Assembly (NCBI RefSeq): GCF_001460935.1
Contig: NZ_LN906597.1
Coordinates: 792,768-856,767, forward strand
DNA length: 64,000 nt
Reading direction: 5' to 3'
DNA from: Candidatus Ichthyocystis hellenicum
GTDB lineage: Bacteria > Pseudomonadota > Gammaproteobacteria > Burkholderiales > 2013Ark19i
Shown here: positions 1 to 64,000 of the stretch, piece by piece
Numbering within the stretch: the first letter of the stretch is position 1
Layout: each line of letters opens with the position of its first letter
The notes under the pieces: model-generated
What the model saw: only the letters and a program-made list of their open reading frames with translations
Databases searched by the model: none
Told to the model about the DNA's origin: nothing
Program-made: the position numbers and the translations under genes

Positions 1-201
1 CGTTTCAGTAATTTCAATGAAGCTTGCTGTGATTGGATTTTTTCCGATTTGATTGAATTGTACTCGCCAAAGCATCTAGTGGTGGCGATGTTCTATATGA
101 GGAGGGGTGGCATCACAATTATCCCAATCAGGCACGGGGGAACCTCAGTTGATATGTCTGTGTTGAAAGACATACTTGGCTATGAGGTTCCATCATGGTA
201 G
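1..201 (+). CDS. queF: NADPH-dependent 7-cyano-7-deazaguanine reductase QueF, C-terminal part (partial)
   Basis: The reading frame is open from base 1 to a TAG at 199-201 and gives the last 66 residues of a protein whose start lies outside the window. The pattern F-x-E-x-C-x3-I-F-x-DL followed by RRGG-x-x-I-x-P-x-R matches the C-terminal half of the long (E. coli-type) QueF, which reduces preQ0 to preQ1 in queuosine tRNA modification. Two positions are unusual. The family FHE triad reads FNE, so a His I recall as catalytic (His229 in E. coli) is Asn, and LDINP reads ITIIP. The protein ends a few bases before the convergent ald gene. The assignment rests on a short segment; the enzyme may be divergent or inactive. 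Confidence 0.6.
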   Translation, partial: RFSNFNEACCDWIFSDLIELYSPKHLVVAMFYMRRGGITIIPIRHGGTSVDMSVLKDILGYEVPSW

Positions 202-207
202 CGTAAT

Positions 208-1323
208 TTATTGTAGGAATTCCGCCGCAGGTACGTACTGCAAATTGAGGTCTTTGGCTACTGTTTCGTATGTTACTTTTCCTTTGCAAACGTTTAGCCC
301 GTTTCTAAGGTGTGCGTTTTCTAGTAGTGCTTTCTTCCATCCTTTATCAGCTATCTCAAGTCCATACTGCAAGGTAGCGTTGTTCAATGCTATGGTTGAG
401 GTTTGAGGAACCGCTCCTGGCATGTTTGTTACGCAGTAGTGGATGATGTTTTCCTCGATAAAAGTTGGGTTTGAGTGGCTAGTCGGGCGACTGGTTTCGA
501 AGCACCCGCCTTGATCGATAGAAATATCAACTATCACTGACTTTGGTTCCATTTTTCTCAATATTTCCCTGGTTACTACTTTCGGAGCGGTTGCTCCAGG
601 TATTAGTATTGATCCAATAACCAAATCAGCAGTGGAGCAAACTTCTTCAAAAGCTTCGGTAATTGCAAAGCGAGTGTGAATACGATTTCCAAACAAGATG
701 TCTAATTCCTTTAATCTAGATAGAGATTTATCTAGGATGGTTACTTTAGCTCCCATTCCAACGGCGATTCTAGCAGCACCTGTACCTGCAGTTCCGCCTC
801 CTAAAATAACCACATGTCCTCGCCTTGTTCCTGGTACTCCAGCTAGCAGTATTCCTTTTCCTCCCTGTTCTTTTTCTAAACAGTGAGCTCCAAGCTGAAC
901 TGACATGTTTCCAGCTACTTCGCTCATGGGCAAGAGTAGTGGTAATCCACCATGGTCGTTAGTGACAGTTTCATATGCTATGCAGATACTTCCTGATTGT
1001 TGCAAGCCTTTTGTTAGCTCTAGGTCTGCGGCTAGATGAAGGTATGTGTACAGAACGCAATCCTGGCGAAGTTTCTTGACTTCTTCAGGCTGGGGTTCTT
1101 TGACTTTTACGATCATTTGTGCCTTATCGAAAATTTCATCAACGGAATCTACTATTGTTGCTCCAGCTGCAATGTACATATCGTCAGTAGCACCAACCCC
1201 TATTCCTGCCCCCTTTTCAACAAGAACAGTATGTCCGTGTTTAATATACTCTTTGGCAAAAACCGGAAGTATCCCAACCCTGTATTCGTGGTTTTTAATT
1301 TCCTTTACGGTAGCTACAATCAT
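208..1323 (-). CDS. ald: Alanine dehydrogenase
   Basis: The product is a 371-residue NAD-dependent alanine dehydrogenase, which interconverts L-alanine and pyruvate plus ammonia in the cytoplasm. The length is that of the family. Substrate-binding Lys75 (VKVKEPQ) and His96 (TYLHLA) are present, the dinucleotide-binding glycine motif GGGTAGTG lies at about 175-182, and an acidic residue (Asp198) ends the second beta strand as expected for NAD specificity. The gene converges on queF with only six bases between the stops. The ATG at 1323 begins the conserved MIVATVKEIKNHEYRVG N-terminus. It may supply pyruvate from alanine in an organism feeding on host amino acids; that role is inference. Confidence 0.93.
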   Translation of the reverse strand: MIVATVKEIKNHEYRVGILPVFAKEYIKHGHTVLVEKGAGIGVGATDDMYIAAGATIVDSVDEIFDKAQMIVKVKEPQPEEVKKLRQDCVLYTYLHLAADLELTKGLQQSGSICIAYETVTNDHGGLPLLLPMSEVAGNMSVQLGAHCLEKEQGGKGILLAGVPGTRRGHVVILGGGTAGTGAARIAVGMGAKVTILDKSLSRLKELDILFGNRIHTRFAITEAFEEVCSTADLVIGSILIPGATAPKVVTREILRKMEPKSVIVDISIDQGGCFETSRPTSHSNPTFIEENIIHYCVTNMPGAVPQTSTIALNNATLQYGLEIADKGWKKALLENAHLRNGLNVCKGKVTYETVAKDLNLQYVPAAEFLQ

Positions 1324-1413
1324 TTAAAAAGACTCCAAAAGTGAGATCGGCAGATATTAGCAGTTCGGCTTGTTTTTTGCCATGTAGACGGTCCTGAATA
1401 TCTTGTATGGGTG

Positions 1414-1932
1414 CTAAAATTGTTCTCTAAACTCTGCCTCAAATTCAAACTTAGTAAAATCGCGAATTCTCATCGTATATAAAGTGCGGAAAATATGGTC
1501 TGCATGGTGCTGGACAATTTGCGCATGGCGTCCAAAAGCTTCTCTTTGAACCGGACTTCCATATTCGTCTATACCAAAGTACCTAATTTGAGTAAATCTG
1601 GGAACATTTGCTTTCATGTGAGGTATGCATAGGCATCTTTCTACAAACTCGCAGTTGCTGCGTGTCAGTAGTTCTATTGATGGATTCATAATAGTAATTT
1701 TGGGCACGTAGTCCATACTATTTGGGTCAGCTTCGCTTTCAGGGGTTCCTATGACCATAACTTGCTGATTAATTCCAATCTGTGGGGCAGATAGACCCAG
1801 AGTTTTGTGCTTATGCTGAGTATCACGCAGATCAACAATGAGCTCCAACAATTCTGCAGTACCGAAGGAAGTTACCTTTTCTGCTTTTCTAACGAGAAGA
1901 GGGTCTCCCATCAAGAGAATTTTCTTAATCAT
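1414..1932 (-). CDS. def: Peptide deformylase-like protein with altered active site
   Basis: This 172-residue protein belongs to the peptide deformylase family, which removes the formyl group from nascent proteins. It resembles the second deformylase of Betaproteobacteria (MGDP near residue 10, GLSAPQIG at 46-53, MRIRDF near 154). The ATG at 1932 is preferred to the upstream 1986 start because it begins the conserved MIKKILLMGDP segment. Motif 2, normally EGCLS, reads ERCLC; the metal-ligand Cys100 is kept. Motif 3, normally HExDH, reads HHADH at 142-146. Both metal-binding His residues survive but the general-base Glu is His. The protein is therefore probably inactive or altered, and an active deformylase should exist elsewhere. 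Confidence 0.8.
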   Translation of the reverse strand: MIKKILLMGDPLLVRKAEKVTSFGTAELLELIVDLRDTQHKHKTLGLSAPQIGINQQVMVIGTPESEADPNSMDYVPKITIMNPSIELLTRSNCEFVERCLCIPHMKANVPRFTQIRYFGIDEYGSPVQREAFGRHAQIVQHHADHIFRTLYTMRIRDFTKFEFEAEFREQF

Positions 1933-2001
1933 ACCTAATTCCAGATTGTTTAGTAGAATATAATCGCTATATTCTACTAGTAACAAATTACTTTTTGTAA
2001 T

Positions 2002-2610
2002 TTAGATGTTTTCTAAAATAGATTTACAGGGAAAAGTAAATGCGTCACATTGCTCCAGGAAATTTATCAACGATATGATTGGAATTCCTAGTACAGCAGT
2101 GGGATCTGGGGTTTCTAGCTTGCTTAGAAGGCAGATTCCCATTTTTTCAATGCGAATTCCTCCTGCGCAGTCGTAAGGCATGTCTGTACTTACATATTCT
2201 TCAATGGTTTGTGCAGATAGTTTTTTTATGTGTGCTGATGTTAGGACAGAAGTTTTTAGACATATGTTTTTATCAACTTGGCGTAAGCATACTCCTGTGA
2301 AAAAATTAATTACTTTACCTTGTGTGTGTGTCAAATATTTTACTGCGGTTTCAAAATTTTCTGGCTTGGGAAGGTGCCAACCATCGCAATAAGCAGCTTG
2401 GTCACTTCCGATTACGTATGCCGAAGGGTACTTTTGTGCAATTTTACGAGCTTTTTCATAAGATAATCTTTCACATAGATCGGCAGGGCTTTCCCCAGGT
2501 AGAGGATTTTCGTTAATATTGGGTGGATCGATGGTGAATCTCATTCCTAGGTGCCGTAATATTTGCGCGCGATAGCGTGAGGAAGATGCTAGAACTATAT
2601 TTGGAACCAT
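2002..2610 (-). CDS. yceF: Maf-family nucleotide pyrophosphatase, YceF type
   Basis: The product is a 202-residue Maf/YceF protein, predicted to hydrolyse modified nucleoside triphosphates (m7GTP in the YceF branch). The N-terminal SSSRYR motif lies at 9-14. The catalytic-loop GSDQ at 68-71 is the form seen in YceF, where YhdE-type proteins have GSDT, and CAGG and LGIP-type motifs follow. The ATG at 2610 fits the conserved VPNIVLASSS start and has AGGA about 8 bases upstream; the longer ORF to 2670 adds unrelated residues. In related bacteria this gene stands next to yceD-rpmF-plsX. Here it is divergent from rpmF and no yceD is present between them. Confidence 0.88.
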   Translation of the reverse strand: MVPNIVLASSSRYRAQILRHLGMRFTIDPPNINENPLPGESPADLCERLSYEKARKIAQKYPSAYVIGSDQAAYCDGWHLPKPENFETAVKYLTHTQGKVINFFTGVCLRQVDKNICLKTSVLTSAHIKKLSAQTIEEYVSTDMPYDCAGGIRIEKMGICLLSKLETPDPTAVLGIPIISLINFLEQCDAFTFPCKSILENI

Positions 2611-2734
2611 AAAATTGTCCTGTATCAACATAGCTACGGACAACGTACATTTTTTTGTCGATAATATCAATTGAGAGACATATTTTTATACTAGATCATG
2701 ATTGTTTTCAGTATTTAATTGTGCTCAATATTCT

Positions 2735-2762
2735 TTTACACGGTTATTCTTTGTGATAGAAT
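2735..2762 (+). promoter_or_regulatory. Putative sigma-70 promoter for the rpmF-plsX-fab operon
   Basis: A -35-like TTTACA (2735-2740) and a -10-like TAGAAT (2757-2762) are separated by 16 bases, each one mismatch from consensus. It lies about 35 bases upstream of the rpmF start in the divergent maf/rpmF gap and would drive the ribosomal-protein/fatty-acid operon. Confidence 0.5.
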
Positions 2763-2796
2763 TCGACACTCTGTTTTTTTGATGGGGTTTTTTGTT

Positions 2797-2982
2797 ATGG
2801 CTGTGCAGCAAAATAAGAAGTCTCCGTCTCGGCGGAACATGAGGCGTTCACATGATGGTTTAGATAGGGCCCGTGTTTCTATTGAGAGGGCTTCTGGTGA
2901 ACCTCATTATTACCACCATATTTCCGAAAAGGGATTCTATAGAGGGCGTCGTGTTATCCATTGCAAAGAAGAAGAGTCGTAG
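2797..2982 (+). CDS. rpmF: 50S ribosomal protein L32
   Basis: The product is a 61-residue L32 protein of the large ribosomal subunit. It begins [20 protein letters not shown], the typical L32 N-terminus. The rest is basic and includes the HYYHHIS and GFYRGRRV segments expected before the C-terminus. The start is the ATG at 2797; the longer frame from 2719 would add an unrelated hydrophobic extension. It is the first gene of the rpmF-plsX-fabH-fabD-fabG-acpP-fabF chain, the usual proteobacterial coupling of ribosome and lipid synthesis. The yceD (DUF177) gene that normally precedes it is absent here. Confidence 0.93.
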
Positions 2983-3027
2983 ATTGCCGCCAGTTTTGGT
3001 TTTTGTCTGACCCAGGATTTATCTTAT

Positions 3028-4041
3028 ATGACCATTCGCTTAGCGGTGGATTGCATGGGGGGTGATTACGGGATACCTGTGACGTTGCCTGCTGTTGTCA
3101 ACTTGCTGGATACTAGTCTGGATGTGTCTTGTTTGTTGGTTGGAGTTGAGAGCAAAATTGCAGCGTGGTTGGATGTAAATTTACCTCACCGCTTGTTGTC
3201 CCGCGTTCAGTTAGTTAATGCTTCCCAGGTTGTTCAGATGGATGAGTTGCCTAGAGTTGCCCTTCGTCAGAAGCGCGATTCCTCATTGGCTAAGGTTATG
3301 GAGCTTGTGCGTGACGGTAAGGCTGATGCCTGTGTGAGTGCCGGGAATACCGGTGCCTTGATGGTGTTTGCTTACTTCATAATTAAAACTTTCAATCTTA
3401 TTGAGAGGCCAGCTATAGCGACTATGATTCCCACTTTGAGCAAGCCTGTTTGCATGCTAGATTTGGGGGCTAACGTGGAGTGTAGAGCTCCTCATCTGTT
3501 CCAATTTGCGGTTATGGGTTCATTGTTGACTACAGCCATAACCGGTATTACTTCTCCCCTTGTTGGTTTGTTGAATGTTGGTGGTGAGGAAATTAAGGGT
3601 AATTCGGTTGTTAAGGAGGCGGCACAACTAATTCGCCGTAGCGATTTAAATTTTTACGGTAGCATCGAAGGTTCGGACATATTTGATAGTGCTGTGGACG
3701 TGGTTGTATGCGATGGCTTTGTTGGTAATATAGTCTTGAAAAGTAGTGAAGGTTTGGTAAGGATGCTTTCTACGGCACTTAAGAGAGAGTTTACACGAGG
3801 GTGGTACTCTAAATTGGCAGCAGGTGTGTCCTATCCGGTGTTGAAGCGCTTTCGTAATCAATTTGATCATCGTAGCCACAATGGCGCTTGTTTGGTAGGA
3901 TTGCGCTCCTTGGTAATAAAAAGTCATGGTAGTGCCGATGCATATGCTTTTGAGCAGTCCCTCCACTATGCTGCTAAGGCTGTTCGTGGCCGTTTTCTTT
4001 CCCGCCTTGAAGGTAGCATCGCGAAGGTTTTGGATGGGTGA
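3028..4041 (+). CDS. plsX: Phosphate acyltransferase PlsX
   Basis: PlsX makes acyl-phosphate from acyl-ACP, the first step toward phosphatidic acid, at the membrane surface. The 337-residue protein starts with AVDCMGGDYG and has the SAGNTGALM loop near residue 107 and a glycine-rich VGLLNVGGEE segment, all typical. The length matches the family. The ATG at 3028 follows a CAGGA sequence. The stop overlaps the fabH start by 8 bases, which suggests translational coupling. Confidence 0.95.
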   Translation: MTIRLAVDCMGGDYGIPVTLPAVVNLLDTSLDVSCLLVGVESKIAAWLDVNLPHRLLSRVQLVNASQVVQMDELPRVALRQKRDSSLAKVMELVRDGKADACVSAGNTGALMVFAYFIIKTFNLIERPAIATMIPTLSKPVCMLDLGANVECRAPHLFQFAVMGSLLTTAITGITSPLVGLLNVGGEEIKGNSVVKEAAQLIRRSDLNFYGSIEGSDIFDSAVDVVVCDGFVGNIVLKSSEGLVRMLSTALKREFTRGWYSKLAAGVSYPVLKRFRNQFDHRSHNGACLVGLRSLVIKSHGSADAYAFEQSLHYAAKAVRGRFLSRLEGSIAKVLDG

Positions 4042-5002
4042 TAATATTTATACAAAAGTAGTTAGTTCCGGTTCGTATTTGCCGCGTAGAGTGGTTTCCA
4101 ATAATGAGTTGAGTAGTTGTGTTTCTACCTCTGATGAGTGGATTGTTTCTCGCACAGGAATTTGTGAACGTAGGGTTGCTAGTGATGATGAAACGACATG
4201 CATGATGTCTATTTCTGCTGCGCGTCAAGCTATCGATAGAGCTTCGTGTGATCCGGCTGATGTTGATTGTATTATTGTTGCTACTACTACTCCAGATAGT
4301 GTTATTCCAGCTGTAGCGTGTTCAGTTCAGCATGGCTTGGGTTGTTTGAGTGCAGCGGCTTTTGATTTGCAGTCAGCTTGTTCTGGGTTTGTTCATGCGC
4401 TATCTGTTGCCGATGCTTTCATTCGTTCTAAGCAATTTAAACGTATTTTAGTTATAGGTGCGGAAGTTTTTTCCAGAATTGTAAACTGGAAGGATCGTTC
4501 TACTTGTGTGTTATTTGGGGATGGTGCTGGTGCTATGTTGCTGGAATCAAGTCCTGTGGCTGGGATATTGGCCTCTCATATATCTTGTGATGGTAAATAT
4601 TCGGATATTTTGCAAGTTCCTTGCCATCTTGATCGTGGTTCCATAGTGGGTGATCCATATGTCCACATGGAGGGTTCTTCTGTTTTTAAGTTGGCTGTGC
4701 ACTTCTTTGAAAGCAGTATTAATGCTGTTCTTGGAAAAGCTGGTGTTGATATTTCAACTGTGGATTGGGTTGTTCCTCATCAAGCTAATATACGCATTAT
4801 TGATTCCTTGTTTTCGCGTTTGGGTGTTGACCGGGAGAGGGCTATCATTACCCTTCCTTTTCATGGTAACACCTCTGCAGCTTCTGTTCCGCTAGCATTT
4901 GACTGGGGATGTATTCAAGGCTTTATTAAGAGTGGAAATCGCTGCTTGTTGACGGCTTTTGGTAGTGGTCTCAGCTGGGGTTCTGTTCTTGTAGATATGT
5001 GA
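4034..5002 (+). CDS. fabH: 3-oxoacyl-ACP synthase III (FabH)
   Basis: FabH condenses acetyl-CoA with malonyl-ACP to start type II fatty-acid synthesis. The 322-residue protein has all three catalytic residues: Cys116 in QSACSGF, His249 in VPHQAN and Asn279 in HGNTSAAS. I place the start at the ATG at 4034, inside the end of plsX, because it precedes the conserved YTKVVSSGSYLP segment; the open frame to 3926 is plsX sequence read in another frame. Seven bases separate its stop from fabD. Confidence 0.95.
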   Translation: MGDNIYTKVVSSGSYLPRRVVSNNELSSCVSTSDEWIVSRTGICERRVASDDETTCMMSISAARQAIDRASCDPADVDCIIVATTTPDSVIPAVACSVQHGLGCLSAAAFDLQSACSGFVHALSVADAFIRSKQFKRILVIGAEVFSRIVNWKDRSTCVLFGDGAGAMLLESSPVAGILASHISCDGKYSDILQVPCHLDRGSIVGDPYVHMEGSSVFKLAVHFFESSINAVLGKAGVDISTVDWVVPHQANIRIIDSLFSRLGVDRERAIITLPFHGNTSAASVPLAFDWGCIQGFIKSGNRCLLTAFGSGLSWGSVLVDM

Positions 5003-5009
5003 GATTATT

Positions 5010-5936
5010 ATGTCTGTTGCTTTTCTATTCCCTGGTCAGGGTGGGCAGTTCGTTGGTATGTTAAATTATTGTCGGGATGTGTCTTGCGTTAGGGCTTTGT
5101 TTGAGGAAGCAAGTGATATCCTGAAGAGGGATCTGTGGTCGCTTGTTGAGCACGGCCCTATTGAAGAGTTGTCACTAACAGAAAATACGCAGCCTGCCAT
5201 GTTGGTTGCTGATGTTGCTTTGTGGCGCATGTTTGAAAAGTCAGGAAAAGTGAATAAGGAGTCTGATATTTGGTTAGCTGGGCATAGCCTAGGCGAGTAT
5301 GCAGCTTTGGTTGCTTCTGGGGTTCTTAGTTTTGCTGATGCTTTGCGGTCTGTTTGTTATAGAGCTGCAGTTATGCAGGACGCTGTTCCTAAAGGTCAGG
5401 GAGCAATGGCGGCGGTTTTAGGTTTGTCTGCAGATGAGGTTATGGGTGTTTGCAATAGCTTATCTACTTGTGGTGCTGTCGTGGAGGTAGTTAACTTTAA
5501 TAATTCTTCGCAGACAGTTATTGGGGGTCACCATGCTGCTGTTGAAAAAGCTTCTGTAGAGATCAAGAGAAAAGGTGCGAAGAAAGTTATTTTTTTAGAT
5601 ATGTCTGTTCCTTCACACAGTTCTTTAATGATTGCTGCAAAAGATAAAATGCGTGATTTTTTGGAGACAATTACTTTTTTTCGTCCAACTTACCCAGTTG
5701 TTCATAATTTAACCGCTGATATTTGCCACGATCATAATCTTATGAAGGATATTCTTGCTGAGCAGTTGAGTTCTCCTGTTCGCTGGTCAGATACAATTGC
5801 TTTTATACAACGTCAGTCGGTTCGACGTTTTGTTCAGTGTGGTCCCGGTAATGTTATGGTTGGGTTGTTACGTAAAATTCCGTGTATTGAAATTTTTCTT
5901 TCATCAGATTATTGTCCTGTTGATTGCATATGGTAG
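5010..5936 (+). CDS. fabD: Malonyl-CoA:ACP transacylase (FabD)
   Basis: FabD loads malonyl groups from CoA onto acyl carrier protein. The 308-residue protein opens with FLFPGQGGQ, carries the nucleophile Ser93 in GHSLGE and has the partner His203 in VPSHSSLM. The length is normal. The stop codon is directly followed by the fabG ATG, so the two genes are likely translationally coupled. Confidence 0.95.
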   Translation: MSVAFLFPGQGGQFVGMLNYCRDVSCVRALFEEASDILKRDLWSLVEHGPIEELSLTENTQPAMLVADVALWRMFEKSGKVNKESDIWLAGHSLGEYAALVASGVLSFADALRSVCYRAAVMQDAVPKGQGAMAAVLGLSADEVMGVCNSLSTCGAVVEVVNFNNSSQTVIGGHHAAVEKASVEIKRKGAKKVIFLDMSVPSHSSLMIAAKDKMRDFLETITFFRPTYPVVHNLTADICHDHNLMKDILAEQLSSPVRWSDTIAFIQRQSVRRFVQCGPGNVMVGLLRKIPCIEIFLSSDYCPVDCIW

Positions 5937-6689
5937 ATGGATATGAATCAATCTAAAGTATTTGTTGTTACAGGGGCTTCCAGAGGTATAGGTCGTTCTA
6001 TTTTTTCCAGGTTGAACGAGAAGTTTCGTGATGCTATTGTTGTTGGCACTTCTACAACCAATGATGGGGCAGATGGGATAACTGAGTGTGCATCTTCCAA
6101 TGCCTGGAGTGGTCGTGGATATGTTTTAAATATTGAAAATATTGATTCATGTCAAAGTTTTGTTGAGAAAGTTCGTAGCGATTTCGGTGCCGTTTCGGTG
6201 TTGGTTAATAATGCTGGAATAACAAATGATGGTTTGGCGGTGATGATGAGGCAGGATGATTGGGATTCTGTTATAGCAACTAATCTAACTGGTCCTTTTG
6301 TTTTGACTAAATTGCTACTTAAACCCATGATACGTGCCCGTTGGGGAAGAATTGTTAATGTAACATCAGTTGTTGCTTACTCGGGGAATCCAGGTCAAGC
6401 TAATTATGTTGCGGCTAAATCTGGATTGGTGGGTTTAACTAAATCTTTAGCTCTGGAAATGGCATCTCGTCAAATTACAGTTAATTGTGTTGCGCCAGGT
6501 TTTATAGATACGGATATGACCGGTAAACTTAACGATCAGCAGCGTGATCTTGTTATTAACAGTATTCCACTTGGGTACGTTGGATCACCAGATGATGTGG
6601 CAGCTGCGGTGGAATTTTTGGTATCTGATTCTGCCAGATATATAACTGGTACTACTATTCATGTTAACGGTGGTTTATGTCTAAACTAG
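5937..6689 (+). CDS. fabG: 3-oxoacyl-ACP reductase (FabG)
   Basis: This NADPH-dependent short-chain dehydrogenase carries out the first reduction of the elongation cycle. The cofactor loop TGASRGIGR is at 12-20, NNAG at 91-94, and the catalytic Ser144, Tyr157 and Lys161 form the standard triad. Length 250 (family about 245). The start is the ATG immediately after the fabD stop; a second in-frame ATG two codons later (5943) is equally possible. Confidence 0.95.
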
Positions 6690-6780
6690 TCATTTTTTGT
6701 TGATTTATTTATTGCTGGACTGTTATATAGTTGCTGTGAGATTTACAATTAAATTTATGGCTTCAATCAGGAGTATACTT

Positions 6781-7038
6781 ATGGAAAATGTTGAGCAGCG
6801 CATTAAAAAAATCGTAGCTGAACAATTGGGTGTTAATCCAGATGATGTGAAAAATGAGTCGGCATTTGTTAAAGATTTAGGAGCTGATTCTCTTGATACC
6901 GTTGAGTTGGTTATGGCGTTGGAGGATGAGTTTGGTTGTGAAATTTCCGATGAGGATGCTGAGAAAATTTTAACTGTTCAGCAGGCCATTGAGTATGTTG
7001 GAAATTGTCAAGATGGGAAACAGATGTCGGAAGAGTAA
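6781..7038 (+). CDS. acpP: Acyl carrier protein
   Basis: This 85-residue acidic protein carries growing acyl chains on a phosphopantetheine arm attached at Ser37 in the GADSLDT motif; AcpS, which attaches the arm, is encoded at 15630-15998. The ATG at 6781 has a strong AGGAG 7 bases upstream and starts the conserved [16 protein letters not shown] helix. The open frame back to 6697 is not needed. The C-terminus is slightly longer than in E. coli. Confidence 0.96.
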
Positions 7039-7092
7039 GTTTGGTGATTTTTTGAGTGTTTGGTTTTTGGTGTTTTTTTGAATGGAAAAGGT

Positions 7093-8343
7093 ATGCCTGC
7101 TTCTGGTCGTCGGCGTGTTGTTATTACGGGGATGTCCTTGGTTACTTCTCTGGGTTCGGTTGTCGATGATGTTTGGAGACTGATTGTTTCTGGTCAGTCC
7201 GGTGTAAAGAGGATTGAGTCTTTTGATGCAACTTCTTTTCCTACCAGTATTGCTGCAGAGATTAATGATTTTTCAATGGAGGATTGCTTATCTCCTAAAG
7301 AAGCAAGGCGTATGGGTTTGTTCATGAAGTATGGGGTTGTTGCTGGTGTTCGTGCCTTTCGCGATGCTTCTTTGGATGCTGATAGCATTAATTTGGAGCG
7401 CTGTGGTGTTTGCATGGGCTCTGGGATTGGTGGCCTGAGAGAGATTGAGGAAACTTGTACTAACAATCCAGTTGTTGCTGGTAAATGCTCTCCGTTTTTC
7501 GTTCCAATGACAATTATTAACATGATATCTGGACATTTGTCCGTTTTATTGGGATTTCAAGGGCCCAACACTGCGGTAGTGACGGCATGTGCTACGTCTA
7601 CTCATGCTATTGGTTTGGCGGCACGTCAGATTGCTAATAATGAAGCTGATATAATGATTGCCGGTGGGTCTGAGTCCACGGTTACACCGTTGGGTATTGG
7701 TGGATTTTGTGCCATGAGGGCATTATCTACTAGGAATGATGTTCCTGAAAAAGCCAGTCGTCCTTGGGATAGGGATCGAGATGGATTTGTTTTGGGTGAG
7801 GGTGCGGGTGCTATCGTCCTAGAGGAGTATGATCACGCAGTGAGACGTGGCTCAAAAATTTACTGCGAGTTGAGTGGTTTTGGTATGAGTGATGATGCTT
7901 GCCATATGACTGCTCCTAGAGAGGATGGTTCTTGTGCTGCTAATTGCATGATGTTTGCAATGCGTGACGCCGGTGTTAATCCTGACCAAGTTCAGTATGT
8001 TAATGCTCACGGCACATCAACTCAAATCGGTGATCGTGCAGAATCTAGGGCAATTCGTCTGGCTTTTGGTGATTATGCTGGTAAATTGATGATTAGCTCA
8101 ACTAAGTCCATGACAGGGCACCTTCTGGGTGCAGCTGGTGCTGTGGAGGCAATATTTACGGCTTTAACTTTACATACTGGAGAGGTTCCTCCTACTATTA
8201 ATTTGGATAATCCGGACGAGTGTGTTGATGGTCTGGATTTGGTTCCCAACGAGGGTAGGTTGTGTCGTGATGTTTCCGTTGCCATTAGCAATTCTTTCGG
8301 GTTCGGTGGTACTAATGCTAGTTTAGTAATGAAAAAAATTTAG
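7093..8343 (+). CDS. fabF: 3-oxoacyl-ACP synthase II (FabF)
   Basis: FabF performs the chain-elongating condensation of fatty-acid synthesis. The 416-residue protein has the Cys-His-His triad: Cys166 in TACATST, His306 in NAHGTST and His343 in MTGHLLGA. Start choice: the ATG at 7093 has GGAAAAGG just upstream and gives a normal N-terminus (RRRVVITG); a TTG at 7060 is possible but adds an atypical extension. It is the last gene of the fab cluster. The inverted rpoE follows. Confidence 0.94.
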   Translation: MPASGRRRVVITGMSLVTSLGSVVDDVWRLIVSGQSGVKRIESFDATSFPTSIAAEINDFSMEDCLSPKEARRMGLFMKYGVVAGVRAFRDASLDADSINLERCGVCMGSGIGGLREIEETCTNNPVVAGKCSPFFVPMTIINMISGHLSVLLGFQGPNTAVVTACATSTHAIGLAARQIANNEADIMIAGGSESTVTPLGIGGFCAMRALSTRNDVPEKASRPWDRDRDGFVLGEGAGAIVLEEYDHAVRRGSKIYCELSGFGMSDDACHMTAPREDGSCAANCMMFAMRDAGVNPDQVQYVNAHGTSTQIGDRAESRAIRLAFGDYAGKLMISSTKSMTGHLLGAAGAVEAIFTALTLHTGEVPPTINLDNPDECVDGLDLVPNEGRLCRDVSVAISNSFGFGGTNASLVMKKI

Positions 8344-8446
8344 TTTGATGATTATATTGTTGTTGCAAGTTGTGATTTTTATTACTTTTTTATTGTTTTC
8401 TTGTCATAGATGCTTTGTCGCTTTTGCCTGTGGTCGATATCCTTTC

Positions 8447-9121
8447 TTACCAGCGTTTGCCTTTGGGCGATTCCAGAAACGGTTTCAGTTTTACAGATAT
8501 TGCCTCTCTGGCACGAAAGATTCTTGATCGCACAGTTCCAACTGGGCACTCCATTATCGTAGCTATGTCATCATAGCTAAGTCCTTCAACCTCCCGTAGT
8601 ACTAGTGCTTCTCGCAGTTCGTTTGGTAAAGATTGTGTGACTTTATTAATTATGTTAGCTGTCTGTTTGCTCATTAATTCCAGTTCTGGTGTGTCTAAGT
8701 TAGATACGTATTCTTCGTGACTGTTATTCTTATCATCGTCAACGGTTATGTCCTTGATGATGAAATTTTGTTTCCCAAGAGTTTCTAGATAATTTTTACC
8801 AGTATTAATGGCAATGCGGTAAATCCAAGTGTAAAAAGCACTATCTCCTCTAAAATTGCCTATGGCTCTGTAGGCTTTGATGAATACTTCTTGAGCAATA
8901 TCTTCAACCTCTTGTTGGTTACGTATCAATCTGTTAAGAAGTCGAATAATGCGATTTTGGTATTTGATTACAAGTAACTCAAAAGAAGCAACATCTCCTT
9001 CTTGAACACGAAGAACCAGTGTCTTGTCAGAAGGTGTTTCCTTAGTTACTACGGTACTAATTTTAGTTACTACAGTATTTATTTTTGGCACTATAGTATC
9101 AGTAACGGCTTTTTTATTCAT
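8447..9121 (-). CDS. rpoE: RNA polymerase ECF sigma factor, RpoE (sigma-24) type
   Basis: This 224-residue sigma factor would direct RNA polymerase to envelope-stress promoters. Region 2 (QEVEDIAQEVFIKAYRA and FRGDSAFYTWIYRIA) and region 4 (LPNELREALVLREVEGLSY through GTVRSRIFRARE) match the RpoE subgroup. The N-terminus is unusual: about 30 residues before region 2 contain three near-identical heptads (IVPKINT, VVTKIST, VVTKETP). The usual order after fabF is rpoE-rseA-rseB-mucD on the same strand. Here the gene is inverted and no anti-sigma gene is adjacent, although an RseC-like protein follows on the other strand. GGGAA lies about 7 bases before the ATG. Confidence 0.87.
   Translation of the reverse strand: MNKKAVTDTIVPKINTVVTKISTVVTKETPSDKTLVLRVQEGDVASFELLVIKYQNRIIRLLNRLIRNQQEVEDIAQEVFIKAYRAIGNFRGDSAFYTWIYRIAINTGKNYLETLGKQNFIIKDITVDDDKNNSHEEYVSNLDTPELELMSKQTANIINKVTQSLPNELREALVLREVEGLSYDDIATIMECPVGTVRSRIFRAREAISVKLKPFLESPKGKRW
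9032..9094 (-). repeat. Three 21-bp in-frame repeats in the rpoE N-terminus
   Basis: Residues 10-30 of the RpoE-like protein form three degenerate heptads: IVPKINT, VVTKIST and VVTKETP. On the plus strand this shows as recurring TTAGTTACTA-like units. Expansion or loss of units would change the protein length without a frameshift. Confidence 0.6.
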
Positions 9122-9375
9122 ATTTTGTTCCCATTACCTAATAGCTTATTTCTATTGGATAATAATTTATTCTTGCGTATAGATTACCTAATTTTTATTG
9201 ATATGTTTCAAAGTCCTTCGTCATGTAGAGTGTAAATATAATATTGATTTTCATGAAATTAGCGATAAATTATTTGTATGAACCATTGTTTTTTAGATAA
9301 CCTACTGCATGAGAGGAAATATTGCTTTTTTGTTGAAAAACACAACTGCCACTATCTATTGGCGCGGGAGAATAT

Positions 9376-9837
9376 GTGAAAAAATGTGCAGCGTCGCAAA
9401 CTACCATCTTCGTGCGCGTTGTCGCAACCGAGGGTAATAATATCATGGTTAGGCATACTAATGATGCTTATCTTTGTAGTAGGTGCTTATCACTGGGATA
9501 TTGTGCTTCTCAGGGTATTTACTCGATCTTTTCCGGTGTATTTTTGCCTATTTTTACCATTTATTCTGTTGACTCATGCCACATAGGGGATGTTTTGCAG
9601 GTTTCTGTACCAAGGAAGGTATTTTTGTTGGGTCTGTTATTAATTTTTTTCATTCCCACAATATCTTTTCTGGTAGTTGCGGTCGCAGCTGAATTTTTCC
9701 ATTTAAGAGAGGTGTGGATTTTTTTGCTATCATGTTTTTCCTTTTTGGGGTCTTTAGCGGTGGTGCGTTTTTGTTTATCACGTTACCATCTTGATTGTGT
9801 TCTTTCTTGTAAAAAAATTGGTTTTCCAAATGAGTAG
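9376..9837 (+). CDS. rseC: RseC/MucC-like positive regulator of sigma-E, membrane protein
   Basis: This 153-residue protein has the RseC/MucC layout: an N-terminal VRVVATEGNN strand, a cysteine cluster (Cys34, Cys37, Cys43), a V-x-SVPRK segment and two adjacent membrane helices at about 82-105 and 112-133. RseC proteins sit in the inner membrane and modulate sigma-E or help reduce SoxR. Its place between rpoE and lepA is where rseC belongs in related genomes, although rseA, rseB and mucD are missing. The start is a GTG at 9376 with GGGAG about 5 bases upstream. Similarity is modest; the family call relies on layout and position. Confidence 0.65.
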   Translation: MKKCAASQTTIFVRVVATEGNNIMVRHTNDAYLCSRCLSLGYCASQGIYSIFSGVFLPIFTIYSVDSCHIGDVLQVSVPRKVFLLGLLLIFFIPTISFLVVAVAAEFFHLREVWIFLLSCFSFLGSLAVVRFCLSRYHLDCVLSCKKIGFPNE

Positions 9838-9895
9838 GGGTCTTATTGACATAGGCTGGTAGCTATTATTGGCTGAGGTATTTTCACGGATTTTT

Positions 9896-11701
9896 ATGGA
9901 AAAAGAATATGTTCGTAATTTTTGCATTATTGCTCATATAGATCACGGTAAATCTACATTAGCCGATCGTTTTATACAGGAGTGTGGTGCTCTTGATAAG
10001 CGTGAGATGTCCGATCAGGTTTTGGACTCAATGGATTTGGAGAGAGAGCGTGGTATAACCATTAAAGCTCAAACAGTTGCCTTAGATTACCGTGCTGCTG
10101 ATGGTAATTTGTACCGACTAAATCTGATTGATACCCCAGGTCATGTAGATTTTTCATATGAAGTTTCTCGTAGTTTGACTGCATGTGAGGGTGCCTTGTT
10201 GGTGGTTGATGCAAGTCAGGGGGTTGAGGCGCAGACAGTTGCTAATTGCTATACGGCTCTTGAACTTGGTGTTGAAGTTTTTCCCGTTCTCAACAAAATA
10301 GATTTGCCAGCAGCGGATCCAGATAGAGTTAGGCTAGAGATAGAGGATGTTATCGGTATTGATGCTACTTCTGCTCCTGAATGTAGTGCTAAGACAGGAT
10401 TTGGTGTTGTTGAACTGTTAGAGTATGTGGTTCGTATGGTTCCAAAACCAAGATGCCGTTTAGATCAGCCTCTTAAGGCGTTGATCATAGATTCTTGGTT
10501 TGACAATTATGTTGGTGTTGTGGTTCTGATTAGGGTTTTTGATGGAGAAGTCCGTACCGGGGATAGGATTCGTTTCTTGTCCACTGGTGAAGATTTTTCT
10601 TGTGAGCAATTGGGTGTTTTCACCCCGGCAGCGAAGATTTACGATTCTTTGGGGTCAGGTGATGTCGGGTTTATTGTTGCTGGTATAAAATCTCTTAGCT
10701 CTGCTCGTGTTGGCGATACCATTACTTTGTCTAATTCTCCGGCTAGTGATCCTCTTCCTGGTTTTAAAGAAGTTAAGCCGCAAGTGTTTGCTGGTTTTTA
10801 TCCAACTGAATCTAATCAGTATGATTCATTACGTGAGGCTCTTCAGAAGCTTAAACTTAATGATGCTGCCATTACTTTTGAGCCAGAGGTTTCTGATGCT
10901 TTGGGTTCAGGGTTTCGGTGCGGATTTTTGGGACTTCTGCACATGGATGTTGTTCAAGAACGCTTGGAGAGGGAGTATGGTGCTCAATTGATTTGCACTG
11001 CCCCTACTGTTGTTTATCAAGTAGTTCTTAAGGATGGTGGCTCCATTCATATTGAAAATCCGGCTCGATTACCTGATCCTTCAAAGATTATGGAAATTAG
11101 GGAGCCGATTATCAAGTGTTCTATTTTTGTGCCGGAAGAATATGTGGGTTCTGTAATGACTTTATGTAGTGAGAAACGAGGTATACAAAGAGACATGCAA
11201 TACCGTGGCCGGCAAGTGGAAATGGTTTATGATATGCCGAGTGCTGAAGTTGTAATGGACTTTTTTGACCGCTTGAAGTCAGTTAGTAGGGGTTATGCAT
11301 CGCTGGATTACGAGTTTATCGAGTTTAGGGTGGCAGATGTAGTGAAAATGGATATTCTTATTAATGGTGATCGAGTTGATGCTCTATCCACTATGGTTCA
11401 TCGTGCTAATTCCCAGTATCGTGGGCGTATACTAGCTGAAAGGTTGCGCGGTCTTATTCCTCGTCAGATGTTTGACGTGGCAGTTCAGGCTGCCGTAGGT
11501 AGCCATATCATAGCTAGAGAGAACATTAAGGCGCTGAGGAAGAATGTGTTAGCTAAGTGCTATGGTGGAGATATTACCAGAAAAAGGAAATTGCTGGAAA
11601 AGCAAAAGGAGGGCAAGAAACGAATGAAACAAGTAGGAGCTGTGGAAATACCTCAGGAGGCTTTTTTGGCAGTTTTGAAGACTGATAATTCATCACGTTG
11701 A
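9896..11701 (+). CDS. lepA: Elongation factor 4 (LepA)
   Basis: LepA is a ribosome-associated GTPase that affects initiation and back-translocation. The 601-residue protein has the P-loop AHIDHGKST at 13-21, the DTPGHVDF switch, the NKID specificity motif and the characteristic C-terminal basic domain ([24 protein letters not shown] in part). The ATG at 9896 gives the standard MEKEYVRNF start; a TTG at 9869 would add nine residues. lepB follows after 18 bases, the normal partner. Confidence 0.95.
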
Positions 11702-11719
11702 GTTCTGGAGGAATATTCT

Positions 11720-12541
11720 TTGGAGAGAGTTAACTTTGTTTTAGTGCTGTTTTTGTTAGTTGTTGTGACGGGATGTTTGTGGGGGTTTAATTTTTTCTAC
11801 GCCTCTAGACGACGTCAATGTGGTTGTCCTGATCCATGGTGGATGGAATGGGGTGGTGGTTTCTTTCCAGTGTTGTTATCGGTATTTTTGATACGTTCCT
11901 TCTTGGTTGAGCCATTCCGTATACCATCTGAGTCCATGCTTCCCACCCTATTGGTTGGCGATTTTATTTTGGTTAACAAGTTTGTTTATGGAATCAGGTT
12001 ACCAATGATAAACAAAAAGGTGATATCTATTAAGGAACCTGAACGGGGCGATATTATTGTTTTTCGCTATCCTCGCGATGTTAGCATTGATTATATTAAG
12101 AGAGTTGTTGGTATCCCAGGTGATGAGATAGTTTACCGTAATAAAGAGTTGTTAATTAATAATGTCTCAATTTCTAAGAGAAGAGCCCCAGATTATCTAA
12201 ATACGAGCCGTCTGGTTTTTTCAGAGCGTTATCAGGAAAACTTGCTTGGTGTGTTTCACTATGTATTGAATGATTCAGATCGTACAGTTTTTCCTCCTCC
12301 CGCTAAAAATTTTATTAATGATAAAAATTGTTCCTTTAGTTTTAACGAAATTAGGTGTCACGTCCCTGATGGTAGTTACTTTGTGATGGGTGATAATCGT
12401 GACAACAGTTCTGATAGCAGAGTTTGGGGATTTGTACCAGAGGAATATATTGTCGGTAAGGCATTTTTTGTTTGGTTTCATGCTGGTGGTTTGTTTCCGC
12501 CTTTAGGGATTAAGTTATCCCGTATTGGGCCGCTTATTTAA
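11720..12541 (+). CDS. lepB: Signal peptidase I
   Basis: LepB cleaves signal peptides from exported proteins at the outer face of the inner membrane. The 273-residue protein has two N-terminal membrane helices (about 6-26 and 49-63), the nucleophile Ser72 in PSESMLPT, the general-base Lys127 in DYIKRVVG, and the C-terminal box GDNRDNSSDSR. The start is a TTG at 11720, supported by a strong GGAGG 8 bases upstream; no suitable ATG is in frame. A Cys pair at 34-36 lies in the loop between the helices. Confidence 0.93.
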   Translation: MERVNFVLVLFLLVVVTGCLWGFNFFYASRRRQCGCPDPWWMEWGGGFFPVLLSVFLIRSFLVEPFRIPSESMLPTLLVGDFILVNKFVYGIRLPMINKKVISIKEPERGDIIVFRYPRDVSIDYIKRVVGIPGDEIVYRNKELLINNVSISKRRAPDYLNTSRLVFSERYQENLLGVFHYVLNDSDRTVFPPPAKNFINDKNCSFSFNEIRCHVPDGSYFVMGDNRDNSSDSRVWGFVPEEYIVGKAFFVWFHAGGLFPPLGIKLSRIGPLI

Positions 12542-12555
12542 TATATGAGGGGAGT

Positions 12556-13254
12556 ATGACTGCTTCTTCTGTTGATTTTGAGGAATTGTCGAAATCATTT
12601 GGTTATTCTTTTCAGAATAAAGATTTAGTGCAATCGGCTTTAACTCATAGTTCATTGGGTAAGGACAATTATGAACGCCTTGAGTTTTTAGGTGATAGTG
12701 TTGTCAATTTAGCTGCAGCTAGTCTTTTGTTCCATCGTTTTCCTGATTTGCGTGAGGGAGATTTATCTCGTTTGCGAGCTTCTCTTGTTAAGAAGAGTGC
12801 GTTAACAGAGATGGCTAACAGTATTAATTTGGAGAAACATGTTCGTTTGGCACAAATTAGGAATAGATCGGGTAAGGGAAGTGTTCAGCCATCTATTCTA
12901 TCTGACGTTTTTGAGGCTCTTCTAGGGGTTGTTTTTTTAGAAGCAGGTTTTGAGAAATCGTCTGAAGTTGCAACTGCTCTGTTGGCAATACTTTTGGATA
13001 AACTTGATCCTAAATCGTCTAAAGATCCTAAGACAAAATTGCAAGAATTTTTGCAGTCGCAGCGTATTGATTTGCCGGAGTACGTGATATTGAATACCTA
13101 TGGTTTGGCTCATCAGCAGATTTTTGAGGTGGCATGTAGGGTTCCTGCGCTTGATATCGAAGGGATTGGTCATGGTCGTTCACGCCGATTGGCAGAACAG
13201 GAAGCGGCTGCTATTGTTCTTACTTGTCTTGATTATCATGGAATGGAGTCTTAG
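12556..13254 (+). CDS. rnc: Ribonuclease III
   Basis: RNase III processes rRNA precursors and other double-stranded RNA. In the 232-residue protein the nuclease signature ERLEFLGD is at 40-47, and the metal-binding Asp117 and Glu120 lie in DVFEALLG. A double-stranded RNA-binding domain runs from about 158 to the C-terminus. The ATG at 12556 follows GGGGAG. The stop shares one base with the GTG of era, the conserved lepB-rnc-era-recO order. Confidence 0.94.
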   Translation: MTASSVDFEELSKSFGYSFQNKDLVQSALTHSSLGKDNYERLEFLGDSVVNLAAASLLFHRFPDLREGDLSRLRASLVKKSALTEMANSINLEKHVRLAQIRNRSGKGSVQPSILSDVFEALLGVVFLEAGFEKSSEVATALLAILLDKLDPKSSKDPKTKLQEFLQSQRIDLPEYVILNTYGLAHQQIFEVACRVPALDIEGIGHGRSRRLAEQEAAAIVLTCLDYHGMES

Positions 13255-14180
13255 TGTTGCGTTGTGGTCAAGTGGGATTGGTTGGTCGTCCTAATGTTGG
13301 TAAGTCTACTCTGTTGAACTGTTTAATTGGGGCTAAAATTTCTATTACTTCACGTAAACCACAGACAACAAGGCATCGTTTGCTCGGTGTTTTAACGCGT
13401 AGTGACTGCCAATATTTGTTCGTAGATACTCCTGGTTCTTGTAAATCAGGGCTTAAGCGTCTAAGTGTTGCTATGGCTAGTGCCCTGAAGGCAACCATTG
13501 CGGATGTTGATGTTGTTGTTTTAGTAGTTGATGCCACTAACTGGACAGATTTAGATGAAAGTTTTTTGAGGCAGTTAGGATCCTCTACTCCAGTTGTTGT
13601 GGCAGTAAATAAGATGGATGTTCTTAAAGAAAAGCATCACGATACTTCATTGCGTGATTTAGAAACCAAGATTAGTTCTGTTATTAGTCCGGTATCGTTT
13701 TGTTTGGTTAGTGCACGTAAAAACAAAGGAACTGATGTTCTTTTGTCTACTATTGCTTCTTTGTTACCTCAGCAAAGTTTTTTTTACCCAGAGGACATGC
13801 TTACTGATAGAACGGATCGTTTTTTGGTGTCTGAGATAATTCGTGAAAAAGTTTTTCGTTGTTTGGGAGATGAGCTTCCATATGGGTCTGCTGTGCGTAT
13901 TGAATCATTTGAAGAGAGTCCTAGCATAACTAAGATTAGAGCTGTGATTTATGTCGAAAAAGAAAATTATAAGCGAATCATAATTGGTAAAAATGGTGAT
14001 TTGATAAAGATGATAGGTACAGTTGCTCGTCATGATATAGAGAAATTTCTTGGATGTAAGGTTTTTTTGGGTTTGTGGGTAAAAGTGAAGTTGGGTTGGT
14101 GTAACGACGCAGTATGTCTCAAAGAGTTGGGGTATGAGATAACTGAATCGGACGAGCAGTGTCCAAAAAAGTTGAGCTAG
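13254..14180 (+). CDS. era: GTPase Era
   Basis: Era binds the 3' end of 16S rRNA and helps assemble the 30S subunit. The 308-residue protein has G1 GRPNVGKST at 11-19, a G2 region with RKPQTTRH, G3 DTPG, G4 NKMD and a C-terminal KH domain with IIGKNGDLIK. The likely start is the GTG at 13254, overlapping the rnc stop by one base; a TTG one codon later is also possible. The end overlaps recO by 22 bases. Confidence 0.94.
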   Translation: MLRCGQVGLVGRPNVGKSTLLNCLIGAKISITSRKPQTTRHRLLGVLTRSDCQYLFVDTPGSCKSGLKRLSVAMASALKATIADVDVVVLVVDATNWTDLDESFLRQLGSSTPVVVAVNKMDVLKEKHHDTSLRDLETKISSVISPVSFCLVSARKNKGTDVLLSTIASLLPQQSFFYPEDMLTDRTDRFLVSEIIREKVFRCLGDELPYGSAVRIESFEESPSITKIRAVIYVEKENYKRIIIGKNGDLIKMIGTVARHDIEKFLGCKVFLGLWVKVKLGWCNDAVCLKELGYEITESDEQCPKKLS

Positions 14181-14881
14181 AACAGGAACCTTGCTTCGTT
14201 TTGCACCGTAAATTTTACGATGATGATTCCGTGTGGTTGGATTGTCTTACAAACAACCATGGACGGGTTAGTATTTTCGCTCGTGGTGCTAGGCGCCCGC
14301 ATTCGGTATTTGGACAAGCATTGATTCCGTTTCAGCCATTGCTTGTTAATGCATCCGGGTCTGGTTTATTGAGATTGATAAGCGTAGAGTACGTACGCAT
14401 TCTTCCTTTTTTGACAGATCGTAGATCGTGGGTTGCGCTGTATGTAAATGAGCTCATTATGCGGCTTTTCCCAAGAGAATATAGTTGTCCTGATCTGTTT
14501 TCTCTGTATTGTGACACCCTGGAAGAGATTGCCCAGGAAGATTCTGATTTTTTTGATGCCATTCTCCGTCGCTTTGAGATAGCACTTTTGGATATACTCG
14601 GATATTCTCTGATTTTTTGCGTTAGTGGTGATATTGGAGGCGAAATTGTTCCGAGTAATTTTTATACCTACGCAATCGGTTCGGGTTTTTTGAGTTGCAC
14701 CAGTGATTTTTTATCTGGGGTTGTTTTGTCTGGTCAGTCTTTAATAGACCTGTCCAATGGGATAGTGTCTATTGGAAATGCCTATGAAGTTCGGAATTTG
14801 ATGCGCCACATTATAGATTATCATTTGGATGGATATGCATTAAAAACTAGGAAAATGTTGCAGATATTGGTTAAAAGGTGA
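14159..14881 (+). CDS. recO: DNA repair protein RecO
   Basis: RecO loads RecA on SSB-coated single-stranded DNA in the RecFOR pathway. The 240-residue protein has the N-terminal OB-fold pattern (FVLHRKFYDDDSVWLDCLTN onward, then RVSIFARGARRP) and the helical C-terminal domain with YALKTRKML near the end. No Cys4 zinc site is visible, as in many proteobacterial RecO proteins. The start is a GTG at 14159 inside the end of era, consistent with translational coupling. Confidence 0.88.
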   Translation: MSKKVELEQEPCFVLHRKFYDDDSVWLDCLTNNHGRVSIFARGARRPHSVFGQALIPFQPLLVNASGSGLLRLISVEYVRILPFLTDRRSWVALYVNELIMRLFPREYSCPDLFSLYCDTLEEIAQEDSDFFDAILRRFEIALLDILGYSLIFCVSGDIGGEIVPSNFYTYAIGSGFLSCTSDFLSGVVLSGQSLIDLSNGIVSIGNAYEVRNLMRHIIDYHLDGYALKTRKMLQILVKR

Positions 14882-14888
14882 GAGTTTA

Positions 14889-15617
14889 ATGATCCGAAAG
14901 TGTTTGCGTTTGGGCGTGAATATAGATCACATTGCCACAGTTCGTCAGCTGAGATTGGGATCTGTTCCCAGTCCGGTTCGTATGGCCTTGCTTGCAGAGG
15001 AGAGCGGTGCCGATCAAATTACATGTCATTTACGGGAAGATCGTCGCCACATTCAGGAGGATGACGTCGTTTCGTTGCGAAAGTCTATAAAAACATCACT
15101 TAATGTCGAGACCTCATTGGACCCCGACATCTTATCATTTTTGGCTAAGATAGGGCCAGACAGTTTGTGCCTAGTTCCGGAACGTCGGGAAGAATTGACT
15201 ACAGAGGGTGGATTGGATGTAATCCAAAATGAATTTAGGTTAAGTTCTGTTGTTTCCAGTTTTCGTAAAAAGGGAGTTAGGGTATCTATTTTTATTGATC
15301 CAGATTTTTCTCAACTAGATGCTGCTGCAAGATTATTTGTGGATAGTGTTGAATTTAATACAGGCTTATATTCTAATTCGTTAACTTCTGAGATGAGAGA
15401 AGAACGTATCAATCAGCTTATTTCTGCTGGTAATTATGCGGAAGGTTTGGGTTTAATTGTTAATGCTGGTCACGGGTTGGATTACAAAAATGTGTTGCCG
15501 ATATTATCAATTCCTGGTCTCGTTGAGTTAAATATTGGCTATGCAATTGTTGTGTATGCTTTGGATGTTGGATGGGCTAATGCTGTTTCGAGAATGAAAC
15601 AGATTCTTTGTAACTAG
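14889..15617 (+). CDS. pdxJ: Pyridoxine 5'-phosphate synthase
   Basis: PdxJ closes the pyridine ring of vitamin B6 from 1-deoxyxylulose 5-phosphate and 3-amino-1-hydroxyacetone phosphate. The 242-residue TIM barrel shows LGVNIDHIATVRQLR at the start, ITCHLREDRRHIQ, and the C-terminal NAGHGLDYKNV and ELNIGYAIV motifs. The spacing to recO is 7 bases and to acpS 12 bases. The pdxJ-acpS pair is the usual proteobacterial arrangement. Confidence 0.95.
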   Translation: MIRKCLRLGVNIDHIATVRQLRLGSVPSPVRMALLAEESGADQITCHLREDRRHIQEDDVVSLRKSIKTSLNVETSLDPDILSFLAKIGPDSLCLVPERREELTTEGGLDVIQNEFRLSSVVSSFRKKGVRVSIFIDPDFSQLDAAARLFVDSVEFNTGLYSNSLTSEMREERINQLISAGNYAEGLGLIVNAGHGLDYKNVLPILSIPGLVELNIGYAIVVYALDVGWANAVSRMKQILCN

Positions 15618-15629
15618 TGACCGAGGTTC

Positions 15630-15998
15630 ATGATGATTGTTGGTGTAGGCACTGATTTTATACCTGTTGAGCGTTTTCATAGGCTGTGGTTGCGTTATAG
15701 CGATAGATTTTGTCGCAAAATCCTTAATGATAAAGATTATCCTTGGGTTGATGAGTCTTCTCCTCACAGAGGTATTGCAAAGAGTTTTGCTGCTAAGGAG
15801 GCTTTGTCTAAGGCCTTGGGTGTTGGTCGTAGGTATCCATTGACTTGGAGTAATATTGCGGTTTTGCGAGACTCGTACGGTAAACCGTTTTTTGCTTTCG
15901 ATGACCTTTTGCTGACCCACCTGTCAGTCTACAGAATTCATTTATCTCTGTCAGATGATGATGGCCATGTTTTGGCTTTTGTTATCGTTGAACTGTAG
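15630..15998 (+). CDS. acpS: Holo-ACP synthase
   Basis: AcpS transfers phosphopantetheine from CoA to Ser37 of the acyl carrier protein encoded at 6781. The 122-residue protein has the metal-binding Asp in VGVGTDFIPVERF and the conserved AKSFAAKEALSKALG helix, and it ends with DDDGHVLAFVIVE. Two tandem ATG codons (15630, 15633) could serve as start. Length is normal. Confidence 0.93.
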   Translation: MMIVGVGTDFIPVERFHRLWLRYSDRFCRKILNDKDYPWVDESSPHRGIAKSFAAKEALSKALGVGRRYPLTWSNIAVLRDSYGKPFFAFDDLLLTHLSVYRIHLSLSDDDGHVLAFVIVEL

Positions 15999-16043
15999 CA
16001 TTGTTTTTGGTTCAGTTTCTTACCGATTTTAGGGAATTTGATT

Positions 16044-17087
16044 ATGCAGTTGGTTTTGGGTCCGGTTATAGTAAGTTTTCACGGTACGGAGTTAAATGAA
16101 GAATCTAGGAAGCGCTTGAGTCACCCAGCGGTTGGTGGTGTCATACTTTTTTCTCGTAATTTTGAGGATATGGGTAAGTTACTGCTTTTGATAAAGGATA
16201 TAAAGTCTATAAAATCACCAAGGTTGCTAGTGAGTGTTGATCACGAGGGTGGTCGTGTTCAGCGGTTCAGAAATGGTTGGACACTGGTTCCTTCTGCTCG
16301 AGATATTGGTGATCTGTACAATGCAAATCCAGAAGAAGCCCTATTGTTAGCTACTGACATAGGGGTTATAGTCGGCTATGAGCTAGCTATGGTGGGCATT
16401 GACCTTACCTATGCTCCTGTTCTAGACATAGACTATCACGCAAACGATGTAATAGGGGATCGTGCTTTTCATCGGGATCCTGCTGTTGTATCTTTCTTGG
16501 CTGAGTGTTTCATTGAGGGTGTTTCTGCATCAGGTGTTCGTTGTGTTGGCAAGCATTACCCAGCTCATGGGTATGTTCAGGGTGATAGTCATTTTATGCA
16601 GCTAGCCGATCATCGGGTATTGGAAATGCTTAAGGATGATTTGCGTCCGTATTATGATTTACGTTATAAATTGTCAGGAATAATGGCATGTTGGGTTTCA
16701 TTTTCAAAGGTTGATCATTGGCCTGCCTGTTTGTCGTCTTTTTGGATAAATTATTTGCGACAGGACATAGGTTTTCGTCAGTGTGTTATAAGCGATGATT
16801 TGTCTATGCAGGGAGCTTCTGTTATTCCTGATCTGCACGAACGCCTTTATCGCGCTCTTGATGCAGGATGTGATATGGTGTGCTTGTGCGATGTGCTTGA
16901 TAGTACTGTTAATATAGATGATCTTCTAGATTCTTTGGATGTTTTTCGTCTTCATGACTGCCAAAAGCACGTGGATGATTTGCGAGCCTCAGATGTAAAT
17001 TTGGCTAATGTTGAGCCTCGTTATCGTGCTGCTAAGTTTCATTTGTCAGAATTTGTGGGTGCACGTTTATTGCCTAGTTTGTTGTGA
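16044..17087 (+). CDS. nagZ: Beta-N-acetylhexosaminidase NagZ
   Basis: NagZ removes GlcNAc from anhydro-muropeptides in cytoplasmic cell-wall recycling. The 347-residue GH3 barrel contains VSVDHEGGRVQRF, the loop KHYPAHG followed by DSH (family KHFPGHG...DSH, so one Gly is Ala) and the nucleophile Asp in VISDDLSMQGA. I prefer the ATG at 16044 to the TTG at 16038. AGGG lies about 9 bases upstream. The stop overlaps the uvrC GTG by 4 bases. Confidence 0.92.
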   Translation: MQLVLGPVIVSFHGTELNEESRKRLSHPAVGGVILFSRNFEDMGKLLLLIKDIKSIKSPRLLVSVDHEGGRVQRFRNGWTLVPSARDIGDLYNANPEEALLLATDIGVIVGYELAMVGIDLTYAPVLDIDYHANDVIGDRAFHRDPAVVSFLAECFIEGVSASGVRCVGKHYPAHGYVQGDSHFMQLADHRVLEMLKDDLRPYYDLRYKLSGIMACWVSFSKVDHWPACLSSFWINYLRQDIGFRQCVISDDLSMQGASVIPDLHERLYRALDAGCDMVCLCDVLDSTVNIDDLLDSLDVFRLHDCQKHVDDLRASDVNLANVEPRYRAAKFHLSEFVGARLLPSLL

Positions 17088-18898
17088 TTCCTTCTATAAA
17101 TAATATCTTGTCGTCGCTTCCGTCTTCTCCAGGTGTATATCGTTTCTGGGATAAGACTGGGAACATCTTGTACGTTGGTAAGGCTCGACATCTGAGGAAA
17201 AGGGTATCGTCGTACTTTTTGCGTACACATAATAATCCAAGGATTAGTTGTCTCGTAGATAGAATAAGCGATATAGAGGTTACAGTTACTCCTTCCGAAA
17301 GAGAGGCACTATTACTCGAAATTAATCTCATTAAATCTTTGAGACCACCATTTAATATAGTTTTTCGTGATGATAAGACTTATCCATATTTGGTTTTCTC
17401 TAATCATGCATACCCACGGCTAATGAAATACAGAGGAAAATTTGCCCCATCCGCTGATGATTATTTTGGCCCATATCCTGATGCTGGTTCAGTTAACAGC
17501 AGTATTCAAATTTTGCAGAAAATTTTTCGGCTAAGGACTTGTGACGATAATGTTTTCAATAATCGCAAGCGACCATGTTTATTGCATCAAATAGGACATT
17601 GTTCGGCACCATGTGTACGAAATATCAGTGAATCTTCCTACGCTGATGATATTTCTAGTGCTCGTCTTTTCTTGTCAGGTAAGCGCAGTCGTATTTTGCT
17701 AGTGTTAGAGGAAGAGATGCAGCGTTGCTCTGATAAGTTGCTATTCGAGCGTGCTGCTCAAATTAGAGATCAGATTGTTGTTCTTCAAAAGATGATTGAG
17801 GTTCAGCACGTTGTGACCGATGATCATGCTGATTTTGACATAATTAACGGGTTATTCAGTAGCAATCATTCATTATTTGTTGTTAATGTTATTAATGTTC
17901 GTGACGGGCATTTGATAAATCATAGAAACTACTTGACACCAACTGAAAATTTTGTTTACCAGGATGCTAGAGAATTGATTATTCGTTTTGTCATAGAGTA
18001 TTATCGCACTCTTGTTCCTCCTGAAACTGTTGTATTGCCGTCATTGAAAGATCTAGATTTTGTGGGGGATGTTTTGCTTGAATGTGGTTATAGTTGCCGT
18101 GTTACATTTCCAGAGAAGTCACATTTGGGTTTAGTGAGGTTATCTGAGGATAATCTTCGTAATGCTATTGATCATCATTCAACTCATTCTGAAATGCGGT
18201 ATAGTCGTTGGCGTGCTGTGTCGAAGATGATGGATATACCTGAAGATCGGATGCGGGTTGAATGTTTCGATATTAGTCATACTAATGGTCAAAGTACTGT
18301 TGGTGCTTGTGTTGTCTGGAATAAATTGGATTTTGCTAAATCTGAATATCGACGTTATGAGATTCGTGATATAACTCCCGGTGATGATTTAGCTGCTATG
18401 TATCAGGCTATTAGTAAGCACTATAGTCATGTGCTTAAGGATGGTGTTCCACCAGATATGATTATTGTTGATGGTGGCTTGGAACAGATGAAGGCGGCTG
18501 AACGAGCTCTTTCGGAACTTCAGTTAGTTATTCCAGTAATTGCCATTTCTAAGGGGCGTTCACGCAAGGTTGGACTGGAAACTTTACATTTTTCAGATGG
18601 AAGACCGCCACTGAAGTTGTGTGTGTCAGACGAAATCCTTCTTTTTTTCGCGGAAATTCGTGACGAAGCTCACAGATATGCTATAGAAGGTCATCGTTCT
18701 CGTCGTTTAAAAAAGACATTTAACTCTGTTTTAGATGGAATTGATGGAATTGGTCCTAAGCGTCGCCAAATGTTGTTAAATCGTTTTGGTAGTATTCGTG
18801 CTATAGCTGATGTTAACCCAGAAACTCTAGCAACAGTTTCTGGTATAAGTCATGCATTAGCAATGAAAATATATGAAGCTTTGCGTACGATTCGGTGA
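17084..18898 (+). CDS. uvrC: Excinuclease ABC subunit C
   Basis: UvrC makes both incisions in nucleotide excision repair. The 604-residue protein has an N-terminal GIY-YIG domain (SPGVYRFWD, ILYVGKARHLRKRV), a UVR helix pair near 210-235, the RNase H-like C-terminal nuclease (ECFDISHTNG, VDGGLEQMKAA) and a terminal helix-hairpin-helix (LDGIDGIGPKRRQMLLN). The start is a GTG overlapping the nagZ stop, and the end overlaps the pgsA GTG; both are 4-base overlaps. Confidence 0.95.
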   Translation: MIPSINNILSSLPSSPGVYRFWDKTGNILYVGKARHLRKRVSSYFLRTHNNPRISCLVDRISDIEVTVTPSEREALLLEINLIKSLRPPFNIVFRDDKTYPYLVFSNHAYPRLMKYRGKFAPSADDYFGPYPDAGSVNSSIQILQKIFRLRTCDDNVFNNRKRPCLLHQIGHCSAPCVRNISESSYADDISSARLFLSGKRSRILLVLEEEMQRCSDKLLFERAAQIRDQIVVLQKMIEVQHVVTDDHADFDIINGLFSSNHSLFVVNVINVRDGHLINHRNYLTPTENFVYQDARELIIRFVIEYYRTLVPPETVVLPSLKDLDFVGDVLLECGYSCRVTFPEKSHLGLVRLSEDNLRNAIDHHSTHSEMRYSRWRAVSKMMDIPEDRMRVECFDISHTNGQSTVGACVVWNKLDFAKSEYRRYEIRDITPGDDLAAMYQAISKHYSHVLKDGVPPDMIIVDGGLEQMKAAERALSELQLVIPVIAISKGRSRKVGLETLHFSDGRPPLKLCVSDEILLFFAEIRDEAHRYAIEGHRSRRLKKTFNSVLDGIDGIGPKRRQMLLNRFGSIRAIADVNPETLATVSGISHALAMKIYEALRTIR

Positions 18899-19458
18899 TA
18901 TTTATGATGACACTTCCTAATTTTTTGACTTTTTTTAGAATCATTTTGGTGCCATTTTTTGTGATTTGCTACTGTTGTCATTGGGGTAGTGTGCACACTC
19001 GTGATATTACGGCAACTGTGATTTTTACAATTGCTGCTGTAACTGATGCTTTTGACGGTTACTTTGCTCGCATACTTAATCAGAGTTCTAGATTGGGATC
19101 ATTTCTTGATCCGGTTGCCGATAAACTATTGGTTGTTTCTGCCTTGTGTGTGTTGCTACATTTAGGTCGGTTGCCGACATGGATTGTTATAGTGATTATA
19201 GGTCGAGAGATTACTGTGTCGGCATTGCGTGAATGGATGGCGATAGTTGGTCATAGTAAAAGTGTGACAGTTTGTTTGCTTGGGAAATTGAAAACAGTTT
19301 CCCAGCTGAGTGCCATTCCGTTAGCGCTAGCTAATTTGAAGTTTGCCTTTTTTGATACGTTGTTGTTGGGACAGATTTTGATGTTTGTAGCAGTTGTAAT
19401 GACGTTAATATCGATGATAATTTACATGTGTGATGCGTGGCCATACTTAGTTAAGTAG
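18895..19458 (+). CDS. pgsA: CDP-diacylglycerol-glycerol-3-phosphate 3-phosphatidyltransferase
   Basis: PgsA makes phosphatidylglycerol phosphate in the inner membrane. The 187-residue protein has about five hydrophobic segments and the complete CDP-alcohol phosphotransferase motif: Asp51, Asp54-Gly, Ala58-Arg59, Gly68, Asp72 and Asp76. The start is a GTG overlapping the uvrC stop by 4 bases, or the ATG at 18904. uvrC-pgsA adjacency is widely conserved. It is the last gene before the rRNA operon. Confidence 0.93.
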   Translation: MIFMMTLPNFLTFFRIILVPFFVICYCCHWGSVHTRDITATVIFTIAAVTDAFDGYFARILNQSSRLGSFLDPVADKLLVVSALCVLLHLGRLPTWIVIVIIGREITVSALREWMAIVGHSKSVTVCLLGKLKTVSQLSAIPLALANLKFAFFDTLLLGQILMFVAVVMTLISMIIYMCDAWPYLVK

Positions 19459-19565
19459 TTGTAAAAAAATAATATTTTTTTCTTTTGCGATTTTTTTGTC
19501 TGATGGCTTGGAGTTCTTGCCATAATTTATTTTTACATCTTTTTATTTTTTTCTGGTTTCTGTCA

Positions 19566-19594
19566 TTGACAGCGAAAGATCTGATCCCCATAAT
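19566..19594 (+). promoter_or_regulatory. rRNA operon sigma-70 promoter
   Basis: A perfect TTGACA (19566-19571), a 17-base spacer and CATAAT (19589-19594) are followed by a short C/G-containing discriminator. It lies upstream of the 16S gene and is the best rrn promoter candidate in the 377-base gap after pgsA. The rest of that gap holds A/T-rich sequence and the leader. Confidence 0.65.
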
Positions 19595-19625
19595 CTCGAC
19601 TTGGTGTTAGTGATTCGGTTTAAGA

Positions 19626-19640
19626 GTTCTTTAAAAAACA
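19626..19640 (+). promoter_or_regulatory. boxA-like antitermination element in the rRNA leader
   Basis: GTTCTTTAAAAAAC resembles the boxA element (TGCTCTTTAACA-like) of rRNA leaders, where Nus factors load. It is the first sequence of the 127-base duplication, so it occurs again at 19753. Confidence 0.4.
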
Positions 19641-19708
19641 GGTAGACAGCAGATAGTTGTGAGCGGGTAGAGGGAAGTGCGAAAGCACAAAGGAAGAAAT
19701 TAAAGAAA

Positions 19709-19752
19709 TAAAGTAAAGAGTTTGATCCTGGCTCAGATTGAACGCTGGCGGT
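19709..19752 (+). pseudogene. Duplicated 5' fragment of 16S rRNA (probable artefact)
   Basis: The fragment starts with the 16S AGAGTTTGATCCTGGCTCAG region and breaks off after GCTGGCGGT, where the leader sequence restarts. It is part of the left 127-bp copy and not a functional rRNA. Confidence 0.8.
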
Positions 19753-19835
19753 GTTCTTTAAAAAACAGGTAGACAGCAGATAGTTGTGAGCGGGTAGAGG
19801 GAAGTGCGAAAGCACAAAGGAAGAAATTAAAGAAA

Positions 19836-21378
<1,543 letters not shown>

Positions 21379-21457
21379 GAGAAAACACCCTTTACTCCGT
21401 TCACAACTATAAGTTGTCTATCTTTGACTGTATCTGATGGTGTTGAGGATGATTTTA

Positions 21458-21534
21458 GGGTCTATAGCTCAGCTGGTCAGAGCACACGCTTGATAAGCGT
21501 GGGGTCGTTGGTTCAAGTCCAACTAGACCCACCA
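21458..21534 (+). tRNA. tRNA-Ile (GAT)
   Basis: A 77-base tRNA with the CCA tail encoded lies in the 16S-23S spacer. The acceptor stem GGGTCTA pairs with TAGACCC. The anticodon loop TTGATAA gives anticodon GAT. Most proteobacterial rrn spacers of this type carry tRNA-Ala (TGC) next; I see none in 21535-21724, which contains only A/G-rich sequence. Confidence 0.96.
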
Positions 21535-21724
21535 CATGTTTTTCCTCGCTTCAGCGGTATACGAGGTTTTGTGGTTTTCTGGTACGGTTGTGGTGATGAT
21601 TTTTTTGAAGCAAGTGGAGTAAAGAGATCTGTAAAAAAGAGGAAGAGAAGTAGGTAGAAAAGCAAGGATAATTAAAAAAACAAAGAGGAAAAAAAGCAAA
21701 GCACAGAGAGATACTAAAGCTATA

Positions 21725-24617
<2,893 letters not shown>

Positions 24618-24682
24618 TATAGAATTAGTGTCTAGCTCTGTGTGAATCTACTTCTCTTTTTTGATCTCTTTTTGATTTTTAT

Positions 24683-24798
24683 AGTCTCGTGGCCATAGCT
24701 CGGTGGAACCACCCCTTCCCATCCCGAACAGGACCGTGAAATGCCGACGCGCCGATGATAGTTACTTAACTGTAGCGAAAGTAGGTTGCTGCGAGACT
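24683..24798 (+). rRNA. rrf: 5S ribosomal RNA
   Basis: A 116-base 5S rRNA is closed by AGTCTCG (24683-24689) pairing with CGAGACT (24792-24798). It contains the CCCATCCCGAACAGG and GCGCCGATGATAGT segments typical of 5S. Its 3' part is repeated downstream in the second 127-bp duplication. Confidence 0.94.
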
Positions 24799-24839
24799 TT
24801 TGATATACTTTATGGGGGCCGTGTGGCCCCTTTTTTTTA
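24713..24839 (+). repeat. 127-bp exact tandem duplication, first copy (5S 3' part and terminator)
   Basis: Bases 24713-24839 are identical to 24840-24966. The flanks differ on both sides (24712 C against 24839 A; 24840 C against 24967 G), so the maximal repeat is exactly 127 bases, the same length as the unrelated duplication at 19626. Confidence 0.9.
24815..24838 (+). terminator. Rho-independent terminator of the rRNA operon
   Basis: Stem GGGGCC, loop GTGT, stem GGCCCC, then eight T residues. It follows the 5S gene by 16 bases. An identical copy at 24942-24965 belongs to the duplicated segment. Confidence 0.92.
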
Positions 24840-24925
24840 CCCTTCCCATCCCGAACAGGACCGTGAAATGCCGACGCGCCGATGATAGTTACTTAACTGT
24901 AGCGAAAGTAGGTTGCTGCGAGACT
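24840..24925 (+). pseudogene. Duplicated 3' fragment of 5S rRNA (probable artefact)
   Basis: The fragment repeats the last 86 bases of the 5S gene and lacks its 5' strand, so it cannot fold as 5S. It lies entirely inside the second 127-bp copy. Confidence 0.8.
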
Positions 24926-24966
24926 TTTGATATACTTTATGGGGGCCGTGTGGCCCCTTTTTTTTA
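24840..24966 (+). repeat. 127-bp exact tandem duplication, second copy
   Basis: This copy carries a second 5S 3' fragment (to 24925) and a second terminator (24942-24965). It runs directly into the tRNA-Arg gene. It is probably the start of the downstream contig, whose overlap with the rRNA contig was not collapsed. Confidence 0.9.
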
Positions 24967-24968
24967 GG

Positions 24969-25041
24969 GCCTCCGTAGCTCAGTGGATAGAGCGACTTCC
25001 TCCTAAGAAGTAGGTCGCACGTTCGATTCGTGTCGGAGGCG
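24969..25041 (+). tRNA. tRNA-Arg (CCT)
   Basis: Acceptor GCCTCCG pairs with CGGAGGC, the D stem is GCTC/GAGC, the anticodon stem is ACTTC/GAAGT and the loop CTCCTAA gives anticodon CCT (reads AGG). The T arm GCACG/CGTGT contains one G-T pair. Discriminator G; no CCA encoded. It starts three bases after the duplicated terminator, so its physical link to this rRNA operon depends on the assembly. Confidence 0.92.
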
Positions 25042-25049
25042 TTTTTTTA

Positions 25050-25334
25050 TTAAGGCTTGTTAACCTTGTTGGTTAATATCTGCTCAAATTGACAGACTAT
25101 TTGACTTGCTCCGCATAAAGCTGAAACCTTTGCTTTCTTACAGGATTCTGAGACCTTAATTTCACGAGAAAGGATGCGTTTTTTTGATGCTTGAGACGAA
25201 GAAGATCCTGCGTGAGCGCAACAGTTAGTGTTGTTTGCAGCAACTTCAACAGAGAAACGACCAATTTTGCTTGTAACTGCTGAGTGTTGCCTAGAATTAC
25301 CGATTATGGATCGGACAATCTGAATCATGTTCAT
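25050..25334 (-). CDS. Hypothetical small cysteine-containing protein
   Basis: A 94-residue ORF between tRNA-Arg and fbp, on the opposite strand to both. I do not recognise it. It has five Cys residues (a CC pair followed by AH, then single Cys), a Ser-rich centre and a basic stretch (KKRILSREIKV), with no signal peptide or membrane helix. No clear ribosome-binding site precedes the ATG at 25334. An inverted repeat TTAACC/GGTTAA overlaps its 3' end. It may be real or a chance frame; codon use does not decide it by eye. Confidence 0.35.
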   Translation of the reverse strand: MNMIQIVRSIIGNSRQHSAVTSKIGRFSVEVAANNTNCCAHAGSSSSQASKKRILSREIKVSESCKKAKVSALCGASQIVCQFEQILTNKVNKP

Positions 25335-25552
25335 ATAATCGCTGGGTTCGCTGATGATTACTTATATACTATCCCCTATCAGGTCAAAAACTCAATGACA
25401 TGATTACATAGACTAGGGATATATTAGACATCAGTTAACACAATTTAGTTTTTTATGGGTACCATTCCAATAGCCATATTTCTTCCTATATGGAGGGAAT
25501 GTCCTAGTAACTTGCTGCTTCCTTTATTAACAATTTTTTCGTGTGCTTTCCT

Positions 25553-26527
25553 ATGGACCTTTTTTCTTTTTTGCAATTAGATGATTTTCCTACCGAACTA
25601 TTGAGCTTGATTAGTCATATTGTTGATGTGAGTATAGATGTTTCTCAAGTACTTTCAACCGGGGTTAATCCTTGTAACAATGAGGTTGGTGAGCTTAATG
25701 TCCATGGTGATGTTAAAAAATCAATGGATATGTACGCCCATGAGCGCTTTTTTGAAATTATTCCTAAGTGTCCTTACCTTCTGGGTATTGCTTCTGAGGA
25801 AAGTGTACATCCAATATTTCAATCATCTCCAACCATAGAGTCTAAATACCTTTTAGCTGTGGATCCACTAGATGGATCATCTAACTTAGACATGAATATT
25901 TCAGTCGGAACCATTTTCTCTATATTTGTTAATGATAGTCATGAAAAGCTTTCGGATGAAGTTTTTTTAAAAACAGGATCATCGCAACTTGTGTCCGGAT
26001 ATTTTATCTATGGACCGATGACTCAGCTTGTTTTAACTTGGGGTAAGGGAACTCATATATTTACATTGGATAAGTCTCATCGTGTTTATCGTCTGTATAA
26101 GAGATCTATTACCATTCCAGCTATGACTAGTGAATTCTCAATCAATTTATCAAACCTGCGTTTTTGGTCTCCACCAGTACAAAAATATGTTACCTCCTGT
26201 TTGGAAGGTGAAGTGGGTCCTCGTCAACGTAATTTTAATATGCGTTGGGTGGCTTCAATGGTAGCAGATGTTCATAGATTGCTTATGCGTGGTGGAGTGT
26301 TTCTTTATCCTTCAGACTCGCGAGAAAAGACTAAGCATGGCCGCTTGAGATTGCTATATGAGGTTAATCCAATATCATGGATTGTGGAGCAGGCCGGTGG
26401 ATTAACAACTGATGGTTATGTTTCTTCATTGCTTGATGTTGTGCCGCACTCCCTTCATCAGCGCGTGAGTACCATTTTAGGGTCTTTGGAGGAAGTTTTG
26501 TATATTAAATCTATATTTAATGAGTAA
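25553..26527 (+). CDS. fbp: Fructose-1,6-bisphosphatase class 1
   Basis: This enzyme removes the 1-phosphate of fructose 1,6-bisphosphate in gluconeogenesis. The 324-residue protein contains the metal-binding [10 protein letters not shown], the substrate loop [12 protein letters not shown] and the [15 protein letters not shown] motif of class 1 enzymes. The start is taken at the ATG at 25553; a GTG at 25541 is in frame. Neither has a strong ribosome-binding site. It heads a fbp-tkt-gap group that would connect gluconeogenesis and the pentose phosphate pathway. Confidence 0.92.
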
Positions 26528-26532
26528 ATAAT

Positions 26533-28533
26533 ATGTATTTCGATCGATTGGCTAATGCGGTTCGGATTCTTTCTGTTGATGCAATTGAAAAATCTAATTC
26601 AGGTCATCCTGGTATGCCTATGGGAATGGCAGATATAGCTTGTGTTTTATGGCACTCTTATCTTCGTCATGATCCTAAAGATCCTCTATGGCCTGATCGT
26701 GATCGTTTTGTGTTGTCTAATGGTCATGGGTCAATGCTACTATACGCACTCCTCCATTTGTCAGGTTACGACCTCTCTATTGATGATTTGAAATCATTTC
26801 GTCAGTTTCACTCCCTGACACCAGGTCACCCAGAGTTTGATCATACACCAGGTGTTGAAACAACAACCGGACCTCTTGGTCAAGGATTTGCCAACGCCGT
26901 TGGTATGGCTTTGGCTGAGTTTTTGTTGGCTAAAGAGTTTAATTCCCCTGAATTTAGCATTATTAATCATAGAACATATGTTTTTTTGGGTGATGGTTGC
27001 TTGATGGAGGGAGTATCCCATGAAGCAGCTTCTTTGGCCGGTATTTTCGGTTTGAATAAGCTTGTTGCTTTTTGGGATGATAATGGTATTTCTATCGATG
27101 GTTCTGTTGATGGATGGTTTATCGAGGATGTTGTAAAACGTTTCGAATCATACGGATGGTTAGTGATTTCAGGTGTTGATGGACATAACTATGAAGATAT
27201 AGACAAGGCCATCTGTAAAGCACTTCAAGAGCAACATAAGCCTGTTTTGATTTGTTGTCGTACAAAAATAGGTACAGGTAGTCCTAATAAATCAGGGTCA
27301 GCAAATGTTCATGGATCACCACTTGGAAAAGATGAGGTTGAGCAGGTTCGTTTACAGTTGTCCTGGCCGTATGAGCCCTTTTTTATCCCAGAAGATATAT
27401 ATAAAGAATGGGATGCAACAGAAAAAGGGTCTAATTACAATTCATCCTGGAAGGAAATTTTTTCAAAGTACCAAGACGTATATCCTGAAAAAATGAAAGA
27501 ATTGTCTCGACGTTTGCAGGGAGCACTTCCTGATTCGTTTTCAGATTGGGTTGATTCTTTTTTTGCCACCGCTCAGAAAGATGAAAAACAACTCTCAACT
27601 CGCAAGGCTAGTAATCTTTTTATTAATGGATGGGTTCATCGCTTGCCAGAAATGATAGGCGGTTCAGCTGATTTAACTCCTTCTAATTTGACAAATTGGT
27701 CTGAATCAAAACCAGTGCAGTATCAAACCCCTGGGCGCTATATTCACTACGGAGTGCGAGAGTTTGGTATGGTGGCCATTATGAGTGGCATTTCATTACA
27801 TGGGGGATACTTGCCATTCGGAGGAACATTCTTAACTTTCTCAGATTATGCAAGAAATGCTATTCGTATGGCGGCTATGATGAACCTTAGGTGTATTTAT
27901 GTATTTACACATGATTCGATAGGTTTGGGGGAAGATGGTCCCACGCACCAACCGATAGAACATATTGAGTCATTAAGGTTGATTCCAAACATGATGGTGT
28001 GGAGACCTTGTGATTATTCAGAAACAGTTGCGGCATGGGCATTTGCTCTTTCCAATCATGGTCCTACTGCTCTTATACTTAGTCGTCAGAATACTCCACC
28101 TGTAGCGATGAATTCTTCATATCCTAATTTATGTTGCGGTGCGTACATTTTGTCAGAAGGATCTAAAAAACCAGATGTTATACTTATTGCTACAGGTACG
28201 GAGGTGCCTATAGTTTTAGAAGCGCAATCTATTTTGGCAACTCGTCAGATTGTGGCACGAGTTGTTTCTATGCCATCGACAACGGTTTTTGACAGGCAAA
28301 CAAAGAGTTATCGTGATTTTGTTTTGACACCAGGAATTCCTTGTGTTTCATTGGAGGCAGGAGTGACTCGTGGTTGGTACCGGTATTTTAGTGGCCCTGG
28401 GCTTGCGATAGGTATCGATCACTTTGGTGCCTCTGCTCCGTGTCAGATTTTATATGAGGTTTTTGGTTTGACTGCGTTGAGAGTTGCTGATGATGCTTGT
28501 GATTTGCTTGATTCAATAGAGAAAAGATTTTGA
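26533..28533 (+). CDS. tkt: Transketolase
   Basis: Transketolase moves two-carbon units between sugar phosphates in the non-oxidative pentose phosphate pathway, using thiamine diphosphate. The 666-residue protein has [11 protein letters not shown] near the start, the thiamine diphosphate motif [18 protein letters not shown], and the pyrimidine-domain segments [15 protein letters not shown]. Length is normal. The gene starts 5 bases after fbp and ends 12 bases before gap. Confidence 0.96.
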
Positions 28534-28545
28534 AAGAGATGAGTT

Positions 28546-29562
28546 ATGAGTAAAATACGAGTTGCTATTAACGGATACGGTCGTATAGGTAGAAATGTAT
28601 TAAAATCACATTTCGAATACCTTAAGTATCCAGATATTGAAATAGTTGCTGTTAACGATCCATCAGTGCCGTTAGCAGCGGATATATTGACACGGTATGA
28701 TTCAGTTCATGGAAAGTTTAACAAAGAAGTTTACTGGGCCAGAGATTCAGTTCTTAATGTGGACGGACGAGATATTCAATTTTTTTCTAATCGTGATCCG
28801 CTGTTATTGCCTTGGGGAGACTGGGATATAGATGTAGTATTCGAATGTACTGGTCATTTTACTTCCTATGAATTAGCTTCTAAGCATCTTCAATCAGGGG
28901 CAAAGAAGGTGTTAATTTCCGCTCCTGCAGGGAAGGATGTAGATGCTACTGTGGTGTTTGGTGTAAATCACAATGTTATCAGGTCTGATCATACTGTTAT
29001 TTCGTGCGCATCTTGTACAACTAATTGCCTTGCTGCAATGGTTTTTCCAATTAATCAGCAATTTGGTATTAAGTCAGGATTAATGACAACCATACATTCT
29101 TATACTAACGACCAGCTTTTGAATGATGGCTCTCACAAAGATTTTCGTCGTGCTCGTGCCGCTGTTATGTCAATGATTCCTACTAAAACAGGTGCTGCCG
29201 TTTCAGTAGGGTTAGTTATCCCTGAATTAGATGGAAAGCTAGATGGATGTTCTGTGCGGGTTCCTACCCCAAATGTGTCATTGGTAGATTTAACCTTCGT
29301 GTCAGAAGAATATTTGACGGAAGGAAAGATATTTGACTGCATTAAGCAAGCAGCAGATAGCTCTATGTCTTCCGTGTTGAGCTACATTAGTGAGCCCTTG
29401 GTGTCAATAGATTTTGTACATGACACATCGTCGTGTATATTCGATTCTGGTCTGACCAAGATAGTTTCTGGAAACTGCGCTAAAATTTTCGGTTGGTATG
29501 ATAATGAATGGGGATTTTGTAACCGAATGTTGGATACTACCCACTATTGGCTTACGCTATAG
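28546..29562 (+). CDS. gap: Glyceraldehyde-3-phosphate dehydrogenase
   Basis: This 338-residue enzyme interconverts glyceraldehyde 3-phosphate and 1,3-bisphosphoglycerate. INGYGRIGR forms the NAD loop, the nucleophile Cys157 lies in ASCTTNC, and TGAAVSVG and WYDNEWGFCNRM follow. The pgk gene that often comes next is absent. The last six bases overlap the 3' end of the convergent M61 peptidase gene. Confidence 0.96.
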   Translation: MSKIRVAINGYGRIGRNVLKSHFEYLKYPDIEIVAVNDPSVPLAADILTRYDSVHGKFNKEVYWARDSVLNVDGRDIQFFSNRDPLLLPWGDWDIDVVFECTGHFTSYELASKHLQSGAKKVLISAPAGKDVDATVVFGVNHNVIRSDHTVISCASCTTNCLAAMVFPINQQFGIKSGLMTTIHSYTNDQLLNDGSHKDFRRARAAVMSMIPTKTGAAVSVGLVIPELDGKLDGCSVRVPTPNVSLVDLTFVSEEYLTEGKIFDCIKQAADSSMSSVLSYISEPLVSIDFVHDTSSCIFDSGLTKIVSGNCAKIFGWYDNEWGFCNRMLDTTHYWLTL

Positions 29563-31290
29563 CTTAAGCCACGTGCTTACATGCTTGTTGTCTTGGTCGC
29601 TGATCTCTATCTTGCGACTTCCAAACTTAGCTGGAGATGGCAACCAGGTAATCGTTCCAGTCCTTAGTAATCCCTGCCTGACAAAATGTACCGTTGATTT
29701 TTGCCCTACCTTTACACGAGATGTGATTTCGGAAAATGATTGTTTCGTACACTCCAGTTCATCTATTGCAATGATTTTGTCGCCACTACTAATGCCAGCT
29801 GTTATTGCGCTGCTGTTATCAATGACCATGTCTACTATTAGATTTTGGTCTGAAGTAAAGGTTGTTCCCCAGTAAGGTATGGTTTCTTCAGTTTGATCTG
29901 CTTGGTATTTGATTCCCATCCTATTGAAAATAGTCTCCCATTCTGCATAGTTATGGTGGTGAATAAGGTTACTAACTACGGAATAGACGTCAATTCCAGT
30001 GATATTGTGGATAAAGCTATACCAACTGTTTTCTGATATTTTACAACAGTTGTCAGCGTGATGGTGATTCCACAACTCCCTTAGTACATTGTCCAAACTG
30101 TAACGACCGTTCGATTCCAAGATTAAAAAACAGTCGGTATACAGTGCAATTAACTCTCCCTTATCATAATAGCTAACTTGGGAATTAAGCCTGTTTTCTG
30201 TTGGACGATAATACTTTGTCCATGCATCAAAGCTTGATTCAGATGCTGTCTGTTGATTGTATCCCTCATAAGATTCAACTGATTGAATCTTATTTGCTAT
30301 GGATTGAAGATAATGCTTAATAGGCAATAATCCTGATCTAACTAATACTAAATCTCCATAGTATGATGTCAGTCCCTCAAATAACCACAATAGAGAGGTG
30401 TATTGCTCTCTATCTAAGTCATATGTCATAAATTCTTTGGGTTTGAAAAATTTTATCCACCACGTGTGGAAGTGTTCGTGGCTACACAATGATAAAAAGT
30501 CAATGTAGCTACTACTATCTGATCTATCAACAAGAGTGTTTTGTAAGCTTCTATGGGGGCAAATTAAAGATGTACTTCGACGGTGTTCTAGTCCCCCCAT
30601 TAGCTTGTCTGAGGCAATTACTAGAAATTGATACTGGTTAACTATCTTTGGTAACGAACCAAAGATATCTTTTTGGGTCGTAATTATTTTGGATAGATCC
30701 CTAATTAATGGTTCCGGGTTTATCCGTGTAGTGGGGGTAATAGACATGTGATAGATTTTTTCATCTACTTCCCAAGAGAATCTGCTTAGATTTCCCATTA
30801 ACATGGGGTGATCAATAAGTTCATCATAATTATCTGCAATCCACGTGTTTTCTTCTTGGTGAGCAGTCATGGCTGTTGCACATTCCCAGTTATCGTTGTG
30901 TTTTTTCCATCTAACGATATGAGTACAATTTTCTTGCCGCAATACCCGGACAAAAGCAGCTGGTCCAGATATGTGCGCAAATTGTTCTTCTAATATGCAC
31001 GTACGAACCGACCAATCCCAAGCATAAATAGTGTATGAAAATACTATTTTATCTTTTGGACAGCAGCTAACGTACCAACTGTTCTTATTTACAAATCGTA
31101 ATGTTTTCTCTTCACCATTGACTGTTACATGTTTGTTAACAATATGTCTAGAATAGTCTCTTATCATGTATGAACCGGGAGCCCATACAGGAAGACTGAA
31201 AGCAGCAATTTTCTCGACAGCATTGCATGTTACTGAAATGCAGATATAATTTTTCTTAGCTTCTGAAAACGAAACTGTGTATTCAACCAT
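29557..31290 (-). CDS. M61 family metallopeptidase (glycyl aminopeptidase) with PDZ domain
   Basis: The 577-residue protein matches the M61 peptidases common in Proteobacteria. An N-terminal beta domain (VWAPGSYMIRDYSRHI) is followed by the zinc motif HEHFH at 271-275, with the third ligand Glu in WLFEGLTSYYGDL, and a C-terminal PDZ domain (from about 480). No signal peptide is obvious, as in many family members. It starts at the iscX stop (one-base overlap), so it is likely transcribed with the isc operon; a functional link is not established. Confidence 0.88.
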   Translation of the reverse strand: MVEYTVSFSEAKKNYICISVTCNAVEKIAAFSLPVWAPGSYMIRDYSRHIVNKHVTVNGEEKTLRFVNKNSWYVSCCPKDKIVFSYTIYAWDWSVRTCILEEQFAHISGPAAFVRVLRQENCTHIVRWKKHNDNWECATAMTAHQEENTWIADNYDELIDHPMLMGNLSRFSWEVDEKIYHMSITPTTRINPEPLIRDLSKIITTQKDIFGSLPKIVNQYQFLVIASDKLMGGLEHRRSTSLICPHRSLQNTLVDRSDSSSYIDFLSLCSHEHFHTWWIKFFKPKEFMTYDLDREQYTSLLWLFEGLTSYYGDLVLVRSGLLPIKHYLQSIANKIQSVESYEGYNQQTASESSFDAWTKYYRPTENRLNSQVSYYDKGELIALYTDCFLILESNGRYSLDNVLRELWNHHHADNCCKISENSWYSFIHNITGIDVYSVVSNLIHHHNYAEWETIFNRMGIKYQADQTEETIPYWGTTFTSDQNLIVDMVIDNSSAITAGISSGDKIIAIDELECTKQSFSEITSRVKVGQKSTVHFVRQGLLRTGTITWLPSPAKFGSRKIEISDQDNKHVSTWLKL

Positions 31291-31484
31291 TATGAGATCT
31301 CATCTAGCCATGCCATTTGTATAACCTCCAAAATTTTTTCGTTGCAATCTCTACCTTCAGGATCAAAGCCATCTAATTCTAAAACCATTTTCCTAAGCCT
31401 GGTAAAACTTAGGCTTAGTGGATCAATATCAGGGTAATGTTTGTGTAAAGAAATGGCTATGTCTTCAATATCTGTCCAATTCAT
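31290..31484 (-). CDS. iscX: Iron-sulfur assembly protein IscX
   Basis: This 64-residue acidic protein matches IscX (YfhJ), a modulator of IscS that binds iron weakly. It starts MNWTDIEDIAISLHKHYPDIDP and ends with a conserved helical segment containing MAWLDE. It is the last gene of the isc operon, 6 bases after fdx, in the canonical position. Confidence 0.93.
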   Translation of the reverse strand: MNWTDIEDIAISLHKHYPDIDPLSLSFTRLRKMVLELDGFDPEGRDCNEKILEVIQMAWLDEIS

Positions 31485-31490
31485 AATATA

Positions 31491-31832
31491 TTAGTCCTTG
31501 TTCTCCTTAGCATGGTTGATAGTATACCTAGGAATTTCAACAATAATGTTCTTATCGCTTATCATTGCTTGACATGATAAGCGTGAATCCATATCAGTTC
31601 CCCAAGCCCTATCCAATAGGTCATCTTCAATTTCACTCGGTGGATTAAGGCTATTTATTCCCTCCCGAACCCATACATGGCAAGTTGTGCATGCGCAGCA
31701 TTTTTCGCAAGCATGTTCTATTTCTATGTTATTTTTTAACAAAGCGTCACATATCGATATGCCAGGATCAATTTCAAAACACTCGCCTTCCGGGCAAAGA
31801 TCCTCATGAGGTAATATAATTACTCGCGGCAT
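31491..31832 (-). CDS. fdx: Isc-type [2Fe-2S] ferredoxin
   Basis: This ferredoxin donates electrons to IscU/IscS during cluster assembly. The 113-residue protein has the cluster ligands Cys42, Cys48 and Cys51 in HACEKCCACTTCHVW and Cys87 in RLSCQA. An additional Cys at 45/46 is a variation on the usual CEKSCACTTC. The operon position between hscA and iscX is standard. Confidence 0.95.
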   Translation of the reverse strand: MPRVIILPHEDLCPEGECFEIDPGISICDALLKNNIEIEHACEKCCACTTCHVWVREGINSLNPPSEIEDDLLDRAWGTDMDSRLSCQAMISDKNIIVEIPRYTINHAKENKD

Positions 31833-31863
31833 TGTCTATCCTTGTTCGTATCCATGTTTGTGC

Positions 31864-33663
31864 TTATGTTTCCTTGGCTATAATGTTCAGTTGTTCAACT
31901 TCTTTGGATAATGTGTTTATGTCTATTTCTTCTAAGTCATTTGTATCCAGATAGTTCTTTAATAAATTGCTTTGTGCAGTAATGCGATCAACCAGATCTT
32001 TATTTTTTTCAGTTTTGCTTATGTTTTGCAGGAATCTATCAACGGATTGAATCAAGATTTGTGCTTCCATTTTTTTTTCAATCTTGTGTTTGATAATAAT
32101 ATCTTTTTCAATTATCTCAGATGAGATCTTATCTTCACCTGCAGATTCCAGCTCATTAGTCCAGACAGTTTCAAGATGTTCTACATGATCAGAATCTATT
32201 GACTCAGCAGTAACTGACAATAATCCATCAACATCGATTTGAAAGATTACCCTTATACGTATAGATCCAGCAATTTTAGGAGGTAACCCATTCAAATTAA
32301 ATGAACCTATCGTGTGACAGTCTTCTGCACGATTACGTTCACCTTGCAGAACCTTTAAGGTAAATCCCGTCTGGCCATCCTTAAAGGTAGTAAAAATTTC
32401 TTCTTTAGTTGTTGGTAAGGGAGTATGTTTGGGTACAATTACCTCCATAAGTCCACCCATGACTTCAATCCCGAGAGAAAGAGGTGTGATGTCTAAAAGA
32501 AGAGATTTTTTAGTTTCAGAAGATGCTAGTTGATGAGCCTGTGAAGCAGCTCCTATGGCAACTACGCAGTTAGGATTAACGTCATTCAAAGGATTTTTCC
32601 CAAATAAGTTCTTGAGCTCTTTGTAAACAGCCGGCATCATAGTTGCGCCGCCAACTAGTACGATCCCATCTAGATCATCGTATGGTACTCCACTTTGGCG
32701 TACCACCGTATTTGATATTGAAATTGTTTTTTGAAGAAGATGGTTAGTAGCTTCCTCGAACTGTTGTCTGCTTATTTTGCCAATTATATTATCTCCAGAT
32801 GGTGTTAGTAGGGTATATTCTGATTGTGTTTCTGAGGATAACTTTTCCTTTATGGATCGAACCGCTAGACGATAATGAATCCATTCTTTTTGATCTATTT
32901 GCTTATGATTACGACACAGAATGTCGAATAAGGTGCGATCAAAATTGTCGCCACCCAAGGTGGGGTTTCCTCCTGTGGCTATGACCTCGAATATATTGTC
33001 AGAAAGATGGAGGAGTGATACGTCAAATGTTCCTCCGCCTAGATCATAGATCATAAAGTAGCCATTTTTCTTTTTTTCTAAACCATATGCTATGGCTGCT
33101 GCAGTTGGTTCATTAATTAGCCTTAGTACTGGCAATCCAGCGTGATGAGCTGCCAAACGAGTTGCTTGCCTTTGAGTGTTATTAAAGTGAGCTGGTACCG
33201 TTATTACAGCTCCCCGTACAGGTTTGTTTAGATGAAACTCGGCTTTTTTCTTTAGTGTTAGAAGAATGTCAGCTGCTATGTCAATGGCCGATTTCTTGCC
33301 CGCAGAGGTATTGAACGAAGCGTAAGCTCCAAATTGCTCTTCATTGTAAATAGATTTAATTTCTTGCTTTTGGTCACTACTTAACGGTCCAGTATAGCGT
33401 TTGGTTGAGAGAAAAACTCTTTTTTCCGGGTCAGAGATAAATTTTAATGCTTCATGGCCTACAAATGTTTCTTGATCTGTATAACAAACGGCAGAAGGGA
33501 GAAGAAGGTTTTTTGCATCGCTGGCGATTACATAAACTCCCCCTGAAGTGCTATAGGTAGCAACTAAAGAATTAGTGGTTCCAAGGTCTATTCCTACGAC
33601 AGCATACCCGTCAGGGTATGCTAACGAGTCTTCAGGTTCGCTGATTGATATGAGTGATGTCAT
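31864..33663 (-). CDS. hscA: Hsp70-type chaperone HscA
   Basis: HscA drives cluster transfer from IscU using ATP, with HscB as co-chaperone. The 599-residue protein has the nucleotide-binding GIDLGTTNS near residue 24, the GGGTFDVS phosphate loop and the VLVGGATMMP motif, then a substrate-binding beta domain and a helical lid. It is about 20 residues shorter than E. coli HscA, mostly at the C-terminus. Confidence 0.95.
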   Translation of the reverse strand: MTSLISISEPEDSLAYPDGYAVVGIDLGTTNSLVATYSTSGGVYVIASDAKNLLLPSAVCYTDQETFVGHEALKFISDPEKRVFLSTKRYTGPLSSDQKQEIKSIYNEEQFGAYASFNTSAGKKSAIDIAADILLTLKKKAEFHLNKPVRGAVITVPAHFNNTQRQATRLAAHHAGLPVLRLINEPTAAAIAYGLEKKKNGYFMIYDLGGGTFDVSLLHLSDNIFEVIATGGNPTLGGDNFDRTLFDILCRNHKQIDQKEWIHYRLAVRSIKEKLSSETQSEYTLLTPSGDNIIGKISRQQFEEATNHLLQKTISISNTVVRQSGVPYDDLDGIVLVGGATMMPAVYKELKNLFGKNPLNDVNPNCVVAIGAASQAHQLASSETKKSLLLDITPLSLGIEVMGGLMEVIVPKHTPLPTTKEEIFTTFKDGQTGFTLKVLQGERNRAEDCHTIGSFNLNGLPPKIAGSIRIRVIFQIDVDGLLSVTAESIDSDHVEHLETVWTNELESAGEDKISSEIIEKDIIIKHKIEKKMEAQILIQSVDRFLQNISKTEKNKDLVDRITAQSNLLKNYLDTNDLEEIDINTLSKEVEQLNIIAKET

Positions 33664-33710
33664 TTTCTAAGGTCTTTGGGGTAGCATATTGAGATTCTAA
33701 CTTATTGGGT

Positions 33711-34199
33711 TTACTGATCAAGTAATTCCGATAACCTTTTTTGAGTCTTGAATAAGAACGACCATTTCATGAAGTTATGGCGTGCGTTTTGCCAATTTTT
33801 TGATTTTATGTCTTCGAACAGTGATCTACGAAGATCAAGCTCTTCTTGGTCAATTTCCCTAGATACTTCTTGTTGCTGAGCAACATCACCATGAAATATT
33901 TTTTCTTGCTGTTCTATGTGTTTTTCCAAGAAATCAACAGGCACTTGGAGCTCATCTGCTGCAGATGGTAAGGCATCATTTATTGATAATATGTAGTGTA
34001 CTCTCAAAAAAGGGTCACTAATAACACGATAAGCTTCATTTATATGCGAAGAATACTCTCCCCTTTTATCATCAGAACAAGCACTGTCAGGATGGTGTTC
34101 TAGCTGTAGATTATGCCATGCTTTACGTAGATCCTTTATATCAATTTCCGGAGATTCCGGTACCCCAAAAAGCTCAAAGTAATTTTCATCGTTAGACAT
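33711..34199 (-). CDS. hscB: J-domain co-chaperone HscB
   Basis: HscB recruits IscU to HscA and stimulates its ATPase. With the ATG at 34199 the protein is 162 residues: an N-terminal J domain with the HPD motif at 36-38 and a C-terminal three-helix IscU-binding domain. This start is chosen because it gives the NYFELFGVP beginning and has GGTGAG upstream; the longer frame reads through the end of iscA. It overlaps iscA by 8 bases. Confidence 0.9.
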   Translation of the reverse strand: MSNDENYFELFGVPESPEIDIKDLRKAWHNLQLEHHPDSACSDDKRGEYSSHINEAYRVISDPFLRVHYILSINDALPSAADELQVPVDFLEKHIEQQEKIFHGDVAQQQEVSREIDQEELDLRRSLFEDIKSKNWQNARHNFMKWSFLFKTQKRLSELLDQ

Positions 34200-34527
34200 T
34201 GAAGGACTCACCACACCCACAGTAGGATTTGGCATTGGGATTATTAAATTTAAAGCCTTCGTTCAAACCCTCACGAACAAAGTCAATTTCACTCCCATTC
34301 AGGTAGTAAATGCTCTTTGCCTGAACAAATATAGCGACATTTCCTATCATCACCTCAGTATCGTCATCACGTTTTTGATCTACATACTCGATCTTGTAAG
34401 CATACCCGGAGCAACCCGTTTCCTTAACCCCAAAACGAACACCTATGCCACGACCACGCTTCTCCATGGAGGCCCGAATGTGATTCAAAGCACGATCGGT
34501 TAACGATATATCAACCAAATTAGACAT
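34192..34527 (-). CDS. iscA: Iron-sulfur cluster carrier IscA
   Basis: IscA is an A-type carrier that passes clusters to target proteins. The 111-residue protein keeps the three ligand cysteines: Cys39 in TGCSGYAY and Cys103/Cys105 in CGCGESF. It lies two bases after iscU and overlaps hscB. Confidence 0.95.
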   Translation of the reverse strand: MSNLVDISLTDRALNHIRASMEKRGRGIGVRFGVKETGCSGYAYKIEYVDQKRDDDTEVMIGNVAIFVQAKSIYYLNGSEIDFVREGLNEGFKFNNPNAKSYCGCGESFNV

Positions 34528-34529
34528 AA

Positions 34530-34940
34530 CTAGTCATTTACCACTTTGCTTGACTGCTTGGAGCTATTTTTTTCCTCATAGTTAGCAACAGCCGCACGAA
34601 TGGCGGCCTCCGCCAGAATGGAACAGTGAATCTTGACTGGCGGCAGGGATAGCTCTTCAGCAATTGACAAATTCTTTATTTTTAATGCTTCGCTTACTGT
34701 CTTACCTTTTATCATTTCTGTTACTAATGAAGACGATGCTATGGCAGAACCACAACCAAAGGTTAGGAATTTAGCATCTTCAATGACGTCTCCTGTGCCA
34801 ACCTTGATTTGCAGCTTCATAACATCACCACAGGATGGAGCACCTACTATTCCGGTCCCCACATCTTTAGTATTTTTGTCAAACGATCCAACATTACGCG
34901 GATTTTCATAGTGATCAACGACTTTACTGGAGTACGGCAT
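34530..34940 (-). CDS. iscU: Iron-sulfur scaffold IscU
   Basis: IscU is the scaffold on which [2Fe-2S] clusters are built. The 136-residue protein has Cys37, Asp39, Cys63, His105 and Cys106, the full set of active residues at E. coli-like positions, and the LPPVKIHC segment bound by HscA. The 93-base gap to iscS contains a small AGTGTT/AACACT hairpin. Confidence 0.96.
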   Translation of the reverse strand: MPYSSKVVDHYENPRNVGSFDKNTKDVGTGIVGAPSCGDVMKLQIKVGTGDVIEDAKFLTFGCGSAIASSSLVTEMIKGKTVSEALKIKNLSIAEELSLPPVKIHCSILAEAAIRAAVANYEEKNSSKQSSKVVND

Positions 34941-35033
34941 TTATATATACCTCCATATACTCAAAAACACCTCGTAACACATTCTCCAAGCGTCAACGAA
35001 GGGTGACAAATAACCAGTGTTCCTAAAATAACA

Positions 35034-36245
35034 CTAATGAGACGAATCCCAGTCAATAGAGTTAATATCAATACCATTTTTGTACATTTCCCACAACGGG
35101 GAGATTGACCTTAGGCGCTCAACAGTTTTTTCTATAGCCGATATAGTATAGTCAACTTCTTCTTCCGTTGTGAAACGACCCGTGGTTATACGTATCGATG
35201 AATGTGCTAAATCATCTCCTACTCCTAAAGCCCGCAAAACATAAGAAGGCTCCAAAGAAGATGAGGTACAGGCGGATCCAGATGATACCGCAATGTTTTT
35301 TATCCCCATCATGAGCGACTCCCCCTCTACGTAGCCGAAGCTTGCGTTTACGTTGTGGGGGATCCTTTTATCGAGGTCACCATTAATAAATACTCCCTCC
35401 ATGTTCAAGAAGGCAGTAATCATCTTTTTTTGAAATTTTTGGAGACGCTCTCTTTCATTGGGTGATTCCTGAACTGCTATGCTTGCAGCTTCTCCTATTC
35501 CAACTATTTGTGAGACCGGCAAAGTTCCAGATCTCAAACCACGTTCATGGCCACCGCCGTGCATTTGAGGTACTAGACGTACCCTGGGTTCGCGTCGAAC
35601 ATAGAGAACACCAATTCCCTTGGGGCCATAAATTTTGTGTCCAGAAAATGACATGAGGTCAACTTGTAGCTCAGCAAGATTGATCGGAACCCTACCTAAT
35701 GCTTGCACGGCATCGACATGAAAAATTATGTTGCGCTCTCTACAAATTTTTCCTATTTCAGCAATATCCTGGATAACCCCTATCTCATTGTTTACCATCA
35801 TGATTGAAACAAGAGAGGTATCTGGCCTAATAGAGCTTTTGAATAGCTCAAGATCAATGACTCCATTTTTCTCTGGTTTTATATACGTTGCCTTAAATCC
35901 ACCTTTTTCTAGGGCCCGTACGCTATCTAGAACCGCTTTATGTTCAGTTTGGCAAGTTAGAATATGATCTCCACGGCGTTTATAAAATTCTGCCGCCCCT
36001 TTTATTGCTAAGTTATTGGACTCGGTAGCCCCGGATGTCCATATGATTTCACGATGGTCTGCACCGATAGACTTAGCAAATTGCTCACGAGCTTCTTCCA
36101 CAGCAGACTCAGCTACCCACCCATACGAGTGAGATTTACTAGCAGCGTTTCCAAACTTCTCAGTTAGGAATGGCAACATCTTCTCTACAACCCTAGGGTC
36201 AATAGGGGTAGTAGCAGAGTAATCCATGTAAATTGGTAACTTCAT
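35034..36245 (-). CDS. iscS: Cysteine desulfurase IscS
   Basis: IscS takes sulfur from cysteine for iron-sulfur clusters, thiolated tRNA and other cofactors. In the 403-residue PLP enzyme the PLP Lys lies in [12 protein letters not shown] near residue 206 and the mobile-loop Cys in [21 protein letters not shown] near 328. The N-terminus [19 protein letters not shown] is standard. A 244-base spacer with a strong hairpin separates it from iscR. Confidence 0.96.
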
Positions 36246-36452
36246 TGCGGCCCAACTTCCACTATGCGTAATAAGACGGAGCCTATGTTACCCCAAAAAG
36301 GTCAAATTCCCAATACTAAATAGTTCTACTAATTAACAAACCAACGTTACCTGTACAGAGGATACTTCGTTTTAGAGGGTTAGGGCACGGGATGCTTAAC
36401 GTATGTACCTCTGAAACTTGATACCGTTTCTCTGTGCGAAGTGTACCGCTAC

Positions 36453-36481
36453 CCTGTAGCAAATAATTTCTTTGCTACAGG
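36453..36481 (-). promoter_or_regulatory. Strong hairpin in the iscR-iscS spacer
   Basis: CCTGTAGCAAA (36453-36463) and TTTGCTACAGG (36471-36481) form a perfect 11-bp stem with a 7-base loop, 8 bases after the iscR stop on the minus strand. No T-tract follows in the direction of transcription, so it is more likely an mRNA processing or 3'-stability element than a terminator. In E. coli this junction is also where iscR mRNA is separated from iscSUA mRNA. Confidence 0.6.
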
Positions 36482-36489
36482 ATAGAGTG

Positions 36490-36981
36490 TTAGGTTGTTA
36501 CATACTGCTTGATGCCATTTCGATATATCAAAACATTAACGTGTCTACACGGATCATCAGTTGCACTTTCGCTAACTCCTTTTTGTTTTTCAACCAGATC
36601 TCGTAATGTTACAGATCTAAGATAATCCAAAATGATATTGTTGAGATTATTCCATAGATCTTGTGTTAGACACTTTTTCTTTTCGGTTAAATTTTCAAAA
36701 GATTCTGCCATTGTTGAACCTATAGGTTCATCTACTGCAGTTACTATGTCAGCAACAGTAATCTTATCCATTTGCCGTGCGATTCTGTACCCACCTCCAG
36801 GTCCTCGTATGCTCTCAACTAATCCATGTTTGCGCAGCTTTCCGAATAGTTGCTCGAGGTAGGATAAAGATATTCTTTGTCGCTCGCTGATGCCTGCTAG
36901 TGTGACTGGACGATCTAATTCTCTCAACGCCAAATCAATCATTGCGGTAACTGCAAAGCGTCCTTTAGTTGTTAATCTCAT
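36490..36981 (-). CDS. iscR: IscR-family regulator lacking iron-sulfur ligands
   Basis: IscR is an Rrf2-family winged-helix regulator that normally senses iron-sulfur status through a [2Fe-2S] cluster. The 163-residue protein starts MRLTTKGRFAVTAM at the ATG at 36981. Its DNA-binding part is well conserved (ISERQRISLSYLEQLF, including Glu43). Numbering matches E. coli exactly. Of the ligands Cys92, Cys98, Cys104 and His107, only Cys104 remains; the others are Ala92, Leu98 and Gln107. It is therefore expected to be permanently cluster-free and to act like apo-IscR. It heads the isc operon. Confidence 0.93.
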   Translation of the reverse strand: MRLTTKGRFAVTAMIDLALRELDRPVTLAGISERQRISLSYLEQLFGKLRKHGLVESIRGPGGGYRIARQMDKITVADIVTAVDEPIGSTMAESFENLTEKKKCLTQDLWNNLNNIILDYLRSVTLRDLVEKQKGVSESATDDPCRHVNVLIYRNGIKQYVTT

Positions 36982-37035
36982 GTGTCTTAGTCCTTCAATA
37001 AAGCGCCAAGACACGCAGCGGAGGGGAGTAGTTAC

Positions 37036-37064
37036 ACTTTATTCGTTAGTAATAATTTAGTCAA
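37036..37064 (-). promoter_or_regulatory. Putative promoter of iscR/isc operon
   Basis: Read on the minus strand: TTGACT (37059-37064), a 17-base spacer and TAAAGT (37036-37041), about 55 bases before the iscR ATG. Only half of a type 1 IscR site (GACTAAA) can be seen, so I do not claim an operator. Confidence 0.45.
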
Positions 37065-37722
37065 ATAATACTTATACTAAAAGGAGGTTTTTTAAAAAAA
37101 TATTATTTTATTTTTTAATATGTCATTGATATAAAATGTATTTTTTTTATTAAAAAAAATAATTAACAATGAAAAAAGAATGGTTTTTTATGATTTATTT
37201 AACATCCCAAAAAAGGGATTATTGCTTTTAGTATTCAAATACTTACTAAAAAACACAAAAACAACAATTAACCACTTTATACATGAGGTTTTATTAATAC
37301 CATACCAGATGATATGGAATATATTTTTATCGATATTAATCAAGGACTAATGATTTTTTATAGCGTAATTTATATCAATAATAATTACGAAGGGAAAAGG
37401 GTTTTTTAAGTAAAATTTAACCTAAAATAGCTAAAAACACTTTTTTATTACTAAATAAGTTTTTTGAACTAAATCCATTCAAGCAAAATTGGTATTACTA
37501 TTTTTTCCTGCTTTATTAATTTTAAGATTGATGTATTTTTTTATATTTGTCATTAAAGTAATTACAAAATTAATGTTATTTCATTTCTTACTCTTAGGAT
37601 AATCAATGTTGGTAAAGTGGATATTGTGCTTTTATTAATATTTTTGTACTAGGAAAAAAGGCTTCTAATTCTTTATCTGAAATAAAAAATTAGAAACCTT
37701 ACTATTTGTAATGGAAATACAA
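37065..37722. other. AT-rich gene-free spacer
   Basis: About 660 bases between the iscR promoter and the end of dnaQ. Base composition is strongly A/T, with long runs of A or T and no ORF, tRNA or obvious repeat. It may be decayed DNA or a long regulatory spacer; nothing more can be read from it. Confidence 0.7.
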
Positions 37723-38424
37723 TTAATTTTTATCTGCTAAATCCATCCAGATACAAATGTTATTTTCTTTTTTCATGTTTTTTAGATAGTCTTGATGTTT
37801 AAGCTGATCTTCAGGTGATGTTCTTATTAATATTGATTGTCTATTTTTTGAAATTTCACCTTTACTGTTATTGGTAATAGGTGAATGAAGGTCAAAATTT
37901 TCCTGACCGCGTGTCATGATTAAATAAACTTGGGCTAATAATTCTGCGTCAATTAGTGCTCCGTGTTTCTTACTGCGTATGCTGTTATCAATTTGGTAGC
38001 GCTCGGCTAGTGCATCAAGTGAGTTGCGTTTTCCTGGGTATAGACTGCGTGAAATTGTTAGCGTGTCAATTATGCGCCTGCAGTGGTAAGTTAGCGTTTC
38101 TTTATGTTGGCGAATTAATATATCGTTTAAGAATCCTACGTCGAAGGGAGCATTGTGAATTACTAAATCTGACTCCATGATGAAATTAATGAAATCATCA
38201 ATTATGTCTTCTTCCAGAGGTTTATCTTTTAAAAATTCTAAGGTTATTCCGTGGACGGCTTGTGCTCCTGGGTCTATTTCACGCTTGGGGTTCAAGTAAG
38301 AGTGAAAATGTTTTCCAGTTAATTGACGGTTAATAATTTCTACGCCGGCAATTTCAATAATTCTGTGCTGGCGGTGATCTATGCCAGTTGTTTCTGTGTC
38401 CAGTACAATAATACGTTGAGACAT
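37723..38424 (-). CDS. dnaQ: DNA polymerase III epsilon subunit
   Basis: The proofreading 3'-5' exonuclease of the replicative polymerase. The 233-residue protein has Exo I LDTETTG (Asp9, Glu11), Exo II HNAPFDVGFL and Exo III with HGALIDAELLAQVYL. The rnhA-dnaQ adjacency, six bases apart, is the conserved proteobacterial pair. Confidence 0.94.
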   Translation of the reverse strand: MSQRIIVLDTETTGIDHRQHRIIEIAGVEIINRQLTGKHFHSYLNPKREIDPGAQAVHGITLEFLKDKPLEEDIIDDFINFIMESDLVIHNAPFDVGFLNDILIRQHKETLTYHCRRIIDTLTISRSLYPGKRNSLDALAERYQIDNSIRSKKHGALIDAELLAQVYLIMTRGQENFDLHSPITNNSKGEISKNRQSILIRTSPEDQLKHQDYLKNMKKENNICIWMDLADKN

Positions 38425-38429
38425 AGTTT

Positions 38430-38891
38430 CTATTCCTGTTTTGTTATCCGATCTGATGCTGCTGTTCTTGCTAAATAATCAGCACGTTCATTCAGCTTGT
38501 TGCCATTGTGAGCCTTTACCCAATTCCATTCAATTGTCAATTTTTGGTTGAGAATATCGAGTTTCTCCCATAAATTTTTGTTTTTGACATCTTTACGGTT
38601 AGACGTGCGCCAGCCATTTTTTTTCCATTGAGTAATCCATTTCGTAATACCAAGTTGCATATACTGAGAATCACTGAATAGCAAAATTTTTTGCGGATAG
38701 TAATCTATCGCCTTTTCTAAACCTTCAATGGCAGCAGAGAGCTCCATTTGGTTATTGGTTGTTTGTTCTACAAATCCAAAATACTCAGTTGTTTTTTGTT
38801 TATTTACTACTACTATAGCTGCCCAACCGCCAACGCCTGGATTTCCCAAGCATGATCCATCCGTGTAGATTTCAATACATTCAATATGCAT
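38430..38891 (-). CDS. rnhA: Ribonuclease HI
   Basis: RNase HI degrades RNA in RNA-DNA hybrids. The 153-residue protein has the four acidic metal ligands in IYTDGSCLGNPG, QMELSAAIEGLEKA, LFSDSQYM and NERADYLAR, and the WVKAHNGN handle region. Length is that of E. coli RnhA. Confidence 0.95.
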   Translation of the reverse strand: MHIECIEIYTDGSCLGNPGVGGWAAIVVVNKQKTTEYFGFVEQTTNNQMELSAAIEGLEKAIDYYPQKILLFSDSQYMQLGITKWITQWKKNGWRTSNRKDVKNKNLWEKLDILNQKLTIEWNWVKAHNGNKLNERADYLARTAASDRITKQE

Positions 38892-38929
38892 ATAGTTTTT
38901 TCTTTCCAGGTATGATTAGTAGAGGATAA

Positions 38930-39637
38930 TCAATCTTTAATTTTACGTCGGCAAACAGTTGTTAACATGCGGTCAGGGTTTCTGTCGTTTCGCCATCTAT
39001 TTTTCATAATTAATGTCATTCCAGAAACTTCTTTTATGGCACAAACTATGTATACAGATCCAGCTAAGGGCCACCAACGATTTCCCATTCGTTCCAAGAA
39101 TTCCAATCTCTCATGTAATCCTCTATTTCCGGTTAATGGTCTGTAACATCCAAAAGAACCCCGTATGATGTGTAGCCCAAACAGGTTCATCCAATCTTTG
39201 ATTCGGCTAAGAGGTATTCCTAGATCGGTATTGCCACTAATTACTTGATGTATCCCCCAGAAACTCCAAGGATTGAAAACCGTCAGAACTATTGATCCCC
39301 CAGGACGCAATGTTCTATGAACCTCCTGTAATATGAATTTAGGTTGAGGTGAAGACTCTAGAATGTGTGGTAATACTACTAAATCAACTGAGTCGGATAG
39401 TATGGGTATGCTGTCAAACTGTGCTAAAACTGATGGGGTACCGGTATTGTCCAGGGTAATTTTGTTGATGATACGGCTTTCTTGCAGTAAGCGTGTGTTT
39501 TGGCTGGTTCCAATTTGTAATGCTATGTCTCCGAAAATATTACTAACGATCTTGTCTATTTCCGATTGCTCCCACTCTTGTAGCGCTTTTCTACCGAGTG
39601 GTTCGCTATTTATTGTGTTTTTTGTATCCTGAGCCAT
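38930..39637 (-). CDS. SAM-dependent methyltransferase domain protein, YafS-like
   Basis: The 235-residue protein has a class I methyltransferase core: an acidic segment with VDLVVLPHILESSPQP and the RTLRPGGSIVLTVFNPWS strand and turn, both typical of type 11 methyltransferases. In gammaproteobacteria a similar gene (yafS) lies between gloB and rnhA, as here. The substrate is unknown. It is divergent from gloB, with 14 bases between the two start codons, so the promoters must lie inside the opposing genes. Confidence 0.75.
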   Translation of the reverse strand: MAQDTKNTINSEPLGRKALQEWEQSEIDKIVSNIFGDIALQIGTSQNTRLLQESRIINKITLDNTGTPSVLAQFDSIPILSDSVDLVVLPHILESSPQPKFILQEVHRTLRPGGSIVLTVFNPWSFWGIHQVISGNTDLGIPLSRIKDWMNLFGLHIIRGSFGCYRPLTGNRGLHERLEFLERMGNRWWPLAGSVYIVCAIKEVSGMTLIMKNRWRNDRNPDRMLTTVCRRKIKD

Positions 39638-39651
39638 AGGAGTTTCAATCG

Positions 39652-40428
39652 ATGATTGATAATTATTATGTTACAGCTATTTCCGCATTAGGTGATAATT
39701 ATATATGGACGCTGTATAGTAGTTACTGTGCACTAGTTATTGATCCAGGGGACTCTTTACCTGTAATTGATTTTCTGGAAAAGAAAAAGTTGCATCTCGC
39801 GGCTATTTTACTAACTCATCATCATTTTGATCATGTTGGCGGAGTGCCAGAGCTTGTGGAGAGGTATAGTGCCCCTGTATATTGTCCGGCTGATAGTCGT
39901 TTTCCCGGCTCTTATGAGCGAGTAGGGGACAGTTTGAGAATACACTACGATGGAGGAATGGATATTTTCCTAAGGGTGATGTTTCTTCCCGGGCATACTA
40001 GGTCCCATGTTGCCTACTATTCGTCTCCGTTTTTGTTTTGTGGGGATGTTTTGTTTTCTGGTGGTTGTGGTCGTGTGTTCGAGGGTACTCATCAGCAGAT
40101 GTTTTCTTCCCTAGATTGTTTGGCAAAATTGCCGGACGAAACGATGGTGTTTTGTGCTCACGAGTATACTCAAAATAACCTTCGTTTTGCCAAAGTTGTG
40201 GAACCCAATAATCATCACTTGATTTATAGGATAAAGGAAGTTGATAGTTTGCTTAAATCAGGACAGCCCTCAGTACCATCCAGAATTTTGGATGAAAAAT
40301 TGACAAATCCTTTTTTGCGATGCAACCTGAATTCTGTGCGTGAGTTTTGTCAACGTATAAGTAGTAATGACTGTGCTACACCTCTTGAGGTTTTTTCTAC
40401 TCTTAGAGCCTATAAGGATCAGTTTTAG
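39652..40428 (+). CDS. gloB: Hydroxyacylglutathione hydrolase (glyoxalase II)
   Basis: GloB hydrolyses S-lactoylglutathione in methylglyoxal detoxification. The 258-residue metallo-beta-lactamase-fold protein has THHHFDH at 55-61, the second-site FCGDVLFSGGCGRVFEGT, CAHEYTQNNLRFA and a C-terminal glutathione-binding helix region. AGGAG precedes the ATG by 8 bases. Confidence 0.93.
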   Translation: MIDNYYVTAISALGDNYIWTLYSSYCALVIDPGDSLPVIDFLEKKKLHLAAILLTHHHFDHVGGVPELVERYSAPVYCPADSRFPGSYERVGDSLRIHYDGGMDIFLRVMFLPGHTRSHVAYYSSPFLFCGDVLFSGGCGRVFEGTHQQMFSSLDCLAKLPDETMVFCAHEYTQNNLRFAKVVEPNNHHLIYRIKEVDSLLKSGQPSVPSRILDEKLTNPFLRCNLNSVREFCQRISSNDCATPLEVFSTLRAYKDQF

Positions 40429-40600
40429 TAGTGACTTTACGGTATATTTATTTTTAAGCCGTTGGTGATAGCCGCTGGGGATATATGCTCCTACCCTTAT
40501 TTTCTAGCCGAAGTAGTAAACAAATTGCAAATACCAGATGGTTTTCAAGGGTTATTCGCGATACAATGTCGGCGTGCGCTTCTAGTGTTTTGAGGTCTCC

Positions 40601-41848
40601 GTGTCATTATTTGTTCAAAAATACGGCGGTACGTCTTTGGCTTCGTGCCAGTGCATGAAGGGTGTTGCGTCTCGTATCTCGGATACCGTGGCTAGCGGGC
40701 ACGATGTGGTTGTGATTGTTTCAGCTATGGCTGTTGAGACAGAGCGTTTTCTGGGTATGGCTCGTCAATTTGCAGATGATCCAGATTCCCGTGAATTAGC
40801 TGTTCTTTTGTCTTGTGGCGAGACGATGTCTGCTGCGCTTCTGGCTGGGGCTCTTCGTGAACTGGGATTGAATGCCCGTAGTTATTCTGCTTTTCAGCTA
40901 GGTGTCAAAGGCAAGGGGCATTATCTTAATGCTCAGGTGTCATCTATTGATTTGGGTTTGATTCGTCAGAAGATGTCGTCTGGTGAAGTTATTGTCTTGG
41001 CTGGATTTCAGGCTATAAATGATGTTGGTGATGTTGTTACTTTAGGTCGAGGCGGTTCTGATTTAAGTGCGGTGGCCCTAGCTGCTTTACTTGGAGCTGA
41101 TGAATGTCAGATCTACAAGGATGTTGATGGTGTTTTTACGGCTAATCCTCATGTTGTTAATGGTGCAAAATTAATTAGGCATTTGGGTGTAAAGGAAGTT
41201 TTGGCTATGGCAGAGTCTGGATCTCGTGTGATTCAACTTCGTGCCGCAGCATGTGCTGATCGTCACCGGGTGAACTTGAGGGTGTTATCAAGTTTTTCTG
41301 GGGACAACTTGGGAACTAGAATACATCCTACTTCTCCGATAAGCCCTAGGCAATGGGTGGTAGGTATCTCTTGTTTTGACCAGCAGTCAAAGTGGAATTT
41401 TCAGTTTCTCTCCTCAGCCGAGGTAAGTTTTTTACGTTTTCTATCCCATCTTTCTGCAAAGGCTATTTCTTTTCATGCTGCTGTTCAAAACCGCCATTCC
41501 GGTGTTGTCAGTTTATTTCTGTTGGTTAACCGGGCAGAGTCATCCTTAGTATCGGCTGCGGTGGATCAATTTTTGAGCGGTGTGTCGTGTAGTGTTGAAG
41601 TTGAACACAATTGGGCTAGGCTGTCGGTTATTGGATGTGACCTGGTGTCTCACGTTGATACCCATAATCTTGTCTTATCAATTTTGCTGCAACACAAGAT
41701 TTCTGCCGATGTGCTTTTGATGACAGAAACACAGATGAGTTTTTTGCTGCCTAGTATGGAAGTCGGTCGTGCCGTAGATATATTGCATGAAACCTTAGAA
41801 CTATCTAATTGTGGTTGCGAGGAGGAAGCAATAAGTGGCACGTTTTAA
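40601..41848 (+). CDS. lysC: Aspartate kinase
   Basis: Aspartate kinase starts the pathway to lysine, threonine, methionine and diaminopimelate for cell wall. The 415-residue protein has the N-terminal KYGGTS loop at 7-12, GRGGSDLSAVALAALLGADECQIYKDVDGV (split here only for description) and two C-terminal ACT domains. The start is a GTG with GAGG about 5 bases upstream. The last 14 bases overlap the carA start. The 172-base upstream spacer shows no riboswitch that I can recognise. Confidence 0.93.
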   Translation: MSLFVQKYGGTSLASCQCMKGVASRISDTVASGHDVVVIVSAMAVETERFLGMARQFADDPDSRELAVLLSCGETMSAALLAGALRELGLNARSYSAFQLGVKGKGHYLNAQVSSIDLGLIRQKMSSGEVIVLAGFQAINDVGDVVTLGRGGSDLSAVALAALLGADECQIYKDVDGVFTANPHVVNGAKLIRHLGVKEVLAMAESGSRVIQLRAAACADRHRVNLRVLSSFSGDNLGTRIHPTSPISPRQWVVGISCFDQQSKWNFQFLSSAEVSFLRFLSHLSAKAISFHAAVQNRHSGVVSLFLLVNRAESSLVSAAVDQFLSGVSCSVEVEHNWARLSVIGCDLVSHVDTHNLVLSILLQHKISADVLLMTETQMSFLLPSMEVGRAVDILHETLELSNCGCEEEAISGTF

Positions 41849-43010
41849 TACGCGAGTTCCTGCTGTATTGGTTCTTTCCTTGGGAGAGAGTTTTTTAGGT
41901 TATTCCTGCGGTTGTTCTGGATACGCGGTTGGTGAGGTTGTTTTTAATACTTCTATGACCGGGTACCAGGAGGTTATTACTGATCCATCTTACTCTAATC
42001 AAATGGTTGTTTTTACCACACCACATGTTGGGAGCACTGGTATCAACATGTGGGATAATGAGTCCGATCGTTCTCATTTGTCTGGGGTTATTGTTAGGGA
42101 TCTTGTTGATTATCCATCTAATTGGCAGAGTTTATCCTCTCTAGAACAGTTTTTGTGCAGTCAAAATGTTGTTGGCATACAATCTATTGATACTAGAGCT
42201 TTGACGATATTGCTGCGTAATAAAGGATCTCAGTTTGGGTGTATATATTCAGGGGATGATGCTCATGAGCCAGCTCTAATTGATGATTGTTTGTCTAGAG
42301 CTAAAGATTTTAAGGGCTTAGTTGGTGTAGATTTGGTGAAATCGGTTACCTGCAGTAGTCCATTTCAATGGAATAATCATCCATTATGTCGTTTCAAGGA
42401 TGTTAAGCTTAATTATCGTGTAGTTGTTTTAGACTTTGGAGTTAAGAGAAGTTTGCTTAATGCCTTGGTGTACAGCGGTTGTGATGTAACTGTTGTTCCT
42501 GCTTATTCGTCAAAGGAAGAAGTTCTTTCCTACAGGCCCGATGGTATTGTTTTATCTAATGGGCCTGGTGATCCGTCCGGTTGTTATGAAGTTATATCTT
42601 TAACTGAGGGTTTGATGGCTTCCGGTGTTCCCTTATTTGGAGTTTGTCTAGGGCATCAAATTCTTGCTTTAGCTAATGGATTGAATATTGTCAAAATGTC
42701 ATTTGGTCACCATGGGATTAATCATCCAGTTCAGGATGTGATTACTCGGAAAGTTTTTATTAGCAGTCAAAATCATTGTTTTGTTGTTGATGAGGAGTCT
42801 GTAAATTTGTCGTCGTGCTGTGATGTGACCCATCGTTCTTTATTTGATAAAACAATCCAAGGTTTGTCGTATCGAAGTTTTCCTGGTATGTCTTTTCAAG
42901 GTCATCCTGAGGGTGGGGGTGGGCCTCAGGATTTGTACTGTTTATTCGATAAGTTTGCTCTGATGATGGGTAACTGTAGAGGAAAATTAGGCAATGCCAC
43001 GTCGAGATGA
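41835..43010 (+). CDS. carA: Carbamoyl-phosphate synthase small subunit
   Basis: CarA releases ammonia from glutamine for carbamoyl-phosphate synthesis (arginine and pyrimidines). The 391-residue protein has an N-terminal small-subunit domain ([17 protein letters not shown]) and a class I glutaminase with Cys271 in GVCLGHQ and the His-Glu pair in [11 protein letters not shown] (usually HPEASPGPHD). The GTG start at 41835 lies inside lysC with GAGGA 8 bases before it. The 3' end overlaps carB by 17 bases. Confidence 0.94.
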
Positions 43011-46000
43011 TATTCATTCGATACTTATTATTGGTGCCGGTCCTATCGTCATTGGCCAGGCCTGTGAATTCGATTATTCAGGTGTTCAGGCGTGTAAGGT
43101 TCTTAGGAACGAAGGGTACCGGATAATTTTGGTTAATTCAAATCCTGCAACCATTATGACTGATAGTGAAGTGGCAGATGTTACCTATATAGAACCGCTT
43201 ATTCCTTCGGTGATTGAGAAGATTATCGAGAGGGAACGTCCTGATGCCATATTGCCAACCATGGGGGGGCAGACGGCCTTGAATTGTGCCCTTTTGCTGT
43301 CCAAAAGCGGTTGTCTTGATCGCTATGGTACAGAAATGATTGGTGCCAAGTTAGACGTGATTGAGAAAGCGGAAAATAGGCAATTGTTTAAGGCTTGCAT
43401 GGACAGGATTGGTCTCGAATCTGCTAGATCAGGTATGGCCTATAACATGGAGGATGCGTTGGCGATTCAGGCGGATATAGGATTTCCAGCTGTTATTCGT
43501 CCTTCGTTTACTTTAGGTGGTTCGGGGGGTGGTATTGCTTACAATGCTGAGGAATTTGTGGCCCTTAGCGAATTGGGATTATCAGCTAGTCCTGTTCACC
43601 AACTACTTATTGAAGAGTCTCTTCTTGGTTGGAAAGAGTTTGAAATGGAGGTTGTCCGTGATTGCCGTGACAACTGCATCATAGTTTGCGCTATTGAGAA
43701 TATTGATCCCATGGGGATACATACTGGTGACTCCATGACGATAACTCCAGCTCAAACTCTAACTGATACTGAGTATCAGCGCATGAGGCGTGCATCTATA
43801 GATGTTTTGAGAGAGATAGGTGTTGATACTGGTGGCTCTAATGTTCAGTTTGCTGTAAATCCTCATGATGGCAGGATGGTAGTCATTGAGATGAATCCAC
43901 GGGTTTCACGTTCTTCAGCTTTGGCATCTAAGGCAACCGGTTTTCCTATTGCAAAAGTTGCTGCTTTGTTGGCAGTTGGATATACATTGGATGAGCTATC
44001 AAACGATGTTACTGGTGGTGAAATTCCTTCTTCTTTTGAACCCTCTTTAGATTATGTTGTCGTAAAGATACCACGATTTTCTTTTGAGAAATTTCCATTG
44101 GCTAGTGATCGTCTTACTACGCAGATGAAGTCTGTGGGGGAGGTTATGGCGATTGGTTCAACTTTTGATGAATCTTTTCAGAAGGCTCTTCGTAGTTTGG
44201 AGCGCGGGGTGGGTGGTTTCGAGGAGAAAACGCGTGATCCTGATGTTCTGGTGAGGGAACTTGCTGAAACGGGACCGCTTAGAATACTTTACGTTGCCGA
44301 TGCTTTTCGTGCTCAATTGTCACTGGAAGAAGTGTTCCGGATGACTCGTATTGATCCTTGGTTTTTATCTCGCATAGCAGAGATGGTTCGTATTGAATCA
44401 ATTACGAAGACTATGTCTTTGGGTGATTTTGGTGCTGATGATATTTTGTTTTTAAAGCAGCGCGGCTTTTCTGATCACAGGATTAGTACTTTGATTGGTT
44501 GTTCTGAGCAAGATTTTCGTAATTTACGCCATGAAAAAGGTATACATCCCGTATTCAAACAAGTTGATAGTTGTGCTGCTGAATTTTCTTCTGCTACATC
44601 TTACTTATATTCAACTTATCGAGGTCGCGTTGAGTATTGTCCCGTTGATTGTGTTAAGAAGGTTATTATTCTAGGCGGAGGTCCAAATAGAATTGGCCAG
44701 GGATTGGAGTTTGACTATTGTTGTGTGTGTGCGGCAATGGCTTTGCGTGCTGCTGGTTATAGCACCTTAATGTTAAATTGTAATCCTGAAACTGTTTCAA
44801 CAGATTGTGATGTTTCTGACTGTCTGTACTTTGAGCCACTTACTTTAGAAGATATTTTAGAGGTTGTACGTCTAGAAAATCCAGTCGGTGTTATCGTACA
44901 GTTCGGGGGGCAGACTCCGCTTAATTTATCCCGTGCTTTGGAAGCTAGTGGTGTTCCTATTTGGGGAACATTGCCGGATATGATTAATTGTGCTGAGGAT
45001 CGGCAGCGTTCTGGCGAGATGTTGTCTTCATTGGGTTTGCTTCAACCCGAAAATCGTATCGCCAGAAACGCAGAAGAGGCATTTTCTTTAGCAGAAGAGG
45101 TTGGGTATCCCCTAGTGTTAAGACCGTCGTATGTTTTGGGGGGGCGTGCTATGGAGATAGTTCATCGTTCCGAAGATTTGCGACGCTATATGAATGAGGC
45201 TATTTGTGTCTCCGGTGATTCTCCGATATTGTTAGATAGATTTTTGAGTCACGCTACTGAGGTTGATGTAGATGCCATATCTGATGGTCATGATGTCATT
45301 ATTGCTGGTGTTGTAGAACATATCGAAGAGGCAGGAATTCACTCTGGGGACTCGTCATGTGTTATGCCCACCAATTCTCTTTCTTTTGATTTAACGTTGG
45401 AAATTAAGCGTCAAACTGTGTTATTGGCAAGAGCTTTTCGTATAGTTGGTCTTGTTAACGTTCAGTTTGCTGTACAAAATGGTGATGTGTATGTTTTAGA
45501 AGTTAATCCACGTGCTTCTCGTACAGTGCCGTTTGTTTCCAGGGTTACTAATTGTCCCTTGTCAAAAGTGGCTGCGCTTTGTATGTCTGGTGTTTCTCTT
45601 CGTGATCAGGGTTTGACTAGTGATCTTGGTGTTCCAGATGGATATTGGTTTGTCAAAGAAGTGGTTTTCCCGTTTTCTAAATTTTTTGGGGTAGATACGA
45701 TATTAGGTCCAGAGATGAGATCTACTGGCGAGGTTATGGGGGTTGGTAGAAAATTTTCTGAGGCCTTTGCAAAATCGCAGTTGGCTAGTGGTAAAAAGTT
45801 GCCATCTTCAGGTGTTGCTTTTATAAGCGTTAAGGACTATGACAAACCACAGGCAGTTCGTATTGCTGCCGCATTGAGGGATATGGGATTTTCGCTCGTA
45901 GCTACTTCTGGTACCTCAGATGCTCTTATGGAAGCTAATATTCCAAGTAAGAGGGTCAACAAGGTTAAAGAGGGACGACCTCACGTTGTAGATATGATAA

Positions 46001-46206
46001 AAAATCGGGAAATAGATTTTATATTGAACACCGTTGATGAGAGACCGTCCTCGATTGCTGACTCCCGTTCCATTAGAACAACTGCGGTGTCCAGGTCTGT
46101 GGTGATTTACACAACGATAGAAAGTGCAGCAGCGGCTTGCAAGAGCCTTTACGTATTTGACTCAATAGATGTCTACAGCATACAGAGTGTTCATCGTGTT
46201 AACTAA
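42994..46206 (+). CDS. carB: Carbamoyl-phosphate synthase large subunit
   Basis: CarB makes carbamoyl phosphate from bicarbonate, ammonia and two ATP. The 1070-residue protein has two ATP-grasp halves, each with a [10 protein letters not shown] or QFGGQTPLN type motif, and a C-terminal allosteric MGS-like domain ([22 protein letters not shown]). Length is standard. The stop overlaps by 4 bases the convergent greA stop. Confidence 0.96.
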
Positions 46207-46676
46207 ATGTATTCTATTTTCACGATGTCGTATTCTCTTATTCCAGCGGGTGCTTTAACCTCTGCTGTGCTTCCTACCTGTTTCCCGATCACAGCTCGTG
46301 CCAGCGGAGAGTTTATGGAAATTTTTCCGTTTTTGAGGTCTGCCTCATCCTCTCCTACTATCTGATACCGTACTTCCTGATCAGTTTCTAAGTCCATCAG
46401 TGTGATTGTGGCGCCGAAGACGCAATTTTCACACTCTATCAAGGACGGATCTATAATTTCTGCAAGCGACAACTTTAAACCAATCTCTTGTATTCTTCCC
46501 TCAACAAATCCCTGTCTTTCCTTAGCTGCATCATACTCAGCATTTTCTGATAAGTCGCCATGGGCGCGAGACTCTTGCAATGCTATTATTACTGATGGTC
46601 GTTCCACAAACTTTAGACGATGCAATTCCTCTTTTAGCTTTTCAGCCCCGTGTTTTGTCATAGGAAATCGTTTCAC
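46203..46676 (-). CDS. greA: Transcription elongation factor GreA
   Basis: GreA rescues backtracked RNA polymerase by stimulating transcript cleavage. The 157-residue protein has the N-terminal coiled-coil ([20 protein letters not shown], acidic tip at [14 protein letters not shown]) and a C-terminal FKBP-like domain ending with [18 protein letters not shown]. The frame opens with GTG at 46676; an ATG five codons in (46661) is the alternative. carB-greA adjacency is usual in Betaproteobacteria, but here they are convergent. Confidence 0.93.
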
Positions 46677-46702
46677 TACCTTACCCTCACAAGATAAAAT
46701 TA

Positions 46703-47692
46703 CTACAACCCAGCTATCAATGTTTTGGATTCTTCGTATTGCCTACACAAATTATCCACGAGTTCAGAAACAGTTGGAATATCATTTACAGCTGCAGTTC
46801 CATGCCCAGCACTCCAAACGTCTTTCCATGCTTTCTTATCAGCCGATTTATTTTTGCCATCTTTTTCATCTGCTATTTTGCTAAAACCAAAATCCTGTGG
46901 CACTTTGGGCATATTATTCGGATCAAGTCCCGCAAGTTCAATCGACTTCCTGAGGTAATTGGCAGGTATTCCAGTAAAATAGGAGCTTAATATTACATCC
47001 GCCGTTCCAGAAGAAACAATTTGTTCCTTGTAATCTTGTGGGGCTACTGTGTCCTGTGTTGCTATGAATCTAGTTCCCATGTAAGAGAAGTCAGCACCAA
47101 GTATTTTTGCTGCCAAAACATCTCTTCCCGATGATATCGAACCCGCTAGAACTATGATTCCGTCATACCACTGTCTGGTCTCAGCTACGAATGCAAACGG
47201 ATTTAGTGAGCCACAGTGCCCACCAGATCCTGAGCATACCAGTATTATCCCATCAGCCCCAGCCTCAGCAGCTTTTTCCGCGTGTCGTTTTGAGATTGCG
47301 TCATGGAAAACTAGCCCGCCCCAGCTATGAACTTCATGTACAACCTCTTTTGGAGCACGAAGACTAGTTATTACTAGTGGAACTTTGTGATTAGAAATCA
47401 CTTTTATGTCATGTTCTAGTCTTGTATTGGATGGATCAAGAATTAAATTAACACCGTATGGAGAGATGATCGCATCGGGATTATTTTGCTTTTCCTGCTG
47501 GCATGACTCCTCTATTTTGCTACACCACTCTGTCAAAGTTCCTTCCGGACGAGCATTAAGGGAGGGGAACGTTCCAATAACACCAGACAAACATTGCTCA
47601 ATGACGGTTTTGTAGTTGGATACTATAAACATTGGGGCACAAATTACAGGCAAGCGATAAGAAAATTTAGTTTTTGAATGTGAGCTAATCAC
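46703..47692 (-). CDS. Nitronate monooxygenase family flavoprotein
   Basis: The 329-residue TIM-barrel protein matches the nitronate monooxygenase/2-nitropropane dioxygenase family, FMN enzymes that oxidise alkyl nitronates. Typical segments are [10 protein letters not shown] at the start, [46 protein letters not shown] and a late [15 protein letters not shown]. The substrate in this organism is unknown. It lies 26 bases before greA on the same strand. Confidence 0.85.
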
Positions 47693-48815
47693 GTATTTCT
47701 CCCATAAACGGTGTCATTGATAAAAAAGCCGAACCATAAATATTATTTATTAATAATTTTCATTTAACAAGGGTAACACAACGGTAGAGCTATTTCCTTT
47801 TACAGATAGACCAATATCAGGCGGCAGGGGAGTTACCACCACATCAACACTTAAGCTTTATAGTAACGACAACGAAAACAACTCCATCCTCATGAGTAAA
47901 TTTATCCTAAAACTTCAATCTGAACCCGATGCCGATTACTACAACAGTAGCAAACGCGGTACAGAAACGAAGTCCGCACAACATTAAACATGGTACCGTA
48001 CGGCTTATGATATTGGAATATAAAATTCTAATCTACACCCAGCCCTGCCGTATAGTCCACTAGTTTTTTGCACTCTGTTATTAGATTAACATCAAAAATA
48101 TTACAACAATAATATTTTTAAGAAAAAATTTTTGTGTTCCTAGTAAATTTTGCCGATCTTATCAGAAGTATGAAATTTATTCTCACAACAATTAACATGC
48201 ATGTAATTTGTTGGGTAATTTTTATTTATAAATCAATTGTATAATCAAAAAAATAAACTTTTCTTGTCGGGGTATTTATACTGTAATTTTTCACAAAATA
48301 CGCAAGCATACGTTTATTTTTTATTTACTAATATGTTAATTTTTTAACACTTTATCATGAATAAAGCTGTAGCGCCTAATTGCTGTTTTTCTCATCTGAA
48401 TTGCTTAAATAGTTTTAATTTGCTCGATAATTATGTGAAATTATTCTTATTGAAATCTCTACTATTAATACTGAGATGACCGCAATTTTATTTTGATAAT
48501 TTGAATTGATGGATTGCAACCTATTGAGGAAATTTGTTTTTTCTGTTTACTTGCCATTAGATGTTATAAACGGAGATGCCTTGATGCTGGTGTGCACAAT
48601 CTGTTAACTGTGCACAGAACACTGCTAAGAGGGCGCTTCATGCACAAGTATTTCTCACGGTGGTTTTTTGTGTTAGTGCTGTCCGATAGCGCCATCTTAG
48701 TCGTGGATGAAAAACTTATTTGCCTCCATTTTATATTTCTTATGGACTGGCTTTAAACCCATTATAAATGCTCGATTCAGGCTGTTTACCTGTTGATTTA
48801 ACCACATACAATGGA
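47693..48815. other. AT-rich accessory spacer with decayed sequence
   Basis: About 1.1 kb without a convincing intact gene. The part at 47907-48102 may be an outer-membrane-protein remnant on the minus strand. Two self-complementary TGTGCACA boxes lie at 48591-48598 and 48609-48616. The rest is very A/T-rich. An 80-residue open frame at 48514-48756 has no recognisable features. Confidence 0.55.
47907..48102 (-). pseudogene. Possible remnant of a beta-barrel outer-membrane protein
   Basis: On the minus strand, fragments VDYTAGLGVD, stop, NFIFQYHKPYG and, after a frame change, FATVVVIGIGFRLKF followed by a stop can be read. Alternating hydrophobic residues and a C-terminal Phe are typical of the last strands of small outer-membrane barrels. 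Stops and a frameshift show it is not expressed. The reading is short and could be chance. Confidence 0.25.
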
Positions 48816-49223
48816 TTATTTTTGATTGCTTGGCAAATGAGCCCAAAGAGTGCCACCCTTTCTCTTGTCTTCGTAGACACGTTTGTAAATAGTTTCGTGA
48901 CTGATGCGAAATTTACCGTACTCTTTAAGATAAGTAGCAATTTTCTCTGGACTCCATCCCTGTTTTATCTTTGATTGAGCAAACTCCCATGCTTGAGGAC
49001 TAACGCGTCTACCATTTGAGCAGCTGATCTTTGAGCGCTGACGAGCTTTTTCTTGTGCTTGCTTGGGACGGTAACCACGCTGTCCTTTGTTTCTTTTAAT
49101 TTCGCGGCTTATTGTTGAAATACTTCTATTCAAATGATGAGCGATTTCGGTTATTGAGCAACCTTTTTGGCTTAACTCATATATCATGAATCGCTCTCTT
49201 TCACTGATATGAGAATACTTCAT
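48816..49223 (-). pseudogene. IS30-family transposase, N-terminal remnant
   Basis: The 135-residue frame matches the N-terminal part of IS30-type transposases: an HTH region (SERERFMIYELSQKG, ITEIAHHLNRSISTISREIKRN) and the WSPEKIATYLKEYGKFRISHETIYKRVY segment. It stops after LWAHLPSNQK, before the DDE catalytic domain; no DDE continuation is visible downstream on the minus strand, where the sequence is non-coding. Terminal inverted repeats could not be identified. The element is inactive. Confidence 0.8.
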
Positions 49224-49379
49224 AGTTTTTTCCCCCTTACTACAATCTAGTAGGTAAAATCATGTGATATAAATGTACATTATCTGTTTATCATAATGTT
49301 AACTTTTCGAAAAGAAAAAAGATTATATTTTTGTGTATTAAGAAATGACTATGAAGAGATGTTTATATTATTTTTTATA

Positions 49380-50360
49380 CTAAGAAATTATGCTATATCC
49401 ATATTTGTCAAGACATTCATAAAGTGCTAGTGACATTTTTTGGCAAACAGACGCAATATTTTTCTTCTCAGATGGCAAGGTGTCGATGTTTGTAATAATT
49501 TGAATAAGAAGTATTCTTCCTTTGGAAAAGGAGGTGCTTTGAAAATCTTCGACTATATCTGAGGTTCCTACGTCATGAAGATTGTACAGCGCTGCTCTAA
49601 ACTCTTCTATAACCTCGTTGTATTCTAGGTTATCGTACAAAACTTCTGAAAGAATGGTTTTTCCTAGGGTAGAGTATTCGTTATGAATTTCATTTATTTT
49701 CATTGGTAGAGCAGAATTATTGCCTACTTTTTTAATGAACCAGTTTAGGAAAGTTTGACAGTAACGGTATGTGTATTTTTGATTTTTTTTGTTTTGTTTC
49801 TCTTCATCATCTTCTAATAAGGACTCTACTTCCATTTTGTGGAATGTACTTATCAGTGTATCTATCCATTTTTGTTGAGATGAAGAAGAGAATAGATGTC
49901 GGTACTCGCTTAGTATTCTTATGCTTCTTTCCTTTGTTGATATCTTAAATATGTGTTCCTGTAATCTGGAAAACATATTGTTGGATAGACAGAACAAAAT
50001 TTCAAAGGAGCACTCTGTTTCTGAAAGAATAGGCTTAGAAAAAGTTGCTGTGCAGCAATTCTCAAGGCTAACTAAGGTTTCTTTGATAAGAGCACAATCA
50101 ACAATCGACGATTGTCTGTTATTTTGTATACGCAAAGTTGTTTGCACGATCTCCAATAATATCCTGGAAAAAAGCATATGAAAATTCATCAAGGATGATT
50201 TTTCGTGGCAATGTTCTTTTTGCGGAGAAACTTCTAACGAATGTTTCCGCAACTGCGAGCACAATGGCCGGTTACAAAGCCTGCGTTCTATAGTCGAGCA
50301 GTAGGAAGATTCAAGTTTTGTTGCTAGTTTATTCATCCCATCACGTTGCATAATCATCAA
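49380..50360 (-). CDS. Hypothetical protein, unrecognised (326 residues)
   Basis: I do not recognise this protein. It is predicted to be mostly helical and soluble, with no signal peptide or membrane segment. The N-terminal 60 residues hold clustered Cys and His (Cys20, Cys28, Cys33, Cys50, His51). An acidic-to-lysine run (EDDEEKQNKKNQK) lies near the middle. Codon composition is A/T-rich, like its surroundings. GAGGGG lies about 9 bases before the ATG at 50360, so translation is plausible. It sits between an IS30 remnant and a synthase-like gene in the accessory segment next to tRNA-Leu, and it could be lineage-specific. Confidence 0.6.
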   Translation of the reverse strand: MMIMQRDGMNKLATKLESSYCSTIERRLCNRPLCSQLRKHSLEVSPQKEHCHEKSSLMNFHMLFSRILLEIVQTTLRIQNNRQSSIVDCALIKETLVSLENCCTATFSKPILSETECSFEILFCLSNNMFSRLQEHIFKISTKERSIRILSEYRHLFSSSSQQKWIDTLISTFHKMEVESLLEDDEEKQNKKNQKYTYRYCQTFLNWFIKKVGNNSALPMKINEIHNEYSTLGKTILSEVLYDNLEYNEVIEEFRAALYNLHDVGTSDIVEDFQSTSFSKGRILLIQIITNIDTLPSEKKNIASVCQKMSLALYECLDKYGYSIIS

Positions 50361-50606
50361 TTATTATCCCCTCGATTTTTCCGAACGTGTACCGACTTAT
50401 TAAGTAAGTAACGAGCCGCATCCATAGCAGTACGGATTGGTATCGATTCTAGAAAAAGAGCAGGAATATGTGTATGCGTATTGAGCCTACTTAGATAGTT
50501 CCCTATAGCCACCGAAGAACTCTATCAGCTTTGTCATTGTAGTTACCATAGTGATATACCAGTAGTAGAATTACCCAACGGTTTGTTTGGCTTGATGAAG
50601 ATACTA
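50361..50606. other. Spacer without recognised features
   Basis: About 245 bases between the two accessory genes. No ORF, tRNA or strong hairpin is evident; it probably holds the promoter of the 326-residue ORF. Confidence 0.5.
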
Positions 50607-51428
50607 TTATAGGAGGGCAGCTAGTAGTGCTCGTATGGGTGATATGGTTACCGGACTGTCAAGTATAACCATAGGATTTTTATCGATTTTTTTTAAAAAT
50701 AAGCGACTAATGTTGCCTATTATATTGATGGGGTTGGGCTCATAATTAGGGTTTCTACGCTTTCGTTGTCTTTCCAACACATCTTGTTTTTTGAGTATAT
50801 CGTCTATCTCTTGATGAATAAACTCTAGCCACGTGTTTTTTTGGCTGTGTGGGTTGTAAAGAACATTTGAAGAAATGCCAAATTTTTGGCAATTTTCTAG
50901 GGATATTGGCAAAATGTTATTGATCCAGTATCCGTAATAGCGAATAAAATGGGTTCTTTGGCACAAGATTCCTTGAGTGTTTGCCTCTAGTAGTTCAGAA
51001 TGGCCACTGATGCCGAGAAGTTCAGATATTATGGTGAACATGTGCCCACCTAATTTTTGGTGGAATAACAGTGGTGTGTCGACTGTAGTGGTATTTCTAG
51101 GTAGAATCATGAGAAATGAGTCCAGTATTTCTTCCAAGTATTCTGCTCTTATGATGATACTTAGTTCACAGTTGTTTTGTAACCGCTTAGTTAAGGGGTG
51201 TTGAGATTGGTGATTTGCAAAGCGTTCGATTTCTTTTTTCCACCAAGAGAATTTTGTTTGGATGACGCTTTCGTTTTGAGATGTTCTGATGTATTTGTCC
51301 CATTCTCGGATTAATTCGTGGAATTGATTTATGAGTTGTAGTTTGCTCTTTTCAACGCGGCGAAAGGCGTAAAAAAAGTCTGATCCTGATTTCAGTGACG
51401 TGCCTAGGCACACGGTTGAGACTTCCAT
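50607..51428 (-). CDS. Squalene/phytoene synthase-fold protein, probably non-catalytic
   Basis: The 273-residue protein resembles the squalene/phytoene synthase family found next to tig-type loci in Betaproteobacteria. SDFFYAFRRVEKSKLQL (17-33) and KFSWWKKEIERF with QHPLTKRL (59-82) match the conserved S-x-FYYAF and K-AWWR-E-I ... QHPV blocks, and NNILPISLENCQKFGIS matches the later YLP...FGIS block. The two Asp-rich DxxxD motifs that bind prenyl diphosphates are replaced (LIREWDKYI; RTHFIRYYGYW). An assembly or structural role, as for the mitochondrial NDUFAF6 relatives, is only a suggestion. Confidence 0.6.
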   Translation of the reverse strand: MEVSTVCLGTSLKSGSDFFYAFRRVEKSKLQLINQFHELIREWDKYIRTSQNESVIQTKFSWWKKEIERFANHQSQHPLTKRLQNNCELSIIIRAEYLEEILDSFLMILPRNTTTVDTPLLFHQKLGGHMFTIISELLGISGHSELLEANTQGILCQRTHFIRYYGYWINNILPISLENCQKFGISSNVLYNPHSQKNTWLEFIHQEIDDILKKQDVLERQRKRRNPNYEPNPINIIGNISRLFLKKIDKNPMVILDSPVTISPIRALLAALL

Positions 51429-51567
51429 GTAGCTTTTTTGTCCAAGCTTAGATCGGGTGATTTTACCAGAATTAAGTTCTGATTTTGGGCTTGTGCTTTA
51501 AATTTAGTGTTTTTCGGTGGATAGTTTTTTATTTTTTTGTTTTGTCTGGGGAAAGAGATTTGCTGGA

Positions 51568-51653
51568 GCGAAGGTGGCGGAATCGGTAGACGCACTGGAT
51601 TTAGGTTTCAGCGCCTTAACGGTGTGAGGGTTCGAGTCCCTCCCTTCGCACCA
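51568..51653 (+). tRNA. tRNA-Leu (TAG)
   Basis: An 86-base tRNA with a long variable arm and an encoded CCA. Acceptor GCGAAGG pairs with CCTTCGC. The anticodon stem CTGGA/TTCAG encloses loop TTTAGGT, so the anticodon is TAG (reads CTA). It marks the border between the accessory segment and the tig-clpP block and is a plausible integration site. Confidence 0.95.
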
Positions 51654-51720
51654 CAAGCTATAGAAGTGTTTTGTGGTGGCAGTGAGTCTCAACTATTTTT
51701 TGTTTGCTGAGAGGTGTTTT

Positions 51721-53136
51721 GTGAGTCAAATGCTTCAGGGAGATGATTGTACGGAGGAGGGCAAGGTCAGCGGTGGCGCGTCTTTACTTCTTCAGCGTTC
51801 ATTTGATCTTTTCTTGGAAGAGAATGTAGTCTTTCCAGCTGTACAAGGGGAACTTGAGAGAATTGCAAAAACATCTAAATGGCCCGGGTTTCGTCCTGGT
51901 AAAGTTCCATTGAAGATGGTGGCAAAAAAGCATCAAAGTTCTGTGTTACAGGAGGTTATGCGTTCTTTTTTTAATCATAAACTTCGTCAAAAATTGGACA
52001 GTGAGTCTTGGCTCATGTGTCAGCTTATATCTGCCGATGTATCATCACATACACCTGGGAGTGGATGGACTTTTTCAGTGAAAATTGAGATTTTTCCGGA
52101 ATTGGTGTTCCAGAATTGGACTGAGGTTGCAGGTACTGTTTATACGTGTGAGGTCCAACCGGGTGATGTTGATACTGCTGTGATGCGTCTGCGCAAAGGT
52201 ATGGCCGATTTTGTAGCCAAAGAGGGTCCAGCTACTGTTGATGATTGTGTTTTCATCAATGGTAAGGTTTGTTTTAGGGATTATGAGTCCGATACCGAAG
52301 TTGAAAAACCGTTATCAGTGGCTGTTAGTATCAAGGAAGCTGATCAGCATTTGCAATCCATGTTATTAGGTGCAGAGAAGGATGATGTGCTTGTTTTTAA
52401 CTGGACTTCTCCTGTTTTATGGAATGGTGTTCCTGCTGGGGTTCCCGTTCGAGTTGATGTTCGTGTGGAAGACGTTAAGTATGTTGATTTGCCGGAGGTG
52501 GATCGTTTCTTTTTTGAGAGGTTGGGTTTGCCTATGGACCATCATGAGGAGGAGATGAGGGAGGAAATTTCTGAACTCTTATCTTTTCATGCCGAAAAAA
52601 TGTTGGCTCAGTGGACCGAGTTGTCTTTTTTTTCTGGGCTTATGGAGAAGGTTAGTATTCAAATTCCTGATTCAATCAAGCAGAGTGTATGCAAGAACTA
52701 TTTGTCTCATTTGCAGCAGAATCATTTCGCTGCTCGTCGGTTGGGAGCTGTTTCCCGGATAATGGAGCGAAATGATAATGAGGATGTTTTAGACCCCGTT
52801 TTTGTTAAATATATTAGTTTTCGCGAAGTAATGACGGTTTTGCTTGTAAAGAACGGTGATTTTAAGGTTTCTGAGGAAGAATTGGATGCTGCGGTTAAGA
52901 AAGAGATGGAGTTTAATGCATCTAAGCATCTCTTTAACGATAAGAAAAAAATAGGTTCTTTGGTCGATTTTGTTCGTATGTCTATATTGATGAGAAAAAT
53001 AGTTTCTTGGCTTTCTGAGCGATGCCACGTTTCTAAGCACGTTCTTGATTTTGAAGAATTATTAAGGATCGAATCTTCAGCTGAGCCAAATTTGGATTGG
53101 CGTAACCGCATAGAAGTTGTTACGTTGTGTAGCTGA
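51721..53136 (+). CDS. tig: Trigger factor
   Basis: Trigger factor is the ribosome-bound chaperone at the nascent-chain exit. The 471-residue protein has the ribosome-docking motif GFRPGKVP in the N-terminal domain, a central FKBP-like domain and a helical C-terminal domain. The GTG at 51721 is chosen because AGAGG lies 7 bases upstream; the frame is open to 51673 but that part overlaps the tRNA-Leu trailer. The tig-clpP-clpX-lon-hupB order is the usual proteobacterial proteostasis cluster. Confidence 0.92.
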   Translation: MSQMLQGDDCTEEGKVSGGASLLLQRSFDLFLEENVVFPAVQGELERIAKTSKWPGFRPGKVPLKMVAKKHQSSVLQEVMRSFFNHKLRQKLDSESWLMCQLISADVSSHTPGSGWTFSVKIEIFPELVFQNWTEVAGTVYTCEVQPGDVDTAVMRLRKGMADFVAKEGPATVDDCVFINGKVCFRDYESDTEVEKPLSVAVSIKEADQHLQSMLLGAEKDDVLVFNWTSPVLWNGVPAGVPVRVDVRVEDVKYVDLPEVDRFFFERLGLPMDHHEEEMREEISELLSFHAEKMLAQWTELSFFSGLMEKVSIQIPDSIKQSVCKNYLSHLQQNHFAARRLGAVSRIMERNDNEDVLDPVFVKYISFREVMTVLLVKNGDFKVSEEELDAAVKKEMEFNASKHLFNDKKKIGSLVDFVRMSILMRKIVSWLSERCHVSKHVLDFEELLRIESSAEPNLDWRNRIEVVTLCS

Positions 53137-53155
53137 ATCTGAGGAGTTTGGGGTT

Positions 53156-53177
53156 GTGTCCTGAGGATTGCGGACAC
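53156..53177 (+). other. Small hairpin between tig and clpP
   Basis: GTGTCC (53156-53161) and GGACAC (53172-53177) form a 6-bp stem with a 10-base loop. Only three T residues follow, so it is a weak terminator or attenuator candidate. Confidence 0.35.
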
Positions 53178-53211
53178 TTTGTGGTAAAACGGGAAAATAT
53201 TTGAGGGTTTT

Positions 53212-53844
53212 ATGCAACTTGTGTCTGATGAGAATCAAATTAGAAGCTTGAATTACGTGCCTATGGTTATAGAGCAGACAGGTAGAGGGGAACGGGCATA
53301 TGATATCTACTCCAGATTACTGAAAGAGAGAGTTGTTTTTCTAGTTGGTCCTATTGATGCTATGAGCGCTAATTTGGTTGTGGCGCAGTTATTGTTTCTA
53401 GAATCAGAGAATCCTGATAAGGATATTTTTCTTTATATTAATTCTCCCGGCGGCAGTGTCACTGCTGGTATGGCTATTTATGACACCATGCAATTTGTTA
53501 AACCTGATGTGAGTACTTTGTGTACGGGGCAAGCTGCCAGTATGGGTGCTTTCCTCTTAGCAGCAGGTGCTTCCGGTAAGAGGATTTGTTTACCTAATGC
53601 TAGAGTTATGATTCATCAGCCGCTGGGTGGTTTTCAAGGTCAAGCTTCTGATATAGAGATTCATGCAAAAGAGATACTTTACCTTAAGGAACGCTTGAAT
53701 CGCATACTTTCTGAGCATACAAAGCGGGACATAGAAGTAATCAAAGGGGACACTGATCGTGATTTTTTTATGTCTGCTGATGAAGCTAAGGATTATGGCA
53801 TAGTTGATAAGATCCTCTTGCGGCGTACAGGGGAAGAGGCATGA
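53212..53844 (+). CDS. clpP: ATP-dependent Clp protease proteolytic subunit
   Basis: ClpP forms the double heptamer that degrades substrates delivered by ClpX. The 210-residue protein has the catalytic Ser in GQAASMGAF, His in MIHQPLGG and Asp in [13 protein letters not shown]. Length is normal. clpX follows 12 bases later. Confidence 0.96.
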
Positions 53845-53856
53845 AAGGGGCGCTGT

Positions 53857-55182
53857 ATGTCGAAGGAAACGAGTGATCAACAACCTATGTGTTGTTCATT
53901 TTGTGGTAAGGATCAGGATGTTGTTAGGAGGCTAATTGCCGGTCCTTCTGTTTTTATATGTGATGAGTGTATTGCTCTCTGCAGTGGTATCGTTCGTGAT
54001 GGTTTGGCGTCTGGAAACGATCAGGAAGGGGGAGGAATTTTTGTTGAAGATAATTCTTTGCCTACTCCTAGGAAAATTAAGGACTTTCTCGATCTTTACG
54101 TTGTTGGTCAGGAAAGGTCAAAGAAGGTTCTTTCCGTGGCTGTTTATAATCACTACAAGCGCTTGCGTTATTCTTCCGGTTCTGATGATGTAGAAATAGC
54201 TAAGTCTAATATTTTGTTGATTGGGCCCACCGGTTCTGGAAAAACGCTATTGGCTCAGACTTTGGCGCGTATTTTAAATGTTCCTTTTGCTATTGCTGAT
54301 GCTACTACTCTAACGGAAGCCGGTTATGTTGGTGAAGATGTCGAGAATGTGATTCAGAAACTTCTGCAGCAGTGTGATTACAATGCTGAGAAGGCTGAAC
54401 AGGGTATTATTTACGTTGATGAGATTGATAAGATTTCTCGCCGTGCTGATAATCCGTCAATTACGAGAGATGTTTCTGGTGAGGGCGTGCAGCAGGGGTT
54501 GTTGAAGTTGATAGAAGGTACGGTTGCATCGGTTCCACCACACGGTGGTCGGAAGCATCCGAACCAAGAGTTCATACATGTTAATACAACTAACATACTT
54601 TTTATTTGTGGTGGTTCTTTTGATGGTTTAGAAAAAACGGTATCTGAGCGTCTTGAGCATGCCGGAATAGGATTTTTAGCTCATGTACGTAGCAAGGACG
54701 GTAAGTTGGGTCCGTCTTCATCTGAGGTATTGCAGAAAGTTGAATCCCAGGACTTGGTTAAGTTTGGTCTCATCCCAGAGTTTATTGGGCGATTGCCAGT
54801 GATTGTTACCTTGGACAACTTAGATAGGGATGCGTTGATTCGTATTTTGACGGTTCCTAAAAATGCACTAGTAAAACAATATCACAAGTTGTTTTCGTTG
54901 GAAGGTGTTGAACTTGAGATTACTGACTCCGCTTTGGAAGGTATTGCGGAAAAGGCAGAAAAGTTGAAGATAGGTGCGCGAGGATTGCGCTCTATTCTAG
55001 AGGGTATTCTTCTGGATGCTATGTTTGATTTGCCTGATTTGGATAATCTTGAGAAGGTAGTTGTTGATAAGCCGCAGGTGGTTGACTCTGTTTCACCTGT
55101 TTTAGTTTACCGTCAAGATGATTCTAAGGAATCTGATGCTACGGTCCAGGATAATTCTGAAAAGTCTACAGTTGCAAATTAG
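53857..55182 (+). CDS. clpX: ATP-dependent Clp protease ATPase subunit ClpX
   Basis: ClpX unfolds tagged and specific substrates and feeds them to ClpP. The 441-residue protein has an N-terminal C4 zinc domain (CSFCGKDQD and CDECIALC), Walker A GPTGSGKT, Walker B YVDEIDKI and the sensor region [11 protein letters not shown]-like [13 protein letters not shown]. The N-terminal linker and C-terminus are slightly extended. Confidence 0.96.
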
Positions 55183-55235
55183 ATAGTTCTATATCTGTTT
55201 GTTTTTTTGTATGTACTTTTGAAAGAGAGGGAGAT

Positions 55236-57713
55236 GTGTCAGAGGATTTTGTGCAAGATAGCGAAGATGATCAAGGTGATAGTGAGCAGTCGGCATCACA
55301 AGATTTTGTTTCTCCAGCTTCTTTGCCGTTGCTTCCATTAAGAGATGTTGTTGTATCTCCGTACATGGTTATTCCTTTGTTCGTTGGTAGATTGCGTTCT
55401 ATCAAAGCCCTAGAGATGGTCATAGACCGTGATTCTGGTTCTATATTGCTTGTGGCTCAGAAATTGGCACACAAGGATGATCCTCAGGTAGATGATTTGT
55501 ATGATGTTGGTTGTGTAGCCAATATTTTACAAGTTCTTAAGCTTCCAGATGGCACGGTGAAAGTTTTGGTGGAGGGGTCGCATCGTGTGCGGGTTTGTTC
55601 CGTTGAGGAAGTAGACGGCTGTTATGTGGCAGAAGTGGAGCGACTTGAGCTTGTCAATGTTGGTGATGTTGAAGTTGAGGCAATGCGGCGTACAGTTATG
55701 GAGCAATTCGAGGCCTATGTTAAGCTCAACAAGAAAATTCCGCCGGAGGTGTTGTCTTCGTTGTCTAATTTGACTGATGTCGGTCGGTTGGCGGATGCTA
55801 TCACTGTTCATTTGCCTTTAAAGATTGCTAGTAAACAGAAAATTTTGGAACTTAATGATGTTTGCGATCGAGTTGCCTTTCTTTTAAGCCAGCTTGAGGT
55901 AGAGTTGGATATTTTGCAGATTGAGAAGCGTATCCGCGGACGTGTAAAGCGCCAGATGGAAAAGAGTCAGCGTGAATATTATTTAAATGAACAGGTTAAG
56001 GCTATTCAGAAGGAGTTAGGTGAAGAGGATTGTGTTGATTTTGAAGAAATTGAGAGAAAAATTAATGCGTCTCGCATGCCAAAAGAGGCATCTGAAAAGG
56101 TTTTGTCTGAGCTTAAGAAATTGCGCTTGATGAGTCCTATGTCTGCTGAAGCAACGGTAGTAAGGAATTATATTGAAGCTGTTGTTGCCTTACCTTGGAA
56201 GAAGAGGAGTCCTACTAATACTGATTTGAAGCTAGCTGAAAAGATGCTAGATGAAGATCATTATGGTTTGGATAAGGTTAAAGAGCGGGTTTTAGAATAT
56301 CTTGCTGTGCATCAGCGAGTTAGTAAGTCTAAGGCTCCAGTTCTTTGTTTTGTTGGCCCCCCGGGGGTTGGAAAGACTTCTTTGGCTCAGTCCATTGCTC
56401 GTGCCATGCGACGTAAGTTTGTTCGTATGGCTTTGGGTGGTGTTCGCGATGAAGCAGAAATTCGCGGTCATAGGCGTACCTATATTGGTTCTATGCCGGG
56501 CAAGATCCTGCAGAATATGTCGAGAGTTGGTGTTGCTAACCCTTTATTTCTACTGGATGAAATTGATAAAATAGCAATGGATTATCGCGGAGATCCGTCT
56601 TCTGCTTTGCTGGAGGTTCTAGATCCAGAGCAGAATCGTTCTTTTGTGGATCATTACATTGAAGTTGGTTACGATTTATCCGAGGTTATTTTCATAGCTA
56701 CAGCTAATTCCTTAAACATGCCATCGGCGTTGTTAGACCGTATGGAGGTTGTATATTTGTCTAGCTATACCGAGGAAGAGAAGCTCAACATAGCTCGTAA
56801 ATATCTGTTTCCGAAGCAGCTTAAAGCCAATGGCTTAGAGGATAAAGAGGTTTCTATTTCTGTTTCTGCTTTGCAAGACATAATTCGCTACTATACTCGT
56901 GAGGCTGGTGTAAGGAACTTAGATCGCAGTATTTCCAAGGTTTGTCGTAAGGTTACTAGATCCATATTAGAAAAAAAGGGTAGTAAATTTTTGGTCATGC
57001 CTCGCAATTTGGAAAAATATCTGGGTCCGAGGAAATATTTATACGGTGTTGCTAACAATGAGAATCGTATTGGTCAAGTTGCTGGTTTGGCTTGGACAGA
57101 ATTTGGCGGTGATATTTTGACCATCGAGTGTTTGGTTTATCCTGGAAAGGGTAATATTTTACGGACTGGATCTCTTGGCGATGTAATGAAGGAGTCAGTT
57201 GAGGCTGCTCGTTCCTTGGTTCGTGCTCGTGCCCGTCATATGGGCATTGAGGATGGATTTTTTGAGAAGTATGACTTTCACGTACACTTTCCCGAGGGAG
57301 CTACCCCTAAGGACGGTCCTTCAGCTGGTATTGCTATTGTTGTTTCCATGATTTCCGCAGCAACTAAGATTCCTGTGCTCTGCAATGTAGCTATGACTGG
57401 GGAGGTTACGCTGTGTGGGAGGGTATTGAAGATTGGTGGATTAAAAGAAAAATTGTTAGCTGCCCATCGTGGGGGCATAAAGAGAGTTCTCGTTCCTGAG
57501 GAAAATATTAGGGATATTGTTGATATTTCTAAGGAAATTAAGAGTGACATTGAAATTATACTGGTTAAATCAATGGACCATGTGTTGTCTTTGACTCTTG
57601 AGACGATGCCTGTTCCTCTCCAAGATAAGGTTTTGGCAGCTAAGCCTGAGTCCCTATCCGTGCCTTTGCCATCAGAAACACCTCATCAGACTATAGTAAA
57701 ACACTACAATTAA
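55236..57713 (+). CDS. lon: ATP-dependent protease Lon
   Basis: Lon degrades damaged and regulatory proteins. The 825-residue protein has an acidic N-terminal extension of about 25 residues, the LON substrate domain (PLLPLRDVVVSPYMV), the ATPase domain with GPPGVGKTSLAQS and the protease domain with catalytic Ser in PKDGPSAG and Lys in GGLKEKLLAAH. It is about 40 residues longer than E. coli Lon, split between both ends. The start is GTG at 55236 after GAGGGAG. Confidence 0.95.
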   Translation: MSEDFVQDSEDDQGDSEQSASQDFVSPASLPLLPLRDVVVSPYMVIPLFVGRLRSIKALEMVIDRDSGSILLVAQKLAHKDDPQVDDLYDVGCVANILQVLKLPDGTVKVLVEGSHRVRVCSVEEVDGCYVAEVERLELVNVGDVEVEAMRRTVMEQFEAYVKLNKKIPPEVLSSLSNLTDVGRLADAITVHLPLKIASKQKILELNDVCDRVAFLLSQLEVELDILQIEKRIRGRVKRQMEKSQREYYLNEQVKAIQKELGEEDCVDFEEIERKINASRMPKEASEKVLSELKKLRLMSPMSAEATVVRNYIEAVVALPWKKRSPTNTDLKLAEKMLDEDHYGLDKVKERVLEYLAVHQRVSKSKAPVLCFVGPPGVGKTSLAQSIARAMRRKFVRMALGGVRDEAEIRGHRRTYIGSMPGKILQNMSRVGVANPLFLLDEIDKIAMDYRGDPSSALLEVLDPEQNRSFVDHYIEVGYDLSEVIFIATANSLNMPSALLDRMEVVYLSSYTEEEKLNIARKYLFPKQLKANGLEDKEVSISVSALQDIIRYYTREAGVRNLDRSISKVCRKVTRSILEKKGSKFLVMPRNLEKYLGPRKYLYGVANNENRIGQVAGLAWTEFGGDILTIECLVYPGKGNILRTGSLGDVMKESVEAARSLVRARARHMGIEDGFFEKYDFHVHFPEGATPKDGPSAGIAIVVSMISAATKIPVLCNVAMTGEVTLCGRVLKIGGLKEKLLAAHRGGIKRVLVPEENIRDIVDISKEIKSDIEIILVKSMDHVLSLTLETMPVPLQDKVLAAKPESLSVPLPSETPHQTIVKHYN

Positions 57714-57818
57714 GTGCTATTCGTCAGTTGTTTTTTGCATAATTGACACACTTTTGGTTGTGGCGTTGTTACTCTCCGCTGTTGTTTTTTAATAAGTGTG
57801 TCTTATGAGTCGATATTC

Positions 57819-57847
57819 TTGACATAATTTTTCGGCGCCTTTATAAA
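57819..57847 (+). promoter_or_regulatory. Strong sigma-70 promoter of hupB
   Basis: TTGACA (57819-57824), a 17-base spacer and TATAAA (57842-57847) lie about 42 bases before the hupB start; only one base differs from the consensus. A separate TTGACA at 57743 lacks a good -10 partner. Confidence 0.75.
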
Positions 57848-57888
57848 ACTGAAATAGCTTAATGATAAAAACGTCCTAGGGGGATATT

Positions 57889-58161
57889 GTGAATAAGTCA
57901 GAACTTATAGATGTCATTGCTGCAGAAGCAGAAGTATCAAAAGTTGCTGCTGGTAGGGCCTTGGAGGCTTTGTTGTTGTCGATAAGAACCACTCTCAAGA
58001 AGGGTGGTACTGTTACTCTTGTAGGTTTTGGTACGTTTTCTGTGGGGAAACGTGCTGCTCGTACAGGGCGTAATCCTAGAACTGGAGAGACGATAAAGAT
58101 TAAATCAGCTAAGGTTCCTAAGTTTCGTCCAGGAAAAGCATTGAAGGATGCTATAAATTAG
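57889..58161 (+). CDS. hupB: DNA-binding protein HU
   Basis: HU bends and compacts chromosomal DNA. The 90-residue protein has the expected helical N-terminus ([18 protein letters not shown]), the [22 protein letters not shown] beta-arm region including the intercalating RNP loop, and the [13 protein letters not shown] end. The start is a GTG with AGGGGG 6 bases upstream. Confidence 0.96.
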
Positions 58162-58184
58162 TTGTTCGCTTTCTTGTCGATGAT

Positions 58185-58193
58185 TGGTATAAT
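58185..58193 (+). promoter_or_regulatory. Extended -10 promoter of the tRNA-Val/tRNA-Asp genes
   Basis: TGGTATAAT is an extended -10 element with a perfect TATAAT (58188-58193) 14 bases before tRNA-Val. No good -35 hexamer accompanies it. Confidence 0.5.
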
Positions 58194-58207
58194 ATCCACG
58201 ATATTTG

Positions 58208-58283
58208 GGGTGCTTAGCTCAGTTGGTAGAGCGTCGCTCTTACAAGGCGAATGTCAGCGGTTCGACTCCGTTAGCACCCACCA
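58208..58283 (+). tRNA. tRNA-Val (TAC)
   Basis: 76 bases including CCA. Acceptor GGGTGCT pairs with AGCACCC; the D stem is GCTC/GAGC; the anticodon loop CTTACAA gives anticodon TAC. It lies between hupB and ppiD as in many Betaproteobacteria. Confidence 0.96.
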
Positions 58284-58302
58284 AAAGTCATTTGTCTAGA
58301 GT

Positions 58303-58379
58303 GGAGCGGTAGTTCAGTTGGTTAGAATACTGGCCTGTCACGCCGGGGGTCGCGGGTTCGAGTCCCGTCCGCTCCGCCA
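58303..58379 (+). tRNA. tRNA-Asp (GTC)
   Basis: 77 bases including CCA. Acceptor GGAGCGG pairs with CCGCTCC; the anticodon stem CTGGC/GCCGG encloses loop CTGTCAC, anticodon GTC. It is 19 bases after tRNA-Val, probably in the same transcript. Confidence 0.96.
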
Positions 58380-58417
58380 AGCATTGATTCTTGTGTCACT
58401 TTTCTAGTTAGTTTTTC

Positions 58418-60349
58418 ATGTTTGATTTTGTTTATCGTAATCGCAGGTTAGTTACTGTGTCGTTGGCATTTGTCGCAATTGCATTTTCCTTCTGGGGGGT
58501 TTCTTCTTACTTCTCATTTGGAGGAAAGAGTGAGGGCGTTGTCATTTTGGGCGGTGAAAGTTTAACACGCGACTATTTTGATAATCTCTATCAGCGGCGA
58601 CAGTTGCAGATGCGTCGTGATTTAGGCAAAGATTATCATCCTGGGACAATGGATAATCCTGAAGTTCGCGGGGTTTTTTTCTTGCAAGTGCTTAAAGAAT
58701 TGGCGTTTCGCCGTTGGATTTTTGATTACAATTTGACGGTTAGCGATGTTTTTTTGGCCAAAGCTATACTTAGATTGCCGATTTTTTGGGATGATAAGGG
58801 AAATTTTTCTAGGAAGTTGTACGATCGGTTTCTTGTTACCCATGCCCTTACCGTTGGTCAGTTTGAAAGTCAGTTTCGCTCTGATATGGCACTTAGCACT
58901 GTTTTGGATACTGTAGGCCAGGTTATTTTGTCTCACGACGTTCAAGATCAGATTGTTTCCAATCAGGTGGAAGAGATAAAAATAGCCCATAAAGATATTA
59001 CGGTAGAAGATAAGTTGAGATCTAAGATTCGTCCTACCGACGAGCAGGTTATTTCGTTTTACAATGATCCTGCTAATAAAGATCTTTTTGTTGAACCTGA
59101 GAGATTTAGATTGGAGTACCTAATTTGGGGACCGGATTATGCAAATGTTGTTGTTTCCCAACAAGAAAAAAGAAAATATTACGATTCCAACTACTCGTCA
59201 TTGTTTGTGTACCCAGCTAGGTACCATGGGTTTCATATTCTGATTGCTGTTCCTAAAAATTCTTCTGTTGCTGATCGTGGTCGCGTACATGATCACGCTA
59301 AATATATTTCCTCTCGTGTTGGATTGACTCCATCATTATCCCATTTCAAAGAAATGGCTAAGCTGTTCTCAGATGATAGATCTTCTTCGGAGAGAGGTGG
59401 GGATATAGGGTTTTTATCAGACGCAGATTTACCCTCAGATTTGTCTAAAGAGTTGAAGAAGCTTAAAGTTGGGCATCGCTCATCTGCACTTATTGAAACT
59501 GCACAAGGGTTTCATATATTGTTCTTAGCAGATATGGAGCCGCGGCGTGTGGATTCTTTTGATACGGTATCGGTTAGAATTGATAATATCTTGCGCAAGC
59601 AAAAGGCGGAGTCTTTTGTTCGCGACAACCTATCGTCTTTTATTGATATGGTTGAGTCCAATGTCGACGAGTTGCATACTGTTGCACAACACTGGAAACT
59701 TAAACTCCATCATACGGATCTTATTACTGAGGAGGAATTGAAAAAAAATCCCCTTTTTAAAAGTGATCGATTAATTTCTGACCTGCTTTCAGACGATGGT
59801 TTGCGTCATCATCGTAACAGCGAAGTAGTTCCACTTGCTGATCACCGCTGGGTTGTTGCCCGTGTTTTGGATTATGTGCCTAAGCACAATAGGGAATTAG
59901 AAGACTCTAAGAGCATGATTGTTGATCGTTTGGTTAATGAAATATCTCTCGACAGAGCAGAGAAAAAATCTCTGATGTTGATTAATAAATTGTCTGACAA
60001 AAAAAATTCTTTCTCTTCATCCGATGTTTGGTCTGCTCCTTCTAGTGTGTTTGTCTCTGATTCTTCATATTCTTATGGGTTGCCGTATGATACTTATATA
60101 AAAATTATTGGGGCCAAGAAAGGTGATATTTTAGGACCAGTAAGATTTAGTAGCGGTTATCGTATATATAAAGTTGTTGATAGAATTAGTCACCATCCAA
60201 CAGAAAAAGATAGGGAAAAGTCTTATTCCGTGGCTAGTGCTACTCAATCGAGGGTAGAGGTTGCTATGTTGAATGGTTATCTTTTGGATCATTATCGGTT
60301 GAGGTTTAAGTATCCTGCTTTTTGGAAAAATTCCAAAGACGACATTTAA
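58418..60349 (+). CDS. ppiD: Periplasmic folding factor PpiD (SurA-N/parvulin)
   Basis: PpiD is an inner-membrane-anchored chaperone that receives proteins leaving the Sec translocon. The 643-residue protein has an N-terminal signal anchor (about 11-31), a SurA-N-like region (RDYFDNLYQRRQLQMR, VLKELAFRRWI) and a PpiC-type parvulin domain around 265-365 (ARYHGFHILIAV, RGGDIGFL, IETAQGFHILFL). The catalytic competence of the parvulin domain is uncertain. hupB-tRNA-tRNA-ppiD is a conserved order. Confidence 0.9.
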   Translation: MFDFVYRNRRLVTVSLAFVAIAFSFWGVSSYFSFGGKSEGVVILGGESLTRDYFDNLYQRRQLQMRRDLGKDYHPGTMDNPEVRGVFFLQVLKELAFRRWIFDYNLTVSDVFLAKAILRLPIFWDDKGNFSRKLYDRFLVTHALTVGQFESQFRSDMALSTVLDTVGQVILSHDVQDQIVSNQVEEIKIAHKDITVEDKLRSKIRPTDEQVISFYNDPANKDLFVEPERFRLEYLIWGPDYANVVVSQQEKRKYYDSNYSSLFVYPARYHGFHILIAVPKNSSVADRGRVHDHAKYISSRVGLTPSLSHFKEMAKLFSDDRSSSERGGDIGFLSDADLPSDLSKELKKLKVGHRSSALIETAQGFHILFLADMEPRRVDSFDTVSVRIDNILRKQKAESFVRDNLSSFIDMVESNVDELHTVAQHWKLKLHHTDLITEEELKKNPLFKSDRLISDLLSDDGLRHHRNSEVVPLADHRWVVARVLDYVPKHNRELEDSKSMIVDRLVNEISLDRAEKKSLMLINKLSDKKNSFSSSDVWSAPSSVFVSDSSYSYGLPYDTYIKIIGAKKGDILGPVRFSSGYRIYKVVDRISHHPTEKDREKSYSVASATQSRVEVAMLNGYLLDHYRLRFKYPAFWKNSKDDI

Positions 60350-60352
60350 CCT

Positions 60353-63300
60353 TTATTTATTGGTATGACTCAGTTCCGAATTGTTTTTGTGCACCGTTGC
60401 TATGAATGTTGTTATGGTTTTGGCAGCGTCGGCTATGGTTCCAGACCACTCAAAGCTAAGAGAATTGTTTTTTAATATTTTCATTGAGGGTACGGTTTTT
60501 ATACTGTTCAATATGCTCCAACCATCCACTAGTGGTGGGTCAGAAATTTGTATCACTGCTTTTTGCGGTTTTATGTTGATCTCACAAATACCAATAGAAT
60601 TCCCATCTATTCTTAGTTTATGCATTAATATTAGGCGTTCCGTTGCTTCTGGCAGGGGTCCAAAGCGATCTATAATTTCCATCCTAATTTCATCTATGTC
60701 ATCTTTTTTTTGGCAATCAGATAGTCGCTTGTATAAACCTAGGCGTATTCCAACATCCGGACAGTAGGAGTGAGGCAGCAATATTGGTTTGTAGCAATGA
60801 ATTTTGCTATTAACTCTTTGATTGCAATTGGTATCGCCGTCGCTTTTTGATGCGCTAAGTTTTTTTACCGTGTCTTGTAACATTTCAGTGAATAGATCAA
60901 ATCCTACTTGGTGCATTTCTCCTGATTGTGCTTCTCCAAGCAATTCTCCAGCTCCACGAATTTCAAGATCATGACGGGCTAGAAAAAATCCTGCACCTAA
61001 ATCATCTGCTGATCTGATAGCATTCAGTCGCTTCTGAGCATCAGGGGTGAGCAAAGATTCCTCATTAGGTATTATAAGATAGGCATAAGCTTGGTGATGT
61101 GAGCGACCAACTCTACCTCGTATTTGATGCAACTGGGCAAGACCGAATTTATCGGCACGATGAATAATGATAGTGTTGGCATTTGGGTTATCGATACCAT
61201 TTTCAATGATTGTTGTGCAAAGCAAAATATTGTAGCGATGCATGGAAAAATCACGCATTATATGCTCAAGCTCACCGCTTGGCATTTGTCCATGTGCTAC
61301 TGCTATACGAGCTTCCGGCACCAACTCCTGCAACCACAATCGCTTATTATTGATGGTACTTACTTCGTTGTAGAGGAAATATACTTGTCCACTTCTTTTA
61401 AGCTCGCGAAGTATTGCTTCTTTAATCATAGCTTTGCTGTCAGGAGAGATGATGGTTTTAATAGCAAGACGTCGTTGCGGTGGCGTGCTAATAATGGAAA
61501 ATGACCTGATACCGTCTAAGCAGAGAGATAAAGTCCTGGGGATTGGAGTTGCAGTCATAGATAGCATGTCTGTGTCTGCACGCCACTCTTTTATAACTTC
61601 CTTCTGGCGCACACCGAAACGGTGTTCTTCGTCAATTATTACTAAACCCAAACGACAAAAAGAAACATCCTTTTGCAACAGCCTGTGTGTTCCAATAACA
61701 ATATCTATAGAGCCATCACTGATTTTACTAATATCTTTAGTGACTTCAGTATTTGATCGAAATCGTGATAACTCTGCGATTTTTATAGGCCATTGGGAAA
61801 ATCTAGATGAAAAAACTCGATAGTGCTGATTAGCCAGTAATGTTGTTGGGCACAGTAAGGCTACTTGTTTACCAGACATAGTCGCTATAAATGCAGCTCG
61901 TAATGCAACCTCTGTTTTTCCAAACCCAACATCACCGCAGATGACTCTGTCCATGGGTTCGTCTTTTTTCAGGTCTTCTATTACCGATTTAGTTGCATCT
62001 AGCTGGTCATGTGTTTCTTCAAAATCAAATTCCTCACAAAATTTTTCATAATCTTCCTGCGAACAGGTTAGAGATGATCCCTTTTTTTCTTTGCGACGAC
62101 TATATATCTCTAATAATTCTACAGCCGTATCATGGGCTTTTTCTCTAGCTTTTGCACAAGTCTTTTCCCATTGGGATGAATTGCCAAGTTTGTTAAGAGG
62201 GGCTTTATCACTGTCAGATCCAGTGTAGCGTGACAGAAGGTTTAATTCAGATATAGGAACAAATAGTTTGTCATCATCAGCATAATGAAGTCTGACGAAT
62301 TCTGCGGGATTATCATCAAATACCATAGTTTCCAGGCCATGATACCTACCAACACCATGTTGTCTGTGGACTACTGGTTGACCTATTTTAAGCTCAGAAA
62401 GATCCTTAATCCAAAATTCCCACTCGGAAGTTTTTCTCCTTTTGTTCCATCGTTTGCCCATGCTAGGAAATAGCTCAAGCTCTGTTATTACCATAAACTG
62501 ATTGGGCAGAAGCCATCCACGTGACAGATTACCAACTAAGATTACAAATTTGTGGTTACTTGTTACTGCTTCGCAAAAAGAGGAAACAACAACTGGTAAT
62601 GGCATCGAGTTTTGTGACAGTAAATCAAGTAAAACCCCCCTACGACCTACCGATTCGCATACGATAATAATTTTTTCTGAAAAATCCTTACAGGTTTTTT
62701 TTAGATGTAGTAGTGGTTCTGGGTTTTTGCTATTTATTGCAACCAGAGGGGCAGTTTTGAACAAACTATTGCTGTTGTCATCTTCGCTAACCGATATCCT
62801 TATGTTGTTTCGCGATTGAGCAGATATAAAAAACTCTTCGGAAGTAATATAGATATGTTCTGGTGAAAGTAGAGGGAAGCTAGGGTCATAGTTAAGCGTG
62901 CGATAGCGATCGTGAAGTGTCTCCCAAAATTTTTCTATGCCTGCGTTGAGATCACCATGACGGATAATGGTTGTGTCTTCGGACAAGTAGTCTGTAAGTA
63001 AGTTTAGCTTGTCATGAAAAAGAGGAAGATAATACTCAACTCCTGCAGGGAAAATACCATTTGAGACATCTTTGTAAAGTGTAAGGTTATAATGCTCCCC
63101 GGGTAATATGGAACGAAATTTTTTGCGAAAGCACTGAATTCCTTTTTCATCTGTAGGTATTTCTCGAGCGGGTAATATTCGGATATTAGTAACTGATTCA
63201 ATGCTTTTTTGCGTGTCAACATCGAAAGATCTTATACTGTCTAATTTATCATCAAAAAAATCAAGGCGATATGGTATTTCTGAGCCCATTGGAAATAGGT

Positions 63301-63769
63301 CAACTATGCTTCCTCTTATACTGAACTCACCACAACGATATACTTGGCTGACCGCGTTGTATCCAGACTCAGTTATTTGCTTTTTTATTCTTTCGTAAGA
63401 GTTATTTTCTCCAGCTTTGAAAATAAACGTACGGCTTGCCATGTACTCTATGGGTATTAATCTCTGTATAGCAGTTGTTACAGGGGTAATTATAATGTCT
63501 ACCTGGTTTTGATGTAGCAACCACAGTGCTTCAAGACGTTCGGATACTAAATCTTGATGAGGAGAAAAACGCTCATATGGTAATGTTTCCCAATCAGGTA
63601 GAATGTGAACCGTCTTTGAGGGGAAGTAAAATTTAATTTCATGAAGCAGACGTCTAGAATCTTCCACCTTCTCGGTTACAATGAGGAGCTTTTTATCCAA
63701 TTTGCTGATTTGATAACTATCCACGCCCGGAAGGCAATGTTTATCCAGAAGGTTGGATTGGCTCTTCAT
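60353..63769 (-). CDS. mfd: Transcription-repair coupling factor Mfd
   Basis: Mfd removes RNA polymerase stalled at lesions and recruits UvrA. The 1138-residue protein has an N-terminal UvrB-like module, the RNA-polymerase interaction domain (GQPVVHRQHGVGRYHGLE), the SF2 motor with GDVGFGKTEVALRA, IIDEEHRFGVRQ and QIRGRVGRS, and a C-terminal TRCF domain. Length is within ten residues of E. coli Mfd. It converges with ppiD with three bases between the stops. Confidence 0.96.
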   Translation of the reverse strand: MKSQSNLLDKHCLPGVDSYQISKLDKKLLIVTEKVEDSRRLLHEIKFYFPSKTVHILPDWETLPYERFSPHQDLVSERLEALWLLHQNQVDIIITPVTTAIQRLIPIEYMASRTFIFKAGENNSYERIKKQITESGYNAVSQVYRCGEFSIRGSIVDLFPMGSEIPYRLDFFDDKLDSIRSFDVDTQKSIESVTNIRILPAREIPTDEKGIQCFRKKFRSILPGEHYNLTLYKDVSNGIFPAGVEYYLPLFHDKLNLLTDYLSEDTTIIRHGDLNAGIEKFWETLHDRYRTLNYDPSFPLLSPEHIYITSEEFFISAQSRNNIRISVSEDDNSNSLFKTAPLVAINSKNPEPLLHLKKTCKDFSEKIIIVCESVGRRGVLLDLLSQNSMPLPVVVSSFCEAVTSNHKFVILVGNLSRGWLLPNQFMVITELELFPSMGKRWNKRRKTSEWEFWIKDLSELKIGQPVVHRQHGVGRYHGLETMVFDDNPAEFVRLHYADDDKLFVPISELNLLSRYTGSDSDKAPLNKLGNSSQWEKTCAKAREKAHDTAVELLEIYSRRKEKKGSSLTCSQEDYEKFCEEFDFEETHDQLDATKSVIEDLKKDEPMDRVICGDVGFGKTEVALRAAFIATMSGKQVALLCPTTLLANQHYRVFSSRFSQWPIKIAELSRFRSNTEVTKDISKISDGSIDIVIGTHRLLQKDVSFCRLGLVIIDEEHRFGVRQKEVIKEWRADTDMLSMTATPIPRTLSLCLDGIRSFSIISTPPQRRLAIKTIISPDSKAMIKEAILRELKRSGQVYFLYNEVSTINNKRLWLQELVPEARIAVAHGQMPSGELEHIMRDFSMHRYNILLCTTIIENGIDNPNANTIIIHRADKFGLAQLHQIRGRVGRSHHQAYAYLIIPNEESLLTPDAQKRLNAIRSADDLGAGFFLARHDLEIRGAGELLGEAQSGEMHQVGFDLFTEMLQDTVKKLSASKSDGDTNCNQRVNSKIHCYKPILLPHSYCPDVGIRLGLYKRLSDCQKKDDIDEIRMEIIDRFGPLPEATERLILMHKLRIDGNSIGICEINIKPQKAVIQISDPPLVDGWSILNSIKTVPSMKILKNNSLSFEWSGTIADAAKTITTFIATVHKNNSELSHTNK

Positions 63770-63796
63770 TACAAAATATCCGTGATTTGCGTTAGA

Positions 63797-64000
63797 TTAG
63801 GAGGCGTTTTTCTTCATCAGCGATAGAACTACAGAAGAAGTAGATAACCCGATGAGTATTATAATGGACGACACAGATACGTTCCAGTGTAATAAGGTGC
63901 TATACACTGCCAACATTACTAACACTCCTATATTTTCACACATATTTTGTATTGCTATAGATTTTCCTGATCCAGTTAGTAAGTAACCTCTAGCTTGCAA
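63797..64000 (-). CDS. lplT: Lysophospholipid transporter LplT-like, C-terminal part (partial)
   Basis: The frame runs off the window end, so only the last 67 residues are seen. The pattern LQARG, GSGKSIAIQNMCENIGVLVML and YSTLLHW, with two membrane helices, resembles the C-terminal end of LplT, an MFS transporter that flips lysophospholipids inward. The start lies beyond base 64000. mfd follows 27 bases later on the same strand. Confidence 0.6.
   Translation of the reverse strand: MQARGYLLTGSGKSIAIQNMCENIGVLVMLAVYSTLLHWNVSVSSIIILIGLSTSSVVLSLMKKNAS

Follow-up and report, generated by a model that had tools for sequence, protein, structure and literature searches.

The iscR gene and its operon

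The stretch that we analyzed (the window) covers 64,000 nt of the genome of Candidatus Ichthyocystis hellenicum, which is 2.15 Mb long and assembled as a single contig. Our family sample comprises two genomes, this one and that of its sister, the latter being a draft. Within the window, we find an Rrf2/IscR-type regulator gene and the genes of the ISC machinery arranged as follows:

36490..36981, minus strand: iscR coding sequence, 163 aa, Rrf2/IscR-type regulator (translation, profile searches, alignment)
36661..36708, minus strand: former [2Fe-2S] ligand segment of IscR, residues 92-107 (alignment)
36493..36540, minus strand: the C-terminal 16 residues of IscR (148-163), VNVLIYRNGIKQYVTT (low confidence)
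31290..36245, minus strand: iscS, iscU, iscA, hscB, hscA, fdx and iscX, the complete ISC machinery (NCBIfam)

Translation of the regulator gene gives 163 aa with the N-terminus MRLTTKGRFAVTAM, and alignment with E. coli IscR (HMMER, PDB 4hf0/4hf1) shows no gaps until about residue 135-138, the point to which the gap-free E. coli numbering used in the first-pass annotation can be followed. The protein passes the cut-offs of the Rrf2 superfamily, with 132.8 bits for PF02082 (cut-off 30) and 140.7 bits for TIGR00738 (cut-off 73.3), and matches the IscR equivalog model TIGR02010 over 134 of 135 model positions at 189.2 bits, below the curated cut-off of 207.55. All of the DNA-contact residues given for IscR in the available text of PMC11475020, i.e., S40, Y41, E43, Q44 and R59, are present. 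An AlphaFold monomer aligns with apo and DNA-bound E. coli IscR at Z 18.2-18.5 and rmsd 1.4-2.1 over 115-127 residues. We class the gene as an iscR ortholog. It shares its fold and DNA-binding residues with E. coli IscR and the engineered cluster-free forms of that protein (4hf0/4hf1/4hf2; Cys-to-Ala at 92/98/104), and its E43 and its leading place in the isc operon with E. coli IscR.

This position, as first gene of an iscSUA-hscBA-fdx operon, is part of a gene order (iscR-iscS-iscU-iscA-hscB-hscA-fdx-iscX) that NCBIfam assignments show to be complete, as the first-pass annotation had it, and that is identical in the sister. The beginning of the listed hscB reading frame and the end of iscA share 44 nt (34192-34235), and HscB shows the lowest window-sister identity (52%) among the 13 proteins compared. 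Elsewhere in the window, a complete 16S-tRNA-Ile-23S-5S rRNA operon lies at 19837-24797 on the plus strand. The likely start of iscR is the ATG at 36981; an in-frame GTG at 37014 is ruled out as the start, since the sister leader has an in-frame TAA. A terminator-like hairpin at 37700-37658, directly after dnaQ, fits with iscR beginning its own transcript.

Only one Rrf2 protein in the window genome exceeds the cut-off, with a second match, over 38 model positions, falling below it, and on this ground we reject a second, ligand-bearing IscR elsewhere in this genome; the sister genome likewise gives one match to the window IscR. Fur was found in both genomes. The presence of a suf operon had been left to be checked by the first-pass annotation, and our search for SUFBD found none in either family genome (0/2; control 14/14 positive), so that SUF is rejected as a target of apo-IscR here.

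Loss of the cluster ligands and of the type-1 operator

At the E. coli positions 92, 98, 104 and 107, which form the (Cys)3(His)1 ligand set, the window IscR has Ala (codon 36708-36706), Leu (36690-36688), Cys (36672-36670) and Gln (36663-36661), with codon positions counted by hand. The first-pass reading of these four residues is thus confirmed by translation and alignment. The sister IscR has Thr, Ile, Cys and Gln at the same positions. The loss is therefore common to both family genomes, with replacement residues at 92 and 98 that differ, and a sequencing error at 36680-36740, which had been named as a possible source of the changes, is rejected on that ground.

Our alignment of 220 IscR loci, taken from within and close to the order, consisted of the window, the sister, 80 loci from named genomes (whose titles are mostly betaproteobacterial) and 138 loci from other genomes of the order, the two sources not being de-duplicated against each other. 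The 138 genomes were read from 386 others with a match, some of the remainder having weak matches only, and were a non-random choice: 28 were best matches, 40 were chosen for weaker matches, and 70 came from listed rows, with genomes having only a very weak match (e.g., family f42, E about 1e-10) falling outside the sample. Glu43 and the Cys-Cys-Cys-His set are intact in 215 of the 218 other loci, the exceptions being two with Phe107 and one cut by a contig end (L143). The two Phe107 loci (L147 and L149, genomes G334 and G246, family f20) keep Cys92, Cys98 and Cys104, and their best upstream matches to a type-1 box score 19/25 and 18/25, respectively.

A class-wide sample of 139 genomes, 93 of which matched at E<=1e-22, was read at the best match of the 92 besides the window, and here 89 IscRs had intact ligands, one had His107Lys, one had a gap at 98, and one, from genome G483 (L328; the same gene at L338:14848-15324), had Ser/Ala/Arg/Gln. 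This last IscR-like protein resembles the window IscR in being ligand-less while keeping E43 and in having no type-1 box upstream, but differs in that C104 is lost too and that, over the 15.5 kb read, its gene is not next to any isc gene, the neighbors being recJ-, prfB- and lysS-like ORFs (identified by eye).

An IscR encoded in an isc operon rarely lacks its ligands, yet there is a precedent in the single-Cys IscR of Rhodobacteraceae (R. sphaeroides, PMC4618611, available text; D. shibae, 7zpn), where the three-Cys motif is naturally absent, as in the window, and where iscR also heads an Fe-S assembly operon. The Rhodobacteraceae system, as described in that text, has an alphaproteobacterial isc-suf operon, a non-canonical C142 and an Iron-Rhodo-box regulon, whereas the window has C104 and an ISC-only operon; by taxonomy, the two losses would be independent. 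Compared with the engineered E. coli forms, the window IscR has lost its ligands naturally, H107 among them.

In E. coli and P. aeruginosa, type-1 boxes mediate the repression of isc by holo-IscR, type-2 sites are bound by apo-IscR, and E43 prevents apo-IscR from binding at type-1 sites (PMC3899308, partial text). For each iscR, we matched the type-1 consensus to the upstream sequence (up to 250 nt), using 100 mononucleotide shuffles of that sequence as background (1000 each for the window and the sister). A type-1 box was present at p<=0.02 in 209 of 215 relatives, and the score was 20-24 of 25 in 196 of the 215. Upstream of iscR in the window and the sister, the best matches are at chance level (16/25, p 0.84, and 15/25, p 1.0, respectively), both under the shuffle mean of 16.4. 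Whole-genome searches allowing up to 3 mismatches found no type-1 site in either family genome (reversed-pattern control 0 in the window genome and 1 in the sister), and 1-4 sites per genome in six relatives with intact ligands (control 0).

Unlike in E. coli, no type-1 operator was found in the window genome at up to 3 mismatches, and no suf operon that IscR could activate was found. Within the order, the window is an exception in its protein and in its DNA, and these losses fit each other. Outside the order, a missing box alone is no proof of a missing sensor, since class-wide 74 of 92 loci reach p<=0.02 for a box and ligands are intact in 17 of the 18 above that threshold; the AT-rich iscR promoter could also conceal a diverged type-1 box.

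Constraint on IscR and conserved elements around the gene

Window and sister IscR are 86% identical, which makes IscR the best conserved of 13 neighboring proteins (52-82% for the other 12). Residues 1-82, the DNA-binding half that the first-pass annotation had described as highly conserved, are identical at 80 of 82 positions (pS 0.54, pN 0.011), compared with 18 of 25 for residues 83-107, a difference from which we conclude that the DNA-binding function has been kept while the former sensor segment has evolved more quickly. With a pS of 0.63, iscR as a whole diverges less at synonymous sites than any of the other 12 genes, and part of the conservation of iscR may not be at the protein level. 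Taken together, the substitution pattern argues that the window iscR is not decaying and that its DNA-binding half, including E43, is under strong purifying selection.

The C-terminal tail shows a separate pattern, with residues 148-163 identical at all 16 positions (pS 0.87, pN 0) next to a linker (133-147) that is identical at 3 of 15. In the AlphaFold monomer, pLDDT is under 50 over residues 143-162, the tail has no secondary structure, and the old ligand segment is also of low confidence, leaving docking of the tail into the old cluster pocket without support. A conserved tail reading EHRAALEFPTSTLQPI... or close to it, with a possible counterpart of the window tail (..PTSTLQPI..), occurs in 16 relatives whose IscRs carry the cluster ligands (L003, L004, L008, L010, L011, L014-L017, L025, L037, L095, L096, L099, L161 and L165).

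The region upstream of iscR is AT-rich, with a mean window-sister identity of 57%, and two blocks stand out in it, with 29 of 30 columns identical compared with at most 23 in 40 shuffles. These blocks and the other elements that we noted around the gene are:

37036..37072, minus strand: conserved 37-bp block with a sigma-70-like promoter, TTGACT-17-TAAAGT (1 mismatch to the sister)
37300..37317, minus strand: conserved imperfect dyad CCATATCATCTGGTATGG, with the core TTCCATATCATCTGGTATG present exactly once per genome, upstream of iscR
37162..37187, minus strand: weak type-2-like IscR match (20/26, p 0.029)
36982..37014, minus strand: hairpin in the 5' leader, running up to the ATG, with AAGGA in the loop region (z -2.6)
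36449..36485, minus strand: strong hairpin just 3' of the iscR stop, no T-run (z -5.9 for 36420-36500)
36285..36313, minus strand: possible separate iscS promoter, TTGGGA-17-TAACAT (alignment by eye)

The call of the iscR promoter rests on conservation, because a promoter scan of 36200-37750 reported 5 promoter-like sites compared with a shuffle mean of 7.6. Conservation extends to the spacer between the two hexamers of the 37-bp block, suggesting an operator that overlaps the promoter. Exact copies of the block number one per family genome, at the iscR promoter, and together with one 3-mismatch copy in the window genome this leads us to reject a role of the block as the operator of a whole regulon. 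The left part of the block agrees with a type-1 half-site at 14 of 16 positions (p about 0.065 taken alone) and its right arm does not fit; as a type-1 remnant, the left half is suggestive only. The dyad, about 320 nt upstream of iscR, is almost invariant between the two family genomes.

The type-2-like match, scored with a type-2 consensus, lies about 100 nt upstream of the -35 element. In the sister, the best match (20/26, p 0.036) occupies the corresponding place with a register shift of one base, and 15 of 215 relatives also have a match at p<=0.1; with a match that is weak and out of register by one base, we do not claim a type-2 site that replaces the type-1 box.

The stem of the leader hairpin folds from the 33 nt before the ATG in both window and sister, and the AAGGA in its loop is ribosome-binding-like. 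The hairpin after the iscR stop is also present in the sister, with a shorter loop, and Rfam at gathering thresholds reports nothing at either hairpin. The possible iscS promoter, whose sister counterpart is TTGGGT-17-TATCAT, was not reported by our promoter scan. The gap between iscR and iscS measures 244 nt in the window and 152 nt in the sister; an iscS start, recognized by its N-terminal motif, lies within 3 kb in 157 of the 218 other loci, at a distance within 194 nt in 109 of these and of at least 1,150 nt in 48. The long, structured gap of the window recalls the uncoupling of iscR from iscSUA in E. coli by RyhB and a stem-loop (PMC8593673, available text).

A probable apo-locked IscR and its alternatives

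We consider it probable that the window encodes a naturally apo-locked IscR, whose holo-feedback loop would have been lost in the protein as well as in the DNA. The protein would stay cluster-free and bind type-2-like or new sites, with its output set by the amount of IscR, independently of cluster occupancy. It would probably act at or near its own promoter, where the 37-bp block over the -35 and -10 elements is nearly invariant, and the hairpin after iscR, with the possible iscS promoter, would let the expression of iscSUA be set separately. Engineered IscR with C92A/C98A/C104A still regulates and recognizes type-2 motifs; in Yersinia, such an apo-locked form leaves isc derepressed and is costly, with slow growth and lower membrane potential (PMC4055776, partial text); by conjecture, the leader and intergenic hairpins could partly compensate for such a cost. 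A single substitution, C92A or H107A, was enough to abolish repression of isc in P. aeruginosa, according to the available text of PMC3899308.

These results bear on two statements of the first-pass annotation. That classical feedback through holo-IscR has been lost is now better supported than by the residues alone, because the type-1 operator is at chance level upstream of iscR and was not found in the genome at up to 3 mismatches, the ligand loss is shared with the sister, and SUF was not found; "not possible", which had been said of this feedback, is too strong for cluster binding itself, because the single-Cys IscR of R. sphaeroides binds a cluster (PMC4618611, partial text). Of the two outcomes offered, a constitutive operon or an apo-type switch, the second fits the strong constraint on the DNA-binding half better than would a useless regulator of a constitutive operon.

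That binding in R. sphaeroides is the model for non-canonical cluster sensing, in which a cluster would be bridged by Cys104 of the two protomers, with acidic or other side chains as possible further ligands. Cys104 is the only Cys in the sister IscR and is kept in both family genomes, and R. sphaeroides IscR, with its single C-terminal Cys, C142, turns brown on reconstitution, loses its absorption in C142A and represses when cluster-bound (PMC4618611, available text). However, C142 lies outside the canonical ligand positions, and a single C-terminal Cys kept in the lineage, as in Rhodobacteraceae, is not seen here, since Cys145 of the window is Ser in the sister and the shared Cys is C104. 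Moreover, C104 sits within a wholly identical stretch, KCLTQDLWNNL, so that its conservation need not mean ligation, and the loss of the canonical type-1 operator also speaks against cluster sensing via C104. We regard this sensing, the leading alternative, as unlikely.

A replaced sensor, with a new effector or partner acting via the changed 83-107 segment or the invariant tail, is in our judgment improbable. CymR is a cluster-free Rrf2 protein that answers to cysteine through CysK, and a comparable arrangement would be consistent with the full identity of the tail beside its diverged linker, with the conserved promoter block and dyad upstream of iscR, and with the Rrf2 fold common to the window IscR and the CymR of Firmicutes, whose structures (2y75, 3t8r) align with the window model at Z 15.5-15.8. 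Against this, the tail has a possible counterpart in 16 ligand-bearing relatives, is thus not tied to ligand loss and does not alone qualify as a replacement sensor; its pLDDT in the monomer model is low; and the CymR equivalog cut-off is missed (NF047409, 106.7 bits, cut-off 195). Decay of the regulator in a reduced genome, with iscR being lost and the isc genes constitutive, would accommodate the lost operator and the faster-changing sensor segment, but is very improbable given that IscR is the best conserved of the 13 neighboring proteins, that pN is 0.011 over its DNA-binding half and that the promoter block hardly varies.

We therefore return to the apo-locked IscR, which on the sequence evidence would represent a real, shared and rare loss of an Fe-S sensor under strong selection, matched by loss of the holo-specific operator. 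In kind, it belongs with apo-IscR and the IscR of Rhodobacteraceae; what is new, among the literature matches listed, is the double loss in a lineage where SUF was not found, and the titles and abstract openings of those matches include no natural ligand-less IscR outside Rhodobacteraceae. A broader scenario, which we put forward as possible though doubtful, is that the whole family dismantled the IscR loop, both ligands and type-1 operators, and rebuilt ISC control on a permanently cluster-free IscR that uses a new operator and may receive a new input through the invariant tail, in genomes where no SUF was found.

IscR is the textbook sensor of Fe-S homeostasis, and its cluster-free role is known mostly from engineered mutants (PMC4055776 and PMC3899308, partial texts). 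An iscR annotation does not in itself mean that the product senses clusters, and a lineage with a fixed cluster-free IscR, a lost matching operator and a nearly unchanged DNA-binding half would be a natural test of how apo-IscR is used when there is no SUF to switch on.
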